Positions 1 through 52,887 are shown, counted from the stretch's first letter. The stretch is 52,887 nucleotides of DNA from an uncultured Eubacteriales bacterium (GCA_900315995.1 ONBF01000011.1:1-52887); one strand, 5' to 3'. A program made the numbers and translations. The notes: generated by a model not told the origin, from the sequence alone.

Positions 1-1
1 G

Positions 2-61
2 TGTTTTGGTTTTGGTGATGGTTTTGGTGATATAATTAATAATATAATGGGACAAATATAA
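2..61 (+). CDS. 3' end of an off-window gene with GFGD repeats
   Basis: The first bases hold a perfect tandem 12-bp repeat (8-19 and 20-31). Read in frame from position 2 it gives a short Gly-Phe-Gly-Asp repeat tail and then a stop at 59-61. This would be the C-terminus of a protein whose body lies before the window. Glycine/phenylalanine-rich tails occur in several unrelated families, so no function is offered. It is an inference from 19 codons only; the stretch could also be non-coding. Confidence 0.3.
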   Translation, partial: CFGFGDGFGDIINNIMGQI

Positions 62-142
62 GATACTCACCTATTAAAATTTGTATATCTCAGTGAAAGT
101 CTGATTTTTTCGATTTGTTAATGTAGCGTTGATTTTTATAAG

Positions 143-171
143 TTGACTTGTTTTTTCGATTATTGTAAAGT
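143..171 (+). promoter_or_regulatory. Sigma-A-type promoter of the AraC-family gene
   Basis: A TTGACT -35 box at 143-148 and a TAAAGT -10 box at 166-171 are separated by 17 bp and lie 17 bp before the ATG at 189. No other candidate start signal for the regulator gene is evident. Confidence 0.5.
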
Positions 172-188
172 AATAGTCGTGGTTAAAT

Positions 189-1016
189 ATGAAAGCGGTA
201 TGCGGTTTAATGACGAAAAATAAATTTTCAAAACGTTTGGGCGGGCGGCTTTTTGTCGAACGTTCGGGACGTATTGAATTTGACGTAAAAAATTTGAGTG
301 TTAATCTCGATTTTGCCGAATACGTTGTTTTATTCGTAACCGACGGCACGGGTATTCTTAAAGTTATCGGTAAGGACTTATATATAAACATCGGCGACAC
401 GGTAATAATTCCGCCGAATACGACTGTGCATATCGTGTCAGACGAGTACGCGTTTTTGAAAGCGAGTTTTATAACTTTCGGCGGTACCGACGTAAATCTT
501 TTATTGAAAAGCGTCGGCGCGTCGATTGAAGCTATAAGCGTAATTACGGGTGAATTGTCCGATGCGGTAACAGATTGTTTCAAAAACATATTTATGCTCG
601 AAGACGACTTATCGGGCGCGCTTGCCGCAAGCGGATACTTTGAAATTATATTTGCCGAACTTATTAAGACGTACGACGGTATAAAAAGTGAATTTATCGA
701 AAAACACGATAAGCGCATAGTCGAAGCCGTAAAATTTATCGACGAATACTATACGAAAGGCATAGGCGTTGCGGAAATTGCAGAACACGTCAAATTGGAG
801 CGCACATACTTTACGAAAATATTCAAACGTATACGCGGAATATCTCCGCAAAGTTATCTCGTTGAACTTCGTCTTGATAAGGCGGCGGAATTATTGTCAA
901 GCGGACAAAAAGCGGATAAGGTATACGAGAAAGTCGGATACTCGGATTATCAGGCGTTCGTCAGAGCGTTCAAGTTAAAATTCGGCGTAACTCCGCAAAA
1001 GTTTTTTAATGGATAA
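189..1016 (+). CDS. AraC-family transcriptional regulator
   Basis: This 275-aa protein has the usual AraC architecture. A cupin-like sensor half (about residues 20-110) has alternating beta-type residues and a Gly-Asp turn before IIPPNTTVHI. The C-terminal AraC DNA-binding domain (about 175-274) has two helix-turn-helix units, the second ending in the family signature GYSDYQAFVRAFKLKFGVTP. Members sense a small molecule, often a sugar, through the cupin and activate transcription. The ligand is unknown, and the next gene is a tRNA, so no adjacent regulon is indicated. There is no clear Shine-Dalgarno sequence before the ATG at 189; a second in-frame ATG lies at 210. Family assignment is firm, target genes are not. 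Confidence 0.92.
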   Translation: MKAVCGLMTKNKFSKRLGGRLFVERSGRIEFDVKNLSVNLDFAEYVVLFVTDGTGILKVIGKDLYINIGDTVIIPPNTTVHIVSDEYAFLKASFITFGGTDVNLLLKSVGASIEAISVITGELSDAVTDCFKNIFMLEDDLSGALAASGYFEIIFAELIKTYDGIKSEFIEKHDKRIVEAVKFIDEYYTKGIGVAEIAEHVKLERTYFTKIFKRIRGISPQSYLVELRLDKAAELLSSGQKADKVYEKVGYSDYQAFVRAFKLKFGVTPQKFFNG

Positions 1017-1077
1017 AAAACGTTTGCAAATTATATATAATTGTTGTAGAATAACAACGTTGCAATACAAGGCGCGA

Positions 1078-1151
1078 TGGAGTATGGTGTAGTGGCAGCA
1101 CATAGGCCTCTGACTCCTATGGTGTAGGTTCGATTCCTACTACTCCTGCCA
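1078..1151 (+). tRNA. tRNA-Gln (anticodon CTG)
   Basis: The 74 bases fold as a cloverleaf: acceptor TGGAGTA/TACTCCT, a D-arm, an anticodon loop CTCTGAC with anticodon CTG (reads CAG), a T-arm GTAGG/CCTAC with a TTCGATT loop, then discriminator G73 and an encoded CCA. G73 and U1 fit tRNA-Gln. Two blemishes are visible: position 1 faces T at 72 (normally U1-A72), and the last anticodon-stem pair (31-39) is C-T. A terminator hairpin follows immediately. Confidence 0.9.
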
Positions 1152-1153
1152 AT

Positions 1154-1181
1154 AACCGCTCTTAACGGAGCGGTTTTATTA
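1154..1181 (+). terminator. Intrinsic terminator after tRNA-Gln
   Basis: ACCGCT (from 1155) pairs with AGCGGT across an 8-base loop and is followed by TTTATTAT. It sits directly after the CCA of the tRNA and would end its transcript. Confidence 0.8.
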
Positions 1182-1248
1182 TAGGATAATATTTAACTAA
1201 ATGAAATATTAATAAAATGAAATAAATAAAAAAATATCAAATATAGAT

Positions 1249-1281
1249 AAATAAAAAGGCGTAGCAAATCGGCTACGCCTT
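1249..1281 (-). terminator. Intrinsic terminator of the scaffold/GGGtGRT operon
   Basis: A 10-bp perfect inverted repeat (AAGGCGTAGC at 1256-1265, GCTACGCCTT at 1272-1281) has a 6-base loop. On the minus strand it is followed by a T-rich run. It lies just past the stop codon at 1300. Confidence 0.85.
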
Positions 1282-1299
1282 AATTATTGAAAGAAATTG

Positions 1300-2307
1300 T
1301 TATTTGTTCATTGCTTCTTCTACCGCAACGGCAACCGCAACCGACGCGCCGACCATAGGATTGTTACCCATACCGATAAGCCCCATCATCTCAACGTGAG
1401 CGGGAACGGAAGAACTTCCCGCGAACTGTGCGTCAGAGTGCATTCTGCCCATCGTGTCCGTCATACCGTAACTTGCGGGACCCGCCGCCATATTATCGGG
1501 GTGAAGAGTACGTCCTGTGCCGCCGCCCGACGCAACCGAGAAGTATTTTTTGCCGTTTTCGACAGCCCATTTCTTATATGTGCCCGCAACGGGATGTTGG
1601 AAACGGGTGGGGTTGGTCGAATTTCCCGTAATAGAAACGTCGACTTTTTCGTGGCGCATTATTGCAACGCCCTCGTTTACGTCGTCCGCACCGTAACACT
1701 TTACCTTAGCGCGTTCACCGTCGCTGTAAGCTTTTTCTTTGATTATTTTAAGTTCGCCCGTATAGTAATCGTACTTCGTTTGAACGTAAGTGAAACCGTT
1801 GATACGGCTTATTATGTATGCGGCGTCTTTGCCGAGACCGTTTAAGATAACTCTCAACGGAGTTTTACGTACTTTATTTGCGGAGCGCGCGATACCGATT
1901 GCGCCTTCGGCAGCCGCAAATGACTCGTGCCCCGCAAGGAACGCGAAGCAGTCCGTTTCGTCTCTTAAAAGCATTGCTGCCAAATTTCCGTGTCCGAGAC
2001 CGACTTTACGTTGATCGGCAACGGAGCCCGGGATACAGAACGCTTGAAGACCGATACCGATTGCTTCCGCTGCGTCAGCGGCTTTTTTACAACCTTTCTT
2101 AATTGCGATGGCGCAGCCGACCGTATATGCCCAAACTGCGTTTTCAAAGGCAATAGGCTGGATAGAACGTACGAGTTCGTCTACGTTTATACCCTTGTCG
2201 GTGCAAATGGATTTTGCTTCCGCCAAATCTTTGATACCGTACTTTTTGAGTTCGGCATTTATTTTGTCAATTCTTCTTTCATAACCTTCGAATCTGATAG
2301 TTTCCAT
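1300..2307 (-). CDS. GGGtGRT protein
   Basis: This 335-aa protein carries the diagnostic GGGTGRTLHPDN segment of the Firmicute family named GGGtGRT, whose biochemical role is unknown as far as I know. It also has glycine-rich stretches (FLAGHESFAAAEGAIGIARS, GMTDTMGRMHSDAQFAGSSS). I chose the ATG at 2307 because GGAGGGC lies 5 bases before it; an upstream in-frame ATG at 2319 overlaps the stop of the preceding gene and has no such site. The gene follows an IscU/NifU-like scaffold at about 10 bp and ends at a strong terminator. In this family the partner next door is typically an Fe-S scaffold protein, so a redox or cofactor role is plausible but not shown. Confidence 0.85.
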   Translation of the reverse strand: METIRFEGYERRIDKINAELKKYGIKDLAEAKSICTDKGINVDELVRSIQPIAFENAVWAYTVGCAIAIKKGCKKAADAAEAIGIGLQAFCIPGSVADQRKVGLGHGNLAAMLLRDETDCFAFLAGHESFAAAEGAIGIARSANKVRKTPLRVILNGLGKDAAYIISRINGFTYVQTKYDYYTGELKIIKEKAYSDGERAKVKCYGADDVNEGVAIMRHEKVDVSITGNSTNPTRFQHPVAGTYKKWAVENGKKYFSVASGGGTGRTLHPDNMAAGPASYGMTDTMGRMHSDAQFAGSSSVPAHVEMMGLIGMGNNPMVGASVAVAVAVEEAMNK

Positions 2308-2318
2308 ATTGCCCTCCA

Positions 2319-3011
2319 TTATTCCTTACGCGGATCGATATACTTAGCGGCGGTTGCGAAACGACCGTAGGATCCGGTTGCCTTTTTGAGAGCGTCTGCG
2401 GGAGCTTCGCCCTTTTTGATCATATCCATCATTTTGCCCATATGTACGAATTCGTAGCCGATGACTTCGCCTTCTTCGTCAAGTCCCAAGCGGGTAACGT
2501 AACCTTCCGCCATTTCGAGATACCTTACGCCCTTAGCTTCGGTAGAGTACATAGTACCGACTTGGGAGCGGAGACCTTTACCGAGATCTTCAAGTCCCGC
2601 GCCGATGGGGAGACCGTTTTCGGAAAAAGCCGATTGTGTACGACCGTAAACTATCTGCAAGAACAACTCGCGCATAGCGGTGTTGATAGCGTCGCAGACA
2701 AGGTCGGTATTCAAAGCTTCGAGAATAGTTTTGCCCGTAAGAATTTCAGCAGCCATAGCAGCCGAGTGCGTCATACCCGAGCAACCGATTGTTTCGACGA
2801 GTGCTTCTCTTATGATACCGTCTTTGACGTTAAGAGTAAGTTTGCACGCGCCTTGTTGCGGTGCGCACCAACCGATACCGTGCGTAAGACCGCTGATGTC
2901 CTTAATCTCTTTTGCCTGTACCCATTTCGCTTCTTCGGGGATGGGAGCGGCACCGTGATTCGGACCTTTCTTTACGCAAGTCATTTGTTCAACTTCGTGT
3001 GAATATTGCAT
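2319..3011 (-). CDS. IscU/NifU-like iron-sulfur cluster assembly scaffold protein
   Basis: This 230-aa protein has an N-terminal IscU/NifU-type region. The block IGCSGMTHSAAMAAEILTGK (Cys at residue 77) matches the central cysteine region of IscU. Further cysteines at 49, 56 and 106 are candidate cluster ligands. IscU proteins assemble transient 2Fe-2S or 4Fe-4S clusters and hand them to clients. Here the domain is longer than IscU (about 130 aa), with an extra C-terminal region of about 100 residues. The start at 3011 has an AGGAGG site 7 bases ahead; the longer frame to 3065 has none. It is followed by the GGGtGRT gene in the same transcript. No cysteine desulfurase is in the window. Confidence 0.85.
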   Translation of the reverse strand: MQYSHEVEQMTCVKKGPNHGAAPIPEEAKWVQAKEIKDISGLTHGIGWCAPQQGACKLTLNVKDGIIREALVETIGCSGMTHSAAMAAEILTGKTILEALNTDLVCDAINTAMRELFLQIVYGRTQSAFSENGLPIGAGLEDLGKGLRSQVGTMYSTEAKGVRYLEMAEGYVTRLGLDEEGEVIGYEFVHMGKMMDMIKKGEAPADALKKATGSYGRFATAAKYIDPRKE

Positions 3012-3045
3012 AAAAAATCCTCCTGATTGATTTTTGAATTTTAAT

Positions 3046-4017
3046 TTATGGTCTTGGCGTAGCATCTACGCCACGAAGAACGTATGTCATTGTGCTTTCG
3101 ATTATTTTAACGGGTGCTTTGCTTATCACTACTTCTTTGGTTTTTTGCGTCCCGTTGTCGTTGTACTCGAATTCATTTGTAATATCTTCGTTGGAATAGA
3201 ACACATGAATAGACTTTCCCGCTATATCTTGCGAAAGACTGATATTGCATCTTATCGCGTTTACCGCTTCGTTATTGAAGTAGGGGATGTCCGATAAACT
3301 TTGTTTTGGAGTAAAAGAACTGTACAGTGCGGTGGACGTACCGTCTTTTACGTTGAAAATGCTGTAAGAAAAAGACGAACTCATATTTGCAATAGGGAGC
3401 GAACGCAAGACGAATATAAGGCTGTCGTTATCGAAGAAGTATTTTGCGTCAGTCGTAATTTCGCCTGTTTTAACGTCTTTACCCTGTTCGAGATAAGCAT
3501 ATGTTGCTTTGGAAAAGTCATAATTATCATAAGAATAATCTATTGAATAAGCATAGTTTACGGCAGCCGTATAATTCTCATTGTTTGCGTGCATTGCGTT
3601 GTATTTATCGGCAATCAACGTTTTGAAAGTGTAGACGGGACGTAACAGTTTATCGACTATCGAAATATATTCGAGATTGTCACCGCCCAACTCGCCCGAT
3701 GGATTGAAGTCCGTTTTACCCGTAATTATCGAGTAGCCTTCTTTTACGGAAATGTTTTTTGTCGAAACGGCACCGTTGTCGATAGTTTTGACTTCAATAT
3801 CTTCGGCTTTGTAGATTTTACGTACGGTCGTTGTAAAACTGCCGTACAGCATATTGTCCATTAAAACGTCGTAAGTAAACGTTTCGTCCGTGTCGCCGAT
3901 GCCCCAGTTTGCCGAAATTTGTTTGCCGTAATCGGTAGCGGAACAGCCCGTTGCCGAAACGGAGAACGCAAACAAAAGCATAAACGCCGTCAAAGTCAAT
4001 AACAGTTTCTTAATCAT
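3046..4017 (-). CDS. Secreted lipoprotein of unknown function
   Basis: This 323-aa product begins with a lipoprotein signal peptide: basic MIKK, a hydrophobic core and a lipobox ending SATGC (Cys about residue 25). The mature part is rich in Tyr, Ser, Thr and Asn with beta-type patterning and no recognised catalytic motif. It should sit on the outer face of the membrane. A TTGTAA-17-TATAAT promoter ends only about 9 bases before the ATG and no Shine-Dalgarno sequence is present, so the message may be leaderless. The scaffold gene starts 34 bases after its stop and could be co-transcribed. Confidence 0.8.
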   Translation of the reverse strand: MIKKLLLTLTAFMLLFAFSVSATGCSATDYGKQISANWGIGDTDETFTYDVLMDNMLYGSFTTTVRKIYKAEDIEVKTIDNGAVSTKNISVKEGYSIITGKTDFNPSGELGGDNLEYISIVDKLLRPVYTFKTLIADKYNAMHANNENYTAAVNYAYSIDYSYDNYDFSKATYAYLEQGKDVKTGEITTDAKYFFDNDSLIFVLRSLPIANMSSSFSYSIFNVKDGTSTALYSSFTPKQSLSDIPYFNNEAVNAIRCNISLSQDIAGKSIHVFYSNEDITNEFEYNDNGTQKTKEVVISKAPVKIIESTMTYVLRGVDATPRP

Positions 4018-4026
4018 AATGTAATG

Positions 4027-4055
4027 ATTATAACAAAATAATCTTTTAATTACAA
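4027..4055 (-). promoter_or_regulatory. Sigma-A promoter of the lipoprotein gene
   Basis: On the minus strand TTGTAA (4055-4050) and TATAAT (4032-4027) are separated by 17 bp. The -10 box ends 9 bases before the ATG at 4017, which leaves almost no leader. Confidence 0.65.
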
Positions 4056-4144
4056 ATAAATTAAGCGAGATAAACGATATTAATCATAAAATCAAAATTA
4101 TGTATTAAAGAGCATTTTATTATCGGCGCAACGGTTTGTATTTG

Positions 4145-4173
4145 TTGAACAATTCGTTAAACTGTGATAAAAT
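4145..4173 (+). promoter_or_regulatory. Sigma-A promoter of addB-addA
   Basis: TTGAAC at 4145-4150 and TAAAAT at 4168-4173 are spaced by 17 bp. A G-rich ribosome site (GGGGGAA) and the addB ATG at 4201 follow. Confidence 0.6.
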
Positions 4174-4200
4174 GCAAATAACGTTATTTTTGGGGGAATT

Positions 4201-7200
4201 ATGCTTTATCAATATTCTTCGGACGCGTTATCCGACGTTTTTACACAGGTGATTACGCGTATTTCCGAATCGGACGCAAAAAGGCATATAGTAATCGTTC
4301 CCGATAAGTTTACTTTGAGTACGGAACGATCCGTTCTCGATACCCTCAGGATAAAAGGTACTTTCAATACGGAAGTAATGAGTTTCGAGCGACTTGCCGA
4401 CGTTTATGCGGACAGAGTACGCTGTTTGACGCCCGAAAGTTCGCTTATGCTTATGCGGAAAGTCATAGACGACGTCAAAGATAAGTTTGTCTGCTACACT
4501 GCGCGCTCATATAATTCAATCGGTTTTGCGCACGATATGTACGCCGTGGTCACGGCGATAAGGACAAGCGACGTATCCGTCGCGGAATTTATGCGAGCAA
4601 GCGGAGAGCTTAACGGGTTTATGCGCAAGAAAGCGCACGACGTGGCGATTGTATACGACGGATATATGCGCGCGTTGTCCGATTATTCGGACGTCACTAC
4701 GCGTATGGAAGAGCTGACGCGTATTATACCCGAAATCGAAGGGATAGCCGAGACGGAATTTTATATACTCGAATATTTTTCATTTAACGCAAAGCAACTT
4801 AATATCATTGCGCAACTTATAAAAAACGCTTATAGGGTAAACGTCGGACTTATAACGAGCAGGAGTAAACCGAATTCACGAATTTATCCGAATCGTACCG
4901 CCGAAACCTTAAAGGCGATTGCCGGAACCGCAAATTCACGCTACGAAACGTCATACGCGGTGTCAAATACTCCCGAGCCGTTCAATACTCTCAAAACGCA
5001 ACTTTTTTCGTATGCGTATCCGAGAAGACAAGACGCGGCGAATAAAGTGAAAGTCTATGAGGCAAAGGACTTTAACGACGAAATACGCGCCGTTTGCCGT
5101 AATATAAGGCGGCTTGTAAACGGTGGCGCGAGATATAAGGACGTTGCGGTAGTTTGCGGCGATATCGAAGCGTATACGCCTGCGATAGCAAGACTGTTCA
5201 AAATGTACGGCGTGCCGTATTTTATAGATAAAAAGGCACGCCTTACAAGTACTTGTATCGTAAGGTATATCTTGTCCGTTTTGAGATGTACGGCTTACGG
5301 TTTTACAAGAGACGATGCAGTCGCTTATTTCAAAAATCCGCTGTCCGATACGGATACGGATTTTGCAGAGCAAATCGAGTGCGCGCTTGAAAATCGCGGG
5401 GTTAAGTATATATCCGAGCGTATCAAGACGGGTAAAGAAGAAATAGACGCTGCGATTGCGAAACTTATCGAAAAACTCAAAAGAATAACGCAAGTAAACG
5501 GAAAGACGGATACATACGGAGATTTCGCCGACGTTCTTCTTAAATTTATCGAAGACGAAAGTCTTATCGAAAGGAACGTGAAATTATTCGACCGTGACGT
5601 TGACCCGATTCACAGAACGATTAACGCGCAAGCGGGAGAAAAACTCGTATCGATACTCGAAACGATAAAAGAATTTTCGGGGACGCTTACCTTTAACGCG
5701 GAAGATTTTCTCATTACGCTTAACTCGGTTTTCGACGCGTCCGAAATATCCGTACTTCCGCAATACTCAGACAGCGTGTATATCGGCGAGTGTAAAGACA
5801 GCAGATATATTAACGTCAAAGCAATGTTTATAATCGGCGCGGTAGACGGTAATATTCCCGCGGAGTCCAAAGACGTCGGAATAATTTCGGATAAAGAATT
5901 GACGGAATACAAGGCGCACGATATTGTTATAGAGCCTTGTGCGAAAAGTCGCAATATGGAAGAACGGCTCTTTGTACAGCAACTCGTTTTGAAGCCGAAA
6001 GATCTTCTTTTCGTAAGTTATCCCGTAACGGACAATCAAGGGAAGAATACTTTTCCGTCCGTGCTTATAAGGGAGATAACCAAACTTCTTTATAACGACG
6101 GAGAAGGTAATGAATTCAGAATAACGACTTCGGAAAACGAAAATATTTACGAAAACGATACGGTGCGAAAACTCGTTGAACGAATATCGACCGTTGACGG
6201 CGGATTTTATGAATACGCGGACTTTTTGGGAGACGCGAGCGCGGACGCGCAGGGAAAATACTGCGAGTATGCGACGTTGCGCGCGATACTATATAACAGT
6301 GATGCCGCGCGGCTTGAACGAATAGAAACCGAAATTGCCGATAAAGAAAGTATAGAGCGAGAACTTTATTCGGGCGAAACCGTTTCGGCAAGCAGATTGC
6401 AAACTTATTTCAGATGTCCGTACAAACATTTTCTTCAATACAATTTGAACGCAAAGCGGACGGATAAAGGCGAAATGGACATACTCGGAACGGGCGCGTT
6501 TTTGCACTCCGTCGCGGAACTTTTCGTCAAAAAGAGAGCGACCGTAAAAGACGGAGATGAATTGACAAAGCGTATCTTTGACAAAGTATATGACGAACAA
6601 TTCAAGGACGTTGAAATCGACGGACATACGGGCGTTTTAATCAATAGGCTTAAAAAAGAAGCGTTACGGTTTACGCGATTGATAGATAAACAAATGAAAG
6701 CGTCCGAATTTGTGAACAAGAAGACGGAGTATGAGTTTATCACCGTGAAAGACGGTAAGTTTATTTACAAGGATATACCTGTTTCGTTTAAGGGTAAAAT
6801 CGACCGTTTGGATATATGCGGAGATAAGTTTATCGTACTCGATTACAAGTCGGGGAGCGTGCACGATAAACTTTACGAACTTTATTACGGTTTAAGGTCA
6901 AAGACGAATATTCCAAAAACGAAGACGATAAAATTTTGTACGGGCAGATTCTGAACGACGCGGATACCGTATCGAAACTCGACAAAACAGTTAACGAAGA
7001 TAAGCCGTCCGAGATTACGGGACTTTATATCAAAGACGGAAACTACGCTCCCGCAAAAGATTTGATAAGCGAAGACGATTTCGCGAATTACGGGGAATAC
7101 GTTATAGCATTGACGGATAAAGCACTTAAAGAAATGAAAGACGGTTACGCCGCGCGGAAAACGTATTGCGAGTCGAATTATTCGATTTGCGATAATTGCG

Positions 7201-7319
7201 ATTATAAAGAACTGTGCGGCGGTCACGACGTTAAGGTAAGAATACGCAAACAATCGGCAACGCTTATTAACGATAATTTCGTCGGCTGTAATGTGAACAA
7301 GGAGAATAACGATGGCTGA
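4201..7319 (+). pseudogene. addB: AddB, helicase-exonuclease subunit, reading frame broken in the nuclease domain
   Basis: AddB with AddA processes double-strand ends to 3' single strands for RecA. The first frame (4201-6954, 917 codons) covers the helicase-like part and the start of the nuclease domain: CPYKHFL with the first Fe-S cysteine (residue 739), and KIDRLDIC then DYKSG (Asp881, Lys883). After ELYYG at about 6890 this frame runs into a short unrelated tail and stops. The rest of AddB continues in another frame to 7319, with the three-cysteine cluster (codons at 7188, 7197 and 7215, plus one more Cys at 7167) ending DYKELCGG. The join reads as YYG directly followed by FKVKDEYSKN, so about 25-30 residues usually present there appear to be missing. 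The N-terminus also lacks the GxxxxGKT motif of Bacillus AddB. addA starts inside the end of this gene. Whether the break is real or a sequencing fault is open. Confidence 0.85.
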
Positions 7320-10300
7320 AAGAGAGTGGACGAGCGAACAGTTAAGCGTAATAACATCTCGCGGAAAACTTCTCGTCAACGCGTCGGCGGGAAGCGGTAA
7401 AACGGCGGTTATGGTCGAGCGCGTCGTGAAGACCGTTCTTGACGGCACGGATATAGAGCGTATACTCGTAGTGACGTTTACGGTAGCAGCCGCCCGTGAA
7501 ATGAAAGACAGGATAGCGACAGCGTTATCCGACGCTTGCGCAAACGGCGCGGACGAACGACTTAAAGAACAAATAGACAAGTTACCTCTTGCGGCAATCG
7601 GTACGATAGATTCGTTTTGTTCTCAGGTTGCGAAAAGATATTCGGAGTATGCGGGGGTAGACCCGTCGTTTTCGATAATCGGCGAAGACGAGAAAGACGT
7701 TCTTATTAAAGAGAGTTTCGACGAACTGTTCGATGCGTATTCAAAGCGAACGGACGAAGATTATTACAGAATACTCGACCGATATTCGATTAAGCGAAGC
7801 CAAAAACCGCTTAAAGAGATAATAAGCGGATTTTATGATTTTTTGTGCGTGCTTCCCGACCGTGACGAGTGGATACGAAATAATTCAAAGTATTTGTACG
7901 AGCATACGGACGAAATAAAAGCGCAGGTTTTCGGCGAACTCAAAACGAAGTGCGCCGAACTTCTTTCCGTATGCGTTGAGAATCATTATCTCGAAATAAG
8001 CAGGCAAAAAGCGGTTGCGGAAATAATCGACGCTTTGACGGCTTGCGTTAATGCGAATAGTTTTGAAGAATTGTCGCACATAACAAGCGTTTTGAGATTT
8101 TCACGCCTTAATTTCTCAAAAGATACCGACGCGTTTATGAAAGACGAAATAAAGAATTTCAAAGAACACGTCGGCGATATTCTCATTAAAGATTCCGACT
8201 CTGTATTAAACCGCAGTAACCTTGCTCTTGCAATGACGAAAGAGCGAGCGGAAGACGGAAAAAGAGATATAGACGTTTTAATGAAAATAACTCTCGAATA
8301 TGCCGAAATATTCGAAAATAAAAAACTCAAAAACAATCTTCTCGAATTTTCGGACGTAGCGCGCGCCGCATATCGTGCGCTCGAAAACAAGGAAGTTGCG
8401 TCCGAACTTTCTTCGGAATACGATTACGTATTCGTGGACGAGTATCAGGACGTCAATAAACTTCAAGAGAGCATATTCAAACTGCTTGAACGAAACGGCA
8501 ATCTTTTTATGGTCGGAGATCCCAAGCAAAGTATATACGGATTCAGACACGCCGATCCGACGATATTCACCGATACGATAAAAGACAAGTCGGTCAACAA
8601 TAAGAATATGACCGCGAATTTCAGAACGGACGCAAAAATTCTCGATTTTGTCAACAAACTGTTCGGAAATATTATGACGGAAAAAAGTGCGGGGATAGAT
8701 TATTCGCGCGGTTCGATGATGACGGGACTGGAATATCCGATTGTCAACGACGTTGCACCTGTAACCGTTGTCGACGTACTCGTCGATAAAAGCGTCAAAG
8801 AAGAGAAAATGCTCGGCGTATACAGCGTCAAAGAAGATAAACGTACGGCAAACGAACGGGAACAGGCGTCGGGAATATATGTGGCGCATAAGATAGCGGA
8901 ACTTATAGGCAAACCCGTTTGCACAGGTTTCGACGTCGACAAAAAACCGATTGTAAAACCTATCGGATACGGGGATATTGCCGTACTTGCAAGAAAAGGC
9001 AAACTCGTGTTCGATATACATAAAGTACTGCACTCATACGGTATTCCCACGCACGTAGAGTATAAAGAAGAGGCGTGTATTGCGGAAAACGAACTTAACG
9101 CTATGTTGACAGTCGTTGATAATTCGCGTCGCGATATACCGCTTATACTTGCAATGAAATCTTTCTTTGATTTTACAGATGAAGAACTGTTTGACATCGG
9201 AAACGGAAAGACGTGCGAAAACTTTTTTGAGTGCGTATTAAACGATAAAGAAGTCGTATCCGAAAAGCACGGGAATTTTTTGCGTGCTCTCGGCGAGTAT
9301 AAAAAACTTTCAAAGTATTGCGACGTACACGAACTTGCTTTATATATTATCAACGACAGAGATTTTTTCAATAAAGTTAACGCAAGAGACAGAGAAGAGG
9401 GTATACGGTTCGAGCGGTACGTTGACAAACTGTCGCAAATGAAATCGGCGGAGTCACTGTCATCTTACGTTAAGAAACTTGATAACGTCTTTAAGGACGA
9501 ATCGGACGTAGAGTACGGGAACAAAGAAAAGTCCGTATCGGTTATGACGATACACAAGAGCAAGGGACTTGAATTTCCGATAGTCTTTTTGGTCGGAGCA
9601 AATGAGAAATTTTTGTTCGAAGACGAAAAGAAAGAGACGTTGTTCGATAAACACGCAGGTATTGCGCTCAACAGTTTCGACGACGCCGAACGGATTAAAG
9701 AGACTAATTTTATTCGCAAGTATTATCTCGATAAATCGAAAGACAACGAAAGACGAGAAGAAATGCGCTTATTGTATGTTGCGTTGACGCGTGCGAAATC
9801 ACACTTGTTTACAGTCGCTCAAAAAGACGTTAAGGACGAGAAACCGACTGATGCGTATAAAGCCGATTCTTATATGGGTTATATAGCCGGCGGCGGAGAT
9901 TCCGAAAAAATTTATTACGGCGCGAAATACGAAAAGTTTGATGTCAACTCCGATTCAAACGGCGGTATTGCGAGTAAGCCCGATAAACGCGTCGGACTTT
10001 TTTCGGGGGACAAAGAATCCGTTAAGCGTGCCGCAAGTCTTATAAGCAAAGAATACGTGCACGATGCCGCTACAAGGACAAAATTCAAATATACAGTGTC
10101 GGAAATAAACGAGCTGTTGCACCCGATTGATAGTGCGAACCGTTCTGACAAAGCGGAAGACGACGAATTGGGTTCGCTTTATCATAAAGTGTTTCAGTAT
10201 ATTGATTTTTCGGCGACAACAAGAGAGAAAGTCGAAGCGGAGATTACGCGACTTATCGACGAGAAAGTAATGGATAAAGAACGTGCGGTCTTACTTGACG

Positions 10301-10650
10301 TCGATAAGATAAGTAAAGTGTTAAACACCGATTTGATACGCTATGCGTCGTGTAAACCTATATTGCGCGAGCAAAAATTAATGTTGTCCGTTCCCGCGAA
10401 AGAATTGGGAGTTGGAGATACGGAAGACGAAGTATTGGTGCAGGGTACGATTGATCTTTTGATAACGGGAGAAAAAACCGTGCTGGTCGATTACAAATTG
10501 TCGTCTCGTTCAGCCGACGCATTAAAAGCTACATACGGAACGCAAATGAAAATTTATAAGCGAGCTGCGGAAACCGTTCTCAAAAAGCCCGTTGACGAAG
10601 TTTTTATTATGTCGATTAACAATACTGAGGCAATAAAAATCGTGTTTTAG
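7312..10650 (+). CDS. addA: AddA, ATP-dependent helicase-nuclease subunit A
   Basis: This 1112-aa UvrD/Rep-type helicase has a C-terminal nuclease domain. Walker A is NASAGSGKT (residues 23-31), motif II is VDEYQD, motif III GDPKQSIYGFRHADP, motif V/VI regions SVMTIHKSKGLEFP and LLYVALTRAK, and the nuclease motif is VDYKLSS near the C-terminus. AddA is the 3'-5' motor of the AddAB complex and cuts one strand. All catalytic motifs look intact. The ATG overlaps the final codons of addB by 8 bp, so translation is coupled. Length is slightly below Bacillus AddA (about 1230 aa). Confidence 0.97.
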   Translation: MAEREWTSEQLSVITSRGKLLVNASAGSGKTAVMVERVVKTVLDGTDIERILVVTFTVAAAREMKDRIATALSDACANGADERLKEQIDKLPLAAIGTIDSFCSQVAKRYSEYAGVDPSFSIIGEDEKDVLIKESFDELFDAYSKRTDEDYYRILDRYSIKRSQKPLKEIISGFYDFLCVLPDRDEWIRNNSKYLYEHTDEIKAQVFGELKTKCAELLSVCVENHYLEISRQKAVAEIIDALTACVNANSFEELSHITSVLRFSRLNFSKDTDAFMKDEIKNFKEHVGDILIKDSDSVLNRSNLALAMTKERAEDGKRDIDVLMKITLEYAEIFENKKLKNNLLEFSDVARAAYRALENKEVASELSSEYDYVFVDEYQDVNKLQESIFKLLERNGNLFMVGDPKQSIYGFRHADPTIFTDTIKDKSVNNKNMTANFRTDAKILDFVNKLFGNIMTEKSAGIDYSRGSMMTGLEYPIVNDVAPVTVVDVLVDKSVKEEKMLGVYSVKEDKRTANEREQASGIYVAHKIAELIGKPVCTGFDVDKKPIVKPIGYGDIAVLARKGKLVFDIHKVLHSYGIPTHVEYKEEACIAENELNAMLTVVDNSRRDIPLILAMKSFFDFTDEELFDIGNGKTCENFFECVLNDKEVVSEKHGNFLRALGEYKKLSKYCDVHELALYIINDRDFFNKVNARDREEGIRFERYVDKLSQMKSAESLSSYVKKLDNVFKDESDVEYGNKEKSVSVMTIHKSKGLEFPIVFLVGANEKFLFEDEKKETLFDKHAGIALNSFDDAERIKETNFIRKYYLDKSKDNERREEMRLLYVALTRAKSHLFTVAQKDVKDEKPTDAYKADSYMGYIAGGGDSEKIYYGAKYEKFDVNSDSNGGIASKPDKRVGLFSGDKESVKRAASLISKEYVHDAATRTKFKYTVSEINELLHPIDSANRSDKAEDDELGSLYHKVFQYIDFSATTREKVEAEITRLIDEKVMDKERAVLLDVDKISKVLNTDLIRYASCKPILREQKLMLSVPAKELGVGDTEDEVLVQGTIDLLITGEKTVLVDYKLSSRSADALKATYGTQMKIYKRAAETVLKKPVDEVFIMSINNTEAIKIVF

Positions 10651-10692
10651 TGCTTTTACTGAATTGTGTTTTGTAAAAACATATAAACATCA

Positions 10693-10721
10693 TTGCTTTT
10701 TGATTTAATTTTTGATATAAT
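10693..10721 (+). promoter_or_regulatory. Sigma-A promoter upstream of the glmS region
   Basis: TTGCTT at 10693-10698 and TATAAT at 10716-10721 are separated by 17 bp. The next intact gene is glmS, about 370 bp downstream, with a gene remnant between. Confidence 0.6.
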
Positions 10722-11032
10722 CTATACGAAATTAAATCGGGAGGAAATCGGCGATTATTATAACGACGATCGGAGTAGACAAATCGGCAAACGCTTATTT
10801 CTTTGAAATACGTTTATTGTTTGTATTTTCGGTTTTGTTGATTTTGAACGCGTTGTACGATGGGACAAATGCGGATAAAAGATTCAAAAACAACTCGGCA
10901 CAAGTTATGTTCAGTAAAATGAATACGTCTTTTATCGCATTAAAGAAGGAACGTTCGGACGACGAATTGCGTAAACTTTTTAACGCAATCAAAATAAATA
11001 TGAATTGTTTGTTATGGATAATTAATCTACGA

Positions 11033-11070
11033 AAGCTGTTGCTCGTTGATGACGACAGCTTTTATTTGTA
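11033..11070 (+). terminator. Hairpin with T-rich tail just before glmS
   Basis: AAGCTGT (11033-11039) pairs with ACAGCTT (11055-11061) and TTTATTTG follows. It lies about 20 bases before the glmS start, so it either ends the upstream transcript or attenuates glmS. It does not resemble the glmS ribozyme core. Confidence 0.5.
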
Positions 11071-11090
11071 AAATAATCGGAGGGGCGTAT

Positions 11091-12878
11091 ATGTGTGGAA
11101 TTGTTGGTTGTACCGGTAAGAAAAATTGTGTTCCCGTTCTTATGGACGGTCTTAAAAAACTTGAATACAGAGGATACGATTCGGTGGGGATTGCCGTTAT
11201 CGATTCAACGAACGATTTGCAAATAATCAAGAAACAAGGCAGAGTCGCTACGCTCGAAAAATATATAGAGGGCGTAAGCGGTAAGTGCGGGATAGGTCAT
11301 ACGCGTTGGGCGACGCACGGTAAACCGTCGGATAAAAATTCGCATCCGCACGCATGCGGCAATTTTGCGGTCGTTCACAACGGCATTATCGAAAACTTTC
11401 TCGAATTAAAACTCGAACTTTTGAGCCAAGGAGAGATTTTCAATTCCGATACGGATACCGAAATTATCGCTCACCTTATAAAACTGAACTACAAGGGCAG
11501 TTTTATCGAAGCGGTGAGAGATACGGTAAAGATGCTCGCAGGCTCTTACGCGCTTGCTGTAATCAGTAATAAGTATCCCGATGTCATTATCGTTGCAAAG
11601 AAAGACAATCCTCTTATAATAGGCAAGGGTAACGGCGTGAACTATATAGCGAGTGACGCTCCCGCGCTTGCCAAGTATACGAAAGACGTTTACGTTATGT
11701 CCGACGGCGACCTTGCAATGCTTACGCCTGCCGAAATCAAATTTTACGACGAAAACCTTAACGAAACGGAGAAAAAATTCAAGAAACTCGATATGGTTGA
11801 AAGTTCTTTGGAACTCGGAAATTATGAGAGTTTTATGATGAAAGAGATACACGAAATTCCGACTGCGATTGAAAATACGCTTGAAAGTCTTGACGGCAAC
11901 GTTTATCCGCCCGAGTTTATCGAAAAAATGCTTAATGCGCCCGCCGTAACGGTCGTTGCTTGCGGTACGGCGTATCACGCGGGACTTTGCGGACAATATT
12001 TGCTTGAAAAATTTAACAGACTGACAGTCAATATTGCTGTTGCCAGCGAATATCGATACAGAAATCCGATAATCAAAGACGGAGAAGTGATAATAGCCGT
12101 TTCGCAAAGCGGTGAGACTGCGGATACGATAGCCGCTGTTAAACTTGCGAAAGAACGCGGAGCATATGTGTGTTCGATTACCAACGTTGCGCAGTCAAGT
12201 ATCACTACGTACAGCGATTGCGTAATACATACTAAGGCGGGTCCCGAAATAGCCGTAGCCGCAACGAAAAGTTACAACTGTCAGCTTATAGCGTTCTATT
12301 ATATGTCGATGTTGCTGTTGAAAGCCCAAGGCAAAGACGTTAAGACGTTTGACAAAACGTTGAGAAGTTTGCCGTCTCTTGCGGAATCGGTTATAGATAA
12401 AGCAAAGAATATTCGTGAGTTTGCAGGCAAATTTTCACACGTTCAGGATATGTTTTTCTTAGGACGAAATCTCGACTATGCGGTTGCTCTCGAAGGTTCG
12501 CTTAAATTAAAAGAAATAAGTTATATTCACAGTGAGGGTTGTCCTGCGGGAGAGCTTAAACACGGCACACTTGCGCTTATCGAAAAGAATACGTTGGTAA
12601 TAGTCATAATCACGCGTCGTGAACTTGCCGAGAAAACAATGAACGGTATTCACGAAGTTAAGGCACGCGGAGCGACGGTTCTTGCGGTTACGCCGTTTGA
12701 AGACGTTGCAACGTCGGACGGTATCGATGAAGCGATACTTATTCCCGAGACGGATAATGATTTCGAGCCTGTATTGTCGGTTATACCGCTTCAAATATTC
12801 GCGTACTACATAGCGCGTGCGCGCGGCAACGATCCCGATAAGCCGAGAAATCTTGCAAAGTCGGTTACGGTAGAATAA
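11091..12878 (+). CDS. glmS: Glutamine-fructose-6-phosphate aminotransferase (isomerizing)
   Basis: This 595-aa enzyme makes glucosamine-6-phosphate from fructose-6-phosphate and glutamine, the entry step to UDP-GlcNAc and cell wall. The N-terminal Ntn glutaminase begins MCGIVG, with Cys2 as nucleophile, then LEYRGYDSVG and GHTRWATHG. Two SIS sugar-isomerase domains follow (VVACGTAYHAG, SQSGETADT, KSYNCQL, EGSLKLKEISYIHSEG). It ends KSVTVE, the conserved C-terminus. I chose ATG 11091 because the nucleophile must be residue 2 and CGGAGGGG lies 7 bases ahead. No glmS ribozyme core was found upstream, so control probably differs from Bacillus. Confidence 0.98.
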   Translation: MCGIVGCTGKKNCVPVLMDGLKKLEYRGYDSVGIAVIDSTNDLQIIKKQGRVATLEKYIEGVSGKCGIGHTRWATHGKPSDKNSHPHACGNFAVVHNGIIENFLELKLELLSQGEIFNSDTDTEIIAHLIKLNYKGSFIEAVRDTVKMLAGSYALAVISNKYPDVIIVAKKDNPLIIGKGNGVNYIASDAPALAKYTKDVYVMSDGDLAMLTPAEIKFYDENLNETEKKFKKLDMVESSLELGNYESFMMKEIHEIPTAIENTLESLDGNVYPPEFIEKMLNAPAVTVVACGTAYHAGLCGQYLLEKFNRLTVNIAVASEYRYRNPIIKDGEVIIAVSQSGETADTIAAVKLAKERGAYVCSITNVAQSSITTYSDCVIHTKAGPEIAVAATKSYNCQLIAFYYMSMLLLKAQGKDVKTFDKTLRSLPSLAESVIDKAKNIREFAGKFSHVQDMFFLGRNLDYAVALEGSLKLKEISYIHSEGCPAGELKHGTLALIEKNTLVIVIITRRELAEKTMNGIHEVKARGATVLAVTPFEDVATSDGIDEAILIPETDNDFEPVLSVIPLQIFAYYIARARGNDPDKPRNLAKSVTVE

Positions 12879-12890
12879 CGTTGTCAGAAG

Positions 12891-12917
12891 TTGCGGGATA
12901 ATCCCCGCAATTTTATT
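12891..12917 (+). terminator. Intrinsic terminator after glmS
   Basis: TTGCGGG (12891-12897) pairs with CCCGCAA (12904-12910) over a 6-base loop, followed by TTTTATT. It separates glmS from the convergent membrane-protein gene. Confidence 0.8.
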
Positions 12918-13800
12918 AACTTAATCTTGCAAGGTCGTTACACAAGTCGTGATAATCATAGATTATCGCCGTATATGCATAGCGCACGGGGGACGACAGA
13001 TATACATAATCGGTTTTGCCTATTTCTTCGAGCCGTTTAACGATAAGCAACATTGCCGAACCGATTTTACCGACGGCAAGGTGAGCGCAGTTTGCGGTAG
13101 CGTAATCAAACGTATTTTTTTTATCGTTGACGTAGGATATAAGGTTTTTTATTTCGTTCATTGCATCGGTTTCGCTTAATCGGCTGTCATCGAGTTTATT
13201 GCTTATATCGAATAAGACGTCGTACACTTCGTCAAACGTATTCAGTCCCGTTTCGCATTTTTTTTGCATCGAATTACTCAAAAATTCCGAATAAAGCGGT
13301 TTTATTTCGATAGCCGTAATCGTAGCCGCCATATTGTTTTTTATCATACGATCGACTACTTGTATTGCGCGATCGCTGTCCTTGTAGACTGCTGCGATAA
13401 CGCTGTAATTTTCGTTACACCGTACATATCCCGCGGCGGCGCGCGCCGAGACGTCTTCGGAATAGGCGTCCGCTGTTTTTTTATCGCTGAAATAACCTAT
13501 TCTTACGGCGTAATATATTTTTGTCTCGACGGACGCCGTTTTCGGTTCGAAAACGGCGAGAATAAAGCCCGAAGTAAAATAATCCGCGCACAAAACGGTG
13601 GAGAAAAAGCATATCATAATAAGAAGAAGCGCAATCGCGCCGCGTTTGTTTCTTTTGTAAACGCGGGACTGCTTTTTGCGCGATTTTACGGAAATTTTCT
13701 CGAAATCCGTACTTGATTCGACAGTTTTATTCGCATTTTCAAGTTCGGATTCTCTGTAATTTTTATAAAAATACGGAGAATAAGGATTATTTTTACTCAT
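12916..13800 (-). CDS. Membrane-anchored protein with a SPOR-like region
   Basis: This 294-aa protein has a cytoplasmic, basic N-terminus (to about residue 55), one transmembrane helix (about 57-80), and an external part starting with YYAVRIGYFSDKKTADAYSE. The layout, a beta strand, a phrase on skipping or counting residues, then a second strand (YSVIAAVYKDSDRAIQVVDRM), resembles SPOR domains, which bind denuded septal peptidoglycan. The remaining about 150 residues are helical with no match I recognise. The ATG at 13800 was preferred over a TTG at 13818; neither has a clear ribosome site. A role in division or spore wall remodelling is inferred only. Confidence 0.6.
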   Translation of the reverse strand: MSKNNPYSPYFYKNYRESELENANKTVESSTDFEKISVKSRKKQSRVYKRNKRGAIALLLIMICFFSTVLCADYFTSGFILAVFEPKTASVETKIYYAVRIGYFSDKKTADAYSEDVSARAAAGYVRCNENYSVIAAVYKDSDRAIQVVDRMIKNNMAATITAIEIKPLYSEFLSNSMQKKCETGLNTFDEVYDVLFDISNKLDDSRLSETDAMNEIKNLISYVNDKKNTFDYATANCAHLAVGKIGSAMLLIVKRLEEIGKTDYVYLSSPVRYAYTAIIYDYHDLCNDLARLS

Positions 13801-13853
13801 ACTATAAGATATGAACAAGAATATTTTATATGCGGTAAATTAAAACAGTATAA

Positions 13854-13882
13854 TTGACACTTGCTTATAATAAATGTATAAT
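13854..13882 (+). promoter_or_regulatory. Strong sigma-A promoter of the glmU-like/glmM/pgi operon
   Basis: Consensus TTGACA (13854-13859) and TATAAT (13877-13882) with a 17-bp spacer lie 33 bp before the GTG start at 13916. This is the closest match to consensus in the window, together with 42191-42219. Confidence 0.85.
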
Positions 13883-13915
13883 ATACACATTATCTTAAAT
13901 TTCGGAGAACGATTT

Positions 13916-14938
13916 GTGTTTAATGATTATAAGGTCGTCGTTGTAGACGAGTGTTTGAACGCAACGCCAAATTTGATGGGGAGAACGTGTTTGGAGTGGC
14001 TCAAAACGACGGTTGAAATTGACGATATAGCGACGAATATTCCCGCGTCTGTCGATACGGATACGATTATATTATTCGACGATACACCGCTTGTTGATTA
14101 CGAAGCACTTGAACGTATAGTAACGGTTTTCGAATCAAAAGATTTAATTGCCGCGGAACTTAACCGCGGATACATCTTCAAAGCGGGTAAAATTAAAATA
14201 AAAGGACTTAAATTAATTGACGATTCGGCGTTTATAAGATTCGATGCGTCTAAATTTCCTTTCATAATATCGGCGTTAAGAGAAAAAATCAATAAAAGAT
14301 TGATTGAAAGCGGAGTATTTATATACGATCCCGCGAGTACATATATCGATGATACCGTAAAAATCGAAGAGGGGGCTGTTATTTATCCCAACGTAACCAT
14401 AACGGGCAACAGCGTTATCAAGAAAGGTGCCGTTATTAAACCAAACTGTTTTATAGAAAATTCCATTATCAACGGATACGCTACAATAAATGCGAGTACT
14501 GTTGCGGAAAGCGAAGTCGGTTCGTTGACAAACGTAGGACCGTATGCATATATAAGACCGGGTTCGAAAGTAGGGTCGGGGTGCAAGATAGGCGACTTTG
14601 TGGAGATTAAAAATTCGAGTATCGGCAACGGAACCAAAGTGCCGCACCTTGCATATGTCGGGGACGCTGACGTCGGCTCGGATATAAATATCGGTTGCGG
14701 TGTAATATTCGCGAATTACGACGGACGTAATAAACATCGTTCCCAAGTAGACGACGGCACGTTTATAGGCAGTAACTCGACGCTTATTGCGCCGATTAAA
14801 GTCGGACGTCGTTCGTTTATCGCGGCAGGCGCAACGCTTGTACACGACGTACCCGACGGTGCGCTTGTTATCGCGCGTGCAACCGAGACGGTTAAAGAAG
14901 GGCGTGCGGAAAAGTATCTTAAACCTGAACAACGCTGA
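13916..14938 (+). CDS. GlmU-like glucosamine-1-phosphate N-acetyltransferase lacking an active uridylyltransferase domain
   Basis: The C-terminal half (about residues 125-340) is a left-handed beta-helix of hexapeptide repeats, with the GlmU acetyltransferase hallmarks: YIRPGSKVG, GDFVEIKNS, PHLAYVGDA (His and Tyr), NYDGRNKH and SRSFIAAGAT-like turns. It should make GlcNAc-1-phosphate from glucosamine-1-phosphate and acetyl-CoA. The N-terminal part is only about 110 residues, against about 230 in GlmU, and lacks the GxGTRM nucleotide loop, though the GlmU linker (REKINKRLIESGVFIYDPASTYID) survives in recognisable form. UDP transfer must therefore be done by another protein. The GTG at 13916 has GGAG 8 bases ahead. 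glmM follows after 15 bp. Confidence 0.88.
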   Translation: MFNDYKVVVVDECLNATPNLMGRTCLEWLKTTVEIDDIATNIPASVDTDTIILFDDTPLVDYEALERIVTVFESKDLIAAELNRGYIFKAGKIKIKGLKLIDDSAFIRFDASKFPFIISALREKINKRLIESGVFIYDPASTYIDDTVKIEEGAVIYPNVTITGNSVIKKGAVIKPNCFIENSIINGYATINASTVAESEVGSLTNVGPYAYIRPGSKVGSGCKIGDFVEIKNSSIGNGTKVPHLAYVGDADVGSDINIGCGVIFANYDGRNKHRSQVDDGTFIGSNSTLIAPIKVGRRSFIAAGATLVHDVPDGALVIARATETVKEGRAEKYLKPEQR

Positions 14939-14953
14939 TAAACGGAGATAATT

Positions 14954-16261
14954 ATGAGAAGATATTTCGGAACGGACGGAATAAGGGGCATAATCAATCA
15001 AGATTTGGTACCCGATATAGCTTTTAAGGTAGGCAACGCGCTTACCGCCCTTAAACGTTACCCGGTAGTTTTGATAGGTCGGGACACGCGTCAGTCGGGC
15101 GACACGCTTTCGTTGTGCGTTGCAAGCGGAGTGTGTTCGGGCGGTGGCAGTGTAATCGACGTAGGTATATGTCCGACGGCGGGCGTTGCATATTTGACGA
15201 AATATTTCAATGCCGATTACGGCGTTGTTATAAGCGCAAGCCATAACCCCGCCGAGTACAACGGTATCAAAATTTTCAACAGTCGCGGATATAAACTTCT
15301 CGAAGACGACGAAGAAGAAGTCGAGAGCTGTTTCAAAACGCCGAATCTTATCGGACATCCGAAACTCGGCAGTTACAAAAAGATGGATACTGCGGTTGAC
15401 TTTTATATAAGTTATCTTTCAAAAGCAATAAACGTGGATTTAACGGGATTGAAAGTAGTGCTTGATTGCGCCAACGGCGCGGCATACCGAGTTGCTCCCG
15501 AAATATTCAAGAAAGCAGGCGCGGAAGTTTTTCAATATTTTACCGATAATTCGGGTATGGGCATCAACGCGAACTGCGGTGCGCTCTATCCCGAAAAATT
15601 AAAAGAGAAAGTCCTTGCCAAAGATGCCGACGTAGGTTATGCGTACGACGGTGACAGTGACAGGCTCGTGGCGGTAGACGATAAAGGCAACATCGTTAAC
15701 GGGGATATGTTGATATATGCGCTTGCTCTCGATATGCAAGCGAGCGGGGAACTCAAAAGCAATCTCGTAATAGGCACTCACCATACCAATATGGGAATAA
15801 GCAACGCGCTTAAAAAACACGGAATCAATTTGAGCCGTGCGGATATCGGAGACAAATACGTTATGGAAATGATGCTCAAAAGAGGCGCGATTCTCGGTGG
15901 CGAACAATCGGGACACATAATACTCTTAGACTATATGACGACGGGCGACGGAATACTTGCCTCGCTCAAAACGTCGGCTATGATAGTTAAGAATAAGAAA
16001 AAACTGAGTGAATTTACCGATGTTGAAATTTATCCGCAAACCAACATTAACGTAAATGTCAAGGACAAAATTCGCGTTATCAATAACGAAGAACTTGCGG
16101 AACTTATCGACAAGTGCCGTAATGAACTGGAAGGTAAAGGAAGAGTGCTTGTACGCGCATCGGGTACCGAACCTAAAATAAGAGTTATGGTGGAGTGCAA
16201 AGACGCGGAGCTCGGCAAAGACGTTGCCGAGAAGATAGCGGAAGCAGTCCGTAACACATAA
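14954..16261 (+). CDS. glmM: Phosphoglucosamine mutase
   Basis: This 435-aa enzyme interconverts glucosamine-6- and -1-phosphate. It starts MRRYFGTDGIRG. The active-site phosphoserine loop is ISASHNPAEYNG, the metal loop YDGDSDR, the sugar loop GGEQSGH and the phosphate-binding loop RASGTEPKIRV. All family motifs are present and length is normal. It lies between the GlmU-like acetyltransferase that uses its product and pgi, which supplies fructose-6-phosphate for GlmS. Ribosome site GGAG lies 8 bases ahead of the ATG. Confidence 0.97.
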   Translation: MRRYFGTDGIRGIINQDLVPDIAFKVGNALTALKRYPVVLIGRDTRQSGDTLSLCVASGVCSGGGSVIDVGICPTAGVAYLTKYFNADYGVVISASHNPAEYNGIKIFNSRGYKLLEDDEEEVESCFKTPNLIGHPKLGSYKKMDTAVDFYISYLSKAINVDLTGLKVVLDCANGAAYRVAPEIFKKAGAEVFQYFTDNSGMGINANCGALYPEKLKEKVLAKDADVGYAYDGDSDRLVAVDDKGNIVNGDMLIYALALDMQASGELKSNLVIGTHHTNMGISNALKKHGINLSRADIGDKYVMEMMLKRGAILGGEQSGHIILLDYMTTGDGILASLKTSAMIVKNKKKLSEFTDVEIYPQTNINVNVKDKIRVINNEELAELIDKCRNELEGKGRVLVRASGTEPKIRVMVECKDAELGKDVAEKIAEAVRNT

Positions 16262-16300
16262 AAATTTAATTTGCAGTGATACTGCTGAAAGGAGATAAAT

Positions 16301-17728
16301 ATGGCACACACTAAAGAATGGCGTTCAAGTATGAAAATACGCTTCGATTACAACAATATGATGCAAGCGTATATCGGAGAACACGGAATTACCGACGAAG
16401 AAATTTTCGCGAAAAGCAAACTTGCTAAAAACGCTTTGAATTTCTACAAGACCAACCGCGGCACAGGTATGATGTGTTGGAGTGAACTTCCGTACAATCA
16501 GACGGAAATCGTTAAGGAATTAAACGAAACGGCACGTTATATTTGCAAGAAATTCAAAAACTTCGTCGTACTCGGAATAGGCGGTTCCGCGCTCGGTCCG
16601 ATAGCGGTATTCCAAGCTCTCAATCATTTGAGAAACAACGAGCTTCCGAGAAAGGTTCGTAAAGTCCCGAAACTTTATGTGGAAGATAATGTAGACCCCG
16701 AGCGTATGGCTTCGCTACTAGACGTAATCGATGTTGAAGAAACGATGTTCAACGTTATTACAAAGAGCGGTTCAACGAGTGAAACAATGAGTCAATTCCT
16801 TATTATTTCGGATATATTGAAAAAGAAGCTCGGCGATAGGGCAAAAGAGCATATTATAGCGACTACTTCGGAAAACAAGGGTAATCTTATTAAGATAGCA
16901 CAGCGTGAAGGTTATAAAACGTTCTATATTCCGGACGGCGTAGGCGGAAGATTTTCGGAACTTTGCCCCGTTGGACTTCTGACGGCTGCCGTAATGGGTG
17001 TGAATATTTCGGAAATGCTCAAAGGCGCCGCCGATATGGATAAAGCGTGCTTGAACAAAAACGTATCCGAGAACCCTGCGCTTGCAGCTGCGGTACTTCA
17101 ATATATCGCTATCGAAAAGGGTAACAACATTTCGGTTATGATGCCGTATGCCGATGGACTTAAATACATTGCCGACTGGTATTGTCAACTTTGGGGCGAG
17201 AGTCTCGGAAAGAGAATCGATCTTGACGGTAAAGAAGTTTTTGCGGGGCAAACTCCGGTTAAGGCACTCGGCGTCACCGACCAACACAGTCAAATTCAAT
17301 TATATACCGAAGGTCCGTTTGATAAAGTCATAACTTTTCTCGGCGTAGACAAATACAGAGCGGAAGTCAAAATACCCGACGGATACAAAGATATTCCCGC
17401 AGTATCGTTCCTTTGCGGACATACGCTTAACGAACTTATAACCGCAGAACGTATGGCTACGGAATATGCGTTGATGCGCGCGGGACGTTTGAACCAAACC
17501 ATTATGCTTCCCGAACTCAATGAATATACACTCGGACAGCTCCTTATGTTCTTTGAGATACAGACGGCTTTCGTAGGCGCGATGTTTAATATCGATTCGT
17601 TCAATCAACCCGGCGTTGAAGAGGGCAAGAACGCAACATACGCATTGCTCGGCAAAGAAGGGTTTGAAGACAAAAAGAAAGAACTTGCGTCAGCACCTAA
17701 GAAGGACGCAAAATATATTATTCAATAA
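16301..17728 (+). CDS. pgi: Glucose-6-phosphate isomerase
   Basis: This 475-aa enzyme interconverts glucose-6- and fructose-6-phosphate. SIS-fold motifs are visible: VLGIGGSALGP, ITKSGSTSETMSQF, GVGGRFSELCPVGLL and GVTDQHSQIQLY with the catalytic His. The start has an AAGGAG site 7 bases ahead. A small GCAGT/ACTGC hairpin lies just before that site. The gene closes the amino-sugar operon (glmU-like, glmM, pgi), which links hexose-phosphate supply to wall precursors, and is followed by a strong terminator. Confidence 0.96.
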   Translation: MAHTKEWRSSMKIRFDYNNMMQAYIGEHGITDEEIFAKSKLAKNALNFYKTNRGTGMMCWSELPYNQTEIVKELNETARYICKKFKNFVVLGIGGSALGPIAVFQALNHLRNNELPRKVRKVPKLYVEDNVDPERMASLLDVIDVEETMFNVITKSGSTSETMSQFLIISDILKKKLGDRAKEHIIATTSENKGNLIKIAQREGYKTFYIPDGVGGRFSELCPVGLLTAAVMGVNISEMLKGAADMDKACLNKNVSENPALAAAVLQYIAIEKGNNISVMMPYADGLKYIADWYCQLWGESLGKRIDLDGKEVFAGQTPVKALGVTDQHSQIQLYTEGPFDKVITFLGVDKYRAEVKIPDGYKDIPAVSFLCGHTLNELITAERMATEYALMRAGRLNQTIMLPELNEYTLGQLLMFFEIQTAFVGAMFNIDSFNQPGVEEGKNATYALLGKEGFEDKKKELASAPKKDAKYIIQ

Positions 17729-17758
17729 ATTAACTTAATAATCCGATTCGTATATAAG

Positions 17759-17792
17759 GCGTTTCACTAAGATGTGAGACGCTTTTATTTTT
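17759..17792 (+). terminator. Intrinsic terminator after pgi
   Basis: GCGTTTCAC (17759-17767) pairs with GTGAGACGC (17774-17782, one G-T pair) and is followed by TTTTATTTTT. It isolates the amino-sugar operon from the tail-like cassette. Confidence 0.9.
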
Positions 17793-17886
17793 GTCATTAA
17801 TTTGCAGTGTTTAACGGCAGACAGTTTATTCTTATGACGGGTTATATAAGACGTTTTCCGTATCGGGATGCGTTTTGGGAGTGATT

Positions 17887-18684
17887 ATGAGAGTAGTTAT
17901 AGGAATAGACGGCAATGTGATTTTGACGGAGCAAGGCGCGATTTTCAGTAGAAGTAATGCGGTGAACAGACTTGAATTATACAGTCCGTACAGTCCGCTC
18001 GATGCGGTGATACTTAGTTTTAAGAGGCAGGATCACGTCGAACCGATGAGTAGGTATATGGCATATACGGGTATACAACAATATAACGGGAGCAATTATT
18101 ACGTATATGTTCACGATTTTTCGGCGTATCAACTTGCATCTGTCGGAACACTCGAAATGAATTGCAAAATAGTTATGTACGGCGGTGAAACGGTATTATC
18201 TACGGGTACGTTTTACGCAACGGTCGAAGACGGCGGAACTACAAATATCGAACTTCTTGCGGACGAGCAAAGTGAACTCCTTGCGCTTACGCAGGCGATA
18301 GAAAGCAGAGCCGTTTTACAACCGCTTGCAACACCGAATAATTTTGCGTCGATTGACAGTAGCGGACAGTTTGTGGACAGCGGTATAGCGGTATCGAGTT
18401 TAAGTTCGATATTAAACGGCAAAACGTATAGATTCAGCGTAACGATTCCGGTATCGTCGTGGAACTTGCAGACAAAACAAGCGACCGTTAACGTTCAAGG
18501 CATAAATTCAGATTGGACTTTGAGTTTTGCGCCTACACCGTCGAGTAAAACTGATTTTATCAATGCGGGAGGAGTGTACGGTGTGTCGATAGGAAGTAAT
18601 AGTATAACTTTCGAGTGCGTATCGATACCGACTTCCGAAATTGAAATGATTTGCGTCGGGGGTGAATACGATGCCTTGTCTTAA
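17887..18684 (+). CDS. Phage tail/baseplate (BppU-like) protein
   Basis: This 265-aa protein has no signal peptide. Its N-terminal about 115 residues read like the beta-sandwich of phage upper-baseplate proteins (VILSFKRQDH, YYVYVHDFSAYQL, LEMNCKIVMYGGETVLSTGTF then a VEDG linker). A short helical segment (ADEQSELLALTQAIESRA) follows. The C-terminal part (about 185-265) is a beta domain starting FSVTIPVSSWNLQTKQATV. A closely related domain opens the next gene. Start ATG 17887 was chosen for the GGGAG 5 bases before it. It is the first gene of a six-gene cassette after a terminator. Phage origin is inferred from fold-like pattern and neighbours, not a decisive motif. Confidence 0.55.
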   Translation: MRVVIGIDGNVILTEQGAIFSRSNAVNRLELYSPYSPLDAVILSFKRQDHVEPMSRYMAYTGIQQYNGSNYYVYVHDFSAYQLASVGTLEMNCKIVMYGGETVLSTGTFYATVEDGGTTNIELLADEQSELLALTQAIESRAVLQPLATPNNFASIDSSGQFVDSGIAVSSLSSILNGKTYRFSVTIPVSSWNLQTKQATVNVQGINSDWTLSFAPTPSSKTDFINAGGVYGVSIGSNSITFECVSIPTSEIEMICVGGEYDALS

Positions 18685-19876
18685 CAATTATTTGCAGTTT
18701 ATCAAGCGGACGGTTACGATAACGCCTGCCGATTGGGACGCGGAGACCAAACTTGCCGCGGTTCAAGCCGATTGGGCAGTAGCGGGGATGAGCGCGACGT
18801 TTGCTCCGGTCGAGAGTTCAATGAACGTATTTACGGATATAGCGGTGCAAGGGGTGTATTGTACAAATATACTCAACGGAGATTTATTGTTTAAGTCGGG
18901 TAGCGGTGCAATAGTCAACGAGAATATAACTCTTAACGTGACGGCTTACAATGACGGTAAGGGAATTATCGTCAATGCGGAGATTGTCGGCGAAGGTATA
19001 AACGGTATGAGTATAACGGATAATTCGTTTGATTTTACGACTTCCGATAACGGAAGCACGATAACGAACATTAAATCCGTTTTTAAGTTAGTAATTCCGC
19101 CTTATGACGACCACGGCAATGAAATTACGGCGATACAACAAAGCAATAATAATTCGGTTGTCGGAGAATTGTATTTAATCAATAATATTAAAACGGTAGG
19201 AAACAGCGCATTTTATAATTCGAGTAATTTGAAAAAAGTGTATATCGGGAAGCAGTTAACGCTTATAGGCGCGGCGAGCGGAGGTTCGATACGTTCTTTC
19301 GGAAATTGTCCGAATTTATCCGAAGTCGTTTTCGAGCGCGAACGTACGGAGTTATTGGTGATAAGAAACTTCGATTCTAATGATGCAAACGCGTTGTTCT
19401 ATAACTCCGCAATAGAGAATCTTGTTATCCCCGAGAACGTCCAACTGATAGAAAAACCGTTCGCAAATTGTACGAAATTAAAAGCAGTCAGATATGAGAG
19501 TTCTTATGGTCTCGGTTATCCTTTCAGAAACTGTACTGCGCTTGAAGAATTAACCTTTACGCAAGCAACACCCGTAACAGTAGGAACACCTGCGCAAACG
19601 TTCAATTCGGCGCACTATATATTTGTGCCGTATGACAGTTTTACGGCTTATACGACCGCTACTAATTGGACAAGTTATGCAAGTTATATGTACGGTATCG
19701 GCAAATTTACGGCGGGTACTACATTGCCGACCAAAACAACGGACGATGGCTTTGATTTGACGTGGTATGCGACGAAAGCCGACTTAAAGGCAAGCAACAA
19801 CCCGATAACTGTTGCGCCGAGTGAGTTTGACAACGAATACGGCGAAATATATTGCGCTAAGGCTGTCGCCGAATAA
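18671..19876 (+). CDS. Tail-fibre-like protein with BspA-type leucine-rich repeats
   Basis: This 401-aa protein begins with the same type of domain that ends the preceding gene (VTITPADWDAETKLAAV...), then a beta region, then BspA/LRR_5 repeats (about residues 130-340) with units such as VGNSAFYNSSNLKKVYIGKQ and NLVIPENVQLIEKPFANCTK. BspA repeats bind surfaces or host glycoproteins. No signal peptide or anchor is visible, unlike secreted BspA proteins, which fits a virion-type protein. The ATG at 18671 overlaps the preceding stop, with GGGGGTG upstream. Likely the receptor-binding component of the cassette. Confidence 0.6.
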   Translation: MPCLNNYLQFIKRTVTITPADWDAETKLAAVQADWAVAGMSATFAPVESSMNVFTDIAVQGVYCTNILNGDLLFKSGSGAIVNENITLNVTAYNDGKGIIVNAEIVGEGINGMSITDNSFDFTTSDNGSTITNIKSVFKLVIPPYDDHGNEITAIQQSNNNSVVGELYLINNIKTVGNSAFYNSSNLKKVYIGKQLTLIGAASGGSIRSFGNCPNLSEVVFERERTELLVIRNFDSNDANALFYNSAIENLVIPENVQLIEKPFANCTKLKAVRYESSYGLGYPFRNCTALEELTFTQATPVTVGTPAQTFNSAHYIFVPYDSFTAYTTATNWTSYASYMYGIGKFTAGTTLPTKTTDDGFDLTWYATKADLKASNNPITVAPSEFDNEYGEIYCAKAVAE

Positions 19877-19885
19877 GGAGAGAAT

Positions 19886-20335
19886 ATGAAATATTTATTG
19901 AAAGAAAAAAGGGGCTATATTACAGAGCGTCCCGAATATGTTGACGTAAACGAAAATATAGTCGTCGAATTTGAGTTTGAAGACGGAAAACCGCCTGTTA
20001 TCGACAGCGGACTTTACGCCGTTCTTTTGAGAAGCGACGGTAAAGAGTTTACATATAAGATAGACGATAAACTCAAAGTATCGCTTAATAATAAAGAGAT
20101 TAACAAAGGATTGTTTTCGTTGACTGTCGTTCTCGTTATAGGTAATGAAATAAATAAGTCATGGAGATGCGAGCCGTTTTCGATAGAAAGTCTTACGGAT
20201 ATTATCGGCAACGTTCGCGAAGTCAACGAAAGTATGGAAGTGTTAAACGAGATAAAAACGCTTAATGAAGAAATTAAATTATTAAAAGACCGCGTGGAAC
20301 TGCTCGAAAACGAGTATGATCCGCGCAACATATAG
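19886..20335 (+). CDS. Small tail-associated protein with C-terminal coiled coil
   Basis: This 149-aa protein has beta-rich residues 1-105 (NIVVEFEFEDGKPPVIDSGLYAVLLRSDGKEFTY) resembling the N-terminal beta-sandwich of phage baseplate proteins, then a heptad-rich helix (about 108-143, leucines in MEVLNEIKTLNEEIKLLKDR) expected to form a coiled coil. No catalytic motif and no signal sequence. GGAG lies 8 bases ahead of the ATG. Tightly packed between the fibre-like gene and the membrane genes, so probably a structural or trimerising part of the same assembly. Confidence 0.5.
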   Translation: MKYLLKEKRGYITERPEYVDVNENIVVEFEFEDGKPPVIDSGLYAVLLRSDGKEFTYKIDDKLKVSLNNKEINKGLFSLTVVLVIGNEINKSWRCEPFSIESLTDIIGNVREVNESMEVLNEIKTLNEEIKLLKDRVELLENEYDPRNI

Positions 20336-20343
20336 GAGGAATT

Positions 20344-20838
20344 ATGGATTTTAACGGTATTTGGAACTCAATCGAGCCTTATGTGATAGGCGCATTGACC
20401 GCGTTTATAAGCGGCGGTATGATATTTATTCTCGTAAAGCAAATTCTGAGTGGCTGGCTCAACAGAAATAATATCGATACGCTTGCCGAGCGTTTTGCAA
20501 ACAGCGTTGTCGGCGAAAAAATTTACGTTGATATACGAGCGTTATCCGACAAACGCGTTAAAGAACTCAACGAACAAATTAAGAATACTATCGAAGTTAC
20601 GTTAAAAAGAAATCTTAACGTTATCAATAATATCACTGCGATAGTTGCTGATGTGGGAGAAGTATTTATCAACAGTAAGACAGTGACTCCCGCACAACGC
20701 GCGAGACTTAAAGAAGATGTTGAAGCCGTAAGAAACGCAAGCGGTTGCGATTCGGTAAAGAGCGAAGATTGCTTAGTGGTTAATTTGGCACTTAACGGCA
20801 ATGAAGATAAAGAAAGACGACTTATTAATTTCGATTGA
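20344..20838 (+). CDS. Small membrane protein with helical cytoplasmic domain (holin-position gene)
   Basis: This 164-aa protein has one N-terminal transmembrane helix (about residues 12-36, PYVIGALTAFISGGMIFILV), then a long charged helical domain. Its position, right after tail-type genes, is where phages keep holins, but the charged domain of about 120 residues is not holin-like and no endolysin follows. It might anchor or dock the assembly to the membrane. AGGAGG lies directly ahead of the ATG. No family recognised. Confidence 0.5.
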   Translation: MDFNGIWNSIEPYVIGALTAFISGGMIFILVKQILSGWLNRNNIDTLAERFANSVVGEKIYVDIRALSDKRVKELNEQIKNTIEVTLKRNLNVINNITAIVADVGEVFINSKTVTPAQRARLKEDVEAVRNASGCDSVKSEDCLVVNLALNGNEDKERRLINFD

Positions 20839-20847
20839 AGGTGACGT

Positions 20848-21336
20848 ATGAAGTATTCAAAAAGAAAGCTTACGTTTTTTATATTCGAAGTGTTGTTTTC
20901 GGTAGTAATTCCAATATTGATAGGCATATTGTCGTGTATGGATAAAGGGCTTAAAGTAAGAATAGGCGCATACGGCATAACGCTTGCGATAATTTTATTT
21001 TACGTCATCAAAAAGTTGTTTATCAATAAACGGGTCGAAAACCTTAAAGGATTTACAGTACATCTTAAAAGCGAACTTGCGATAGAAACGGACGCCGTGA
21101 AGATTAACAATATAAGGCGCGCGCTTGCAAAGGCGCAAGTCTTTGAAGTTATTGCTACGGCAATCACTCCGATAGGCTTGTTAAGCGTATTTTTGTTGGT
21201 ATCTAAGAGCATAGAAGCGGGCATAGCGCACCTTTCGGGAGCTGTGGGACTTATTCTTTTATCAGTGATAATCGGGACGGTATTCGCAGTGCTTAACGCG
21301 TCGGTAATACGATGCGGAAACGGAGACGCGCAATGA
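20848..21336 (+). CDS. Four-helix membrane protein of unknown function
   Basis: This 162-aa protein has hydrophobic helices at about residues 9-28, 35-55, 95-117 and 125-148, and a charged loop between helices 2 and 3 (KRVENLKGFTVHLKSELAIE). No known motif. GGTG precedes the ATG. Its stop overlaps the start of the next membrane-protein gene, so the two are translated together. Function unknown; the pair belongs to the tail-like cassette by spacing and strand. Confidence 0.55.
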   Translation: MKYSKRKLTFFIFEVLFSVVIPILIGILSCMDKGLKVRIGAYGITLAIILFYVIKKLFINKRVENLKGFTVHLKSELAIETDAVKINNIRRALAKAQVFEVIATAITPIGLLSVFLLVSKSIEAGIAHLSGAVGLILLSVIIGTVFAVLNASVIRCGNGDAQ

Positions 21337-22136
21337 AGTATGCATTAAAGACTGTTGCTCTTACATCGATTTTTTTACTTGTAGTATTCATAAATATACT
21401 GAGCGACTACATAAGTTTTTCGTTCTCGACAGCGATATTTACAGACGCTGCTTATTGGCTGAACGTAGCTATACTTAATACGGGACTTATTATAGTCATA
21501 ATGATATGCAGGTCGTATGCAAAGGATAAAGAGATTGGTAGCAACAAAGAGTATGCGGATACGCAGAAAGAAATCGACGGCGCATACGTCGAGTTCAATA
21601 AACGCAAATTGTATACCGAGTTCAATAAGTATATAGGTGAAATCAATTTTAATAATAAGCTTGAAAGATACGAGATTAAACTTAATAGGAAATTAATTAA
21701 AGCCAAAAAAGAAGAGCGCAAAAACGAGCTTAAAGAATTAATAAAACGTGCGAGCGACGACGTTAAATATGTTCGCGTAAGATACAGGAAGTTACGAATT
21801 GCGAGTATTTTTTCGAGAACGGATATGAACGTTAAAGACGAATATGACATAGACGAACACGAAATGCGTGCAATTTCAAAACTTATGCTTAACAGGGTGC
21901 TTGCGATACTTGCGTTCAGTCTCGTATTTACAAGCGTATTGATGTCTGCGCGCGAGTTTGACATAGTGATGTTGTATTCCACGATGCTTAAATTGTTTCA
22001 GGTAGCGACGTCGATTTACGTCGGATTATCGGCGGGTTACAATTATGTTGCGGGTGAAATTTTACCTAAAACAAAACTTAAATTGCAGATTATAGAGAAG
22101 TTTCTCGAAAGCCGTTCGAATAACGACAATCTGTAA
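21333..22136 (+). CDS. Membrane protein with cytoplasmic charged helical domain
   Basis: This 267-aa protein has two N-terminal transmembrane helices (about residues 5-27 and 38-58), a highly charged helical middle (about 60-185, rich in Lys, Glu and Arg, with KAKKEERKNELKELIKRASD), and two C-terminal helices (about 193-212 and 222-243). ATGA overlap with the preceding stop and GGAG upstream fix the start at 21333. No family recognised. It closes the cassette; an independent promoter starts the next gene at 22144. The double hairpin topology with a large cytoplasmic domain is unlike ordinary holins. Confidence 0.55.
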   Translation: MKYALKTVALTSIFLLVVFINILSDYISFSFSTAIFTDAAYWLNVAILNTGLIIVIMICRSYAKDKEIGSNKEYADTQKEIDGAYVEFNKRKLYTEFNKYIGEINFNNKLERYEIKLNRKLIKAKKEERKNELKELIKRASDDVKYVRVRYRKLRIASIFSRTDMNVKDEYDIDEHEMRAISKLMLNRVLAILAFSLVFTSVLMSAREFDIVMLYSTMLKLFQVATSIYVGLSAGYNYVAGEILPKTKLKLQIIEKFLESRSNNDNL

Positions 22137-22143
22137 TTCGTGA

Positions 22144-22172
22144 TTGCAAAAATAATTAAAGCGTGTTATAAT
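22144..22172 (+). promoter_or_regulatory. Sigma-A promoter of the NYN-domain gene
   Basis: TTGCAA (22144-22149) and TATAAT (22167-22172) are spaced by 17 bp, 27 bp before the ATG at 22200. Confidence 0.75.
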
Positions 22173-22199
22173 AACCCCATTAATTTTGATGGAGTTATT

Positions 22200-22973
22200 A
22201 TGACCGGCGATAAAAAGATTGCACTTTTAATCGACGCGGAAAACGTGTCGGCTAAATACATCGGATATATTTGCAAAGAGCTTACAAAGTACGGAGTTGT
22301 GACGTATAAGCGTATTTACGGCGACTGGACGGGAAAAGGTGCGGACGGGTGGAAAAAGGTTTTGCTTGAACACTCGATAACGCCTATTCAACAGTACAGT
22401 TATACGGTGGGGAAAAATTCGTCCGACAGTGCTATGATAATAGACGCAATGGATATTTTGTATTCTCAAAGCGTCGATGCGTTTTGTATCGTATCGAGCG
22501 ACAGTGATTTTACGCGTCTTGCGGTAAGGCTCAGAGAAAACGGTAACACCGTTATCGGTATGGGTGAAAAGAAAACCCCGCAGGCATTTATTACGGCGTG
22601 CGAAAAATTCATATATCTCGAAATGCTTGCGCCTACGCAAAGCGTTAAGAAGACGCCGAAACGTTCGACTGTTGAAAAAACGGTAAATGATAATAAAGAA
22701 AACGTCTCGATTGAATCCGATATGACTATAATAATCGACGCGCTGAAAGATATTATCGAAGATTTAAGCGATGATATGGGCTGGGCGTATCTTGCGGACG
22801 TATTCAACGTGCTCGGCAAGCGGTTCCCCGATTTCGATTCGAGGTTATACGGTTACAAGAAAGCGTCGGAGTTTATTCGATCGCTTGAAGAATTCGAAAC
22901 GGAAGCGCGCTCGACTAAGGGAACGGGTAACCCCGACAGAATTTTCGTAAAAATTACGGGCAAAAAGAAATAA
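22200..22973 (+). CDS. NYN-domain (LabA-like) protein with C-terminal LOTUS/OST-HTH domain
   Basis: This 257-aa protein has an N-terminal NYN/PIN-like RNase fold with its acidic sites: ALLIDAENVSAKYI, SSDSAMIIDAMDILY and FCIVSSDSDFTRLAVRLRENG. After a charged linker (about 150-178) comes a winged-helix LOTUS/OST-HTH domain (about 180-255: WAYLADVFNVLGKRFPDFDSRLYGYKKASEFIRSL). Such proteins bind and probably cut structured RNA. Start at 22200 is set by GGAG and the promoter; the longer frame from 22140 overlaps the promoter. It stands alone between the tail-like cassette and a bidirectional terminator. Substrate unknown. Confidence 0.88.
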   Translation: MTGDKKIALLIDAENVSAKYIGYICKELTKYGVVTYKRIYGDWTGKGADGWKKVLLEHSITPIQQYSYTVGKNSSDSAMIIDAMDILYSQSVDAFCIVSSDSDFTRLAVRLRENGNTVIGMGEKKTPQAFITACEKFIYLEMLAPTQSVKKTPKRSTVEKTVNDNKENVSIESDMTIIIDALKDIIEDLSDDMGWAYLADVFNVLGKRFPDFDSRLYGYKKASEFIRSLEEFETEARSTKGTGNPDRIFVKITGKKK

Positions 22974-22982
22974 TAAAAAAAG

Positions 22983-23012
22983 GGTATAGAAAAAACGCTA
23001 TACCTTTTTTTT
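22983..23012. terminator. Bidirectional terminator between NYN gene and the leuS operon
   Basis: GGTATAG (22983-22989) pairs with CTATACC (22998-23004); eight T follow on the plus strand and a run of A precedes on the left, so it can stop transcripts from both converging genes. Confidence 0.85.
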
Positions 23013-23032
23013 ACAGATTCAAACGGTTGTTA

Positions 23033-24490
23033 TTATTTAAGTCGCTTTTTTCCAAGCGGTGTCAAATCGAAATTTTCAACATATTCGATAAGTTTAGGCA
23101 TAGACCAACGGGGGAGATATTCGCTCATTGTTTTGTTGAGTTTGTCCGCTATTTCTTTTTCATTTATGTTTTCTTTGAGTTTTATCTGGGCTTTAATGAT
23201 TTCGCCTTTAAGCGCATCGGGGACGCCGACGACCAGCACGTCGTCAACAAATTCGCATTTTTTGATAACAGACTCAATTTCTTGCGGAAATACGGTAACG
23301 CCGCTTGTTTTTATACTTTGTTTTATGCGTCCCGTGAAGTAAAGAAAGCCGTCTTTGTCGAAATATCCGACGTCTCCCGTTGCGAGCATACGAACGCCGT
23401 CTATTGTTTTTATCGTATTCTTACCCGAAAGGTATCCGTTCATAAGCGCGGGTGTGTCGATATATATTTCGCCTATTTCGTTCGGTTTATTTATTTTTTC
23501 ACCGTCTTTACAGATGTATATATTCGTATTCGGAAGAGGTTTTCCGACCGAGCCTATACGGTAAGCGTCGTCGCGGTTAACGCAGACTACCGAACACGTT
23601 TCGGACAGCCCGTAACCTTCTTTGAGAATTGCCGTCGAGCCGCATTTTGCCATATGTTCGTTAAAGGCTTTGATAAGTTCGGGTTCGGTATGGTCTCCGC
23701 CGACGAACGCGCTTCTTAAATATGTCAAGCGTGTATCGAAATCGGGTGATTTGAGAAGGCGCGCATAAAAGCGCGGTATTTCGACCAAGTAACTGATACG
23801 CATTTTTTTGATAAGTTTTACGGTAGAAGCCGCGTCGTAATCGTTTGAGAGAACGAGCGTTACGCGTGCGGTTACAAATCCGTGCATACCTATGCACAAT
23901 CCGAACGCGTGAAACATCGGAAGCAGACATAAAACTTTGTCGTCGCGATTTGCGTCCGGAATAAGTACGGAGTGTGTGGACGCGACGTAATTAAACTGCG
24001 CCGACGTGATAATAACCGTTTTCGGCGTATCGGTAGTGCCCCCGCTTTGAAGATACACTGCGGGCAAGTTTTCGTCCGTATTATGCGGACAAGTCTTCGA
24101 TACCGAGAAATTAAACCCCACTCCTTCGGCAAAGCCGTCGCAAACGACGGTCGGAATATCAATATGATAAGAACGAAGCGCGAAAATAAATTTTGCATTA
24201 CTGTTTTTCAAAAGCTCTTTAAGCGGTAAATCGGGCGTTTGCGGGTTAAGCATATACGCAATCGCGCCCAAACGGTTTATTGCGTATAACGTAATTACGG
24301 TTTCCGCTATATTCGGTAGAATAACAGCTACGACGTCGCCTTGTTTTATTCCGCAGTAATCGAGATAGGACGCAACGGAATCGGCTTTTGCGAGTAATTG
24401 CGAATAAGTCATATTGCGCTTATCACTGAAAAAAGCTATATCGTTCGGGCAAATCATTGCGTTGTATTTGACAATATCATACAAAGTCAT
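23033..24490 (-). CDS. AMP-forming acyl-CoA synthetase/ligase
   Basis: This 485-aa member of the ANL superfamily activates a carboxylic acid as acyl-AMP. Motifs in order: LQSGGTTDTPK (P-loop type A3), YGLSETC (A5), TGDVGYFDKDGFLYFTGR (A7/A8) and the C-terminal lysine region PLGKKRLK. Length is typical of medium/long-chain acyl-CoA ligases. Substrate is unknown. GAGGTG lies 4 bases ahead of the ATG. It is last in a minus-strand run behind leuS, a membrane protein and a DUF1624-like acyltransferase; that neighbour suggests, without proof, a shared envelope-acylation task. Confidence 0.9.
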   Translation of the reverse strand: MTLYDIVKYNAMICPNDIAFFSDKRNMTYSQLLAKADSVASYLDYCGIKQGDVVAVILPNIAETVITLYAINRLGAIAYMLNPQTPDLPLKELLKNSNAKFIFALRSYHIDIPTVVCDGFAEGVGFNFSVSKTCPHNTDENLPAVYLQSGGTTDTPKTVIITSAQFNYVASTHSVLIPDANRDDKVLCLLPMFHAFGLCIGMHGFVTARVTLVLSNDYDAASTVKLIKKMRISYLVEIPRFYARLLKSPDFDTRLTYLRSAFVGGDHTEPELIKAFNEHMAKCGSTAILKEGYGLSETCSVVCVNRDDAYRIGSVGKPLPNTNIYICKDGEKINKPNEIGEIYIDTPALMNGYLSGKNTIKTIDGVRMLATGDVGYFDKDGFLYFTGRIKQSIKTSGVTVFPQEIESVIKKCEFVDDVLVVGVPDALKGEIIKAQIKLKENINEKEIADKLNKTMSEYLPRWSMPKLIEYVENFDLTPLGKKRLK

Positions 24491-24498
24491 ACGTCACC

Positions 24499-25266
24499 TC
24501 AAAATAAAGAGAATAATAATATTATTATCAACAATAAAGGTTGATGCAATATATAAGTCAAAAGCGCGTATCTTCCGACGAAACACGCGGGGCGCAACGG
24601 TGTCGGCGGTGCGGACGGTTTAAGGAGACGTTTTCGTTTCAGAAGTTTGCCGACAACTACGCCTATAAACACTATACCGACGAACGGCATAATACCGACC
24701 GTGTCGCCTGTATGAAACGGCAGGTATCCTATTCCGAGAAGCCCTACGAAAATGCCGGATCTATTCGGGTCAAAGAATATGGCGTGAAGTATAATCATAA
24801 TCGACGCGGAAGATAAATAAATCACGGTTTTTATCTTTTCGTTTTTAATAAATTCGATAAGTACCGTCAATAATATCGCGACCGTCAGCATATGCAACGT
24901 TCCGAACCAAACGACGAATCCTTGATACCCGAATATCGCATCGAACGTGTAGGTAACTATCGTAAGACCAACGCAAACGATAAAGAGTTTAAGAACGCGA
25001 TTAAGGTTATTTCTCGATAAACTTGTCGATATTCCGCACAAAAGGTAGAACGTACTTATTATGACCCCACGCGTAATAAGGCGTACGGGGTGATACCAGT
25101 AGTATACGGCGGCGGACGTAAGTGCTTGCGCAAACGGCGACGAGCTTAGACTCGGCAACATGTATCCGCAATCAAACATAAAGTGGTCGCAGATCATAAT
25201 CAGCACGCAAAAGCCTCTTATAAGGTCTATATAAAAAACGCGTTTTGAAGTCTTATCAGATGTCAT
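24499..25266 (-). CDS. DUF1624 / heparan-alpha-glucosaminide N-acetyltransferase-like membrane protein
   Basis: This 255-aa integral membrane protein has about seven hydrophobic helices. It opens with the family signature RVFYIDLIRGFCVLIMICDHFMFD, where Asp and Arg of DxxRG and the His of CDH are conserved in acyltransferase-3/DUF1624 relatives that move acetyl groups across the membrane. FYLLCGISTSLSRNN is the second conserved block. Its start overlaps the end of the upstream membrane-protein gene by 11 bp. Substrate unknown. Confidence 0.82.
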   Translation of the reverse strand: MTSDKTSKRVFYIDLIRGFCVLIMICDHFMFDCGYMLPSLSSSPFAQALTSAAVYYWYHPVRLITRGVIISTFYLLCGISTSLSRNNLNRVLKLFIVCVGLTIVTYTFDAIFGYQGFVVWFGTLHMLTVAILLTVLIEFIKNEKIKTVIYLSSASIMIILHAIFFDPNRSGIFVGLLGIGYLPFHTGDTVGIMPFVGIVFIGVVVGKLLKRKRLLKPSAPPTPLRPACFVGRYALLTYILHQPLLLIIILLFSLF

Positions 25267-25753
25267 CTTTATACTCGATTTTCACAAGGCGCATTTCGCC
25301 GTTTATCCTTTTGTATAGTTTGAATCTGTCATGGTATTCGTGCACGAGAATATCGGGGTAGAGACGACTCCAATATATATCGGGTTTTTCAACGGCACGT
25401 TCATGATAAATCTGTCGTTTGGGGATATTGCGTCGTTCGTTACGGTTATCGTTTTCGTAGTGAACCTTTACCGTTTTGCGACTTAAAAATGCGAACGGTT
25501 TCGATATGTTTTTGGCAAATATCACCGCGCAACACACGAACGACGTCGCAAGCCCTATATAAAACAGCGTTGTTTCAACCGACGGGGCAGACAAATCAAA
25601 TCCGTATATCGCATAAAGGACAAGTATATATATTCCGTACAGCAAAGGAACGTGAAGCCCTGTTATACGAAGTATTCGCGCCACAATCTTGACTACTATG
25701 TCAAGTACGAATTTCAGTATTTTAAGTATAACGCTTAATATTGCCGTTAACAC
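25256..25753 (-). CDS. Hypothetical membrane protein
   Basis: This 165-aa protein has hydrophobic stretches at about residues 1-30, 36-50 and 60-80, then a basic, tyrosine-rich soluble tail (KPDIYWSRLYPDILVHEYHDRFKLYKRING). GTG start at 25753 has AAAGGAG in front, overlapping the leuS stop region, so it is translated after leuS. No family recognised. It sits between leuS and the DUF1624 gene. Confidence 0.6.
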   Translation of the reverse strand: MLTAILSVILKILKFVLDIVVKIVARILRITGLHVPLLYGIYILVLYAIYGFDLSAPSVETTLFYIGLATSFVCCAVIFAKNISKPFAFLSRKTVKVHYENDNRNERRNIPKRQIYHERAVEKPDIYWSRLYPDILVHEYHDRFKLYKRINGEMRLVKIEYKDDI

Positions 25754-25762
25754 AAAGCTCCT

Positions 25763-28183
25763 TTAAGCAACGACTATATTTACGAGTCTGCCTTTTATAA
25801 CGATAACTTTTTTAACTTCTTTACCTTCCGTAAATGGTATAACCGCGCTGTCGCTTAAAGCGACGGCTTTTATTTCGTCGTCGGAAGCATTTGACGAAAC
25901 CGTGATTTTTGTTTTGACTTTGCTGTTTACCTGTACGGCAAGTTCGATACTGTCTTTTATCATTGCCGATTTGTCGGCGACGGGGTAACTTGCATTGAAT
26001 ACGCTGTACGGTAAATGCATTTTCTCGTTAAGTTCTTCCGCAAAATGCGGGGTAATCGGCGCAAGCATTTTGATAAAATCGATAACTGTTGCGCGGTAAA
26101 GTCCGTCGTTATTGCCGTCATATTTTTGAAGAGCGTTGGTAAGCTCCATAAGTCTTGCGATTGCGGTGTTAAACGAGAACGTTTCCATATCGGCGGTTAC
26201 GCGCTCGATAGTCGTATGTCGCACATAATTGAGTTCTTTATCCGCGGCTGTCAGCGGAGCGATTTCGTCTTTCATATCGTAAGCCTTTTCGACGATACGT
26301 TCCACTCTGTCAAGGTATTTTGAAATAGCTTTGATGCCGTCGTCGCTCCAAGGACCGCCTTCGACGTATGAGAAACCGAACATCAAATACATGCGGAAAG
26401 CGTCCGCGCCGTATTGTTCGATAAATGTGTCGGGAGATATTACGTTTCCGCGGCTCTTGCTCATTTTGAACCCGTCGGGTCCGAGTATAAGCCCTTGATG
26501 TACAAGAGACGTGAACGGTTCGTCGAAATTAAGGTATCCCATATCGCGCAACGCTTTCGTAACGAAACGCGCGTACAAAAGGTGCATACAAGCGTGTTCC
26601 GCACCGCCGATGTATTTATCGACGGGGAGCATCTTGTTTATTTTTTCTTTATCAAACGCCGCGTCCGTGTTTTTGCTGTCGGGGTATCTCAGATAATACC
26701 AACTTGAACATACGAACGTGTCAAGCGTATCGGGGTCTCGAAGCGCAGGACGTCCGCATACGGGACACACGGTGTGCATAAAGCCGTCGTGTTTAAGGAG
26801 AGGTGATTTTCCGTCGGGAGTAAAATCCACGTCGTACGGGAGACGTACGGGAAGGTCTTTTTCGGGGACGGGAACGTCTCCGCAGTGTTCACAATGAATA
26901 ATCGGGATAGGCGCGCCCCAGTATCTTTGACGCGATACGAGCCAGTCTCTCAAACGGTAATTCGTTTTAATTTCACCTTTACCGATTTTGTTTAACGCTT
27001 CGGTTATTTTGATTTTCGCATCGTCTACTTTAAGCCCGTCGAACTCGCCGCTGTTGACGAGTACGCCGCTGTGTTCGACGAAAGGTAAAGTATCGTCGCA
27101 GTCTATACCCTTAATAACTCGCGTTATCGGTAAATCGTATTTTTGAGCAAACCCGAAGTCGCGTTCGTCGTGCGACGGAACGCCCATAACCGCACCCGTG
27201 CCGTAACTGAACAGAACATAGTCCGCTATCCATACGGGAATTTTTTGATTATTAATCGGATTAACCGCATACGCGCCCGTAAACGCACCCGTCTTTTCGC
27301 GCGTTGACGAAAGTCTGTCTATTTCGGTTGCCGTTGATACATATTTCTTGTATTCTTCAACCGCCGATTTTTGTTCGGGTGTTGTGATTTTATCGACCAA
27401 AGGATGCTCGGGAGCGAGTACAACGTAACTTACTCCGAATAACGTATCCGCGCGCGTCGTAAAGACTTTGAACGTTTCACCCGTAGTCAAAGTAAACTCG
27501 ATTTCGCTGCCCGTTGATTTACCTATCCAGTTTTTTTGCATAAGTTTTGTCTTTTCGGGCCAGTCGAGTTTATCGAGGTCACGAAGAAGTTCTTCCGCAT
27601 AGTCCGTAATTTTCAAGAACCATTGCGTAAGATTTTTTCTGACGACCGTTGTACCGCATCGCTCGCAAACGCCGTCCGTTACTTGTTCGTTGGCAAGAAC
27701 GGTGTTGCAAGACGGACACCAGTTGACAGGCGCCGCCTTACGATAGGCAAGTCCGTGTTTGTATAATTGAAGGAAGAGCCATTGAGTCCACTTGTAATAA
27801 TCGGGAAGGCAAGTTTTGACTTCCGCGCTCCAATCGAACATTGCGCCCATTGTTTTTAGTTGTTTTTCCATAGTCGCAATGTTTTTAAGCGTCGAATCTT
27901 CGGGGTGAACGCCCGTTTTTATCGCGTAGTTTTCGGCGGGAAGTCCGAAAGCGTCGAAGCCCATCGGCTCGAATACGTTATATCCTTGCATAAGCTTGAA
28001 TCTTGCGAAACTGTCGGACGGACCGTAATTAAACCAATGTCCCGCATGCAGTTTTGCGCCCGAAGGATATGAAAACATTTCGAGAACGTAATACTTAGGT
28101 TTATCACTGTCGCGCTTGTAATCATAGATTTTGTCTTTTTCCCAGCGTGCTTGCCATTTTTGCTCAATATATTTGCAGTCCAT
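25763..28183 (-). CDS. leuS: Leucyl-tRNA synthetase
   Basis: This 806-aa class I synthetase charges tRNA-Leu. The HIGH-type motif is [11 protein letters not shown], the class-I KMSKS loop is [11 protein letters not shown], and the zinc-binding pairs CPSC...CERC and CPVCG are present. The CP1 editing domain includes [24 protein letters not shown] lies 7 bases before the ATG. No T-box leader (no AGGGTGGNACCGCG-type sequence) is present in the short, AT-rich upstream region. First gene of the minus-strand operon running to 23033. Confidence 0.97.
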
Positions 28184-28408
28184 ATAAAACTCCGATTAAT
28201 AAAATTATTTAATATAATAATTATATTTAATATTAAAAGTAAAGTCAATGATAATAAGGATTTGCAAAAAGATAGGCAATGTTAATTATTTTATCCGTAT
28301 GAAAACTGCGCTTTACCCGCACAAACCGTTTGCATCTGAAAGCCGTTAAAAACGCATTATGAATAAAAAAGCGTGTCTTGCCAACAATAATAGAAACAGG
28401 AGGAGAGT

Positions 28409-28552
28409 ATGAATAAAAAATCCGATTCAACAAAGGACTGCGGAATGAAAGCTTGTAAACATTGCAAAAGCGGCGCTGACGAAAATCAAACGAGCGAAAA
28501 GCAAGAAACAAGCGACACAAAAAGAAGCCGTACTGCTAAAAGTTGTAAGTAA
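28409..28552 (+). CDS. 47-aa Cys-containing small protein
   Basis: A short open frame with a very good ribosome site (AGGAGGAG, 4 bases before ATG) ends at 28552 and is followed within 12 bases by a strong terminator. The peptide is hydrophilic, Lys/Ser/Asp-rich, with Cys at 11, 16, 19 and 46 (CGMKACKHCK). The C-x2-C pair and the fourth Cys at the C-terminus could bind a metal ion or form disulfides. Too short for family assignment. Own mono-cistronic unit between leuS (diverging) and the Na/Pi transporter. Confidence 0.6.
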   Translation: MNKKSDSTKDCGMKACKHCKSGADENQTSEKQETSDTKRSRTAKSCK

Positions 28553-28563
28553 CGGCAAAGAAA

Positions 28564-28594
28564 AAGGACTTTATGCGTTTTGTAAAGTCCTTTT
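28564..28594. terminator. Bidirectional terminator after the 47-aa gene
   Basis: AAGGACTTTA (28564-28573) and TAAAGTCCTT (28583-28592) form a perfect 10-bp stem; TT follows on plus and a T5 tract on minus. It serves the 47-aa gene and the minus-strand transporter genes. Confidence 0.9.
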
Positions 28595-28621
28595 ACATAT
28601 TTCACTTTATTAATATTTCAT

Positions 28622-30304
28622 TTAATTAAAATTAATACAGTAATCTTTCATAACCATTACGATATTTATCGAGTGATCGGCTATACGCTCCAAGTTGCTT
28701 GTGAGAGCTATAAAGTGAGAACCTGCGGTTGCGGAACACTCACCCGTGCTCATACGTTTGATATGCGAATTTTTGAGTTGTTCGGTAAGCTCGTCGATTT
28801 TATCTTCGCGGAGTTTCAAGTCGCTGAGAGCTGCGATTGAAATTTCTTTGAAAGCGGATATTGCGACTTCGAGTTGCTCAAACGTTGCATTGAAAAGTGC
28901 TTTGATTTCCGCCGTTGCATTATCGCTGAAACCGATATTTTCTTTTTGCGCGGTTTCCGCGTACTCAATAATATTTTCGGCATAGTCGCCTATACGTTCG
29001 ACGTCAGTTACGGTATGGAAGTATGTGCCGATAACTTTACTTTCGTACGTCGGAAGACTCAACGCCGTAATTTCCACGAGATATTTTGCGATTTCACGGT
29101 TTAAGAAATTGATGTTCTTTTCACGAATATCGAATTCTTGTTTTTTATCCGTATTCTTGTTAAGTACGGCGTTTACGGCAAAACTTAAATTTTTTTGAGC
29201 AAGTCGCGCCATATTTTCGATTTCTTTTCTTACGTCCGTCATAATAACGCTTGCGTTTGGTTTGAGTTTCGGGTCGATATATACGTATTCGGTAAGCAAT
29301 TCCGAGGTTGTGACGCGTTTATCTTTAATAAGTTTCGTAAGTAACTTTTCCACTTGCTTTGCAAGAAGTATGAGTGTCGCGCCCGTAATGAGATTAAAGA
29401 ATATGTGAAACAGTGATATTTGTAAAGACTCATTATCAGGTGCGATTGCTTGTAAGAGTTTATAGCAGTTCGGGAAAGTAAACAGTATAATTCCGAAAAG
29501 TATAAGTCCGAACACATTGAAAAGCACATGTACGTACGCGGCGCGACGAGCGTTGGTTCTTGCGCCCAACGATATGACAACGGCGGTAACCGATGTACCC
29601 ATATTTGCGCCGAGTACTATAAGCATTGCGTTGTACAATGGAAGAACGCCGGATTCGATAAGCGGTATAAGTATTGCAATCGTTGCCGTCGAACTTTGTA
29701 CGAGTGCGGTAACGAGAATACCTATAAGTATCAAAAGAAAAGGATTTGATATAGTCGAAAAAGCGTTCTTAACGGACGGAATTTCGAGAAGCGGACTCAT
29801 AAATTCGTTCATAAAGAACAGTCCCGCAAATATCAAACCGAAGCCCGTAATAACGCCGCCTATTTCTTTCGTTACTCTTTTTTTCGACAAGAGAGTGATA
29901 AACATCCCGATAAGCGCGCACGCTGCGAGAATAGGGGATATGAGAGATACGCCTTGAAGGGATACGAGAAGCGCGGTTATCGTTGTTCCGAAATTTGCGC
30001 CTATTATAATGTTGGTTGCTTGATAGAGAGTGAGAAGTCCCGTATTGACAAGACCGACTGTCATAGCTGTCGTTGCGGACGAACTTTGAAGAATTGCGGT
30101 AACGCCTGCGCCGAGTCCAAACCCCGCAAAGCGATTGTTACCCACTTTATCGAGAGTACGGCGCAGTCGTGAGCCGAACGCCGTTTCGAGATGTTGACTC
30201 ATAAGGCGTAACCCCAAAAGAAGAACAGCCATACCTGCAAGCATGGCTAAAACGTCTGAAATAATATCGATTGTCGGCGGTAAATCCGCGGATATTAAAT
30301 ACAT
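28622..30304 (-). CDS. Na/Pi cotransporter family protein with C-terminal PhoU domain
   Basis: This 560-aa protein has a membrane domain (about residues 1-310) with the two inverted QSSSATT repeats of type II Na/Pi cotransporters (TAILQSSSATTAMTVGLV and TALVQSSTATIAILIPL) and GANFGTTITA / GANMGTSVTA. A PhoU-like helical domain (about 340-560) follows. Such proteins import phosphate with sodium, and the PhoU part may gate it. The ATG at 30304 shares its A with the stop of the upstream paralogue (TGATG), with AAGGA ahead. Intact copy of a tandem pair. Confidence 0.93.
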   Translation of the reverse strand: MYLISADLPPTIDIISDVLAMLAGMAVLLLGLRLMSQHLETAFGSRLRRTLDKVGNNRFAGFGLGAGVTAILQSSSATTAMTVGLVNTGLLTLYQATNIIIGANFGTTITALLVSLQGVSLISPILAACALIGMFITLLSKKRVTKEIGGVITGFGLIFAGLFFMNEFMSPLLEIPSVKNAFSTISNPFLLILIGILVTALVQSSTATIAILIPLIESGVLPLYNAMLIVLGANMGTSVTAVVISLGARTNARRAAYVHVLFNVFGLILFGIILFTFPNCYKLLQAIAPDNESLQISLFHIFFNLITGATLILLAKQVEKLLTKLIKDKRVTTSELLTEYVYIDPKLKPNASVIMTDVRKEIENMARLAQKNLSFAVNAVLNKNTDKKQEFDIREKNINFLNREIAKYLVEITALSLPTYESKVIGTYFHTVTDVERIGDYAENIIEYAETAQKENIGFSDNATAEIKALFNATFEQLEVAISAFKEISIAALSDLKLREDKIDELTEQLKNSHIKRMSTGECSATAGSHFIALTSNLERIADHSINIVMVMKDYCINFN

Positions 30305-31970
30305 CAGCAGTAGTCCTTTAAGGTGATTGCGATATTTTCGATATGGTCTGCTATACGTTCGAGATTGCTGATTAACGATAAAAATCTCGAACTCGATGAC
30401 GCGGAGCAAAGCCCTTTGTTCATACGTTCGATGTGTTTATGCTGTAACGCTTCTTGGAGAGTATCGATTTCTTCTTCGTTGATTTTAATTGTACCGAAAT
30501 CTTTAAGCGTTTCGTTCTCGAACGCATTTAATACCAAATCGAATTGAGCGTCGATCAGTTTTTGCATATCTTTGATTTCGTTGTTTGCCGTGTCGCTGAA
30601 ACTCGACTTATCGGCGATTGCTTCTTCGGTATACTCGATAATATTTTCGGCATAATCGCCTATACGTTCTATATCGGTAATTACGTGGTACAGCGAACCT
30701 ATGATTTTTTCGTCTCTGAAACTTATTTCCGCCGAACTTATTTCAACGAGAAACTTAGTAAGCTCACGGTTTAAGAAATTGATATTCTTTTCGCGCGTAA
30801 CGAAATCGGGTTTAATCGAAACGTCACTTGTTATGACGGCGTCGATGCTTATATCTAAATTCGTTTTTGCAAGGCGCGCCATATTCAATACTTCTTTACG
30901 AAGTTGCGGCATTGCAAAAGTCGGCGCCGACATAAGACGCGTATCGAGATAAACGAAACCTTTAAGAACAGCTTCCTGTTTATCGGATTCCGTATCTTTG
31001 ATAAGTTTGTTGAACAATTTGACGATATGCTTAGTGAACCCGATAAGAAGAAAAGCGGTTACGATGTTGAATACCGAGTGGAATATAGCGATTTGAAACT
31101 CGACTTTTTCGAAAACGTCGAGCAGATTCAAAACGTTCGGGAATATAAACAAAATTAACATAAAGAATATAACGCCGACGAGTTTTGCGAACAAATGTAT
31201 CGCAGCCGCGCGCTTTGCATTGGCGTTTGCGCCTATTGCCGCAAGTATTACGGTCATACACGTTCCGACGTTTGCGCCCAATACTACGAAAACGGCGTTT
31301 TCAAGCGGCATTATTCCGCTGCCTGCAAGCACTATAACTATGGAAATCGACGCGGAAGAACTTTGTATAGCCGCAGTGAAAACAATACCTACGAGTATCA
31401 AAAGCAACGGATGCTGAATACTTGCGAAGAAATCGAGTATGGCGGGAAGTTGCTTAATGTAGGTAAGTGCTTCGGAAGCGACTGTTAAACCGCAGAAAAT
31501 GAGACCAAAACCCATTACGATTCCGCCGATATTTACCAATATGTGCTTTTTACAAAACATCATCATGAAAGCACCTACGCAAGCGACGGAAGCAAGAGCG
31601 ACGGGAACTATTTTCAATGCACTCAAAGACGCATACCGATATTCGCGCCGAGAATTATCGTCGTTGCCTGAAAGAGCGTCATAATACCCGCGTTGAGAAG
31701 ACCGATAACCATAACGGTCGTTGCCGCAGAGCTTTGAATTACGGCTGTAACTGCCGCGCCGATGCCGAGACCTGCGAAACGGTTATCGCCTATTCTGTCA
31801 AGAAGCACGTTCATTTTACCGCCGGCTGCGGATTCGAGATTGTCGCTCATCAGTTTCATACCGAGCAAAAGTATACCGATACTCGCTACGATGAGTAAAA
31901 CGTATTTTATCGTATTGACTGTGTTTACGGCTATTACGATGTCGTTTGCCAAAAGAGCGGTATTCGGCAT
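30304..31970 (-). pseudogene. Second Na/Pi cotransporter-PhoU gene, frameshifted
   Basis: Two abutting minus frames make one paralogue of the downstream transporter. The first (31970-31623) gives the N-terminus up to QATTIILGANIG and then stops after three foreign codons. The second (from about 31626 to 30304) resumes with SALKIVPVALAS, the second QSSSAS repeat and the PhoU domain. Loss of a single base near 31620 explains it: adding one base after GGTA would restore G-T-A-S-L-S-A-L in line with GANFGTTITA of the paralogue. GGAGG lies 4 bases before the first ATG at 31970, so expression signals are intact. Real mutation or sequencing error cannot be told apart here. Confidence 0.85.
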
Positions 31971-32098
31971 AAACCCTCCTACTTATCTCAAAATGTGCTT
32001 TAATAAATACAGTATAAATAACGACTTATACAAAAGTCAAACGTTTAATCTCAAATGTTTTGCGTCATAATATCGGACTATTTAAGCATAATAAACGT

Positions 32099-33682
32099 AT
32101 GAATGAACGGGCAGAAGAAAAGAATAGGGTAGTCAAGGGCTTCGGCGTGCTTGCCGTTGCGGCAATCGCGGGGAAATTACTCGGAGCGTTTTACCGGATT
32201 CCGCTCGTCAATATTTTAGGAGCCGACGGGACGGGACTTTATCAACTTGTGTATCCCGTATTCGTAATACTCATTACGTTATCTTCGGGCGGCATTGCGA
32301 CGACCCTTTCAAAACTTATTGCCGAGCGTCGTGTAAACGGCGAAATCGAAAGCGTTGACGGGCTCGTTAAAACCGCGCTTATAACGACGTCTTTCATTTC
32401 ACTTGTGTTTTCACTCGCAGTATATTTTGCGGGCGATTTAATAGCGAATATACAAGGTGATGCGCTTGCGGCTGTCGGATATAAAGCGATAGCACCTGCA
32501 ATTTTCGTAGTGGGAATACTTTCGGTACTCAGAGGGTATTATCAGGGGTATTCGGATATGGTTCCGACCGCACTCAGTCAAATTGTCGAACAAGTGGTAA
32601 AACTTGTTTTCGGATTGACGTTCGCACGGCTTTTCATAACGCGAGGCGTTCATTACGGAGCGTTCGGCGCACTGCTCGGAGTTAGCGTTTCGGAAATCGT
32701 TTCCGTAATATCCGTATTTCTTGCGTCATTAAAAAAACGCAATTTTCCGAAACTGTTTTCAAAAGGTATAACACACGGATACAAACGCGACTTATTCGAG
32801 ATTATACGTATTGCGCTGCCGATAACGCTCGGCGCGTGCGTGATGCCGATAACTCAGTTTATCGACAGTATGCTCGTTATTAATCTGACGTCCGACTCGG
32901 GCGTTGTTTCGCGTACCGCGTTGTACGGAATATTCACGGGACCCGTGTCGTCGCTCATTAATCTTCCGGTCGTGTTTACGATTGCGCTTGGAATTGCGCT
33001 CGTTCCGTCGATAAGCAAAAGTCGCGCGTCGTACAATCTCGAAAGTATAAAGATAAAGAGCGGAGTGACTTTGAAAATCGGCTTTGTATTCGGTATATTA
33101 TGTACGCTTGTATTTTGCGCGCTTTCAAAGCCTATCGTTACCGTTCTTTACCCGTCGCTTAACGTTGATGAAAGCGCAATATGCGTTGCGCTGCTTTCGA
33201 TAAGCTCGATTTCCGTATTGAGTTTGTCGCTTATTCAGATTTATTCGGCGTTGCTTCAAGGAGTGGGGCTTGTCGGAAAACCCGTTGTGCATATAGCGGT
33301 GGCGGCGGCAATAAAACTTATTCTTGATGTCTTGCTGCTGCGTCCGCTCGGGATATACGGCGCGGCTCTTTCGTCCGTTGTATGTTATATGACGGCGTTT
33401 ATAATGAACGCAATCTCGTGGCACAAGCGTTTTAAGGTTTTCAACATCGTTAAAATCGTTAGTACAATAGGCGTATCGGGTGTTATAATTGCTATGCCTG
33501 TTTTGTATATAAGTTACAATGCGTCGACGATAACGGCAGTCCTATCGGTTATTCCGTGCGCAGTATTGTATTTTCTTATGATAATGGCGTTCGGCGTGTT
33601 TTCAAAAGACGAATACAAGTCGATGCCGTTCGGCAACAGGTTATTGAAACTATTCGTAAAACTCGGAGGGAACAATGATTAA
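32099..33682 (+). CDS. SpoVB/YabM-like polysaccharide flippase (MOP superfamily)
   Basis: This 527-aa protein has about 14 transmembrane segments and the conserved opening AAIAGKLLGAFYRIPLVNILGADGTGLYQLVYPVF of the SpoVB/YtgP/YabM branch, which moves lipid-linked sugars such as lipid II precursors. In Bacillus subtilis yabM is next to yabN, and here the YabN-like gene overlaps the end of this one. I picked the ATG at 32099; it has no clear ribosome site and a TTG at 32060 is an alternative. The name SpoVB does not by itself prove sporulation. Confidence 0.87.
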   Translation: MNERAEEKNRVVKGFGVLAVAAIAGKLLGAFYRIPLVNILGADGTGLYQLVYPVFVILITLSSGGIATTLSKLIAERRVNGEIESVDGLVKTALITTSFISLVFSLAVYFAGDLIANIQGDALAAVGYKAIAPAIFVVGILSVLRGYYQGYSDMVPTALSQIVEQVVKLVFGLTFARLFITRGVHYGAFGALLGVSVSEIVSVISVFLASLKKRNFPKLFSKGITHGYKRDLFEIIRIALPITLGACVMPITQFIDSMLVINLTSDSGVVSRTALYGIFTGPVSSLINLPVVFTIALGIALVPSISKSRASYNLESIKIKSGVTLKIGFVFGILCTLVFCALSKPIVTVLYPSLNVDESAICVALLSISSISVLSLSLIQIYSALLQGVGLVGKPVVHIAVAAAIKLILDVLLLRPLGIYGAALSSVVCYMTAFIMNAISWHKRFKVFNIVKIVSTIGVSGVIIAMPVLYISYNASTITAVLSVIPCAVLYFLMIMAFGVFSKDEYKSMPFGNRLLKLFVKLGGNND

Positions 33683-35072
33683 GGTAATCGGAATCGGGAT
33701 ACGCGCAGGAGACGTCAGCATACGCGGAGCGGAAGCGATAAGAAGCGCTGACGTCGTAATCGTCAAAACGGCTTTTACTTCAACGTATACATATTTTAAG
33801 AATATCGAACACGTTACTCTCGACGAACTGTTTGAAAAGGCAGGCGACTTCGAAGAACTCAATAAAATAATCGTCGATAAGATTATTGAACTATCAGAGA
33901 ACAAAAACTCGGTCTATTGCGTACACGGCTCGGCGTGTGACGACGATACGGTTAAAGAATTGAAAAAGCGTATAGCCGTCGAAATAATACCGAGTGTTTC
34001 TTTTGCAAGCGACGCTCTTACTCGGTACGTTTCCGATTCATATGTTTCGTATTCAGCAAGCGAGTATCAAAGTATGATTTATAACGCGCACTTACCGCTT
34101 GTTGTCAAAGAAGTGGACAGTCGGTTTTCGGCGTCCGACTTAAAACTCAAACTTTCGGAATTTATCGAAGAAGAAAGGGAGATAACGGTAATCGATAAAG
34201 ATGGCGAAAAGACGGTTAAGTTATATGAACTCGACCGACTTGATAATTACGATTATTCAACGACCGTATTAATCGAGCCGAAACCTTTTACGGATAAGAC
34301 GAGATACACTTTCGACGACTTGGTGGATATTATGCATAGACTGCGCGCGCCCGACGGTTGTCCGTGGGACAAGGCGCAAACTCATAAGAGTATACGCGCA
34401 AACCTAATAGAAGAGTGCTATGAACTGATAGAAGGTATCGACAAAGACGACCAAGAAATTATGCGTGAAGAGACGGGCGACGTTATTTTACAAGCGTTGT
34501 TTCATATGGTTATCGGCGAAGATACGGGCGAATTTACGATAGGCGACGTAATAAGCGAACTTTGCGCAAAACTCGTCAGTCGTCACACGCACATTTTCGG
34601 CGCGGACAAAGCAAGCGACGCGGACGGTGCGTTGAGTGCGTGGGAACGGGCAAAGAGTAAAGAAAAAAAATATACGTGTGTATCCGACAAGATGTGCAAA
34701 ATTTCACGTTCGCTACCCGCTTTGATGCGTGCGGCGAAGGTACAAAAGGCGGCGGTTAAAGCGGGATTCGAGTGGGACTGCATAGATGGCGCGTTAGATA
34801 AACTCGACGAAGAGAAGGAAGAAGTAAGGCGCACGGTAACGCAGGAAGATGCGTTTGAAGAGTGCGGAGATTTACTGTTTGCCTGTCTCAACGTATTGAG
34901 ATTTAAGCGTGTAGAACCCGAAGAAGCGTTGACGTTTGCGACCGATAAATTCATCAGACGCTATACGCGTATGGAAGAAATTGCGAAAGCGGACGGCATA
35001 GATATTGCGACGCTTAACGTTAATGAACAGCAAACGTATTGGGAAAAGGTAAAGGCGGAGGAAAAGGCGTGA
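33675..35072 (+). CDS. YabN-like protein: degenerate methylase domain fused to MazG pyrophosphohydrolase
   Basis: This 465-aa protein has an N-terminal tetrapyrrole-methylase-like domain (about 1-215) and a MazG NTP pyrophosphohydrolase domain (about 225-460). MazG motifs are RLRAPDGCPWDKAQTHKSI, EECYELIEGI with the EExxE-type acidic site, EETGDVILQALFHMVI, and the second helix pair AGFEWDCIDGALDKLDEEKEE. The methylase half lacks the GxGPGD loop (here GIGIRAGDVS) and the VPGHP block (here YCVHGSAC), so methyl transfer is doubtful. It overlaps the flippase end by 8 bp, with GGAGGG ahead, and is overlapped by dusB. Confidence 0.9.
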   Translation: MIKVIGIGIRAGDVSIRGAEAIRSADVVIVKTAFTSTYTYFKNIEHVTLDELFEKAGDFEELNKIIVDKIIELSENKNSVYCVHGSACDDDTVKELKKRIAVEIIPSVSFASDALTRYVSDSYVSYSASEYQSMIYNAHLPLVVKEVDSRFSASDLKLKLSEFIEEEREITVIDKDGEKTVKLYELDRLDNYDYSTTVLIEPKPFTDKTRYTFDDLVDIMHRLRAPDGCPWDKAQTHKSIRANLIEECYELIEGIDKDDQEIMREETGDVILQALFHMVIGEDTGEFTIGDVISELCAKLVSRHTHIFGADKASDADGALSAWERAKSKEKKYTCVSDKMCKISRSLPALMRAAKVQKAAVKAGFEWDCIDGALDKLDEEKEEVRRTVTQEDAFEECGDLLFACLNVLRFKRVEPEEALTFATDKFIRRYTRMEEIAKADGIDIATLNVNEQQTYWEKVKAEEKA

Positions 35073-36004
35073 GAATAGGTAACGTCGAAATAAACGGGAA
35101 CACTCTGCTTGCACCCATCGCGGGCTGGACGGATGTAGCGTTTAGGTTACTTGCGCGAAGATTCGGCGCAAGTCTTACATACACCGAAATGGTAAGCGCA
35201 AAGGGTTTGATGTACGGTAGCGACAAGACGGAAGACCTGCTTGTAACTCTTGATGACGAAAAGCCGTGCGCCGTACAGATATTCGGTAAAGAAGCGAATA
35301 TTATGGCGGACGCCGTTAAACGTTTGACTAAGTTTGACGTTATAGACATCAATATGGGTTGTCCCGTGCCGAAGATTAACAAAAACGGCGAGGGGTGCGC
35401 GTTGATGGCAGACCCGAAACTCGTATATAAAATAGTAAACGCGTGCGTTAAGGCGGCGGATAAGAGAGCCGTTACGGTCAAAATGCGTACGGGTTTGAGT
35501 GAAGACAAAATCAACGTATTTGAAGTGGCGAGAGCTTGCGAAGACGCAGGCGCGGCTGCGATTACCGTTCACGGAAGAACGAGAGAGCAGATGTATTCGG
35601 GACGCGCCGATTGGGATATAATCGGCAAGGTTAAAGCGAGCGTAAACGTTGTCGTTATCGGCAACGGGGATATAGAGACGAGAGAAGATTATTTAACGGC
35701 GTTGAGATACGGAGCAGACGGCGTAATGATTGCGCGTGGCGCGCTCGGACGACCGCAGATTTTTTCGGAACTTATCGGCGCGCCCGTCACTGTACGCGGC
35801 GATATAATACTCGAACATATCGATATTATGAGTAAGTATTTCAACGAGCGGTATGTTGTCGGCAATATGAAGAAACATTTTGCACGATATATCAAAGGTA
35901 TGCGTGATAATCGGTTCATTAAAGAGCGTATATATTCGTCTGATACGATTGACGAATTGAAAGAAATAGTTTATGAATTTGATTTAATCGACAAAAAGCT
36001 TTAA
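35069..36004 (+). CDS. dusB: tRNA-dihydrouridine synthase (DusB-like)
   Basis: This 311-aa FMN enzyme reduces uridines in tRNA D-loops. The TIM barrel starts LLAPIAGWTDVAFRLL; the catalytic region is INMGCPVPKINKNGEGCALM with the conserved Cys; ITVHGRTREQMYSGRADW and IGNGDIETREDYL / GADGVMIARGALGRPQIF are FMN-site blocks. GTG start overlaps the preceding stop (GTGA) and has GGAGG 10 bases ahead. DusB is often found near central housekeeping genes; nothing links it functionally to the flippase here. Confidence 0.95.
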   Translation: MRIGNVEINGNTLLAPIAGWTDVAFRLLARRFGASLTYTEMVSAKGLMYGSDKTEDLLVTLDDEKPCAVQIFGKEANIMADAVKRLTKFDVIDINMGCPVPKINKNGEGCALMADPKLVYKIVNACVKAADKRAVTVKMRTGLSEDKINVFEVARACEDAGAAAITVHGRTREQMYSGRADWDIIGKVKASVNVVVIGNGDIETREDYLTALRYGADGVMIARGALGRPQIFSELIGAPVTVRGDIILEHIDIMSKYFNERYVVGNMKKHFARYIKGMRDNRFIKERIYSSDTIDELKEIVYEFDLIDKKL

Positions 36005-36032
36005 TCACAAAACGTATGCGGGCTTTCATAAT

Positions 36033-36698
36033 ATGGAGCATATGAAAGTCTATAACGTATCCGTTCCGTTTGAAAAATTCATTTTGAGTAAAGTCAATTC
36101 GATAGAGCCCGACAGTCTCGTTTTAATTCCGTATGGAATAATTGCGCCCGTTGACTTAAACGACGAACTCGTCGGCAACACCAACGTGATAAAGGACGTA
36201 TGCGCTTTTTCGCACGATAAGCGCGTAACCGTAGTATTTTGCGTCGATGCAACCGTTAACGGCAATAAATTTTTAAGTACGGTTATTGTCGATAAGGGCA
36301 GACTGCTCGGTATGTGCGACGAAACGCATACGCTCGACAATTCGGTTACCAAAGGCAGCGCAATACGCGTATTCGATACGAGCGTTGCGCGTTTGGGTAT
36401 ACTTATCGATGACGATATATACTATTTCGAAGCGGCGCGTATTGCGACTTTACTTGACGCGGAAATAATTCTGATGTTCGGAAAATGCGCTAAAAATTAC
36501 GGCGTCGCGCCGAGAGCAAATACCGAACTCAACGGACGCAGCGGAATACTTACGTGCGGCGATAGTATCGAAATTTTCAACGCGCATTACGATTTTACCG
36601 ACGGCTTATACGAATTCGATTTGACAGTCGACGATACATATCTCAAAAACAGGCGTAAAGACATTTATCGGCAATTATATTCGGTAATTCCTTATTGA
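36033..36698 (+). CDS. Nitrilase-fold protein without the catalytic cysteine
   Basis: This 221-aa protein resembles the carbon-nitrogen hydrolase family: FLSTVIVDKGRLLGMCDETH followed by GSAIRVFDTSVARLGILIDDDIYYFEAARIATLLDAEIILM matches the region that in active nitrilases holds G-x-x-I-C-x-D-x-x-F-P-E. Here the Cys position reads ILIDDDIYYFE, so the nucleophile is absent. The protein is also shorter than usual (260-320 aa). Two ATGs (36033 and 36042) are possible. Likely an inactive relative, perhaps a regulator or a decaying gene; downstream of dusB with no terminator between. Confidence 0.6.
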   Translation: MEHMKVYNVSVPFEKFILSKVNSIEPDSLVLIPYGIIAPVDLNDELVGNTNVIKDVCAFSHDKRVTVVFCVDATVNGNKFLSTVIVDKGRLLGMCDETHTLDNSVTKGSAIRVFDTSVARLGILIDDDIYYFEAARIATLLDAEIILMFGKCAKNYGVAPRANTELNGRSGILTCGDSIEIFNAHYDFTDGLYEFDLTVDDTYLKNRRKDIYRQLYSVIPY

Positions 36699-36739
36699 TA
36701 TACGATTTCTTTATTTTATCAGTTAATAACACTTTTTGA

Positions 36740-36768
36740 TTGCCAAATTCCGTAAATCGTGATAAAAT
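36740..36768 (+). promoter_or_regulatory. Sigma-A promoter of pgk
   Basis: TTGCCA (36740-36745) and TAAAAT (36763-36768) with 17-bp spacing; the -10 is preceded by GTGA as at the addB promoter. ATG at 36807. Confidence 0.6.
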
Positions 36769-36806
36769 ACTTATTCAGTAAATAAAAATCATTTAAGGAG
36801 TGTTTT

Positions 36807-38120
36807 ATGAATAAAAAAACAATTCTCGACGTAGACGTCAAAGGCAAAAAGTGTTTGGTCAGAGTGGACTTCAACGTTCCTATCAAGGACGGCAAGATTA
36901 CGGACGAAAACCGTATTAACGGCGCGCTTCCGACCATCAAATATCTTATCGAACACGGCGCGAAAGTTATCCTTTGTTCGCATATGGGTAAACCCCACAA
37001 TATTTTAACCGAAGGTTTCTCTTTGACAAAGAAAGAGAAGAAAGCGGTCGAAGCGCTTCCCGAAGAAGAGCGCGCTGCGGCAAAAGCGGAATATCTTAAA
37101 AAAGCTTTGAAAGATAAAGAAAAGTTCACTTTAAGACCCGTTGCCGAAAAACTTTCGGAAAAACTCGGAAAGAAAGTGGTTTTTGCGGAAGACGTAGTGG
37201 GAGCGTCCGCTGACGCAGCCGTTGCAAACGTTAAGGACGGCGAAGTCGTTCTGCTCGAAAACACAAGATTCGAAGCGGGTGAGGAAGCTCGTGACGAAGC
37301 TTTGTGTAGGAAACTTGCAAGTTACTGCGATATCTACGTAAACGACGCGTTCGGAACGGCTCACAGATCACACGCGACTACCGCGGCTATTGTAGAATAC
37401 GGTTTTGTCAAGACGGCGGTTTGCGGATTTCTTATCGAGAAAGAATTGAGCGTTATGGGTGATTCGCTTGACCATCCCGTCAGACCTTTCGTAGCGATTT
37501 TGGGCGGCGCGAAAGTAGCCGATAAGTTAAACGTTATTTCAAACTTGCTTGAAAAATGCGATACGCTTGTAATCGGCGGCGGTATGGCTTACACCTTTTT
37601 GAAAGCTAAGGGCTATCAAGTAGGTACGTCCCTTGTCGATGACGAAAAGATTGATTACTGCAAGGATATGATGGCAAAGGCGGAGAAACTCGGTAAAAAA
37701 CTTTTATTACCTATCGACTGTACGATAACGTCGGCGTTCCCCGAACCTATCGATGCGAAAGTCGAGACCGAAATTGTTGACGTTGACAAAATACCCGCCG
37801 ACAAGATGGGGCTTGATATAGGAGAGAAAACACAAAAACTCTTCGCGGACGCGGTAGCGAACGCAAAGACCGTAATTTGGAACGGACCTATGGGCGTGTT
37901 CGAGAACCCGATATTCGCAAAAGGCACGATTGCCGTTGCAAAAGCTCTTGCGGACTGTAAGAACGCTACGACGATTATCGGCGGCGGAGACTCGGCGGCT
38001 GCTGTCGCTCAACTCGGTTTTGCGGATAAAATGACGCACATCTCAACCGGTGGCGGCGCGTCGCTTGAACTCTTTGAGGGTAAAGTCCTTCCGGGTATAG
38101 CCTGCTTGAACGATAAGTAA
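36807..38120 (+). CDS. pgk: Phosphoglycerate kinase
   Basis: This 437-aa glycolytic enzyme makes ATP from 1,3-bisphosphoglycerate. It has VRVDFNVP near the N-terminus, [15 protein letters not shown], the hinge and nucleotide loops [17 protein letters not shown], and C-terminal [12 protein letters not shown] and [15 protein letters not shown]. An insertion of about 40 Lys/Glu/Ala-rich residues lies between SHMGKP and [10 protein letters not shown], which explains the length above the usual 390-400. AAGGAG precedes the ATG. Confidence 0.97.
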
Positions 38121-38158
38121 TAACTTAAAATTTATTAAAAATATCGTTTTCAAAAGAA

Positions 38159-38180
38159 ACTCATTTTTATGAGTATTTTA
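38159..38180 (+). terminator. Weak hairpin after pgk
   Basis: ACTCAT (38159-38164) and ATGAGT (38169-38174) form a 6-bp stem with a TTTT loop, followed by ATTTTA. A second 6-bp hairpin (GTGTTA 38185-38190, TAACAC 38195-38200) follows. They could end the pgk transcript inefficiently. Confidence 0.35.
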
Positions 38181-38278
38181 CATCGTGTTAAATGTAACAC
38201 AATGGCGGTTTTAAGTATTCTGATGCGGTTTAGAGTAATAGCGCCGTCATTTGCGTATACTATCCTCGGAGGTAGTCT

Positions 38279-38425
38279 ATGGCTAAGAAGAAACGAGGCA
38301 GATACAAGATGTTTAAGCAGAAGAGCGCGTATATGATGCCGGGCACGGGACCCGACCCGATGGGAAGTTATACGGGGTATCCCGTATTCGTTGACGAGCC
38401 GGAGCAGGACGCGGACGACTTATAA
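38279..38425 (+). CDS. 48-aa small protein with PGTGPDPMGSYTG motif
   Basis: A short frame with CGGAGG 6 bases before ATG encodes a basic N-terminus (MAKKKRGRYK), a middle PGTGPDPMGSYTGYPV and an acidic end EPEQDADDL. The strong ribosome site, the position in a separate unit between pgk and serS, and the Gly/Pro-patterned centre favour a real gene. A -10-like TATACT lies close upstream. I do not recognise the family with certainty. Too short to appear in long-frame surveys. Confidence 0.65.
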   Translation: MAKKKRGRYKMFKQKSAYMMPGTGPDPMGSYTGYPVFVDEPEQDADDL

Positions 38426-38475
38426 TGTTTCCGCGAAAGCGATAAACTTAAAACAATATTTGAAAATTAAAGCCG

Positions 38476-38503
38476 GGCGTACGAAAGTGCGCCTGTTCTT
38501 TTA
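38476..38503 (+). terminator. Terminator after the 48-aa gene
   Basis: GGCGTAC (38476-38482) and GTGCGCC (38487-38493) form a 7-bp stem with a stable GAAA tetraloop, followed by TGTTCTTTT. Confidence 0.6.
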
Positions 38504-38515
38504 TGCTTATATTTG

Positions 38516-38544
38516 TTTACATAAAGTAAACGTCGTGATATAAT
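38516..38544 (+). promoter_or_regulatory. Sigma-A promoter of serS-dapF
   Basis: TTTACA (38516-38521) and TATAAT (38539-38544) with 17-bp spacing, 28 bp before the serS ATG. The -35 box is within a short palindrome TTTACATAAAGTAAA. Confidence 0.7.
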
Positions 38545-38572
38545 TGTACGGAAAAAAGTAAAGAGGCGTAAT

Positions 38573-39844
38573 ATGATTGATATTAATTTGATAAGACAGG
38601 AACCCGATAAAGTAGCCGCGGCACTTTTGAAGAAAGGAGTTAAGGTAGATTTTACCGAATTTCTCACGTTAGATGCTAAGCGTAAAGAGCTTATCAAGTC
38701 GAGTGAAACTATGAAAGCCGAACGCAACAAAGTTTCGGGTGAGATTCCGACGCTTAAAAAGAGCGGTAAAGACGTAACTTCTCTTATTGCTTCGATGAAA
38801 GACTTGGGCGATAAGATAACCGACGTCGATAAAGAACTTGACGCCGTTAACGAACGAATCAATGCGTTTATTTTGAAACTGCCCAATATGCCCGACGATG
38901 ACGTCGTTGCGGGCGATAAGGACAAGAACGAAGTAATCAAAGTTTTCGGCAAACAGCCGAAATTCGGTTTTGAACCTAAGAATCACGTTGACCTTTGCAC
39001 CAAACTCGGACTTATCGACTACGAACGCGGAGTTAAACTCGGCGGTAACGGTTTTTGGATATATAGGGGTATGGGTGCGCGGCTTGAATGGGCACTTCTT
39101 AACTACTTTATCGAAACTCATATTAAAGACGGTTATGAATTTATACTGCCGCCTCATATGCTCGGATACAACTGCGGTTTGGGCGCGGGACAGTTTCCGA
39201 AGTTTACAGACGAAGTATATTGGATCAAGACGGGCGATAACGAAGCCGAACACTTTATGCTGCCGACTGCCGAGACCGCACTTGTTAATATGTACGGCGG
39301 AGAGATAATAGACGAATCGAAACTCCCGATGAAATTCGCAGGCTATACTCCGTGTTACAGAAAGGAAGCGGGAAGTTACCGAAGCGAAGAGCGCGGAATG
39401 ATAAGAGGTCACCAGTTTAATAAGGTTGAAATGATTCAATACACTACGCAAGAAGGCGGAAAGGCAGCGTTTGAAGAAATGGTCGATAAGGCGGCAAAAC
39501 TCGTTGAAGGCTTAGGCTTGCATTTCAGAATAAGCAAACTTGCGGCGGAAGACTGCTCGTATTCTATGGCGCGAACGTACGACATAGAAGTATGGATACC
39601 GAGTATGAATATATATAAGGAAGTAAGCTCCGTATCGAACGCCAACGAGTATCAAGCGCGCCGTAACAACACAAGATACAGATCAAGCGACGGCAAGTTA
39701 CATTTCATTAACACGCTTAACGGATCGGGACTTGCGACAAGCAGAGTATTCCCCGCAATAATCGAACAGTATCAAAACGCGGACGGCTCGATAACCGTTC
39801 CCGAAGTTTTGCGTAAATATATCGGAGCGGACGTAATAAAATAA
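38573..39844 (+). CDS. serS: Seryl-tRNA synthetase
   Basis: This 423-aa class II synthetase has an N-terminal coiled-coil arm (about residues 30-100) that binds the long variable arm of tRNA-Ser. Class II motif 2 is YTPCYRKEAGSYRSEERGMIRGHQF and motif 3 is NGSGLATSRVFPAIIEQYQ. SerS needs TAETAL region MLPTAETALVNMY for serine binding. Its stop shares a base with the dapF start (TAATG), so the two form an operon. Confidence 0.96.
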   Translation: MIDINLIRQEPDKVAAALLKKGVKVDFTEFLTLDAKRKELIKSSETMKAERNKVSGEIPTLKKSGKDVTSLIASMKDLGDKITDVDKELDAVNERINAFILKLPNMPDDDVVAGDKDKNEVIKVFGKQPKFGFEPKNHVDLCTKLGLIDYERGVKLGGNGFWIYRGMGARLEWALLNYFIETHIKDGYEFILPPHMLGYNCGLGAGQFPKFTDEVYWIKTGDNEAEHFMLPTAETALVNMYGGEIIDESKLPMKFAGYTPCYRKEAGSYRSEERGMIRGHQFNKVEMIQYTTQEGGKAAFEEMVDKAAKLVEGLGLHFRISKLAAEDCSYSMARTYDIEVWIPSMNIYKEVSSVSNANEYQARRNNTRYRSSDGKLHFINTLNGSGLATSRVFPAIIEQYQNADGSITVPEVLRKYIGADVIK

Positions 39845-40677
39845 TGATTTTCAAATTTACGAAAATGCACGGCGCGGGCAACGATTACATTTATTTCGAT
39901 TGCTTTGACCGAAATATAAGCAATCCAAGCGAACTGTCGATAAAGTTATCGGACAGACATAAGGGCATAGGCGGAGACGGAATAGTACTTATACTGCCGA
40001 GCGACGTTGCGGACGCGAAAATGCGTATGTTTAACGCGGACGGAAGCGAGGGCAAAATGTGCGGTAACGCAATACGTTGCGTCGCTAAGTTGTTATTTGA
40101 CAGAAAGCGCGTGAGTACTCATTTGACGGTTGAAACGCTGTCGGGCATTAAGACGCTTGACGTTATTAAAACGGATAAGGACGGTAAGGCTCTTGAAGTT
40201 AAAGTCGATATGGGCGCACCGATACTTAAACCGAATAAAATTCCGTGCAAATTTGACGGCGACAGCGTAGTGAACAAAACGATTAATATAGACGGGGTAG
40301 ACTATAAAGTAACCTGCGTATCTATGGGCAATCCGCACGTTATAATATTTGTTGACGACGTAGAGCGTTTCGATGTGGAAAGGATAGGGCGTAAGTTTGA
40401 ACGTCATACGTTGTTTCCCGAGGGAGTCAATACGGAGTTTGTCCAAGTTATCGACAAGTCGCACGTAAAAATGCGCGTATGGGAGCGCGGAAGCGGTGAA
40501 ACAATGGCTTGCGGTACGGGAGCGTGCGCGACTGCCGTTGCTTGCGCTTTGAACAACAAGACGGGGCGTAAAGTCGAAGTCGAGTTACTCGGCGGAACGC
40601 TTTGTATAGAGTATACCGATACGGTATTTATGACGGGTAACGCCGTCGAAGTGTTCGACGGAACGGTCGAAATATAA
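39844..40677 (+). CDS. dapF: Diaminopimelate epimerase
   Basis: This 277-aa enzyme converts LL- to meso-diaminopimelate for lysine and peptidoglycan. It has the opening KMHGAGNDYIYFD, the first catalytic Cys in GKMCGNAIRC and the second in MACGTGACATAVA. Length is normal. It implies a meso-DAP wall. Translated coupled to serS. Confidence 0.97.
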   Translation: MIFKFTKMHGAGNDYIYFDCFDRNISNPSELSIKLSDRHKGIGGDGIVLILPSDVADAKMRMFNADGSEGKMCGNAIRCVAKLLFDRKRVSTHLTVETLSGIKTLDVIKTDKDGKALEVKVDMGAPILKPNKIPCKFDGDSVVNKTINIDGVDYKVTCVSMGNPHVIIFVDDVERFDVERIGRKFERHTLFPEGVNTEFVQVIDKSHVKMRVWERGSGETMACGTGACATAVACALNNKTGRKVEVELLGGTLCIEYTDTVFMTGNAVEVFDGTVEI

Positions 40678-40690
40678 ATCAACTTAATAC

Positions 40691-40839
40691 GGTTTTGCGG
40701 TGTCGGATTATTCGACTTAATAGGGAAGCATAGAAAGCACAGCCCCCGCTACTGATGGACTTAAACGCCATATGTCACTGAGCAATCGGGAAGACGGCGA
40801 CGCGAAAGCGCGTTCGGTCAGGAGACCTACCGCAATAAC
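40691..40839 (+). ncRNA. Cobalamin (B12) riboswitch aptamer
   Basis: The hallmark segments appear in order: GGGAAGC near 40723, GCACAGCCCCCGCTACTG (about 40736-40753), TCACTG (from 40775), GGGAAGACGG and the B12 box GTCAGGAGACCTACC (40817-40831). TTGCGG (40695-40700) pairs with CCGCAA (40830-40835) as P1. In this class ligand binding generally lowers expression. It controls the DUF4430 lipoprotein and ECF S-component genes. Confidence 0.95.
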
Positions 40840-40863
40840 GACAACTACGGTTTTCGGGAGGAA

Positions 40864-40915
40864 AACACGTATCGCTTACGGAGTAATTCGTAGGCTTTTG
40901 CGTGTTGTTTCTTTT
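40864..40915 (+). terminator. Candidate riboswitch expression platform (terminator hairpin)
   Basis: AACACG (40864-40869) can pair with CGTGTT (40901-40906), with an inner stem CTTACG/CGTAGG (40875-40880, 40889-40894), followed by GTTTCTTTT. Located between the aptamer and the ribosome site, it is a plausible transcription-termination switch. Confidence 0.6.
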
Positions 40916-40949
40916 AGAAATAACACTTTTTTATTATCAGGAGGTACCT

Positions 40950-41399
40950 ATGAAAAAGGTAAGTAAAGTATTGGTGGTATTGCTTATAGCAATCTTTTCA
41001 ACATTTGTTCTTGCATCATGCAATGACAAAGAATCTGTTGAAAGCGTAAGTCCAACCGGTGCAGTAGAAAGTAACAGGCTTATCATAGTTGACAAAGCCG
41101 GCAACACGCTTTACGATCAGAAATTCGACACGGATAAAACAACGCTTAAAGCCGTTTTAGATGAGAAAGAAATTCCGTATACGATGAACGGCACTATGGT
41201 GTCGAGTGTTTACGGAAGAAGTAATCAGATTGACAGGTCGTACTGCTGGATGTTCTATACCGACGCTGACGGTATGACGGACGGCACAGATCCTTATACG
41301 TATGACGGAGTTCAATACGGTAGAGCAAGTTACGGTATAACCGAGTTGCAAATCAAGCAAGGCGCAACGTACGTAATCGTATTCGTTAAGTTTGAATGA
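40950..41399 (+). CDS. DUF4430 (transcobalamin-like C-terminal) lipoprotein
   Basis: This 149-aa lipoprotein has a signal peptide with lipobox LASC (Cys24) and a compact C-terminal domain with the DUF4430 pattern (TTLKAVLDEKEIPYTMNG, YGRSNQIDRSYCWMFYTDADGM, and a final GATYVIVFVKF). The DUF4430 domain is related to the C-terminal domain of transcobalamin/intrinsic factor. Being under a B12 riboswitch, it is likely an exported corrinoid-binding protein. Start fixed by AGGAGG 7 bases ahead. Its stop overlaps the start of the ECF S gene. Confidence 0.87.
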   Translation: MKKVSKVLVVLLIAIFSTFVLASCNDKESVESVSPTGAVESNRLIIVDKAGNTLYDQKFDTDKTTLKAVLDEKEIPYTMNGTMVSSVYGRSNQIDRSYCWMFYTDADGMTDGTDPYTYDGVQYGRASYGITELQIKQGATYVIVFVKFE

Positions 41400-42055
41400 A
41401 TAAAAGGCGAGTAGCGCTCGACGTAGCGACGTGCGCCATGATGTCCGCGATGCTGACTGCCGTCAAGCTTGCGTTATCGTGGATCCCGAACGTCGAAGCT
41501 GTAAGCGTACTTATAGTGGTTTTCGCCTTAGGCTTCGGTTTAAGGCGAACGCTTACTGCCGTAAACTGTTTTATCTTGACGGAAATAATACTGTATCCCG
41601 CGCACATATGGATACTGTGTTACTTTATACACTGGAACACGCTTGCAATAGTGGTTTATTTTGTCGGCAAGATTAAAGAAAACAGTATACTGCTTGCGAT
41701 AGTCGTTGCGTTTCTCACATTTCTTTTCGGAGTCAGCACCACGACTTTCGAAGTACTTATCGGCAACTCGATTTATTCGTTTTGGAAGGCGTTTGCGATA
41801 AGATATGCGGCAGGCACATGGTATTTTGTCACGCATATCGTCTGCAATTTTCTGACTGTCAGCATATTGACTCCCGTACTTTTGCCCGTGGTGCGCAAAC
41901 TTTTGAAGTCGCAAAGAACAGAAGGCGTAAGGCGTGAAGACAAAACGTCGGAGACGGAACAACCCGAACGGAACGCGTCGCCGACAGCCGAACCGCATAA
42001 AGCCGATAAAATTAAAACGAAAACCGACAATGCGGATACATCGGCTGTAAATTAA
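41396..42055 (+). CDS. ECF transporter S component, probably for cobalamin
   Basis: This 219-aa integral membrane protein has about five or six helices in residues 10-165, with the S-component opening ALDVATCAMMSAMLTAVKLALSWIP. The C-terminal about 50 residues are hydrophilic and charged, an unusual tail. ECF S components bind a vitamin and use a shared energising module (EcfA/EcfT); none lies in the window, so a group II system is expected. B12 substrate is inferred from the riboswitch and the DUF4430 partner. ATGA overlap with the upstream gene. Confidence 0.87.
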   Translation: MNKRRVALDVATCAMMSAMLTAVKLALSWIPNVEAVSVLIVVFALGFGLRRTLTAVNCFILTEIILYPAHIWILCYFIHWNTLAIVVYFVGKIKENSILLAIVVAFLTFLFGVSTTTFEVLIGNSIYSFWKAFAIRYAAGTWYFVTHIVCNFLTVSILTPVLLPVVRKLLKSQRTEGVRREDKTSETEQPERNASPTAEPHKADKIKTKTDNADTSAVN

Positions 42056-42058
42056 AGT

Positions 42059-42088
42059 AAAACTCCGCCCGAAATGACAGAGTTTTTA
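42059..42088 (+). terminator. Terminator after the ECF S gene
   Basis: AAAACTC (42059-42065) pairs with GAGTTTT (42080-42086) around a 14-base loop, with a T-run overlapping the 3' arm. Confidence 0.55.
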
Positions 42089-42190
42089 CAGATTGATTAT
42101 TATTAAACCGTAATTATGGGAATAAATTCTTTTACGTTTTTTCATAAAAAGTAAATTATTTATAAATGATTGCTTTTTTTGAAAAAGCTG

Positions 42191-42219
42191 TTGACAAATC
42201 GGGGGCGGGGGGATAATAT
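42191..42219 (+). promoter_or_regulatory. Promoter of the secreted protease with a G-tract spacer
   Basis: Consensus TTGACA (42191-42196) and TAATAT (42214-42219) are 17 bp apart. The spacer contains five G, one C and six G (42201-42212), the only such tract in an otherwise AT-rich stretch. Confidence 0.75.
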
Positions 42220-42293
42220 ATAAATAGTATTGAATAACATATTTTCGATTTAATGCATATTCAAAACTTAATTATAAAAGGACGATTTTTACA

Positions 42294-43553
42294 ATGAGAA
42301 TTTTAGGAACGTTTTTTTCGATTATTATGGCGTTAGTTTCTATGCTAAACGGACTTGGCTTTCAAGACGCAACCGTTAATAACTTGAATACGTATATCGC
42401 ACAAGACTGCGTTTCGGTTGCTGATTTCATCGAAAACAATTTTGAACTTTTCGTTGAAGAGTACAATAATTCGTCGGACGAAGACGAAGACTGGTATGCC
42501 GAATACGTTGAGAACAGATTTATTATAACCGTAAATGAGTGCGGAAACGAATATAAAGGCGTTTTCCTTGACTTTGATAACGATAACGGCTATGCCGTAG
42601 TCGGAGACGATTACAATTTATGTGATTTCAAAACACAAGGCGAGTCGCCGTATCTCGATATAGTTTCCGACAGTTATTGCTATTCCGTGGTTTGCGGATA
42701 CTGTTACTTGCGTGACGGAGAATATGTAAGCGTAAACGAAGAAAACAACGCGGACGAAAATTTCATTTATGATAATGTCGTAGCTAAAAATTATGCGGGT
42801 CATGAAGATAAAAATGTAAAAGGTTGCGGGAGAATTGAAGACCCTGATCAATATGTAAACGATAAGTACGACGGCGGTTGGACTCTCGGACGGAACAATC
42901 ACTTAAATATGCAAGGTTATGCTCAATGGTATTTATCTTGTTATATTAAAGATGGTAGTGAAGGAAACTGTTGGTTTGTTTCCGCATATCATGTGTTGCA
43001 ATATATGGCGGACGTTTATTGGAAAAATATGCCTCAACGGTACGCTATGATCGGTTATTATAATCCGCAAACGCGAGAACCGACTTTGTATGCTAAATAT
43101 ATGTCCGAGGGTTATCGCTTAAATGATAGTAGAACTATTACAGAGTTATACGCCGACGTAAGAAAGCATATTAACGAAAGATATCAGCAAGTAGACGAGG
43201 GGATGATTTGGGATACTTCGGAGATAATCGAATATGTTGCAAGACAGTACGGGCATTACGTTAATTCGGTTGAACACATTGCGTGGGGATTATACACCGA
43301 TACGGCGACGAAAAAAATAGACAGCGGATATCCGGTATTGTGGTCTACGTCGAACGATACGTACGGTTCACACACAATGGCGGTGTGCGGATATAAATAT
43401 TATTGGAAAACGACGGGCTGGTGGATATTCAAAACAGCGTCATATAAACTTTTCTTTGAGATAAAAGACGGGTGGGTTGGTAATGGAGCATCGAGATATT
43501 ACGATATATCTGGACACGCCGGGTTTAGTGCGATTATATCATTGGAATTTTAA
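42294..43553 (+). CDS. Secreted papain-like cysteine peptidase (C10/C39-like)
   Basis: This 419-aa protein starts with a hydrophobic signal sequence (to about residue 24). A pro-region (about 40-140) has VENRFIITVNE and GYAVVGDDY, resembling the propeptide of streptopain-type C10 peptidases. The catalytic part has Cys226 in EGNCWFVSAYHVLQYM, His360 in GSHTMAVCGY and Asp392 in KDGW. The family cuts proteins outside the cell. Two lipoprotein genes follow at 18 bp, as inhibitor or accessory genes do in some protease loci. AAAGGA lies before the ATG. The exact peptidase family is not certain. Confidence 0.75.
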   Translation: MRILGTFFSIIMALVSMLNGLGFQDATVNNLNTYIAQDCVSVADFIENNFELFVEEYNNSSDEDEDWYAEYVENRFIITVNECGNEYKGVFLDFDNDNGYAVVGDDYNLCDFKTQGESPYLDIVSDSYCYSVVCGYCYLRDGEYVSVNEENNADENFIYDNVVAKNYAGHEDKNVKGCGRIEDPDQYVNDKYDGGWTLGRNNHLNMQGYAQWYLSCYIKDGSEGNCWFVSAYHVLQYMADVYWKNMPQRYAMIGYYNPQTREPTLYAKYMSEGYRLNDSRTITELYADVRKHINERYQQVDEGMIWDTSEIIEYVARQYGHYVNSVEHIAWGLYTDTATKKIDSGYPVLWSTSNDTYGSHTMAVCGYKYYWKTTGWWIFKTASYKLFFEIKDGWVGNGASRYYDISGHAGFSAIISLEF

Positions 43554-43571
43554 CGAGGTGTAAATATAGAA

Positions 43572-44096
43572 ATGAAAAGAGTAGTATTATCCGTAATTAT
43601 AATATCCGTTGTGTTGCTGTTTGTAGGTTGCGGTCCGTATTCGAGAGTGAGAAAGTATCATATCGGCGAGGAAATTGTGTTCAGCAACGGCAGCGTCAAA
43701 TTGGACATTGACATAGATAATGAACGGTTTATCTATTATGATAATGTCGCTTCCGATAAGCAGTGGGGGAGTTTTAGTTTTGGATTCCGTGATCATTTGA
43801 CGGGTAAATACTATACAGATAATCCAACGCAGGTTGATGATGTTCGAACATTTGATTATTCCAAAGAATTTGAAATCACCGACAAAGACGGAAATGGAAT
43901 AGTTTTTACCGACCCTTCGGATAGTGGTATTTACTATTATGAATATTACGGCTCTAATATTTTCTATATATCATACAAGAACGCAAACACCGAAATCAAA
44001 GAAGCGATAGAAAAGGATAGGTATTCTATCGATACGGACAGTTTTGGGTTTATTTCTGAGCATTGGAACGATTCGACAAGCGAAAACGTCGAATAA
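43572..44096 (+). CDS. Lipoprotein, first copy of a tandem duplicate
   Basis: This 174-aa lipoprotein has signal MKRVVLSVIIISVVLLFVGC (lipobox LFVGC, Cys20). The mature chain is rich in Asp, Tyr, Phe and Ser with GSVKLDIDIDNERFIYYDN and EFEITDKDGNGIVF, a beta-type pattern like DUF4352-style domains. It is about 18 bp behind the peptidase and shares most of its sequence with the next gene. Exported, membrane-tethered; function unknown. Confidence 0.8.
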   Translation: MKRVVLSVIIISVVLLFVGCGPYSRVRKYHIGEEIVFSNGSVKLDIDIDNERFIYYDNVASDKQWGSFSFGFRDHLTGKYYTDNPTQVDDVRTFDYSKEFEITDKDGNGIVFTDPSDSGIYYYEYYGSNIFYISYKNANTEIKEAIEKDRYSIDTDSFGFISEHWNDSTSENVE

Positions 44097-44104
44097 GATA
44101 AAAA

Positions 44105-44641
44105 ATGAAAAGAATAGTATTATCCGTAATTATAATATCCGTTGTGTTGCTGTTTGTAGGTTGTCATTATAAAGGGGTGAGATTTTATGATTATTATATC
44201 GGTGAGGAAATTCAGTTCAGCAACGGCAGCGCCAAATTGGACATTGACATAGATAATGAACGGTTTATCTATTATGATAATGAAAATTCCGATAAACAGT
44301 GGGGGAGTTTTAGTTTTTTATTCCGTGATCATTTGACGGATAAAGACTATACAGATAATCCAACGCAGGTTGATGATGTTCGAATATTTGATTATTCCAA
44401 AGAATTTGAAATCACCGATAAAGACGGGAACAAAATTGTTTTTACCGATTTAGATTCTACAAGTAGCGGTATTTATGGTTATGAATATTACGGCTCTAAT
44501 ATTTTCTATATATCATACAAGAACGCAAACGCCGAAATCAAAGAAGCGATAGAAAAGGATAGGTATCGTATCAGTGCCGGCGGTTTTAGGTTTATTTCTG
44601 AGAATTATTGGAACGCTATGCCAAGCGAAAACGTCGAATAA
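44105..44641 (+). CDS. Lipoprotein, second copy of the tandem duplicate
   Basis: This 178-aa protein is a near-copy of the preceding gene: the same signal (lipobox LFVGC, Cys20), GSAKLDIDIDNERFIYYDN and a shared end IKEAIEKDRYRI. Differences cluster just after the lipobox and near the C-terminus. Only 8 bp separates the copies. A strong terminator follows. Divergence at the mature N-terminus suggests different partners or drift. Confidence 0.8.
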   Translation: MKRIVLSVIIISVVLLFVGCHYKGVRFYDYYIGEEIQFSNGSAKLDIDIDNERFIYYDNENSDKQWGSFSFLFRDHLTDKDYTDNPTQVDDVRIFDYSKEFEITDKDGNKIVFTDLDSTSSGIYGYEYYGSNIFYISYKNANAEIKEAIEKDRYRISAGGFRFISENYWNAMPSENVE

Positions 44642-44647
44642 GATACG

Positions 44648-44690
44648 AAATTAATACGCAAACAACATATACTGTTTGCGTATTAATTTT
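44648..44690 (+). terminator. Long perfect hairpin terminator
   Basis: A 17-bp arm (44648-44664) pairs with 44673-44689 around an 8-base loop; AATTTT/T-rich end. It closes the protease-lipoprotein operon. The stem is AT-rich at its base. Confidence 0.85.
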
Positions 44691-44726
44691 AAGAAAAGAA
44701 TTATTTTGATGTATTATATGTTATTA

Positions 44727-44741
44727 AAGTCAAGTTGACTT
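44727..44741. repeat. Perfect 15-bp palindrome
   Basis: AAGTCAAGTTGACTT is symmetric about its central G and lies in the 225-bp non-coding stretch before recF. It may be a repressor site or chance; its right half shares the string AAGTTGACTTGTTT with 140-153 near the araC promoter. Confidence 0.3.
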
Positions 44742-44880
44742 GTTTAGAGAAACTTTATATACGACGGACGTTTATTGAACGATATACCGTAACGTTTGAT
44801 TTTATCGGTTATTATTCGCAAATAAAAGAATTGATTTATATGCCGAATATAAACATAATGAACGTTTTTATATTTCTTAA

Positions 44881-44909
44881 TTGTCAAAAACATTTAATAA
44901 TGTTATACT
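44881..44909 (+). promoter_or_regulatory. Sigma-A promoter of recF
   Basis: TTGTCA (44881-44886) and TATACT (44904-44909) with 17-bp spacing. The -10 box ends 6 bp before the recF ATG, so the transcript should begin at or near the start codon. The same two boxes are found at the tpiA promoter. Confidence 0.75.
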
Positions 44910-44915
44910 TCAATT

Positions 44916-45986
44916 ATGAAAATTTCCGAGTTGAGACTTGAAGATTTCAGAAACTACGCGTCCGAACGCGTAGTTTTCGACGACGGTATCAATATCGTCA
45001 ACGGGCGTAACGCGGCGGGTAAGACGAATTTACTCGAAGCGATATATCTGTTTGCAATCGGCAAATCGCCGCTTGCTGTAAAGGATAAAGAACTTGTCAG
45101 GATGGGTGCGTTACGCGCTCACATATCGGCGGACGTATTCGATATGTACCGCACGCGCAAGATGGATGTTGTCATAGATTCGTCGGGTAGGAAACAGATA
45201 GCGGTAGATTCCGTGCCGCTTCTCAAAGTAAGCGAGCTGCTCGGTACGTTTAACGTAGTGTTTTTTTCACCCGACGATCTTAAAATGATAAGTGAAGCGC
45301 CGAGTGACAGGCGTAAATTTACGGACGTAAGTTTGTCTCAGCAAAGTAAACTTTACGGACAATCACTTACCCGATATAACTATGTACTTGCGCAGCGCAA
45401 TAAACTTTTGAAGACTTTCAAAAACAAACAAAGCACACTCGATACGCTTGAAGTGTGGGACGGAGAACTTATTAAAGCGGGTGCCGAAGTCTTGCGTTTG
45501 CGTAACGAGTTCATTACGCGCTTGATACCGCTTGCGCGAGAAAAGCATTTTTATTTATCGGGTGAAAGCGAAGAACTGACGTTATCATACGACGGAATAA
45601 CCGAAAACTATCTCGACGCGTTTACCGCCGCTTTGTGTGCCGCGCGTGATAAGGATATAGAGTTGGCGTATACGACCGTCGGACCGCATAGGGACGATAT
45701 AGCGATACGCGTAAACGATACGGACGTAAGGAAATACGGTTCGCGCGGACAGCAGCGTACGGCGTCGCTTGCGCTTAAACTTGCGGAGACCGAAGTATTC
45801 AGAAAGGTTTCGGGCGAGTATCCAGTACTCTTACTCGACGACGTTATGAGTGAACTTGACGACACGAGAAAAAGCAGACTCATATCGGCGGTGGACGGTA
45901 TTCAAACTTTTATAACCGACACGACGTTCAAGTGTGATAACGCTCGTAAATTTTTGGTTGATTCGGGTAAAGTTTTGTCTTATTGA
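44916..45986 (+). CDS. recF: DNA replication and repair protein RecF
   Basis: This 356-aa SMC-like ATPase loads RecA at gaps with RecO and RecR. It starts MKISELRLEDFRNY, has Walker A GRNAAGKT (residues 30-37), an ABC-type signature region near GSRGQQRTASLALKLAE, and Walker B LLLDDVMSELD (about 305-315). No ribosome site precedes the ATG and the promoter ends 6 bp away, so the message is probably leaderless. In most bacteria recF sits with dnaA and dnaN; here it is between a lipoprotein locus and spmAB. Confidence 0.96.
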   Translation: MKISELRLEDFRNYASERVVFDDGINIVNGRNAAGKTNLLEAIYLFAIGKSPLAVKDKELVRMGALRAHISADVFDMYRTRKMDVVIDSSGRKQIAVDSVPLLKVSELLGTFNVVFFSPDDLKMISEAPSDRRKFTDVSLSQQSKLYGQSLTRYNYVLAQRNKLLKTFKNKQSTLDTLEVWDGELIKAGAEVLRLRNEFITRLIPLAREKHFYLSGESEELTLSYDGITENYLDAFTAALCAARDKDIELAYTTVGPHRDDIAIRVNDTDVRKYGSRGQQRTASLALKLAETEVFRKVSGEYPVLLLDDVMSELDDTRKSRLISAVDGIQTFITDTTFKCDNARKFLVDSGKVLSY

Positions 45987-46212
45987 TTATTAACGGCGAA
46001 ATACTGATTGAATTTTACAATTTTTCAATCGATAGAGTTGTCGAAGATTTCGAAAAAACTCAATTTCATTTGAAACCGTAAAAGATATTTATAATAAGAA
46101 GTTTTACGAGTATAATATATATGCTTTACGGAAGTATAAACTTTTCGGTTAACGGAAACGGGTTTGATACTTTTAATCGTATGATTAATTTATAGGAATA
46201 CGACACGGATAT

Positions 46213-46638
46213 ATGAAAAGAGCAGTAATAATATTAATTATGATCAGTGTGATGGGAATTTTTTCTATGACGGCTTGCGCAAGTAAAAGCGAGTTTGGAC
46301 TTAAAGATTTTTCGGAATATAAAGATATGAATACCGAAATTATAAAAATAAAAGTCGAGTGGGATGTAGGTACGGGAGAACCTATCGAGTTTTTGATTGA
46401 AGATGCTGATGATATGGATTTTATAAAAGGAAAACTATTGGATAAACAAGCTTTTACGCAGTCCGATTCGGGAGTTGACGCGGGATTCGGTTCAATGGTT
46501 ATTACAAGCGTTGATAATAAAGATACGAGAGTATCTTTATCTCAAATACACAGTAACGGTAAATACTATGTATATTCAACCGACGAAATATACGAATATA
46601 TTAAAGCTATCGGAATAAAGCAAGGGGTATTGTCTTAG
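46213..46638 (+). CDS. Small lipoprotein of unknown function
   Basis: This 141-aa protein has a signal MKRAVIILIMISVMGIFSMT and lipobox MTAC (Cys22). The mature part is acidic and beta-type, with no motif recognised. Its N-terminal signal resembles those of the tandem lipoproteins, though the mature sequence does not. Lone gene, followed after about 95 bp by a strong terminator. Confidence 0.7.
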   Translation: MKRAVIILIMISVMGIFSMTACASKSEFGLKDFSEYKDMNTEIIKIKVEWDVGTGEPIEFLIEDADDMDFIKGKLLDKQAFTQSDSGVDAGFGSMVITSVDNKDTRVSLSQIHSNGKYYVYSTDEIYEYIKAIGIKQGVLS

Positions 46639-46733
46639 AATTATTAAAAGAGATAAAATGTATAATTACAACGTTGTATATATTCATACAAGGCGTTTTA
46701 GGTGTGATTATATAAACGATAATTTTCAAATGG

Positions 46734-46778
46734 TAAACGGCGGATTTTAATGTATATCCGCCGTTTATATTTTTTTAT
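46734..46778 (+). terminator. Strong terminator after the small lipoprotein
   Basis: TAAACGGCGGAT (46734-46745) and ATCCGCCGTTTA (46756-46767) form a 12-bp perfect stem; TATTTTTTT follows. Confidence 0.9.
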
Positions 46779-46849
46779 AATCGACGTATTGACAATCGAG
46801 CATAAATCTTTTTACGCATTATTCAAGATGCAGAGCAATATACTTTTGT

Positions 46850-47398
46850 ATGAACAAAATTTGGGCGATAGTACTTATTGTATCAACGGTTGCATTGACC
46901 GTAATTTCTCCGTCGAACGTATTGCCGACGTATATGTCGGGCATAGGCTCCGCGCTTGAATTTACGTTTAAGATGGCGGTTATTTACGCAATGTGGATGG
47001 GCATAAACGCGCTTATGGACAAAGCGGGCATTAATAAATTTATTGCGAAAATTTTCAAACCTTTGACAAAGCGGCTTTTTAAGAACGAGAGCGAAAAGAC
47101 GCAGGAGTACATATCTCTTAATCTGTCGGCTAACTTACTCGGTATGAGCGGAGTGGCTACGCCGCTCGGAATAAAGGCGATTGAGGCTATGGACGACAAG
47201 AGTGGAATTGCTACGGAAAGTATGCGGCTTTTTACGGTTATTAACTGTACGTCCATACAGCTTATTCCGGCGACGGTTATTGCAATGCGCGCGTCTGCCG
47301 GTAGCGGAAGCGCGTCCGACATAATTTTACCGACGGTTATAGCGACTGCGATAGCGACGGTCGTCGGCGTATTGCTCGTAAAGGTGACGCGCAAGTGA
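46850..47398 (+). CDS. spmA: Spore maturation protein A (SpmA-like)
   Basis: This 182-aa membrane protein has the nucleoside-recognition (Gate) domain: GIGSALEFTFKMAVIYAMWMG, NLSANLLGMSGVATPLGIKA and TVINCTSIQLIPATVIAMR. In Bacillus SpmA and SpmB affect spore core dehydration, but homologues are common in non-spore-formers. There is no ribosome site before ATG 46850 and a -10-like TATACT ends 5 bp upstream, again suggesting a leaderless message. spmB follows with an overlapping GTGA. Confidence 0.93.
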   Translation: MNKIWAIVLIVSTVALTVISPSNVLPTYMSGIGSALEFTFKMAVIYAMWMGINALMDKAGINKFIAKIFKPLTKRLFKNESEKTQEYISLNLSANLLGMSGVATPLGIKAIEAMDDKSGIATESMRLFTVINCTSIQLIPATVIAMRASAGSGSASDIILPTVIATAIATVVGVLLVKVTRK

Positions 47399-47898
47399 CT
47401 TATGTAATACCCGTCTTTATAGCACTCGTTTTGATTATTGCGTTTATAAAGAAGGTGACTTGTTATGATACGTTTGCGGACGGCGCGATGGAAGGGCTTA
47501 AATTTGCGTTTACGGTGTTTCCGTATCTTGCGGCTATGTTTGTATTTATCGAACTCATTAAGGCAAGTGGTGTAGCCGACGCGCTTATCTCCGTATGCGC
47601 GCCCGTGTTTACTTTCTTAGGTATTCCGAAAGAACTTGCCGAACTCATTATTTTACGTCCGCTGTCGGGTAACGGCAGTCTTGCGATACTCGATACGCTT
47701 ATTGCGGAATACGGCGCGGACAGTTATATAGCAAGATCGGCGGCGGTAATTACGTCCGCCGCGGAAACGGTCTTTTACGTTGCGGCAGTCTATTTCAGTA
47801 CCGTTAAAGTAAAGAAAATGCGTTTTATTATTCCTATTTCATTATTTGCGAGTATGATAGGAGCAATCGTCGCTTGCCTTCTTTGCAGGTTTATATAG
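47395..47898 (+). CDS. spmB: Spore maturation protein B (SpmB-like)
   Basis: This 167-aa membrane protein pairs with SpmA. It has FADGAMEGLKFAFTVFPYLAAMFVFIELIKASG, LAELIILRPLSGNGSLAILDT, and SAAETVFYVAAVYFSTV, the typical Gate-domain blocks. GTG at 47395 overlaps the spmA stop. Transport or gating substrate is not known. Confidence 0.93.
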   Translation: MTYVIPVFIALVLIIAFIKKVTCYDTFADGAMEGLKFAFTVFPYLAAMFVFIELIKASGVADALISVCAPVFTFLGIPKELAELIILRPLSGNGSLAILDTLIAEYGADSYIARSAAVITSAAETVFYVAAVYFSTVKVKKMRFIIPISLFASMIGAIVACLLCRFI

Positions 47899-48239
47899 AT
47901 TTATACGCTTCTTTATTCAGACCTTGTAGAGAAAATTTACCGATTTAACACACTTGCTTTTTGAACTTATCGAAGTATGCCGTATTATATTTTTTTGTTT
48001 CGTTTGTTACTGAACACGATCTATGGAACGCGGAACGATACAAACGATAAAAGAAAAATTTTTTTATAAGTTGCGGATAAGTATCGAGTAGGCTGTCGTT
48101 ATGATTTCAAAACGGTAAAAACGCAAAGCAATTCAGATTTTATTTGCTTATCGAGCGTATATAATAGTAGAGAAAAGACTTATCATTATAGAGTAGGCAT
48201 ATTTATTTCGTAATATTATAAGTTTGACTTTTTAATTAA
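47899..48239. other. Non-coding stretch before the tpiA promoter
   Basis: About 340 bp with no acceptable reading frame on either strand. It contains several AT-rich -10-like strings (for example near 48161) and three imperfect copies of a TATCGAG-type string (near 47968, 48078 and 48151). A 7-bp inverted repeat GTTTGAC/GTCAAAC (48222-48228, 48242-48248) overlaps the tpiA -35 box. Nothing else stands out. Confidence 0.5.
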
Positions 48240-48268
48240 TTGTCAAACGCGCGTATAAGTGGTATACT
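48240..48268 (+). promoter_or_regulatory. Sigma-A promoter of tpiA-gpmI
   Basis: TTGTCA (48240-48245) and TATACT (48263-48268) with a 17-bp spacer, 36 bp before the tpiA ATG. The -35 box lies in an inverted repeat that could be an operator. Confidence 0.75.
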
Positions 48269-48304
48269 TTTTACGTTAAAAATTTATTTAAGGAGTAACT
48301 TATT

Positions 48305-49057
48305 ATGAGCAGAAGACCTATTATTGCGGGAAACTGGAAGATGAACAACACGAAAGCCGAAACGACCGAACTTTTAACGGCTTTGAAACCGCTTGTTGCG
48401 GACGCCGCGGCGGAAGTAGTCGTATGCGTGCCGTATACGGCAATCGATACTGCCGCAAGCATAATAAAGGGCAGTAACATCAAACTCGGCGCGGAGAACG
48501 TACACTGGGCGGAAAAAGGTGCTTTTACGGGAGAAATATCCGCAAAAATGCTTGTCGAACTCGGCGTTGAATACGTTATTATCGGACACAGTGAAAGAAG
48601 ACAGTATTTCGGAGAGACCGACCAAACAGTCAATATGAGAGTGAAAGCCGCGCTTGCCGCAGGCTTAAAGCCGATTATTTGCGTGGGCGAGTCGCTCGAA
48701 GAGCGCGAAGCGGGCAAGACGGAAGAAGTTGTTACGAGACAAACGAAAGCCGCGTTTGACGGGATAGGCAAAGAAAACATTGAAAACACGGTTATTGCAT
48801 ACGAACCCATTTGGGCAATCGGCACGGGCAAGACAGCAACCGCAGAAGAAGCCAACGCAACGATTAAGGTTATACGCGATACGATGGCTGAGTTATATTG
48901 CGCAAAATGCGCAGAAGAAAAAGTCCGTATTCAATACGGCGGTTCAATGAACCCGAAGAACGCCAAAGAGCTTATGGCGCAGCCCAACATCGACGGCGGA
49001 CTTATCGGCGGAGCGAGTTTGAAAGCGGTAGATTTCAGTCAGGTAGTAAAGTATTGA
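48305..49057 (+). CDS. tpiA: Triosephosphate isomerase
   Basis: This 250-aa TIM barrel interconverts dihydroxyacetone phosphate and glyceraldehyde-3-phosphate. It has AGNWKMN (catalytic Lys), IIGHSERR (His), AYEPIWAIGTGKTAT (Glu) and YGGSMNPKN / LIGGASL. AAGGAG lies 8 bases ahead. Followed by gpmI after 1 bp, so the two are co-translated. Confidence 0.98.
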   Translation: MSRRPIIAGNWKMNNTKAETTELLTALKPLVADAAAEVVVCVPYTAIDTAASIIKGSNIKLGAENVHWAEKGAFTGEISAKMLVELGVEYVIIGHSERRQYFGETDQTVNMRVKAALAAGLKPIICVGESLEEREAGKTEEVVTRQTKAAFDGIGKENIENTVIAYEPIWAIGTGKTATAEEANATIKVIRDTMAELYCAKCAEEKVRIQYGGSMNPKNAKELMAQPNIDGGLIGGASLKAVDFSQVVKY

Positions 49058-49058
49058 T

Positions 49059-50627
49059 ATGAAAAATTTAACGGGATTGATTATTTTGGACGGGTTCGGG
49101 TACTCGAACGCCAACGACGGTAACGCCGTCAAAGCGAGCGGAACGCCTTATATCAAATCACTTTTAAGCGCATATCCGAATACTTTGATAGGCGCAAGCG
49201 GTATGGACGTCGGACTTCCCGACGGGCAGATGGGCAACTCGGAAGTCGGACATCTCAATATGGGCGCGGGACGCGTGGTGTATCAAGATTTAACCAAGAT
49301 TACGAAATCGATACAAGACGGCGACTTTTTCAAAAACGTCGCGCTGTTAAAAGCCGTCGATAACGCGGTAGATAATAATAAGCGTTTACACTTATACGGG
49401 CTTTTGTCAACGGGCGGAGTCCACAGCCACATAACGCATTTGTTTGCGCTTCTGAAACTTGCCGAAAACAAGGGCGTTAAAGAGACGTATATACATTGCT
49501 TTATGGACGGACGGGATACCGATCCGCAGTCGGGTAAAGATTACATCAAAGAGCTTCAAGCCGAAATCAAGCGTATCGGTTACGGCAAAATTGCCTCCGT
49601 TTGCGGAAGATATTACGCAATGGACAGAGATAATAACTGGGACAGAGTGGAGCTTGCATACGATATGCTTACGCTTGGCACGGGAATTAAGGCGGACGAC
49701 GCCGTACAAGCCGTAATCGACAGTTATAACAACGGTAAGACGGACGAGTTTATTCTGCCTACCAATATTTGCGAAAACGGTAAGCCGATAGGGCTTATCG
49801 GCAAAGGTGATTCGATAATATTCTTTAATTTCCGTCCCGACCGCGCAAGACAGATAACGCGCGCTTTTTCGCAAAGCGAGTTTACGCCGTACGTTGACGC
49901 CGACAGCGGCAAGAAGATGTACTTTGAGCGTAAGTCGGGGTATCTTGCGCCCGTATATACGGGCTTTGCGGTATATGACGCGTCGTTTAAGAACGTAAAC
50001 GTAGCGTTTCCGCCCGACGAAATCAACAATACTCTGCCGCAATATCTTGCAAGCAAAGGCTTGAAGCAGTTGCATATTGCCGAGACAGAAAAGTATGCCC
50101 ACGTAACGTTTTTCTTTAACGCGAAAATCGAAACGCCCGTTAAGAACGAAACGCGAATAGTGATACCGTCGCCGAAAGTCGCGACGTATGACATTAAGCC
50201 CGAAATGAGCGCGTTTGAAGTCGCGGATAAAACGGTTAGCGAATTGAGTACGGGCGAGTATGACGTGCTGATATTGAATTTCGCAAACTGCGATATGGTA
50301 GGTCATACGGGAGTGTTCGATGCGGCTGTCAAAGCGGTGGACGCGGTTGATAAATGCACCGAGAAAGTAGTCGAAAAGATTCTTTCGATGGGCGGCAACG
50401 TAATAGTGACCGCTGACCACGGCAACGCCGAAAAGATGACGGACGAACACGGTAATCCGTTTACCGCGCACACGACTAACAAAGTACCTTTTATAATAGT
50501 CGGCGAGAAGTTCAAAAACGCGAAACTGTACGACGACGGAAAACTGTGCGACGTTGCGCCTACGCTTCTTTATATGATGGGACTTGATAAGCCCGAAGAG
50601 ATGAGCGGAAAATCTTTGATAAAGTAG
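49059..50627 (+). CDS. gpmI: 2,3-bisphosphoglycerate-independent phosphoglycerate mutase
   Basis: This 522-aa alkaline-phosphatase-fold enzyme swaps 3- and 2-phosphoglycerate and uses Mn ions. It has LIILDGFGYS, the phosphoserine block QMGNSEVGHLNMGAGR, YAMDRDNNWDR, FNFRPDRARQITRAF, NFANCDMVGHTG and VTADHGNAEKM. All metal-binding positions appear intact. Downstream of tpiA in the same transcript. Confidence 0.97.
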   Translation: MKNLTGLIILDGFGYSNANDGNAVKASGTPYIKSLLSAYPNTLIGASGMDVGLPDGQMGNSEVGHLNMGAGRVVYQDLTKITKSIQDGDFFKNVALLKAVDNAVDNNKRLHLYGLLSTGGVHSHITHLFALLKLAENKGVKETYIHCFMDGRDTDPQSGKDYIKELQAEIKRIGYGKIASVCGRYYAMDRDNNWDRVELAYDMLTLGTGIKADDAVQAVIDSYNNGKTDEFILPTNICENGKPIGLIGKGDSIIFFNFRPDRARQITRAFSQSEFTPYVDADSGKKMYFERKSGYLAPVYTGFAVYDASFKNVNVAFPPDEINNTLPQYLASKGLKQLHIAETEKYAHVTFFFNAKIETPVKNETRIVIPSPKVATYDIKPEMSAFEVADKTVSELSTGEYDVLILNFANCDMVGHTGVFDAAVKAVDAVDKCTEKVVEKILSMGGNVIVTADHGNAEKMTDEHGNPFTAHTTNKVPFIIVGEKFKNAKLYDDGKLCDVAPTLLYMMGLDKPEEMSGKSLIK

Positions 50628-50636
50628 GAGAGAATA

Positions 50637-51587
50637 ATGCCGAACGTCAAGACGATTTACTTAGTTGTTCCGTGTTATAACGAAGAAGAAGCTTTGCCCG
50701 ATTCGGCTGTAAGGCTCAAAGAGCTATTTTATAATATGATTGCGGACGGTAAAATTTCCGACAGCAGTCGCATAATGCTTGTCAACGACGGAAGTAAAGA
50801 CAAGACGTGGGATATAATTCAATCTTTGCACGCGGAAGATAAACTGTTTGCGGGACTTTGTTTATCCCGTAACCGCGGACATCAAAACGCAGTGCTTGCG
50901 GGGCTTATGACTGCCAAGAATTATTGTGACGCCGCTATCTCGATTGATGCCGATCTTCAAGACGATATAGAGACTGTTCCGAAGATGGTAGACGAGTTTT
51001 ATGCGGGTAACGATATTGTGTACGGCGTGCGCTGCTCGCGGAAAAAAGATTCCTTATTCAAACGCATGACGGCGCATTGCTTTTATAAACTTTTGAAAAA
51101 ATTCGGCGTCGATATAATCTATAATCACGCGGACTACCGTCTTATGAGTAAACGCGCACTGGACGCACTCGAAGAATTTCCCGAAGTCAACCTGTTTCTG
51201 CGCGGAATCGTTCGTATGATAGGTTTTCCGTACTCGACAGTCGAGTATGAAAGAAAGGAGCGTACGAAAGGCGAGAGCAAATATCCGTTTAAGAAGATGT
51301 TACATCTTGCAGGTGACGGAATCACTTCGTTCAGCGTGGAGCCTATCAAAATGATTACGAGGTTCGGGATATTCTTCACGATAGTCGGTTTTCTTGCGTT
51401 TGCCGCGTTGCTTGTCTTGTATATCTTAAATATCGTAGCTCCGATATGGTCTATTATTTCGTTTACAGCGTTTATGGGCGGAATACAGCTTATAGCAATC
51501 GGCTTAGTCGGAACGTACGTCGGCAAGACGTATCAGGAGACGAAAAGAAGACCTAAATATATAATACAAGATTTACTGTTGAAATAG
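50637..51587 (+). CDS. Polyprenyl-phosphate glycosyltransferase (GT2, GtrB/DPM1-like)
   Basis: This 316-aa protein has a GT2 N-terminal domain (VVPCYNEEEALPDS, LVNDGSKDKTWD, SRNRGHQNAVLAGL, SIDADLQDD with the DxD metal site, YGVRCSRKKDSLFKRM) and two C-terminal transmembrane helices (about 240-262 and 272-296). Such enzymes put a sugar on undecaprenyl phosphate for wall or teichoic acid decoration. AGGAG precedes the ATG; 9 bp after gpmI. No flippase or acceptor glycosyltransferase is adjacent. Confidence 0.92.
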   Translation: MPNVKTIYLVVPCYNEEEALPDSAVRLKELFYNMIADGKISDSSRIMLVNDGSKDKTWDIIQSLHAEDKLFAGLCLSRNRGHQNAVLAGLMTAKNYCDAAISIDADLQDDIETVPKMVDEFYAGNDIVYGVRCSRKKDSLFKRMTAHCFYKLLKKFGVDIIYNHADYRLMSKRALDALEEFPEVNLFLRGIVRMIGFPYSTVEYERKERTKGESKYPFKKMLHLAGDGITSFSVEPIKMITRFGIFFTIVGFLAFAALLVLYILNIVAPIWSIISFTAFMGGIQLIAIGLVGTYVGKTYQETKRRPKYIIQDLLLK

Positions 51588-51829
51588 GAAGAAGACATAA
51601 TAAATCGACTTTTTCAATTTGCAAAAGAAGATTAAATTTTAATTTTAGTTTTTTTAATCGATATATTTCCAGCAACAGTGACATGGATTTGTATTAGGAT
51701 AAGTACACATCTAAATGCTATGATTAAAAATATATAAAATAGTTTGCAAGTTTATTTTAAAAATCTTGTTAAAAAGATAGCTTTTTAAATTTTTTTATTA
51801 TATAATTAGTCTCGTAAAGGAGATGTAAA

Positions 51830-52887
51830 ATGAATCTTAAAAGTCAACAACTACGAAGTGATTTAAGTTTGGAAATAGATTTTGACCAAACATTAACTCC
51901 AAATCAGATTAAAGAAAAACTTATTACTTTACTGGGAAAAGAAAATATTTCAGAAGAAATGATTGCAAATAGAAAAGCATTAGTTTATGCGAATAATAGT
52001 GGAATAAAAGAAGTGATTTTATTTGCTAATATTTCATATTTAGGTGGAGATGGTGCGCATCCAATATTTAAAAAGAGAATCCAACTACAAAAATCTTTTA
52101 AAGATGTTGCACTTGCTGTTGCTAATAATTCTAAATACTTTGTTAGGTTTTTAGGCGTTTATCATTATAAAGGCAATATAGTTTTTGTTGATTTTGTTAA
52201 AGATACTTATTTAAATAAGAAAATGCACAATTCAGCTGCGCATGTTTATATTAATGACTTATATCAAGGCATGAAAAATGGCATTTTTAAGAAGATAGAT
52301 AGAAATGGTAATTTATTATATGTTATAAAATATACAAAATTAAAAGATTATTTAGATAATAATATTGTTGTGAAAAATAATATAACTAAAATATTTGATA
52401 TGTTTACGAAATTTAATTATGGCTTTCCATTTGGTCAATGGTTACAAGCTATAAAATGTGTTGAAGAAATGAGGGATAGGTCATGGTCTCAATGGGCTCA
52501 ATCTGAATGGGCTGGTTGGTATCTAGAATATAGATTTTATCATTACACACAAGATAATGATACGGAAATTTATTGTAAATATATTAGACAAAAACGTAAA
52601 TCAGATTTTGATTTATGGTTTAATGAAGTTTCTTTCTATGGAGATTTAAAATCCGAAAGCATATCTTCTTCTGCTATTCTCGGCAATGACAAGGAAAGTG
52701 TTTTGGAAGCAATAAATACTTATGATAAATTTTGGTATGTTGTATATGAACATGAAACGATAAAAGACAAAGATAAAAATTATGAAGCGAGTGAGTTCAT
52801 AAATAAATTAAAATTCTATAATGGTAAATGGCCAAAAGGAAAAGCATTTGACTCTCATTCATACGGAGATAAGTTAAAGCACTCAAT
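51830..52887 (+). CDS. Probable type II restriction endonuclease (PD-(D/E)XK fold), 3' end outside the window
   Basis: An open frame of 352 codons runs to the window end; AAAGGAG lies 8 bases before the ATG. The base composition is much more AT-rich than all other genes and codon choice differs (TTA, AAT, ATA dominate), pointing to transfer. Late in the frame QSEWAGWYLEYRF is followed by DFDLWF and then FYGDLK (Asp261, Asp272, Lys274), the D...D-x-K pattern of restriction nucleases, then GNDKES and FWYVVYEHETIKDKDK. The N-terminal region has YLGGDGAHPIFKKRIQL. The target site and any methylase lie outside view. The nuclease fold is inferred, not proven. Confidence 0.6.
   Translation, partial: MNLKSQQLRSDLSLEIDFDQTLTPNQIKEKLITLLGKENISEEMIANRKALVYANNSGIKEVILFANISYLGGDGAHPIFKKRIQLQKSFKDVALAVANNSKYFVRFLGVYHYKGNIVFVDFVKDTYLNKKMHNSAAHVYINDLYQGMKNGIFKKIDRNGNLLYVIKYTKLKDYLDNNIVVKNNITKIFDMFTKFNYGFPFGQWLQAIKCVEEMRDRSWSQWAQSEWAGWYLEYRFYHYTQDNDTEIYCKYIRQKRKSDFDLWFNEVSFYGDLKSESISSSAILGNDKESVLEAINTYDKFWYVVYEHETIKDKDKNYEASEFINKLKFYNGKWPKGKAFDSHSYGDKLKHS

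Follow-up and report, generated by a model that had tools for sequence, protein, structure and literature searches.

How do genes resembling the receptor-binding tip of a phage tail, followed by three genes for membrane proteins, come to stand among the genes of a bacterial host with no phage body around them? The DNA originates from an uncultured Eubacteriales bacterium, for which the source assembly (genome G000) comprises 1.3 Mb in 73 contigs with 97% completeness. The window, i.e., the whole stretch of DNA analysed here, has a length of 52,887 nt and represents one entire contig of this assembly.

Architecture and borders of the six-gene cassette

The cassette (17887-22136, plus strand) consists of six complete and tightly packed open reading frames, g1 to g6, all running in the same direction. 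The g1 and g2 genes overlap by 14 bp and the g5 and g6 genes by the sequence ATGA, the remaining intergenic gaps being 8-9 bp. Shine-Dalgarno-like motifs could be read directly in the sequence upstream of g1, g2, g3, g4, and g5. Host genes, as identified by Pfam, adjoin the cassette on both sides. The left neighbour encodes phosphoglucose isomerase (PGI; 16301-17728, plus strand; Pfam PGI, E = 1.9e-43), the homologues of which in relatives show 56-77% identity. An intrinsic terminator with a 12-pair stem, a 6-nt loop, and a subsequent T run closes the PGI gene (17756-17785, plus strand), and the 158-bp interval between PGI and g1 contains no recognisable fragment of a tail gene. The right neighbour encodes a protein with NYN and OST-HTH domains (22140-22973, plus strand; Pfam NYN, E = 3.6e-37; OST-HTH, E = 1e-13). 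Its start codon is likely the ATG near 22200, downstream of an extended -10 promoter-like site (22144-22172, plus strand; TTGCAA-17-TATAAT with TG), and the right edge of the cassette falls immediately before this site. We also sought a promoter belonging to the cassette itself and found no convincing candidate.

The open reading frames, gaps, and terminator bear out the description in an earlier note on this DNA, made from the sequence alone, of six co-directional genes in overlapping or close order after a terminator. The host-like codon style reported there is also reproduced, as the codon score on the host table is 0.090 per codon for the cassette, compared with 0.087 ± 0.039 for the host genes in the window. 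The long residence deduced from this match does not follow, because a phage adapted to the lineage would look alike.

Baseplate/fibre-like genes at the left side of the cassette

The first two genes occupy the positions of the baseplate and fibre genes in related prophages. The baseplate/fibre-like g1 protein (17887-18684, plus strand, 265 aa) shares its C-terminal domain with the N-terminus of g2 (BLASTP, E = 0.002). It has no Pfam, PHROG, or PADLOC family match of weight and no significant homologue among 40 relatives. Since a significant sequence homologue is lacking, the phage origin of g1 rests on its position, which is that of a baseplate/fibre gene in the related prophages, and on the domain shared with g2. 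On these grounds, g1 would encode a baseplate protein.

The g2 protein (18671-19876, plus strand, 401 aa) is receptor-binding/fibre-like and carries a leucine-rich repeat domain of the BspA type (Pfam LRR_5, E = 1.4e-12). It matches phrog_18805 (E = 2.8e-15), as does the 610-aa leucine-rich repeat fibre of a prophage in genome G387 of the same order (E = 8.4e-40), and the two proteins are also related by direct comparison (E = 3e-5). Neither the LRR_5 domain nor the domain common to g1 and g2 had been noticed in the earlier reading of the sequence.

The small g3 protein (19886-20335, plus strand, 149 aa), predicted to combine β-structure with a coiled coil, is encoded between the fibre genes and those of the membrane trio. 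It is collinear with L008:9271-9936 of the prophage in genome G033, with a 29% identity and phmmer E-values from 6e-6 to 9e-6; its C-terminus reads YDPRNI and that of its G033 counterpart YDPTII. Both g1 and g3 resemble a BppU-type baseplate protein by position and layout only, and neither matches the BppU family in Pfam.

Three membrane proteins at the right end

The earlier note had recognised three membrane proteins in g4 to g6, in agreement with our hydropathy analysis. The g4 protein (20344-20838, plus strand, 164 aa) contains one N-terminal transmembrane (TM) helix followed by a charged cytoplasmic helical domain. The g5 protein (20848-21336, plus strand, 162 aa) has four TM helices, arranged as two hairpins flanking a short helical loop. 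In the g6 protein (21333-22136, plus strand, 267 aa), two pairs of TM helices flank a stretch of about 110 residues with charged helices. Hydropathy predicts three of the TM helices clearly (four in distant homologues); an upstream ATG at 21312 is a possible alternative start. The TM topologies of all three proteins agree by hydropathy with those of the phage-borne copies described below.

The AlphaFold2 model of g6 (mean pLDDT 75, pTM 0.58) consists of helices throughout, with a long helical region at its centre. It resembles two unnamed viral proteins in BFVD, A0A345BNV1 (E = 9.5e-6, TM-score 0.66) and A0A2Z4GU85 (E = 3.2e-4), and gave no PDB match in either structure or profile searches. 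For g5, the model is of low confidence (mean pLDDT 65), and its best match in BFVD (E = 5e-3) is an unnamed Podoviridae sp. ctsUe5 protein, A0A8S5S6R7. Since viral models resemble g5 and g6, membrane proteins of this kind appear to be present in other viruses.

Neither Pfam nor PHROG assigns a function to g4, g5, or g6. None of the three matches a Pfam or PHROG holin family, and their homologues match no PHROG holin. The PADLOC models gave weak matches only, of g4 to ZorA (5e-4, 16.9 bits) and of g5 to a 4TM effector (0.017, 12.1 bits). We discarded weak Pfam matches within the cassette, such as Peptidase_C3 and S_4TM, which look like chance similarities of coiled coils or TM segments. PHROG labels such as "integrase", "HNH", and "hemolysin" for homologues of g4 to g6 were rejected as equally weak and chance-like.

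Sporadic distribution in the order

Among 40 relatives sampled at first, only G033, an uncultured Clostridia MAG of another family in the same order, carried g4 (E = 2.9e-13) and, next to it, g6 (E = 7.9e-43). Extending the search to the order identified g6 in seven of 396 genomes (G000, G033, G084, G198, G272, G317, and G387), which belong to five families. The two remaining genomes from the family of G000 lack the cassette, and among 391 genomes sampled across the class, g6 was matched in G000 only. Two further hits were dropped, a marginal one in G143 within an ABC-transporter-like frame and one in G011 inside a MotA/ZorA-like gene. As for viruses, tblastn detected no relatives of g6 among the INPHARED phages, and none of g5 were detected there either. 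The searches of viral contigs yielded a single 36.8-kb IMG/VR contig with g6, IMGVR_UViG_3300006217_000223. For a Christensenellales bacterium, a prophage of 36.8 kb has been reported in faecal virus particles, together with GTA-like packaging in Christensenellaceae (PMC12946183). That prophage is similar in length to the IMG/VR contig and may come from the same bacterial order; we mention it as a lead only.

The g4-g5-g6 genes are adjacent and in the same order behind a gene-3-like gene in all eight places, i.e., the seven genomes and the IMG/VR contig. Pairwise identities of g4 to g6 between the window and the related prophages are 18-30%, and the g5 homologues in the prophage loci were detected with E-values from 4e-26 to 8e-28.

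The same module terminates the late operon of related prophages

Complete or near-complete prophages or viral genomes surround g3 to g6 in three cases, where genes for terminase, portal, capsid, and tail are present, in contrast to the last six genes alone in the window. The contig of G033 (CAOJOK010000017.1) begins within the terminase gene. Downstream of this gene, which encodes the large terminase subunit, come those for a portal (phrog_533, E = 3.4e-28) and a protein of capsid size, then connectors, a glycine-zipper protein of 198 aa, a tail protein of 1165 aa, and a fibre; g3-g4-g5-g6 follow, and host genes lie beyond them. The prophage of G387 extends over about 36 kb from an integrase through early genes, terminase (Terminase_3, E = 3.4e-48), portal (phrog_64), capsid (phrog_422), connectors, tail protein, and baseplate/fibre genes to the module. 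The IMG/VR contig follows the same gene order, with g6 and the integrase located close to opposite ends. In all three, the gene-3-like gene, g4, g5, and g6 follow the baseplate/fibre genes at the right end as they do in the window, and the G387 prophage shares with it a leucine-rich repeat fibre like g2.

Two other loci are decayed prophages, which resemble the window in having kept a fibre and g3 to g6 while the head genes are broken or lost. In G198, the TerL gene is split with an inverted piece, the portal is gone, and only a minor part of the capsid gene is left, while the tail genes and the module are intact. G272 has lost the left part up to the capsid as well as the tail-tip gene and retains g3 to g6 intact. 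Both differ from the window in keeping several connector and tail genes, of which the window has none. The G272 locus also encodes a complete triosephosphate isomerase domain (TIM, E = 5.2e-74) that has a fibre-like N-terminus joined to it. The cassette genes g3 to g6 are therefore collinear with the right end of a prophage late operon in G033, G387, the IMG/VR contig, G198, and G272. In G317 and G084, the module resides on contigs of 3-4 kb with unreadable context, and both were left out of the locus counts.

Phage genes missing from the present genome

As the earlier note had stated, the cassette has no phage body. Genes for an integrase, replication, tail tube, sheath, capsid, or packaging are all absent from its vicinity. 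Throughout G000 we found no match to the large tail protein, to the phrog_533 portal, or to TerL, portal, and capsid of three head types, with the reservation that strongly diverged phage genes or genes on missing parts of the assembly could escape such searches. The same head and tail queries recovered their own genomes; two of the searches used several phage proteins joined as a single query. Tail tube and sheath families are absent from the cassette and from the scanned proteins of the parent-type prophages alike.

No convincing attachment-site repeat surrounds the cassette. The repeats that we considered as possible att sites are short, imperfect, and located away from the two edges. An empty site beside PGI could not be read in G001, G002, G272, G198, or G033, because all five relatives have a different gene order beyond PGI.

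The cassette is very probably a prophage remnant

Taken together, these data make it very probable that the cassette is the remnant of a prophage. This interpretation is based on the collinearity of g3 to g6 with prophage right ends, the relationship of g2 to a prophage fibre, the absence of the other phage genes tested, and the sporadic distribution, and it explains the missing phage body. The parent would have been a temperate tailed phage, integrated in the chromosome and belonging to a lineage-specific group, with the cassette as its right-hand end. Deletion would have taken the head, packaging, integration, early, and main tail genes, leaving the last 4.2 kb of the late operon, namely the baseplate/receptor-binding genes g1 and g2, the small linker g3, and the terminal membrane module g4 to g6. 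The remnant would thereby abut host DNA with clean edges, having the PGI terminator on its left and the NYN promoter on its right. In its present host, the cassette most likely has no essential role.

Three observations fit less easily with a remnant. Unselected leftovers would soon lose intact frames and an equal evolutionary rate, g1 has no significant sequence homologue, and neither an att repeat nor an empty site was found, which makes the excision history a proposal. All six frames are open, the membrane topology is unimpaired, and g4 to g6 show no accelerated rate, their distance to outgroup homologues being 0.189 compared with 0.182-0.192 for the phage-borne copies, which is a weak test at such identities. 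Intact frames and rate fit both recent decay and retained function; recent decay is the simpler explanation because of the sporadic distribution.

Prophage decay in hosts and the domestication of prophages are both well-known processes. A domesticated cassette, in which the host retains the baseplate/receptor proteins together with the membrane trio, for example for phage exclusion at the membrane or as a surface device, is the main rival, and we regard it as improbable. The six open frames with intact ribosome-binding sites and the unimpaired topology and rate would be expected of such a device, and the trio diverges faster than the structural genes, as host-facing proteins often do. Moreover, of the five chromosomal loci with readable context, three (G000, G198, and G272) are decayed prophages with the right end intact. 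Selection bias strips this count of most of its weight, because the loci came from searches with g6 as the query and every remnant found must accordingly retain the right end; the count alone cannot support domestication. The cassette is also missing from both other family genomes and sporadic in the order (7/396), no defence family is matched with weight in PADLOC beyond the faint similarities to ZorA and the 4TM effector, and no convincing promoter of its own was identified. Among the three possibilities raised in the earlier note, the prophage remnant thus gains from the collinear prophage right ends, whereas the domesticated surface or defence device receives no positive support from PADLOC or from the sporadic spread. 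The same note had named the occurrence of the genes inside full prophages of relatives as evidence against its view of the locus, and this is largely what we found in G033, G387, and the IMG/VR contig, the copies in G198 and G272 residing in decayed prophages.

A complete but unusual small element, such as a satellite or a tail-like injection device, would agree with the compact operon-like layout and the clean edges at the host terminator and promoter, but is hardly credible given the missing integrase, replication, tube, sheath, capsid, and packaging genes near the cassette, and it is largely refuted by the syntenic prophages, in which the module is one end of a far larger prophage.

Possible roles of the membrane trio in the parent phage

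As a prophage remnant, the locus is ordinary virus decay, one more case of its kind, which accounts for the seemingly phage-less tail device. The by-product of more weight is a three-gene membrane module with an order conserved across five bacterial families, located at the end of the late operon of phages without recognisable lysis genes. In the parent phage, g1 to g3 would form the receptor-binding tip of a tail made without a long tape-measure gene. The g4 to g6 genes, translated last from the late message, might act jointly in the host membrane. Their position at the end of the late operon, the overlapping genes, and the membrane topology suggest lysis or egress, which we put forward tentatively as the leading role, at slightly less than even chances. 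Exclusion of other phages ranks second among the roles considered from position and appears rather doubtful.

In phages from Gram-positive bacteria, holins and lysis cassettes comprise small membrane proteins, the genes for which stand behind the fibre genes at the end of the late operon. The trio is comparable in its position and membrane nature, but it matches no holin family, and g5 and g6 differ in their larger size, four TM helices, and charged loops. Unlike in lysis cassettes, there is no endolysin domain beside the trio or among the scanned prophage proteins: Pfam detected none among those of G387 and the IMG/VR contig, tail and fibre proteins included, in a scan that covered mainly open reading frames above about 110-120 aa and that lysins of a new type would escape. 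Between related prophages, g6 shows 33-38% identity, compared with mostly 59-88% for the structural genes, and this fast divergence of the trio fits lysis/egress and exclusion alike.

A bolder proposal, which we consider unlikely, is that g4 to g6 constitute an undescribed three-protein membrane module at the late-operon end, serving as a new lysis/egress or exclusion machine of a phage group without recognisable endolysin and kept through prophage decay as protection against related phages. If the trio is indeed the lysis or exclusion module of such phages, it would represent a new kind of module.

Gene content of the related prophages, and a gene pair in G011

The prophage of G387 (L024/L034), a genome of the same bacterial order, and the viral contig IMGVR_UViG_3300006217_000223 (L027/L032/L033) look complete. 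Neither carries a recognisable long tape-measure gene or, among the proteins scanned by Pfam, a recognisable endolysin, and in both the large tail protein is preceded by a glycine-rich protein of 150-200 aa.

Between their tail and fibre genes, the prophages of G033 and G198, from the same order, each carry a lipoprotein-like gene read from the opposite strand (L008:5590-6249 and L019:12178-12876, respectively; 47% identical), a location that recalls that of superinfection-exclusion lipoproteins. The terminase gene of the decayed G198 prophage is split (L019:3599-4809), with the middle piece inverted and abutting the end of the capsid gene, which is an intra-prophage deletion with inversion.

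The decayed prophage of G272 contains an in-frame fusion of a fibre-like N-terminus of 46 residues with a complete triosephosphate isomerase (L021:16095-16985; TIM, E=5.2e-74 for the isomerase part). A weak match to g4, the one-TM membrane-protein gene of the remnant, led to a MotA/ZorA-like gene adjoining an OmpA/MotB-like gene in genome G011 (L009:9274-11267), possibly a Zorya-type pair.

Elsewhere in the window

A low-GC stretch (34-42%) at 42294-45986 holds three ORFs with no Pfam match, next to which follows an SMC/RecF-like ATPase. Immediately behind the remnant, an NYN + OST-HTH (LOTUS) protein is encoded at 22140-22973, and its gene has an extended -10 promoter-like site of its own.
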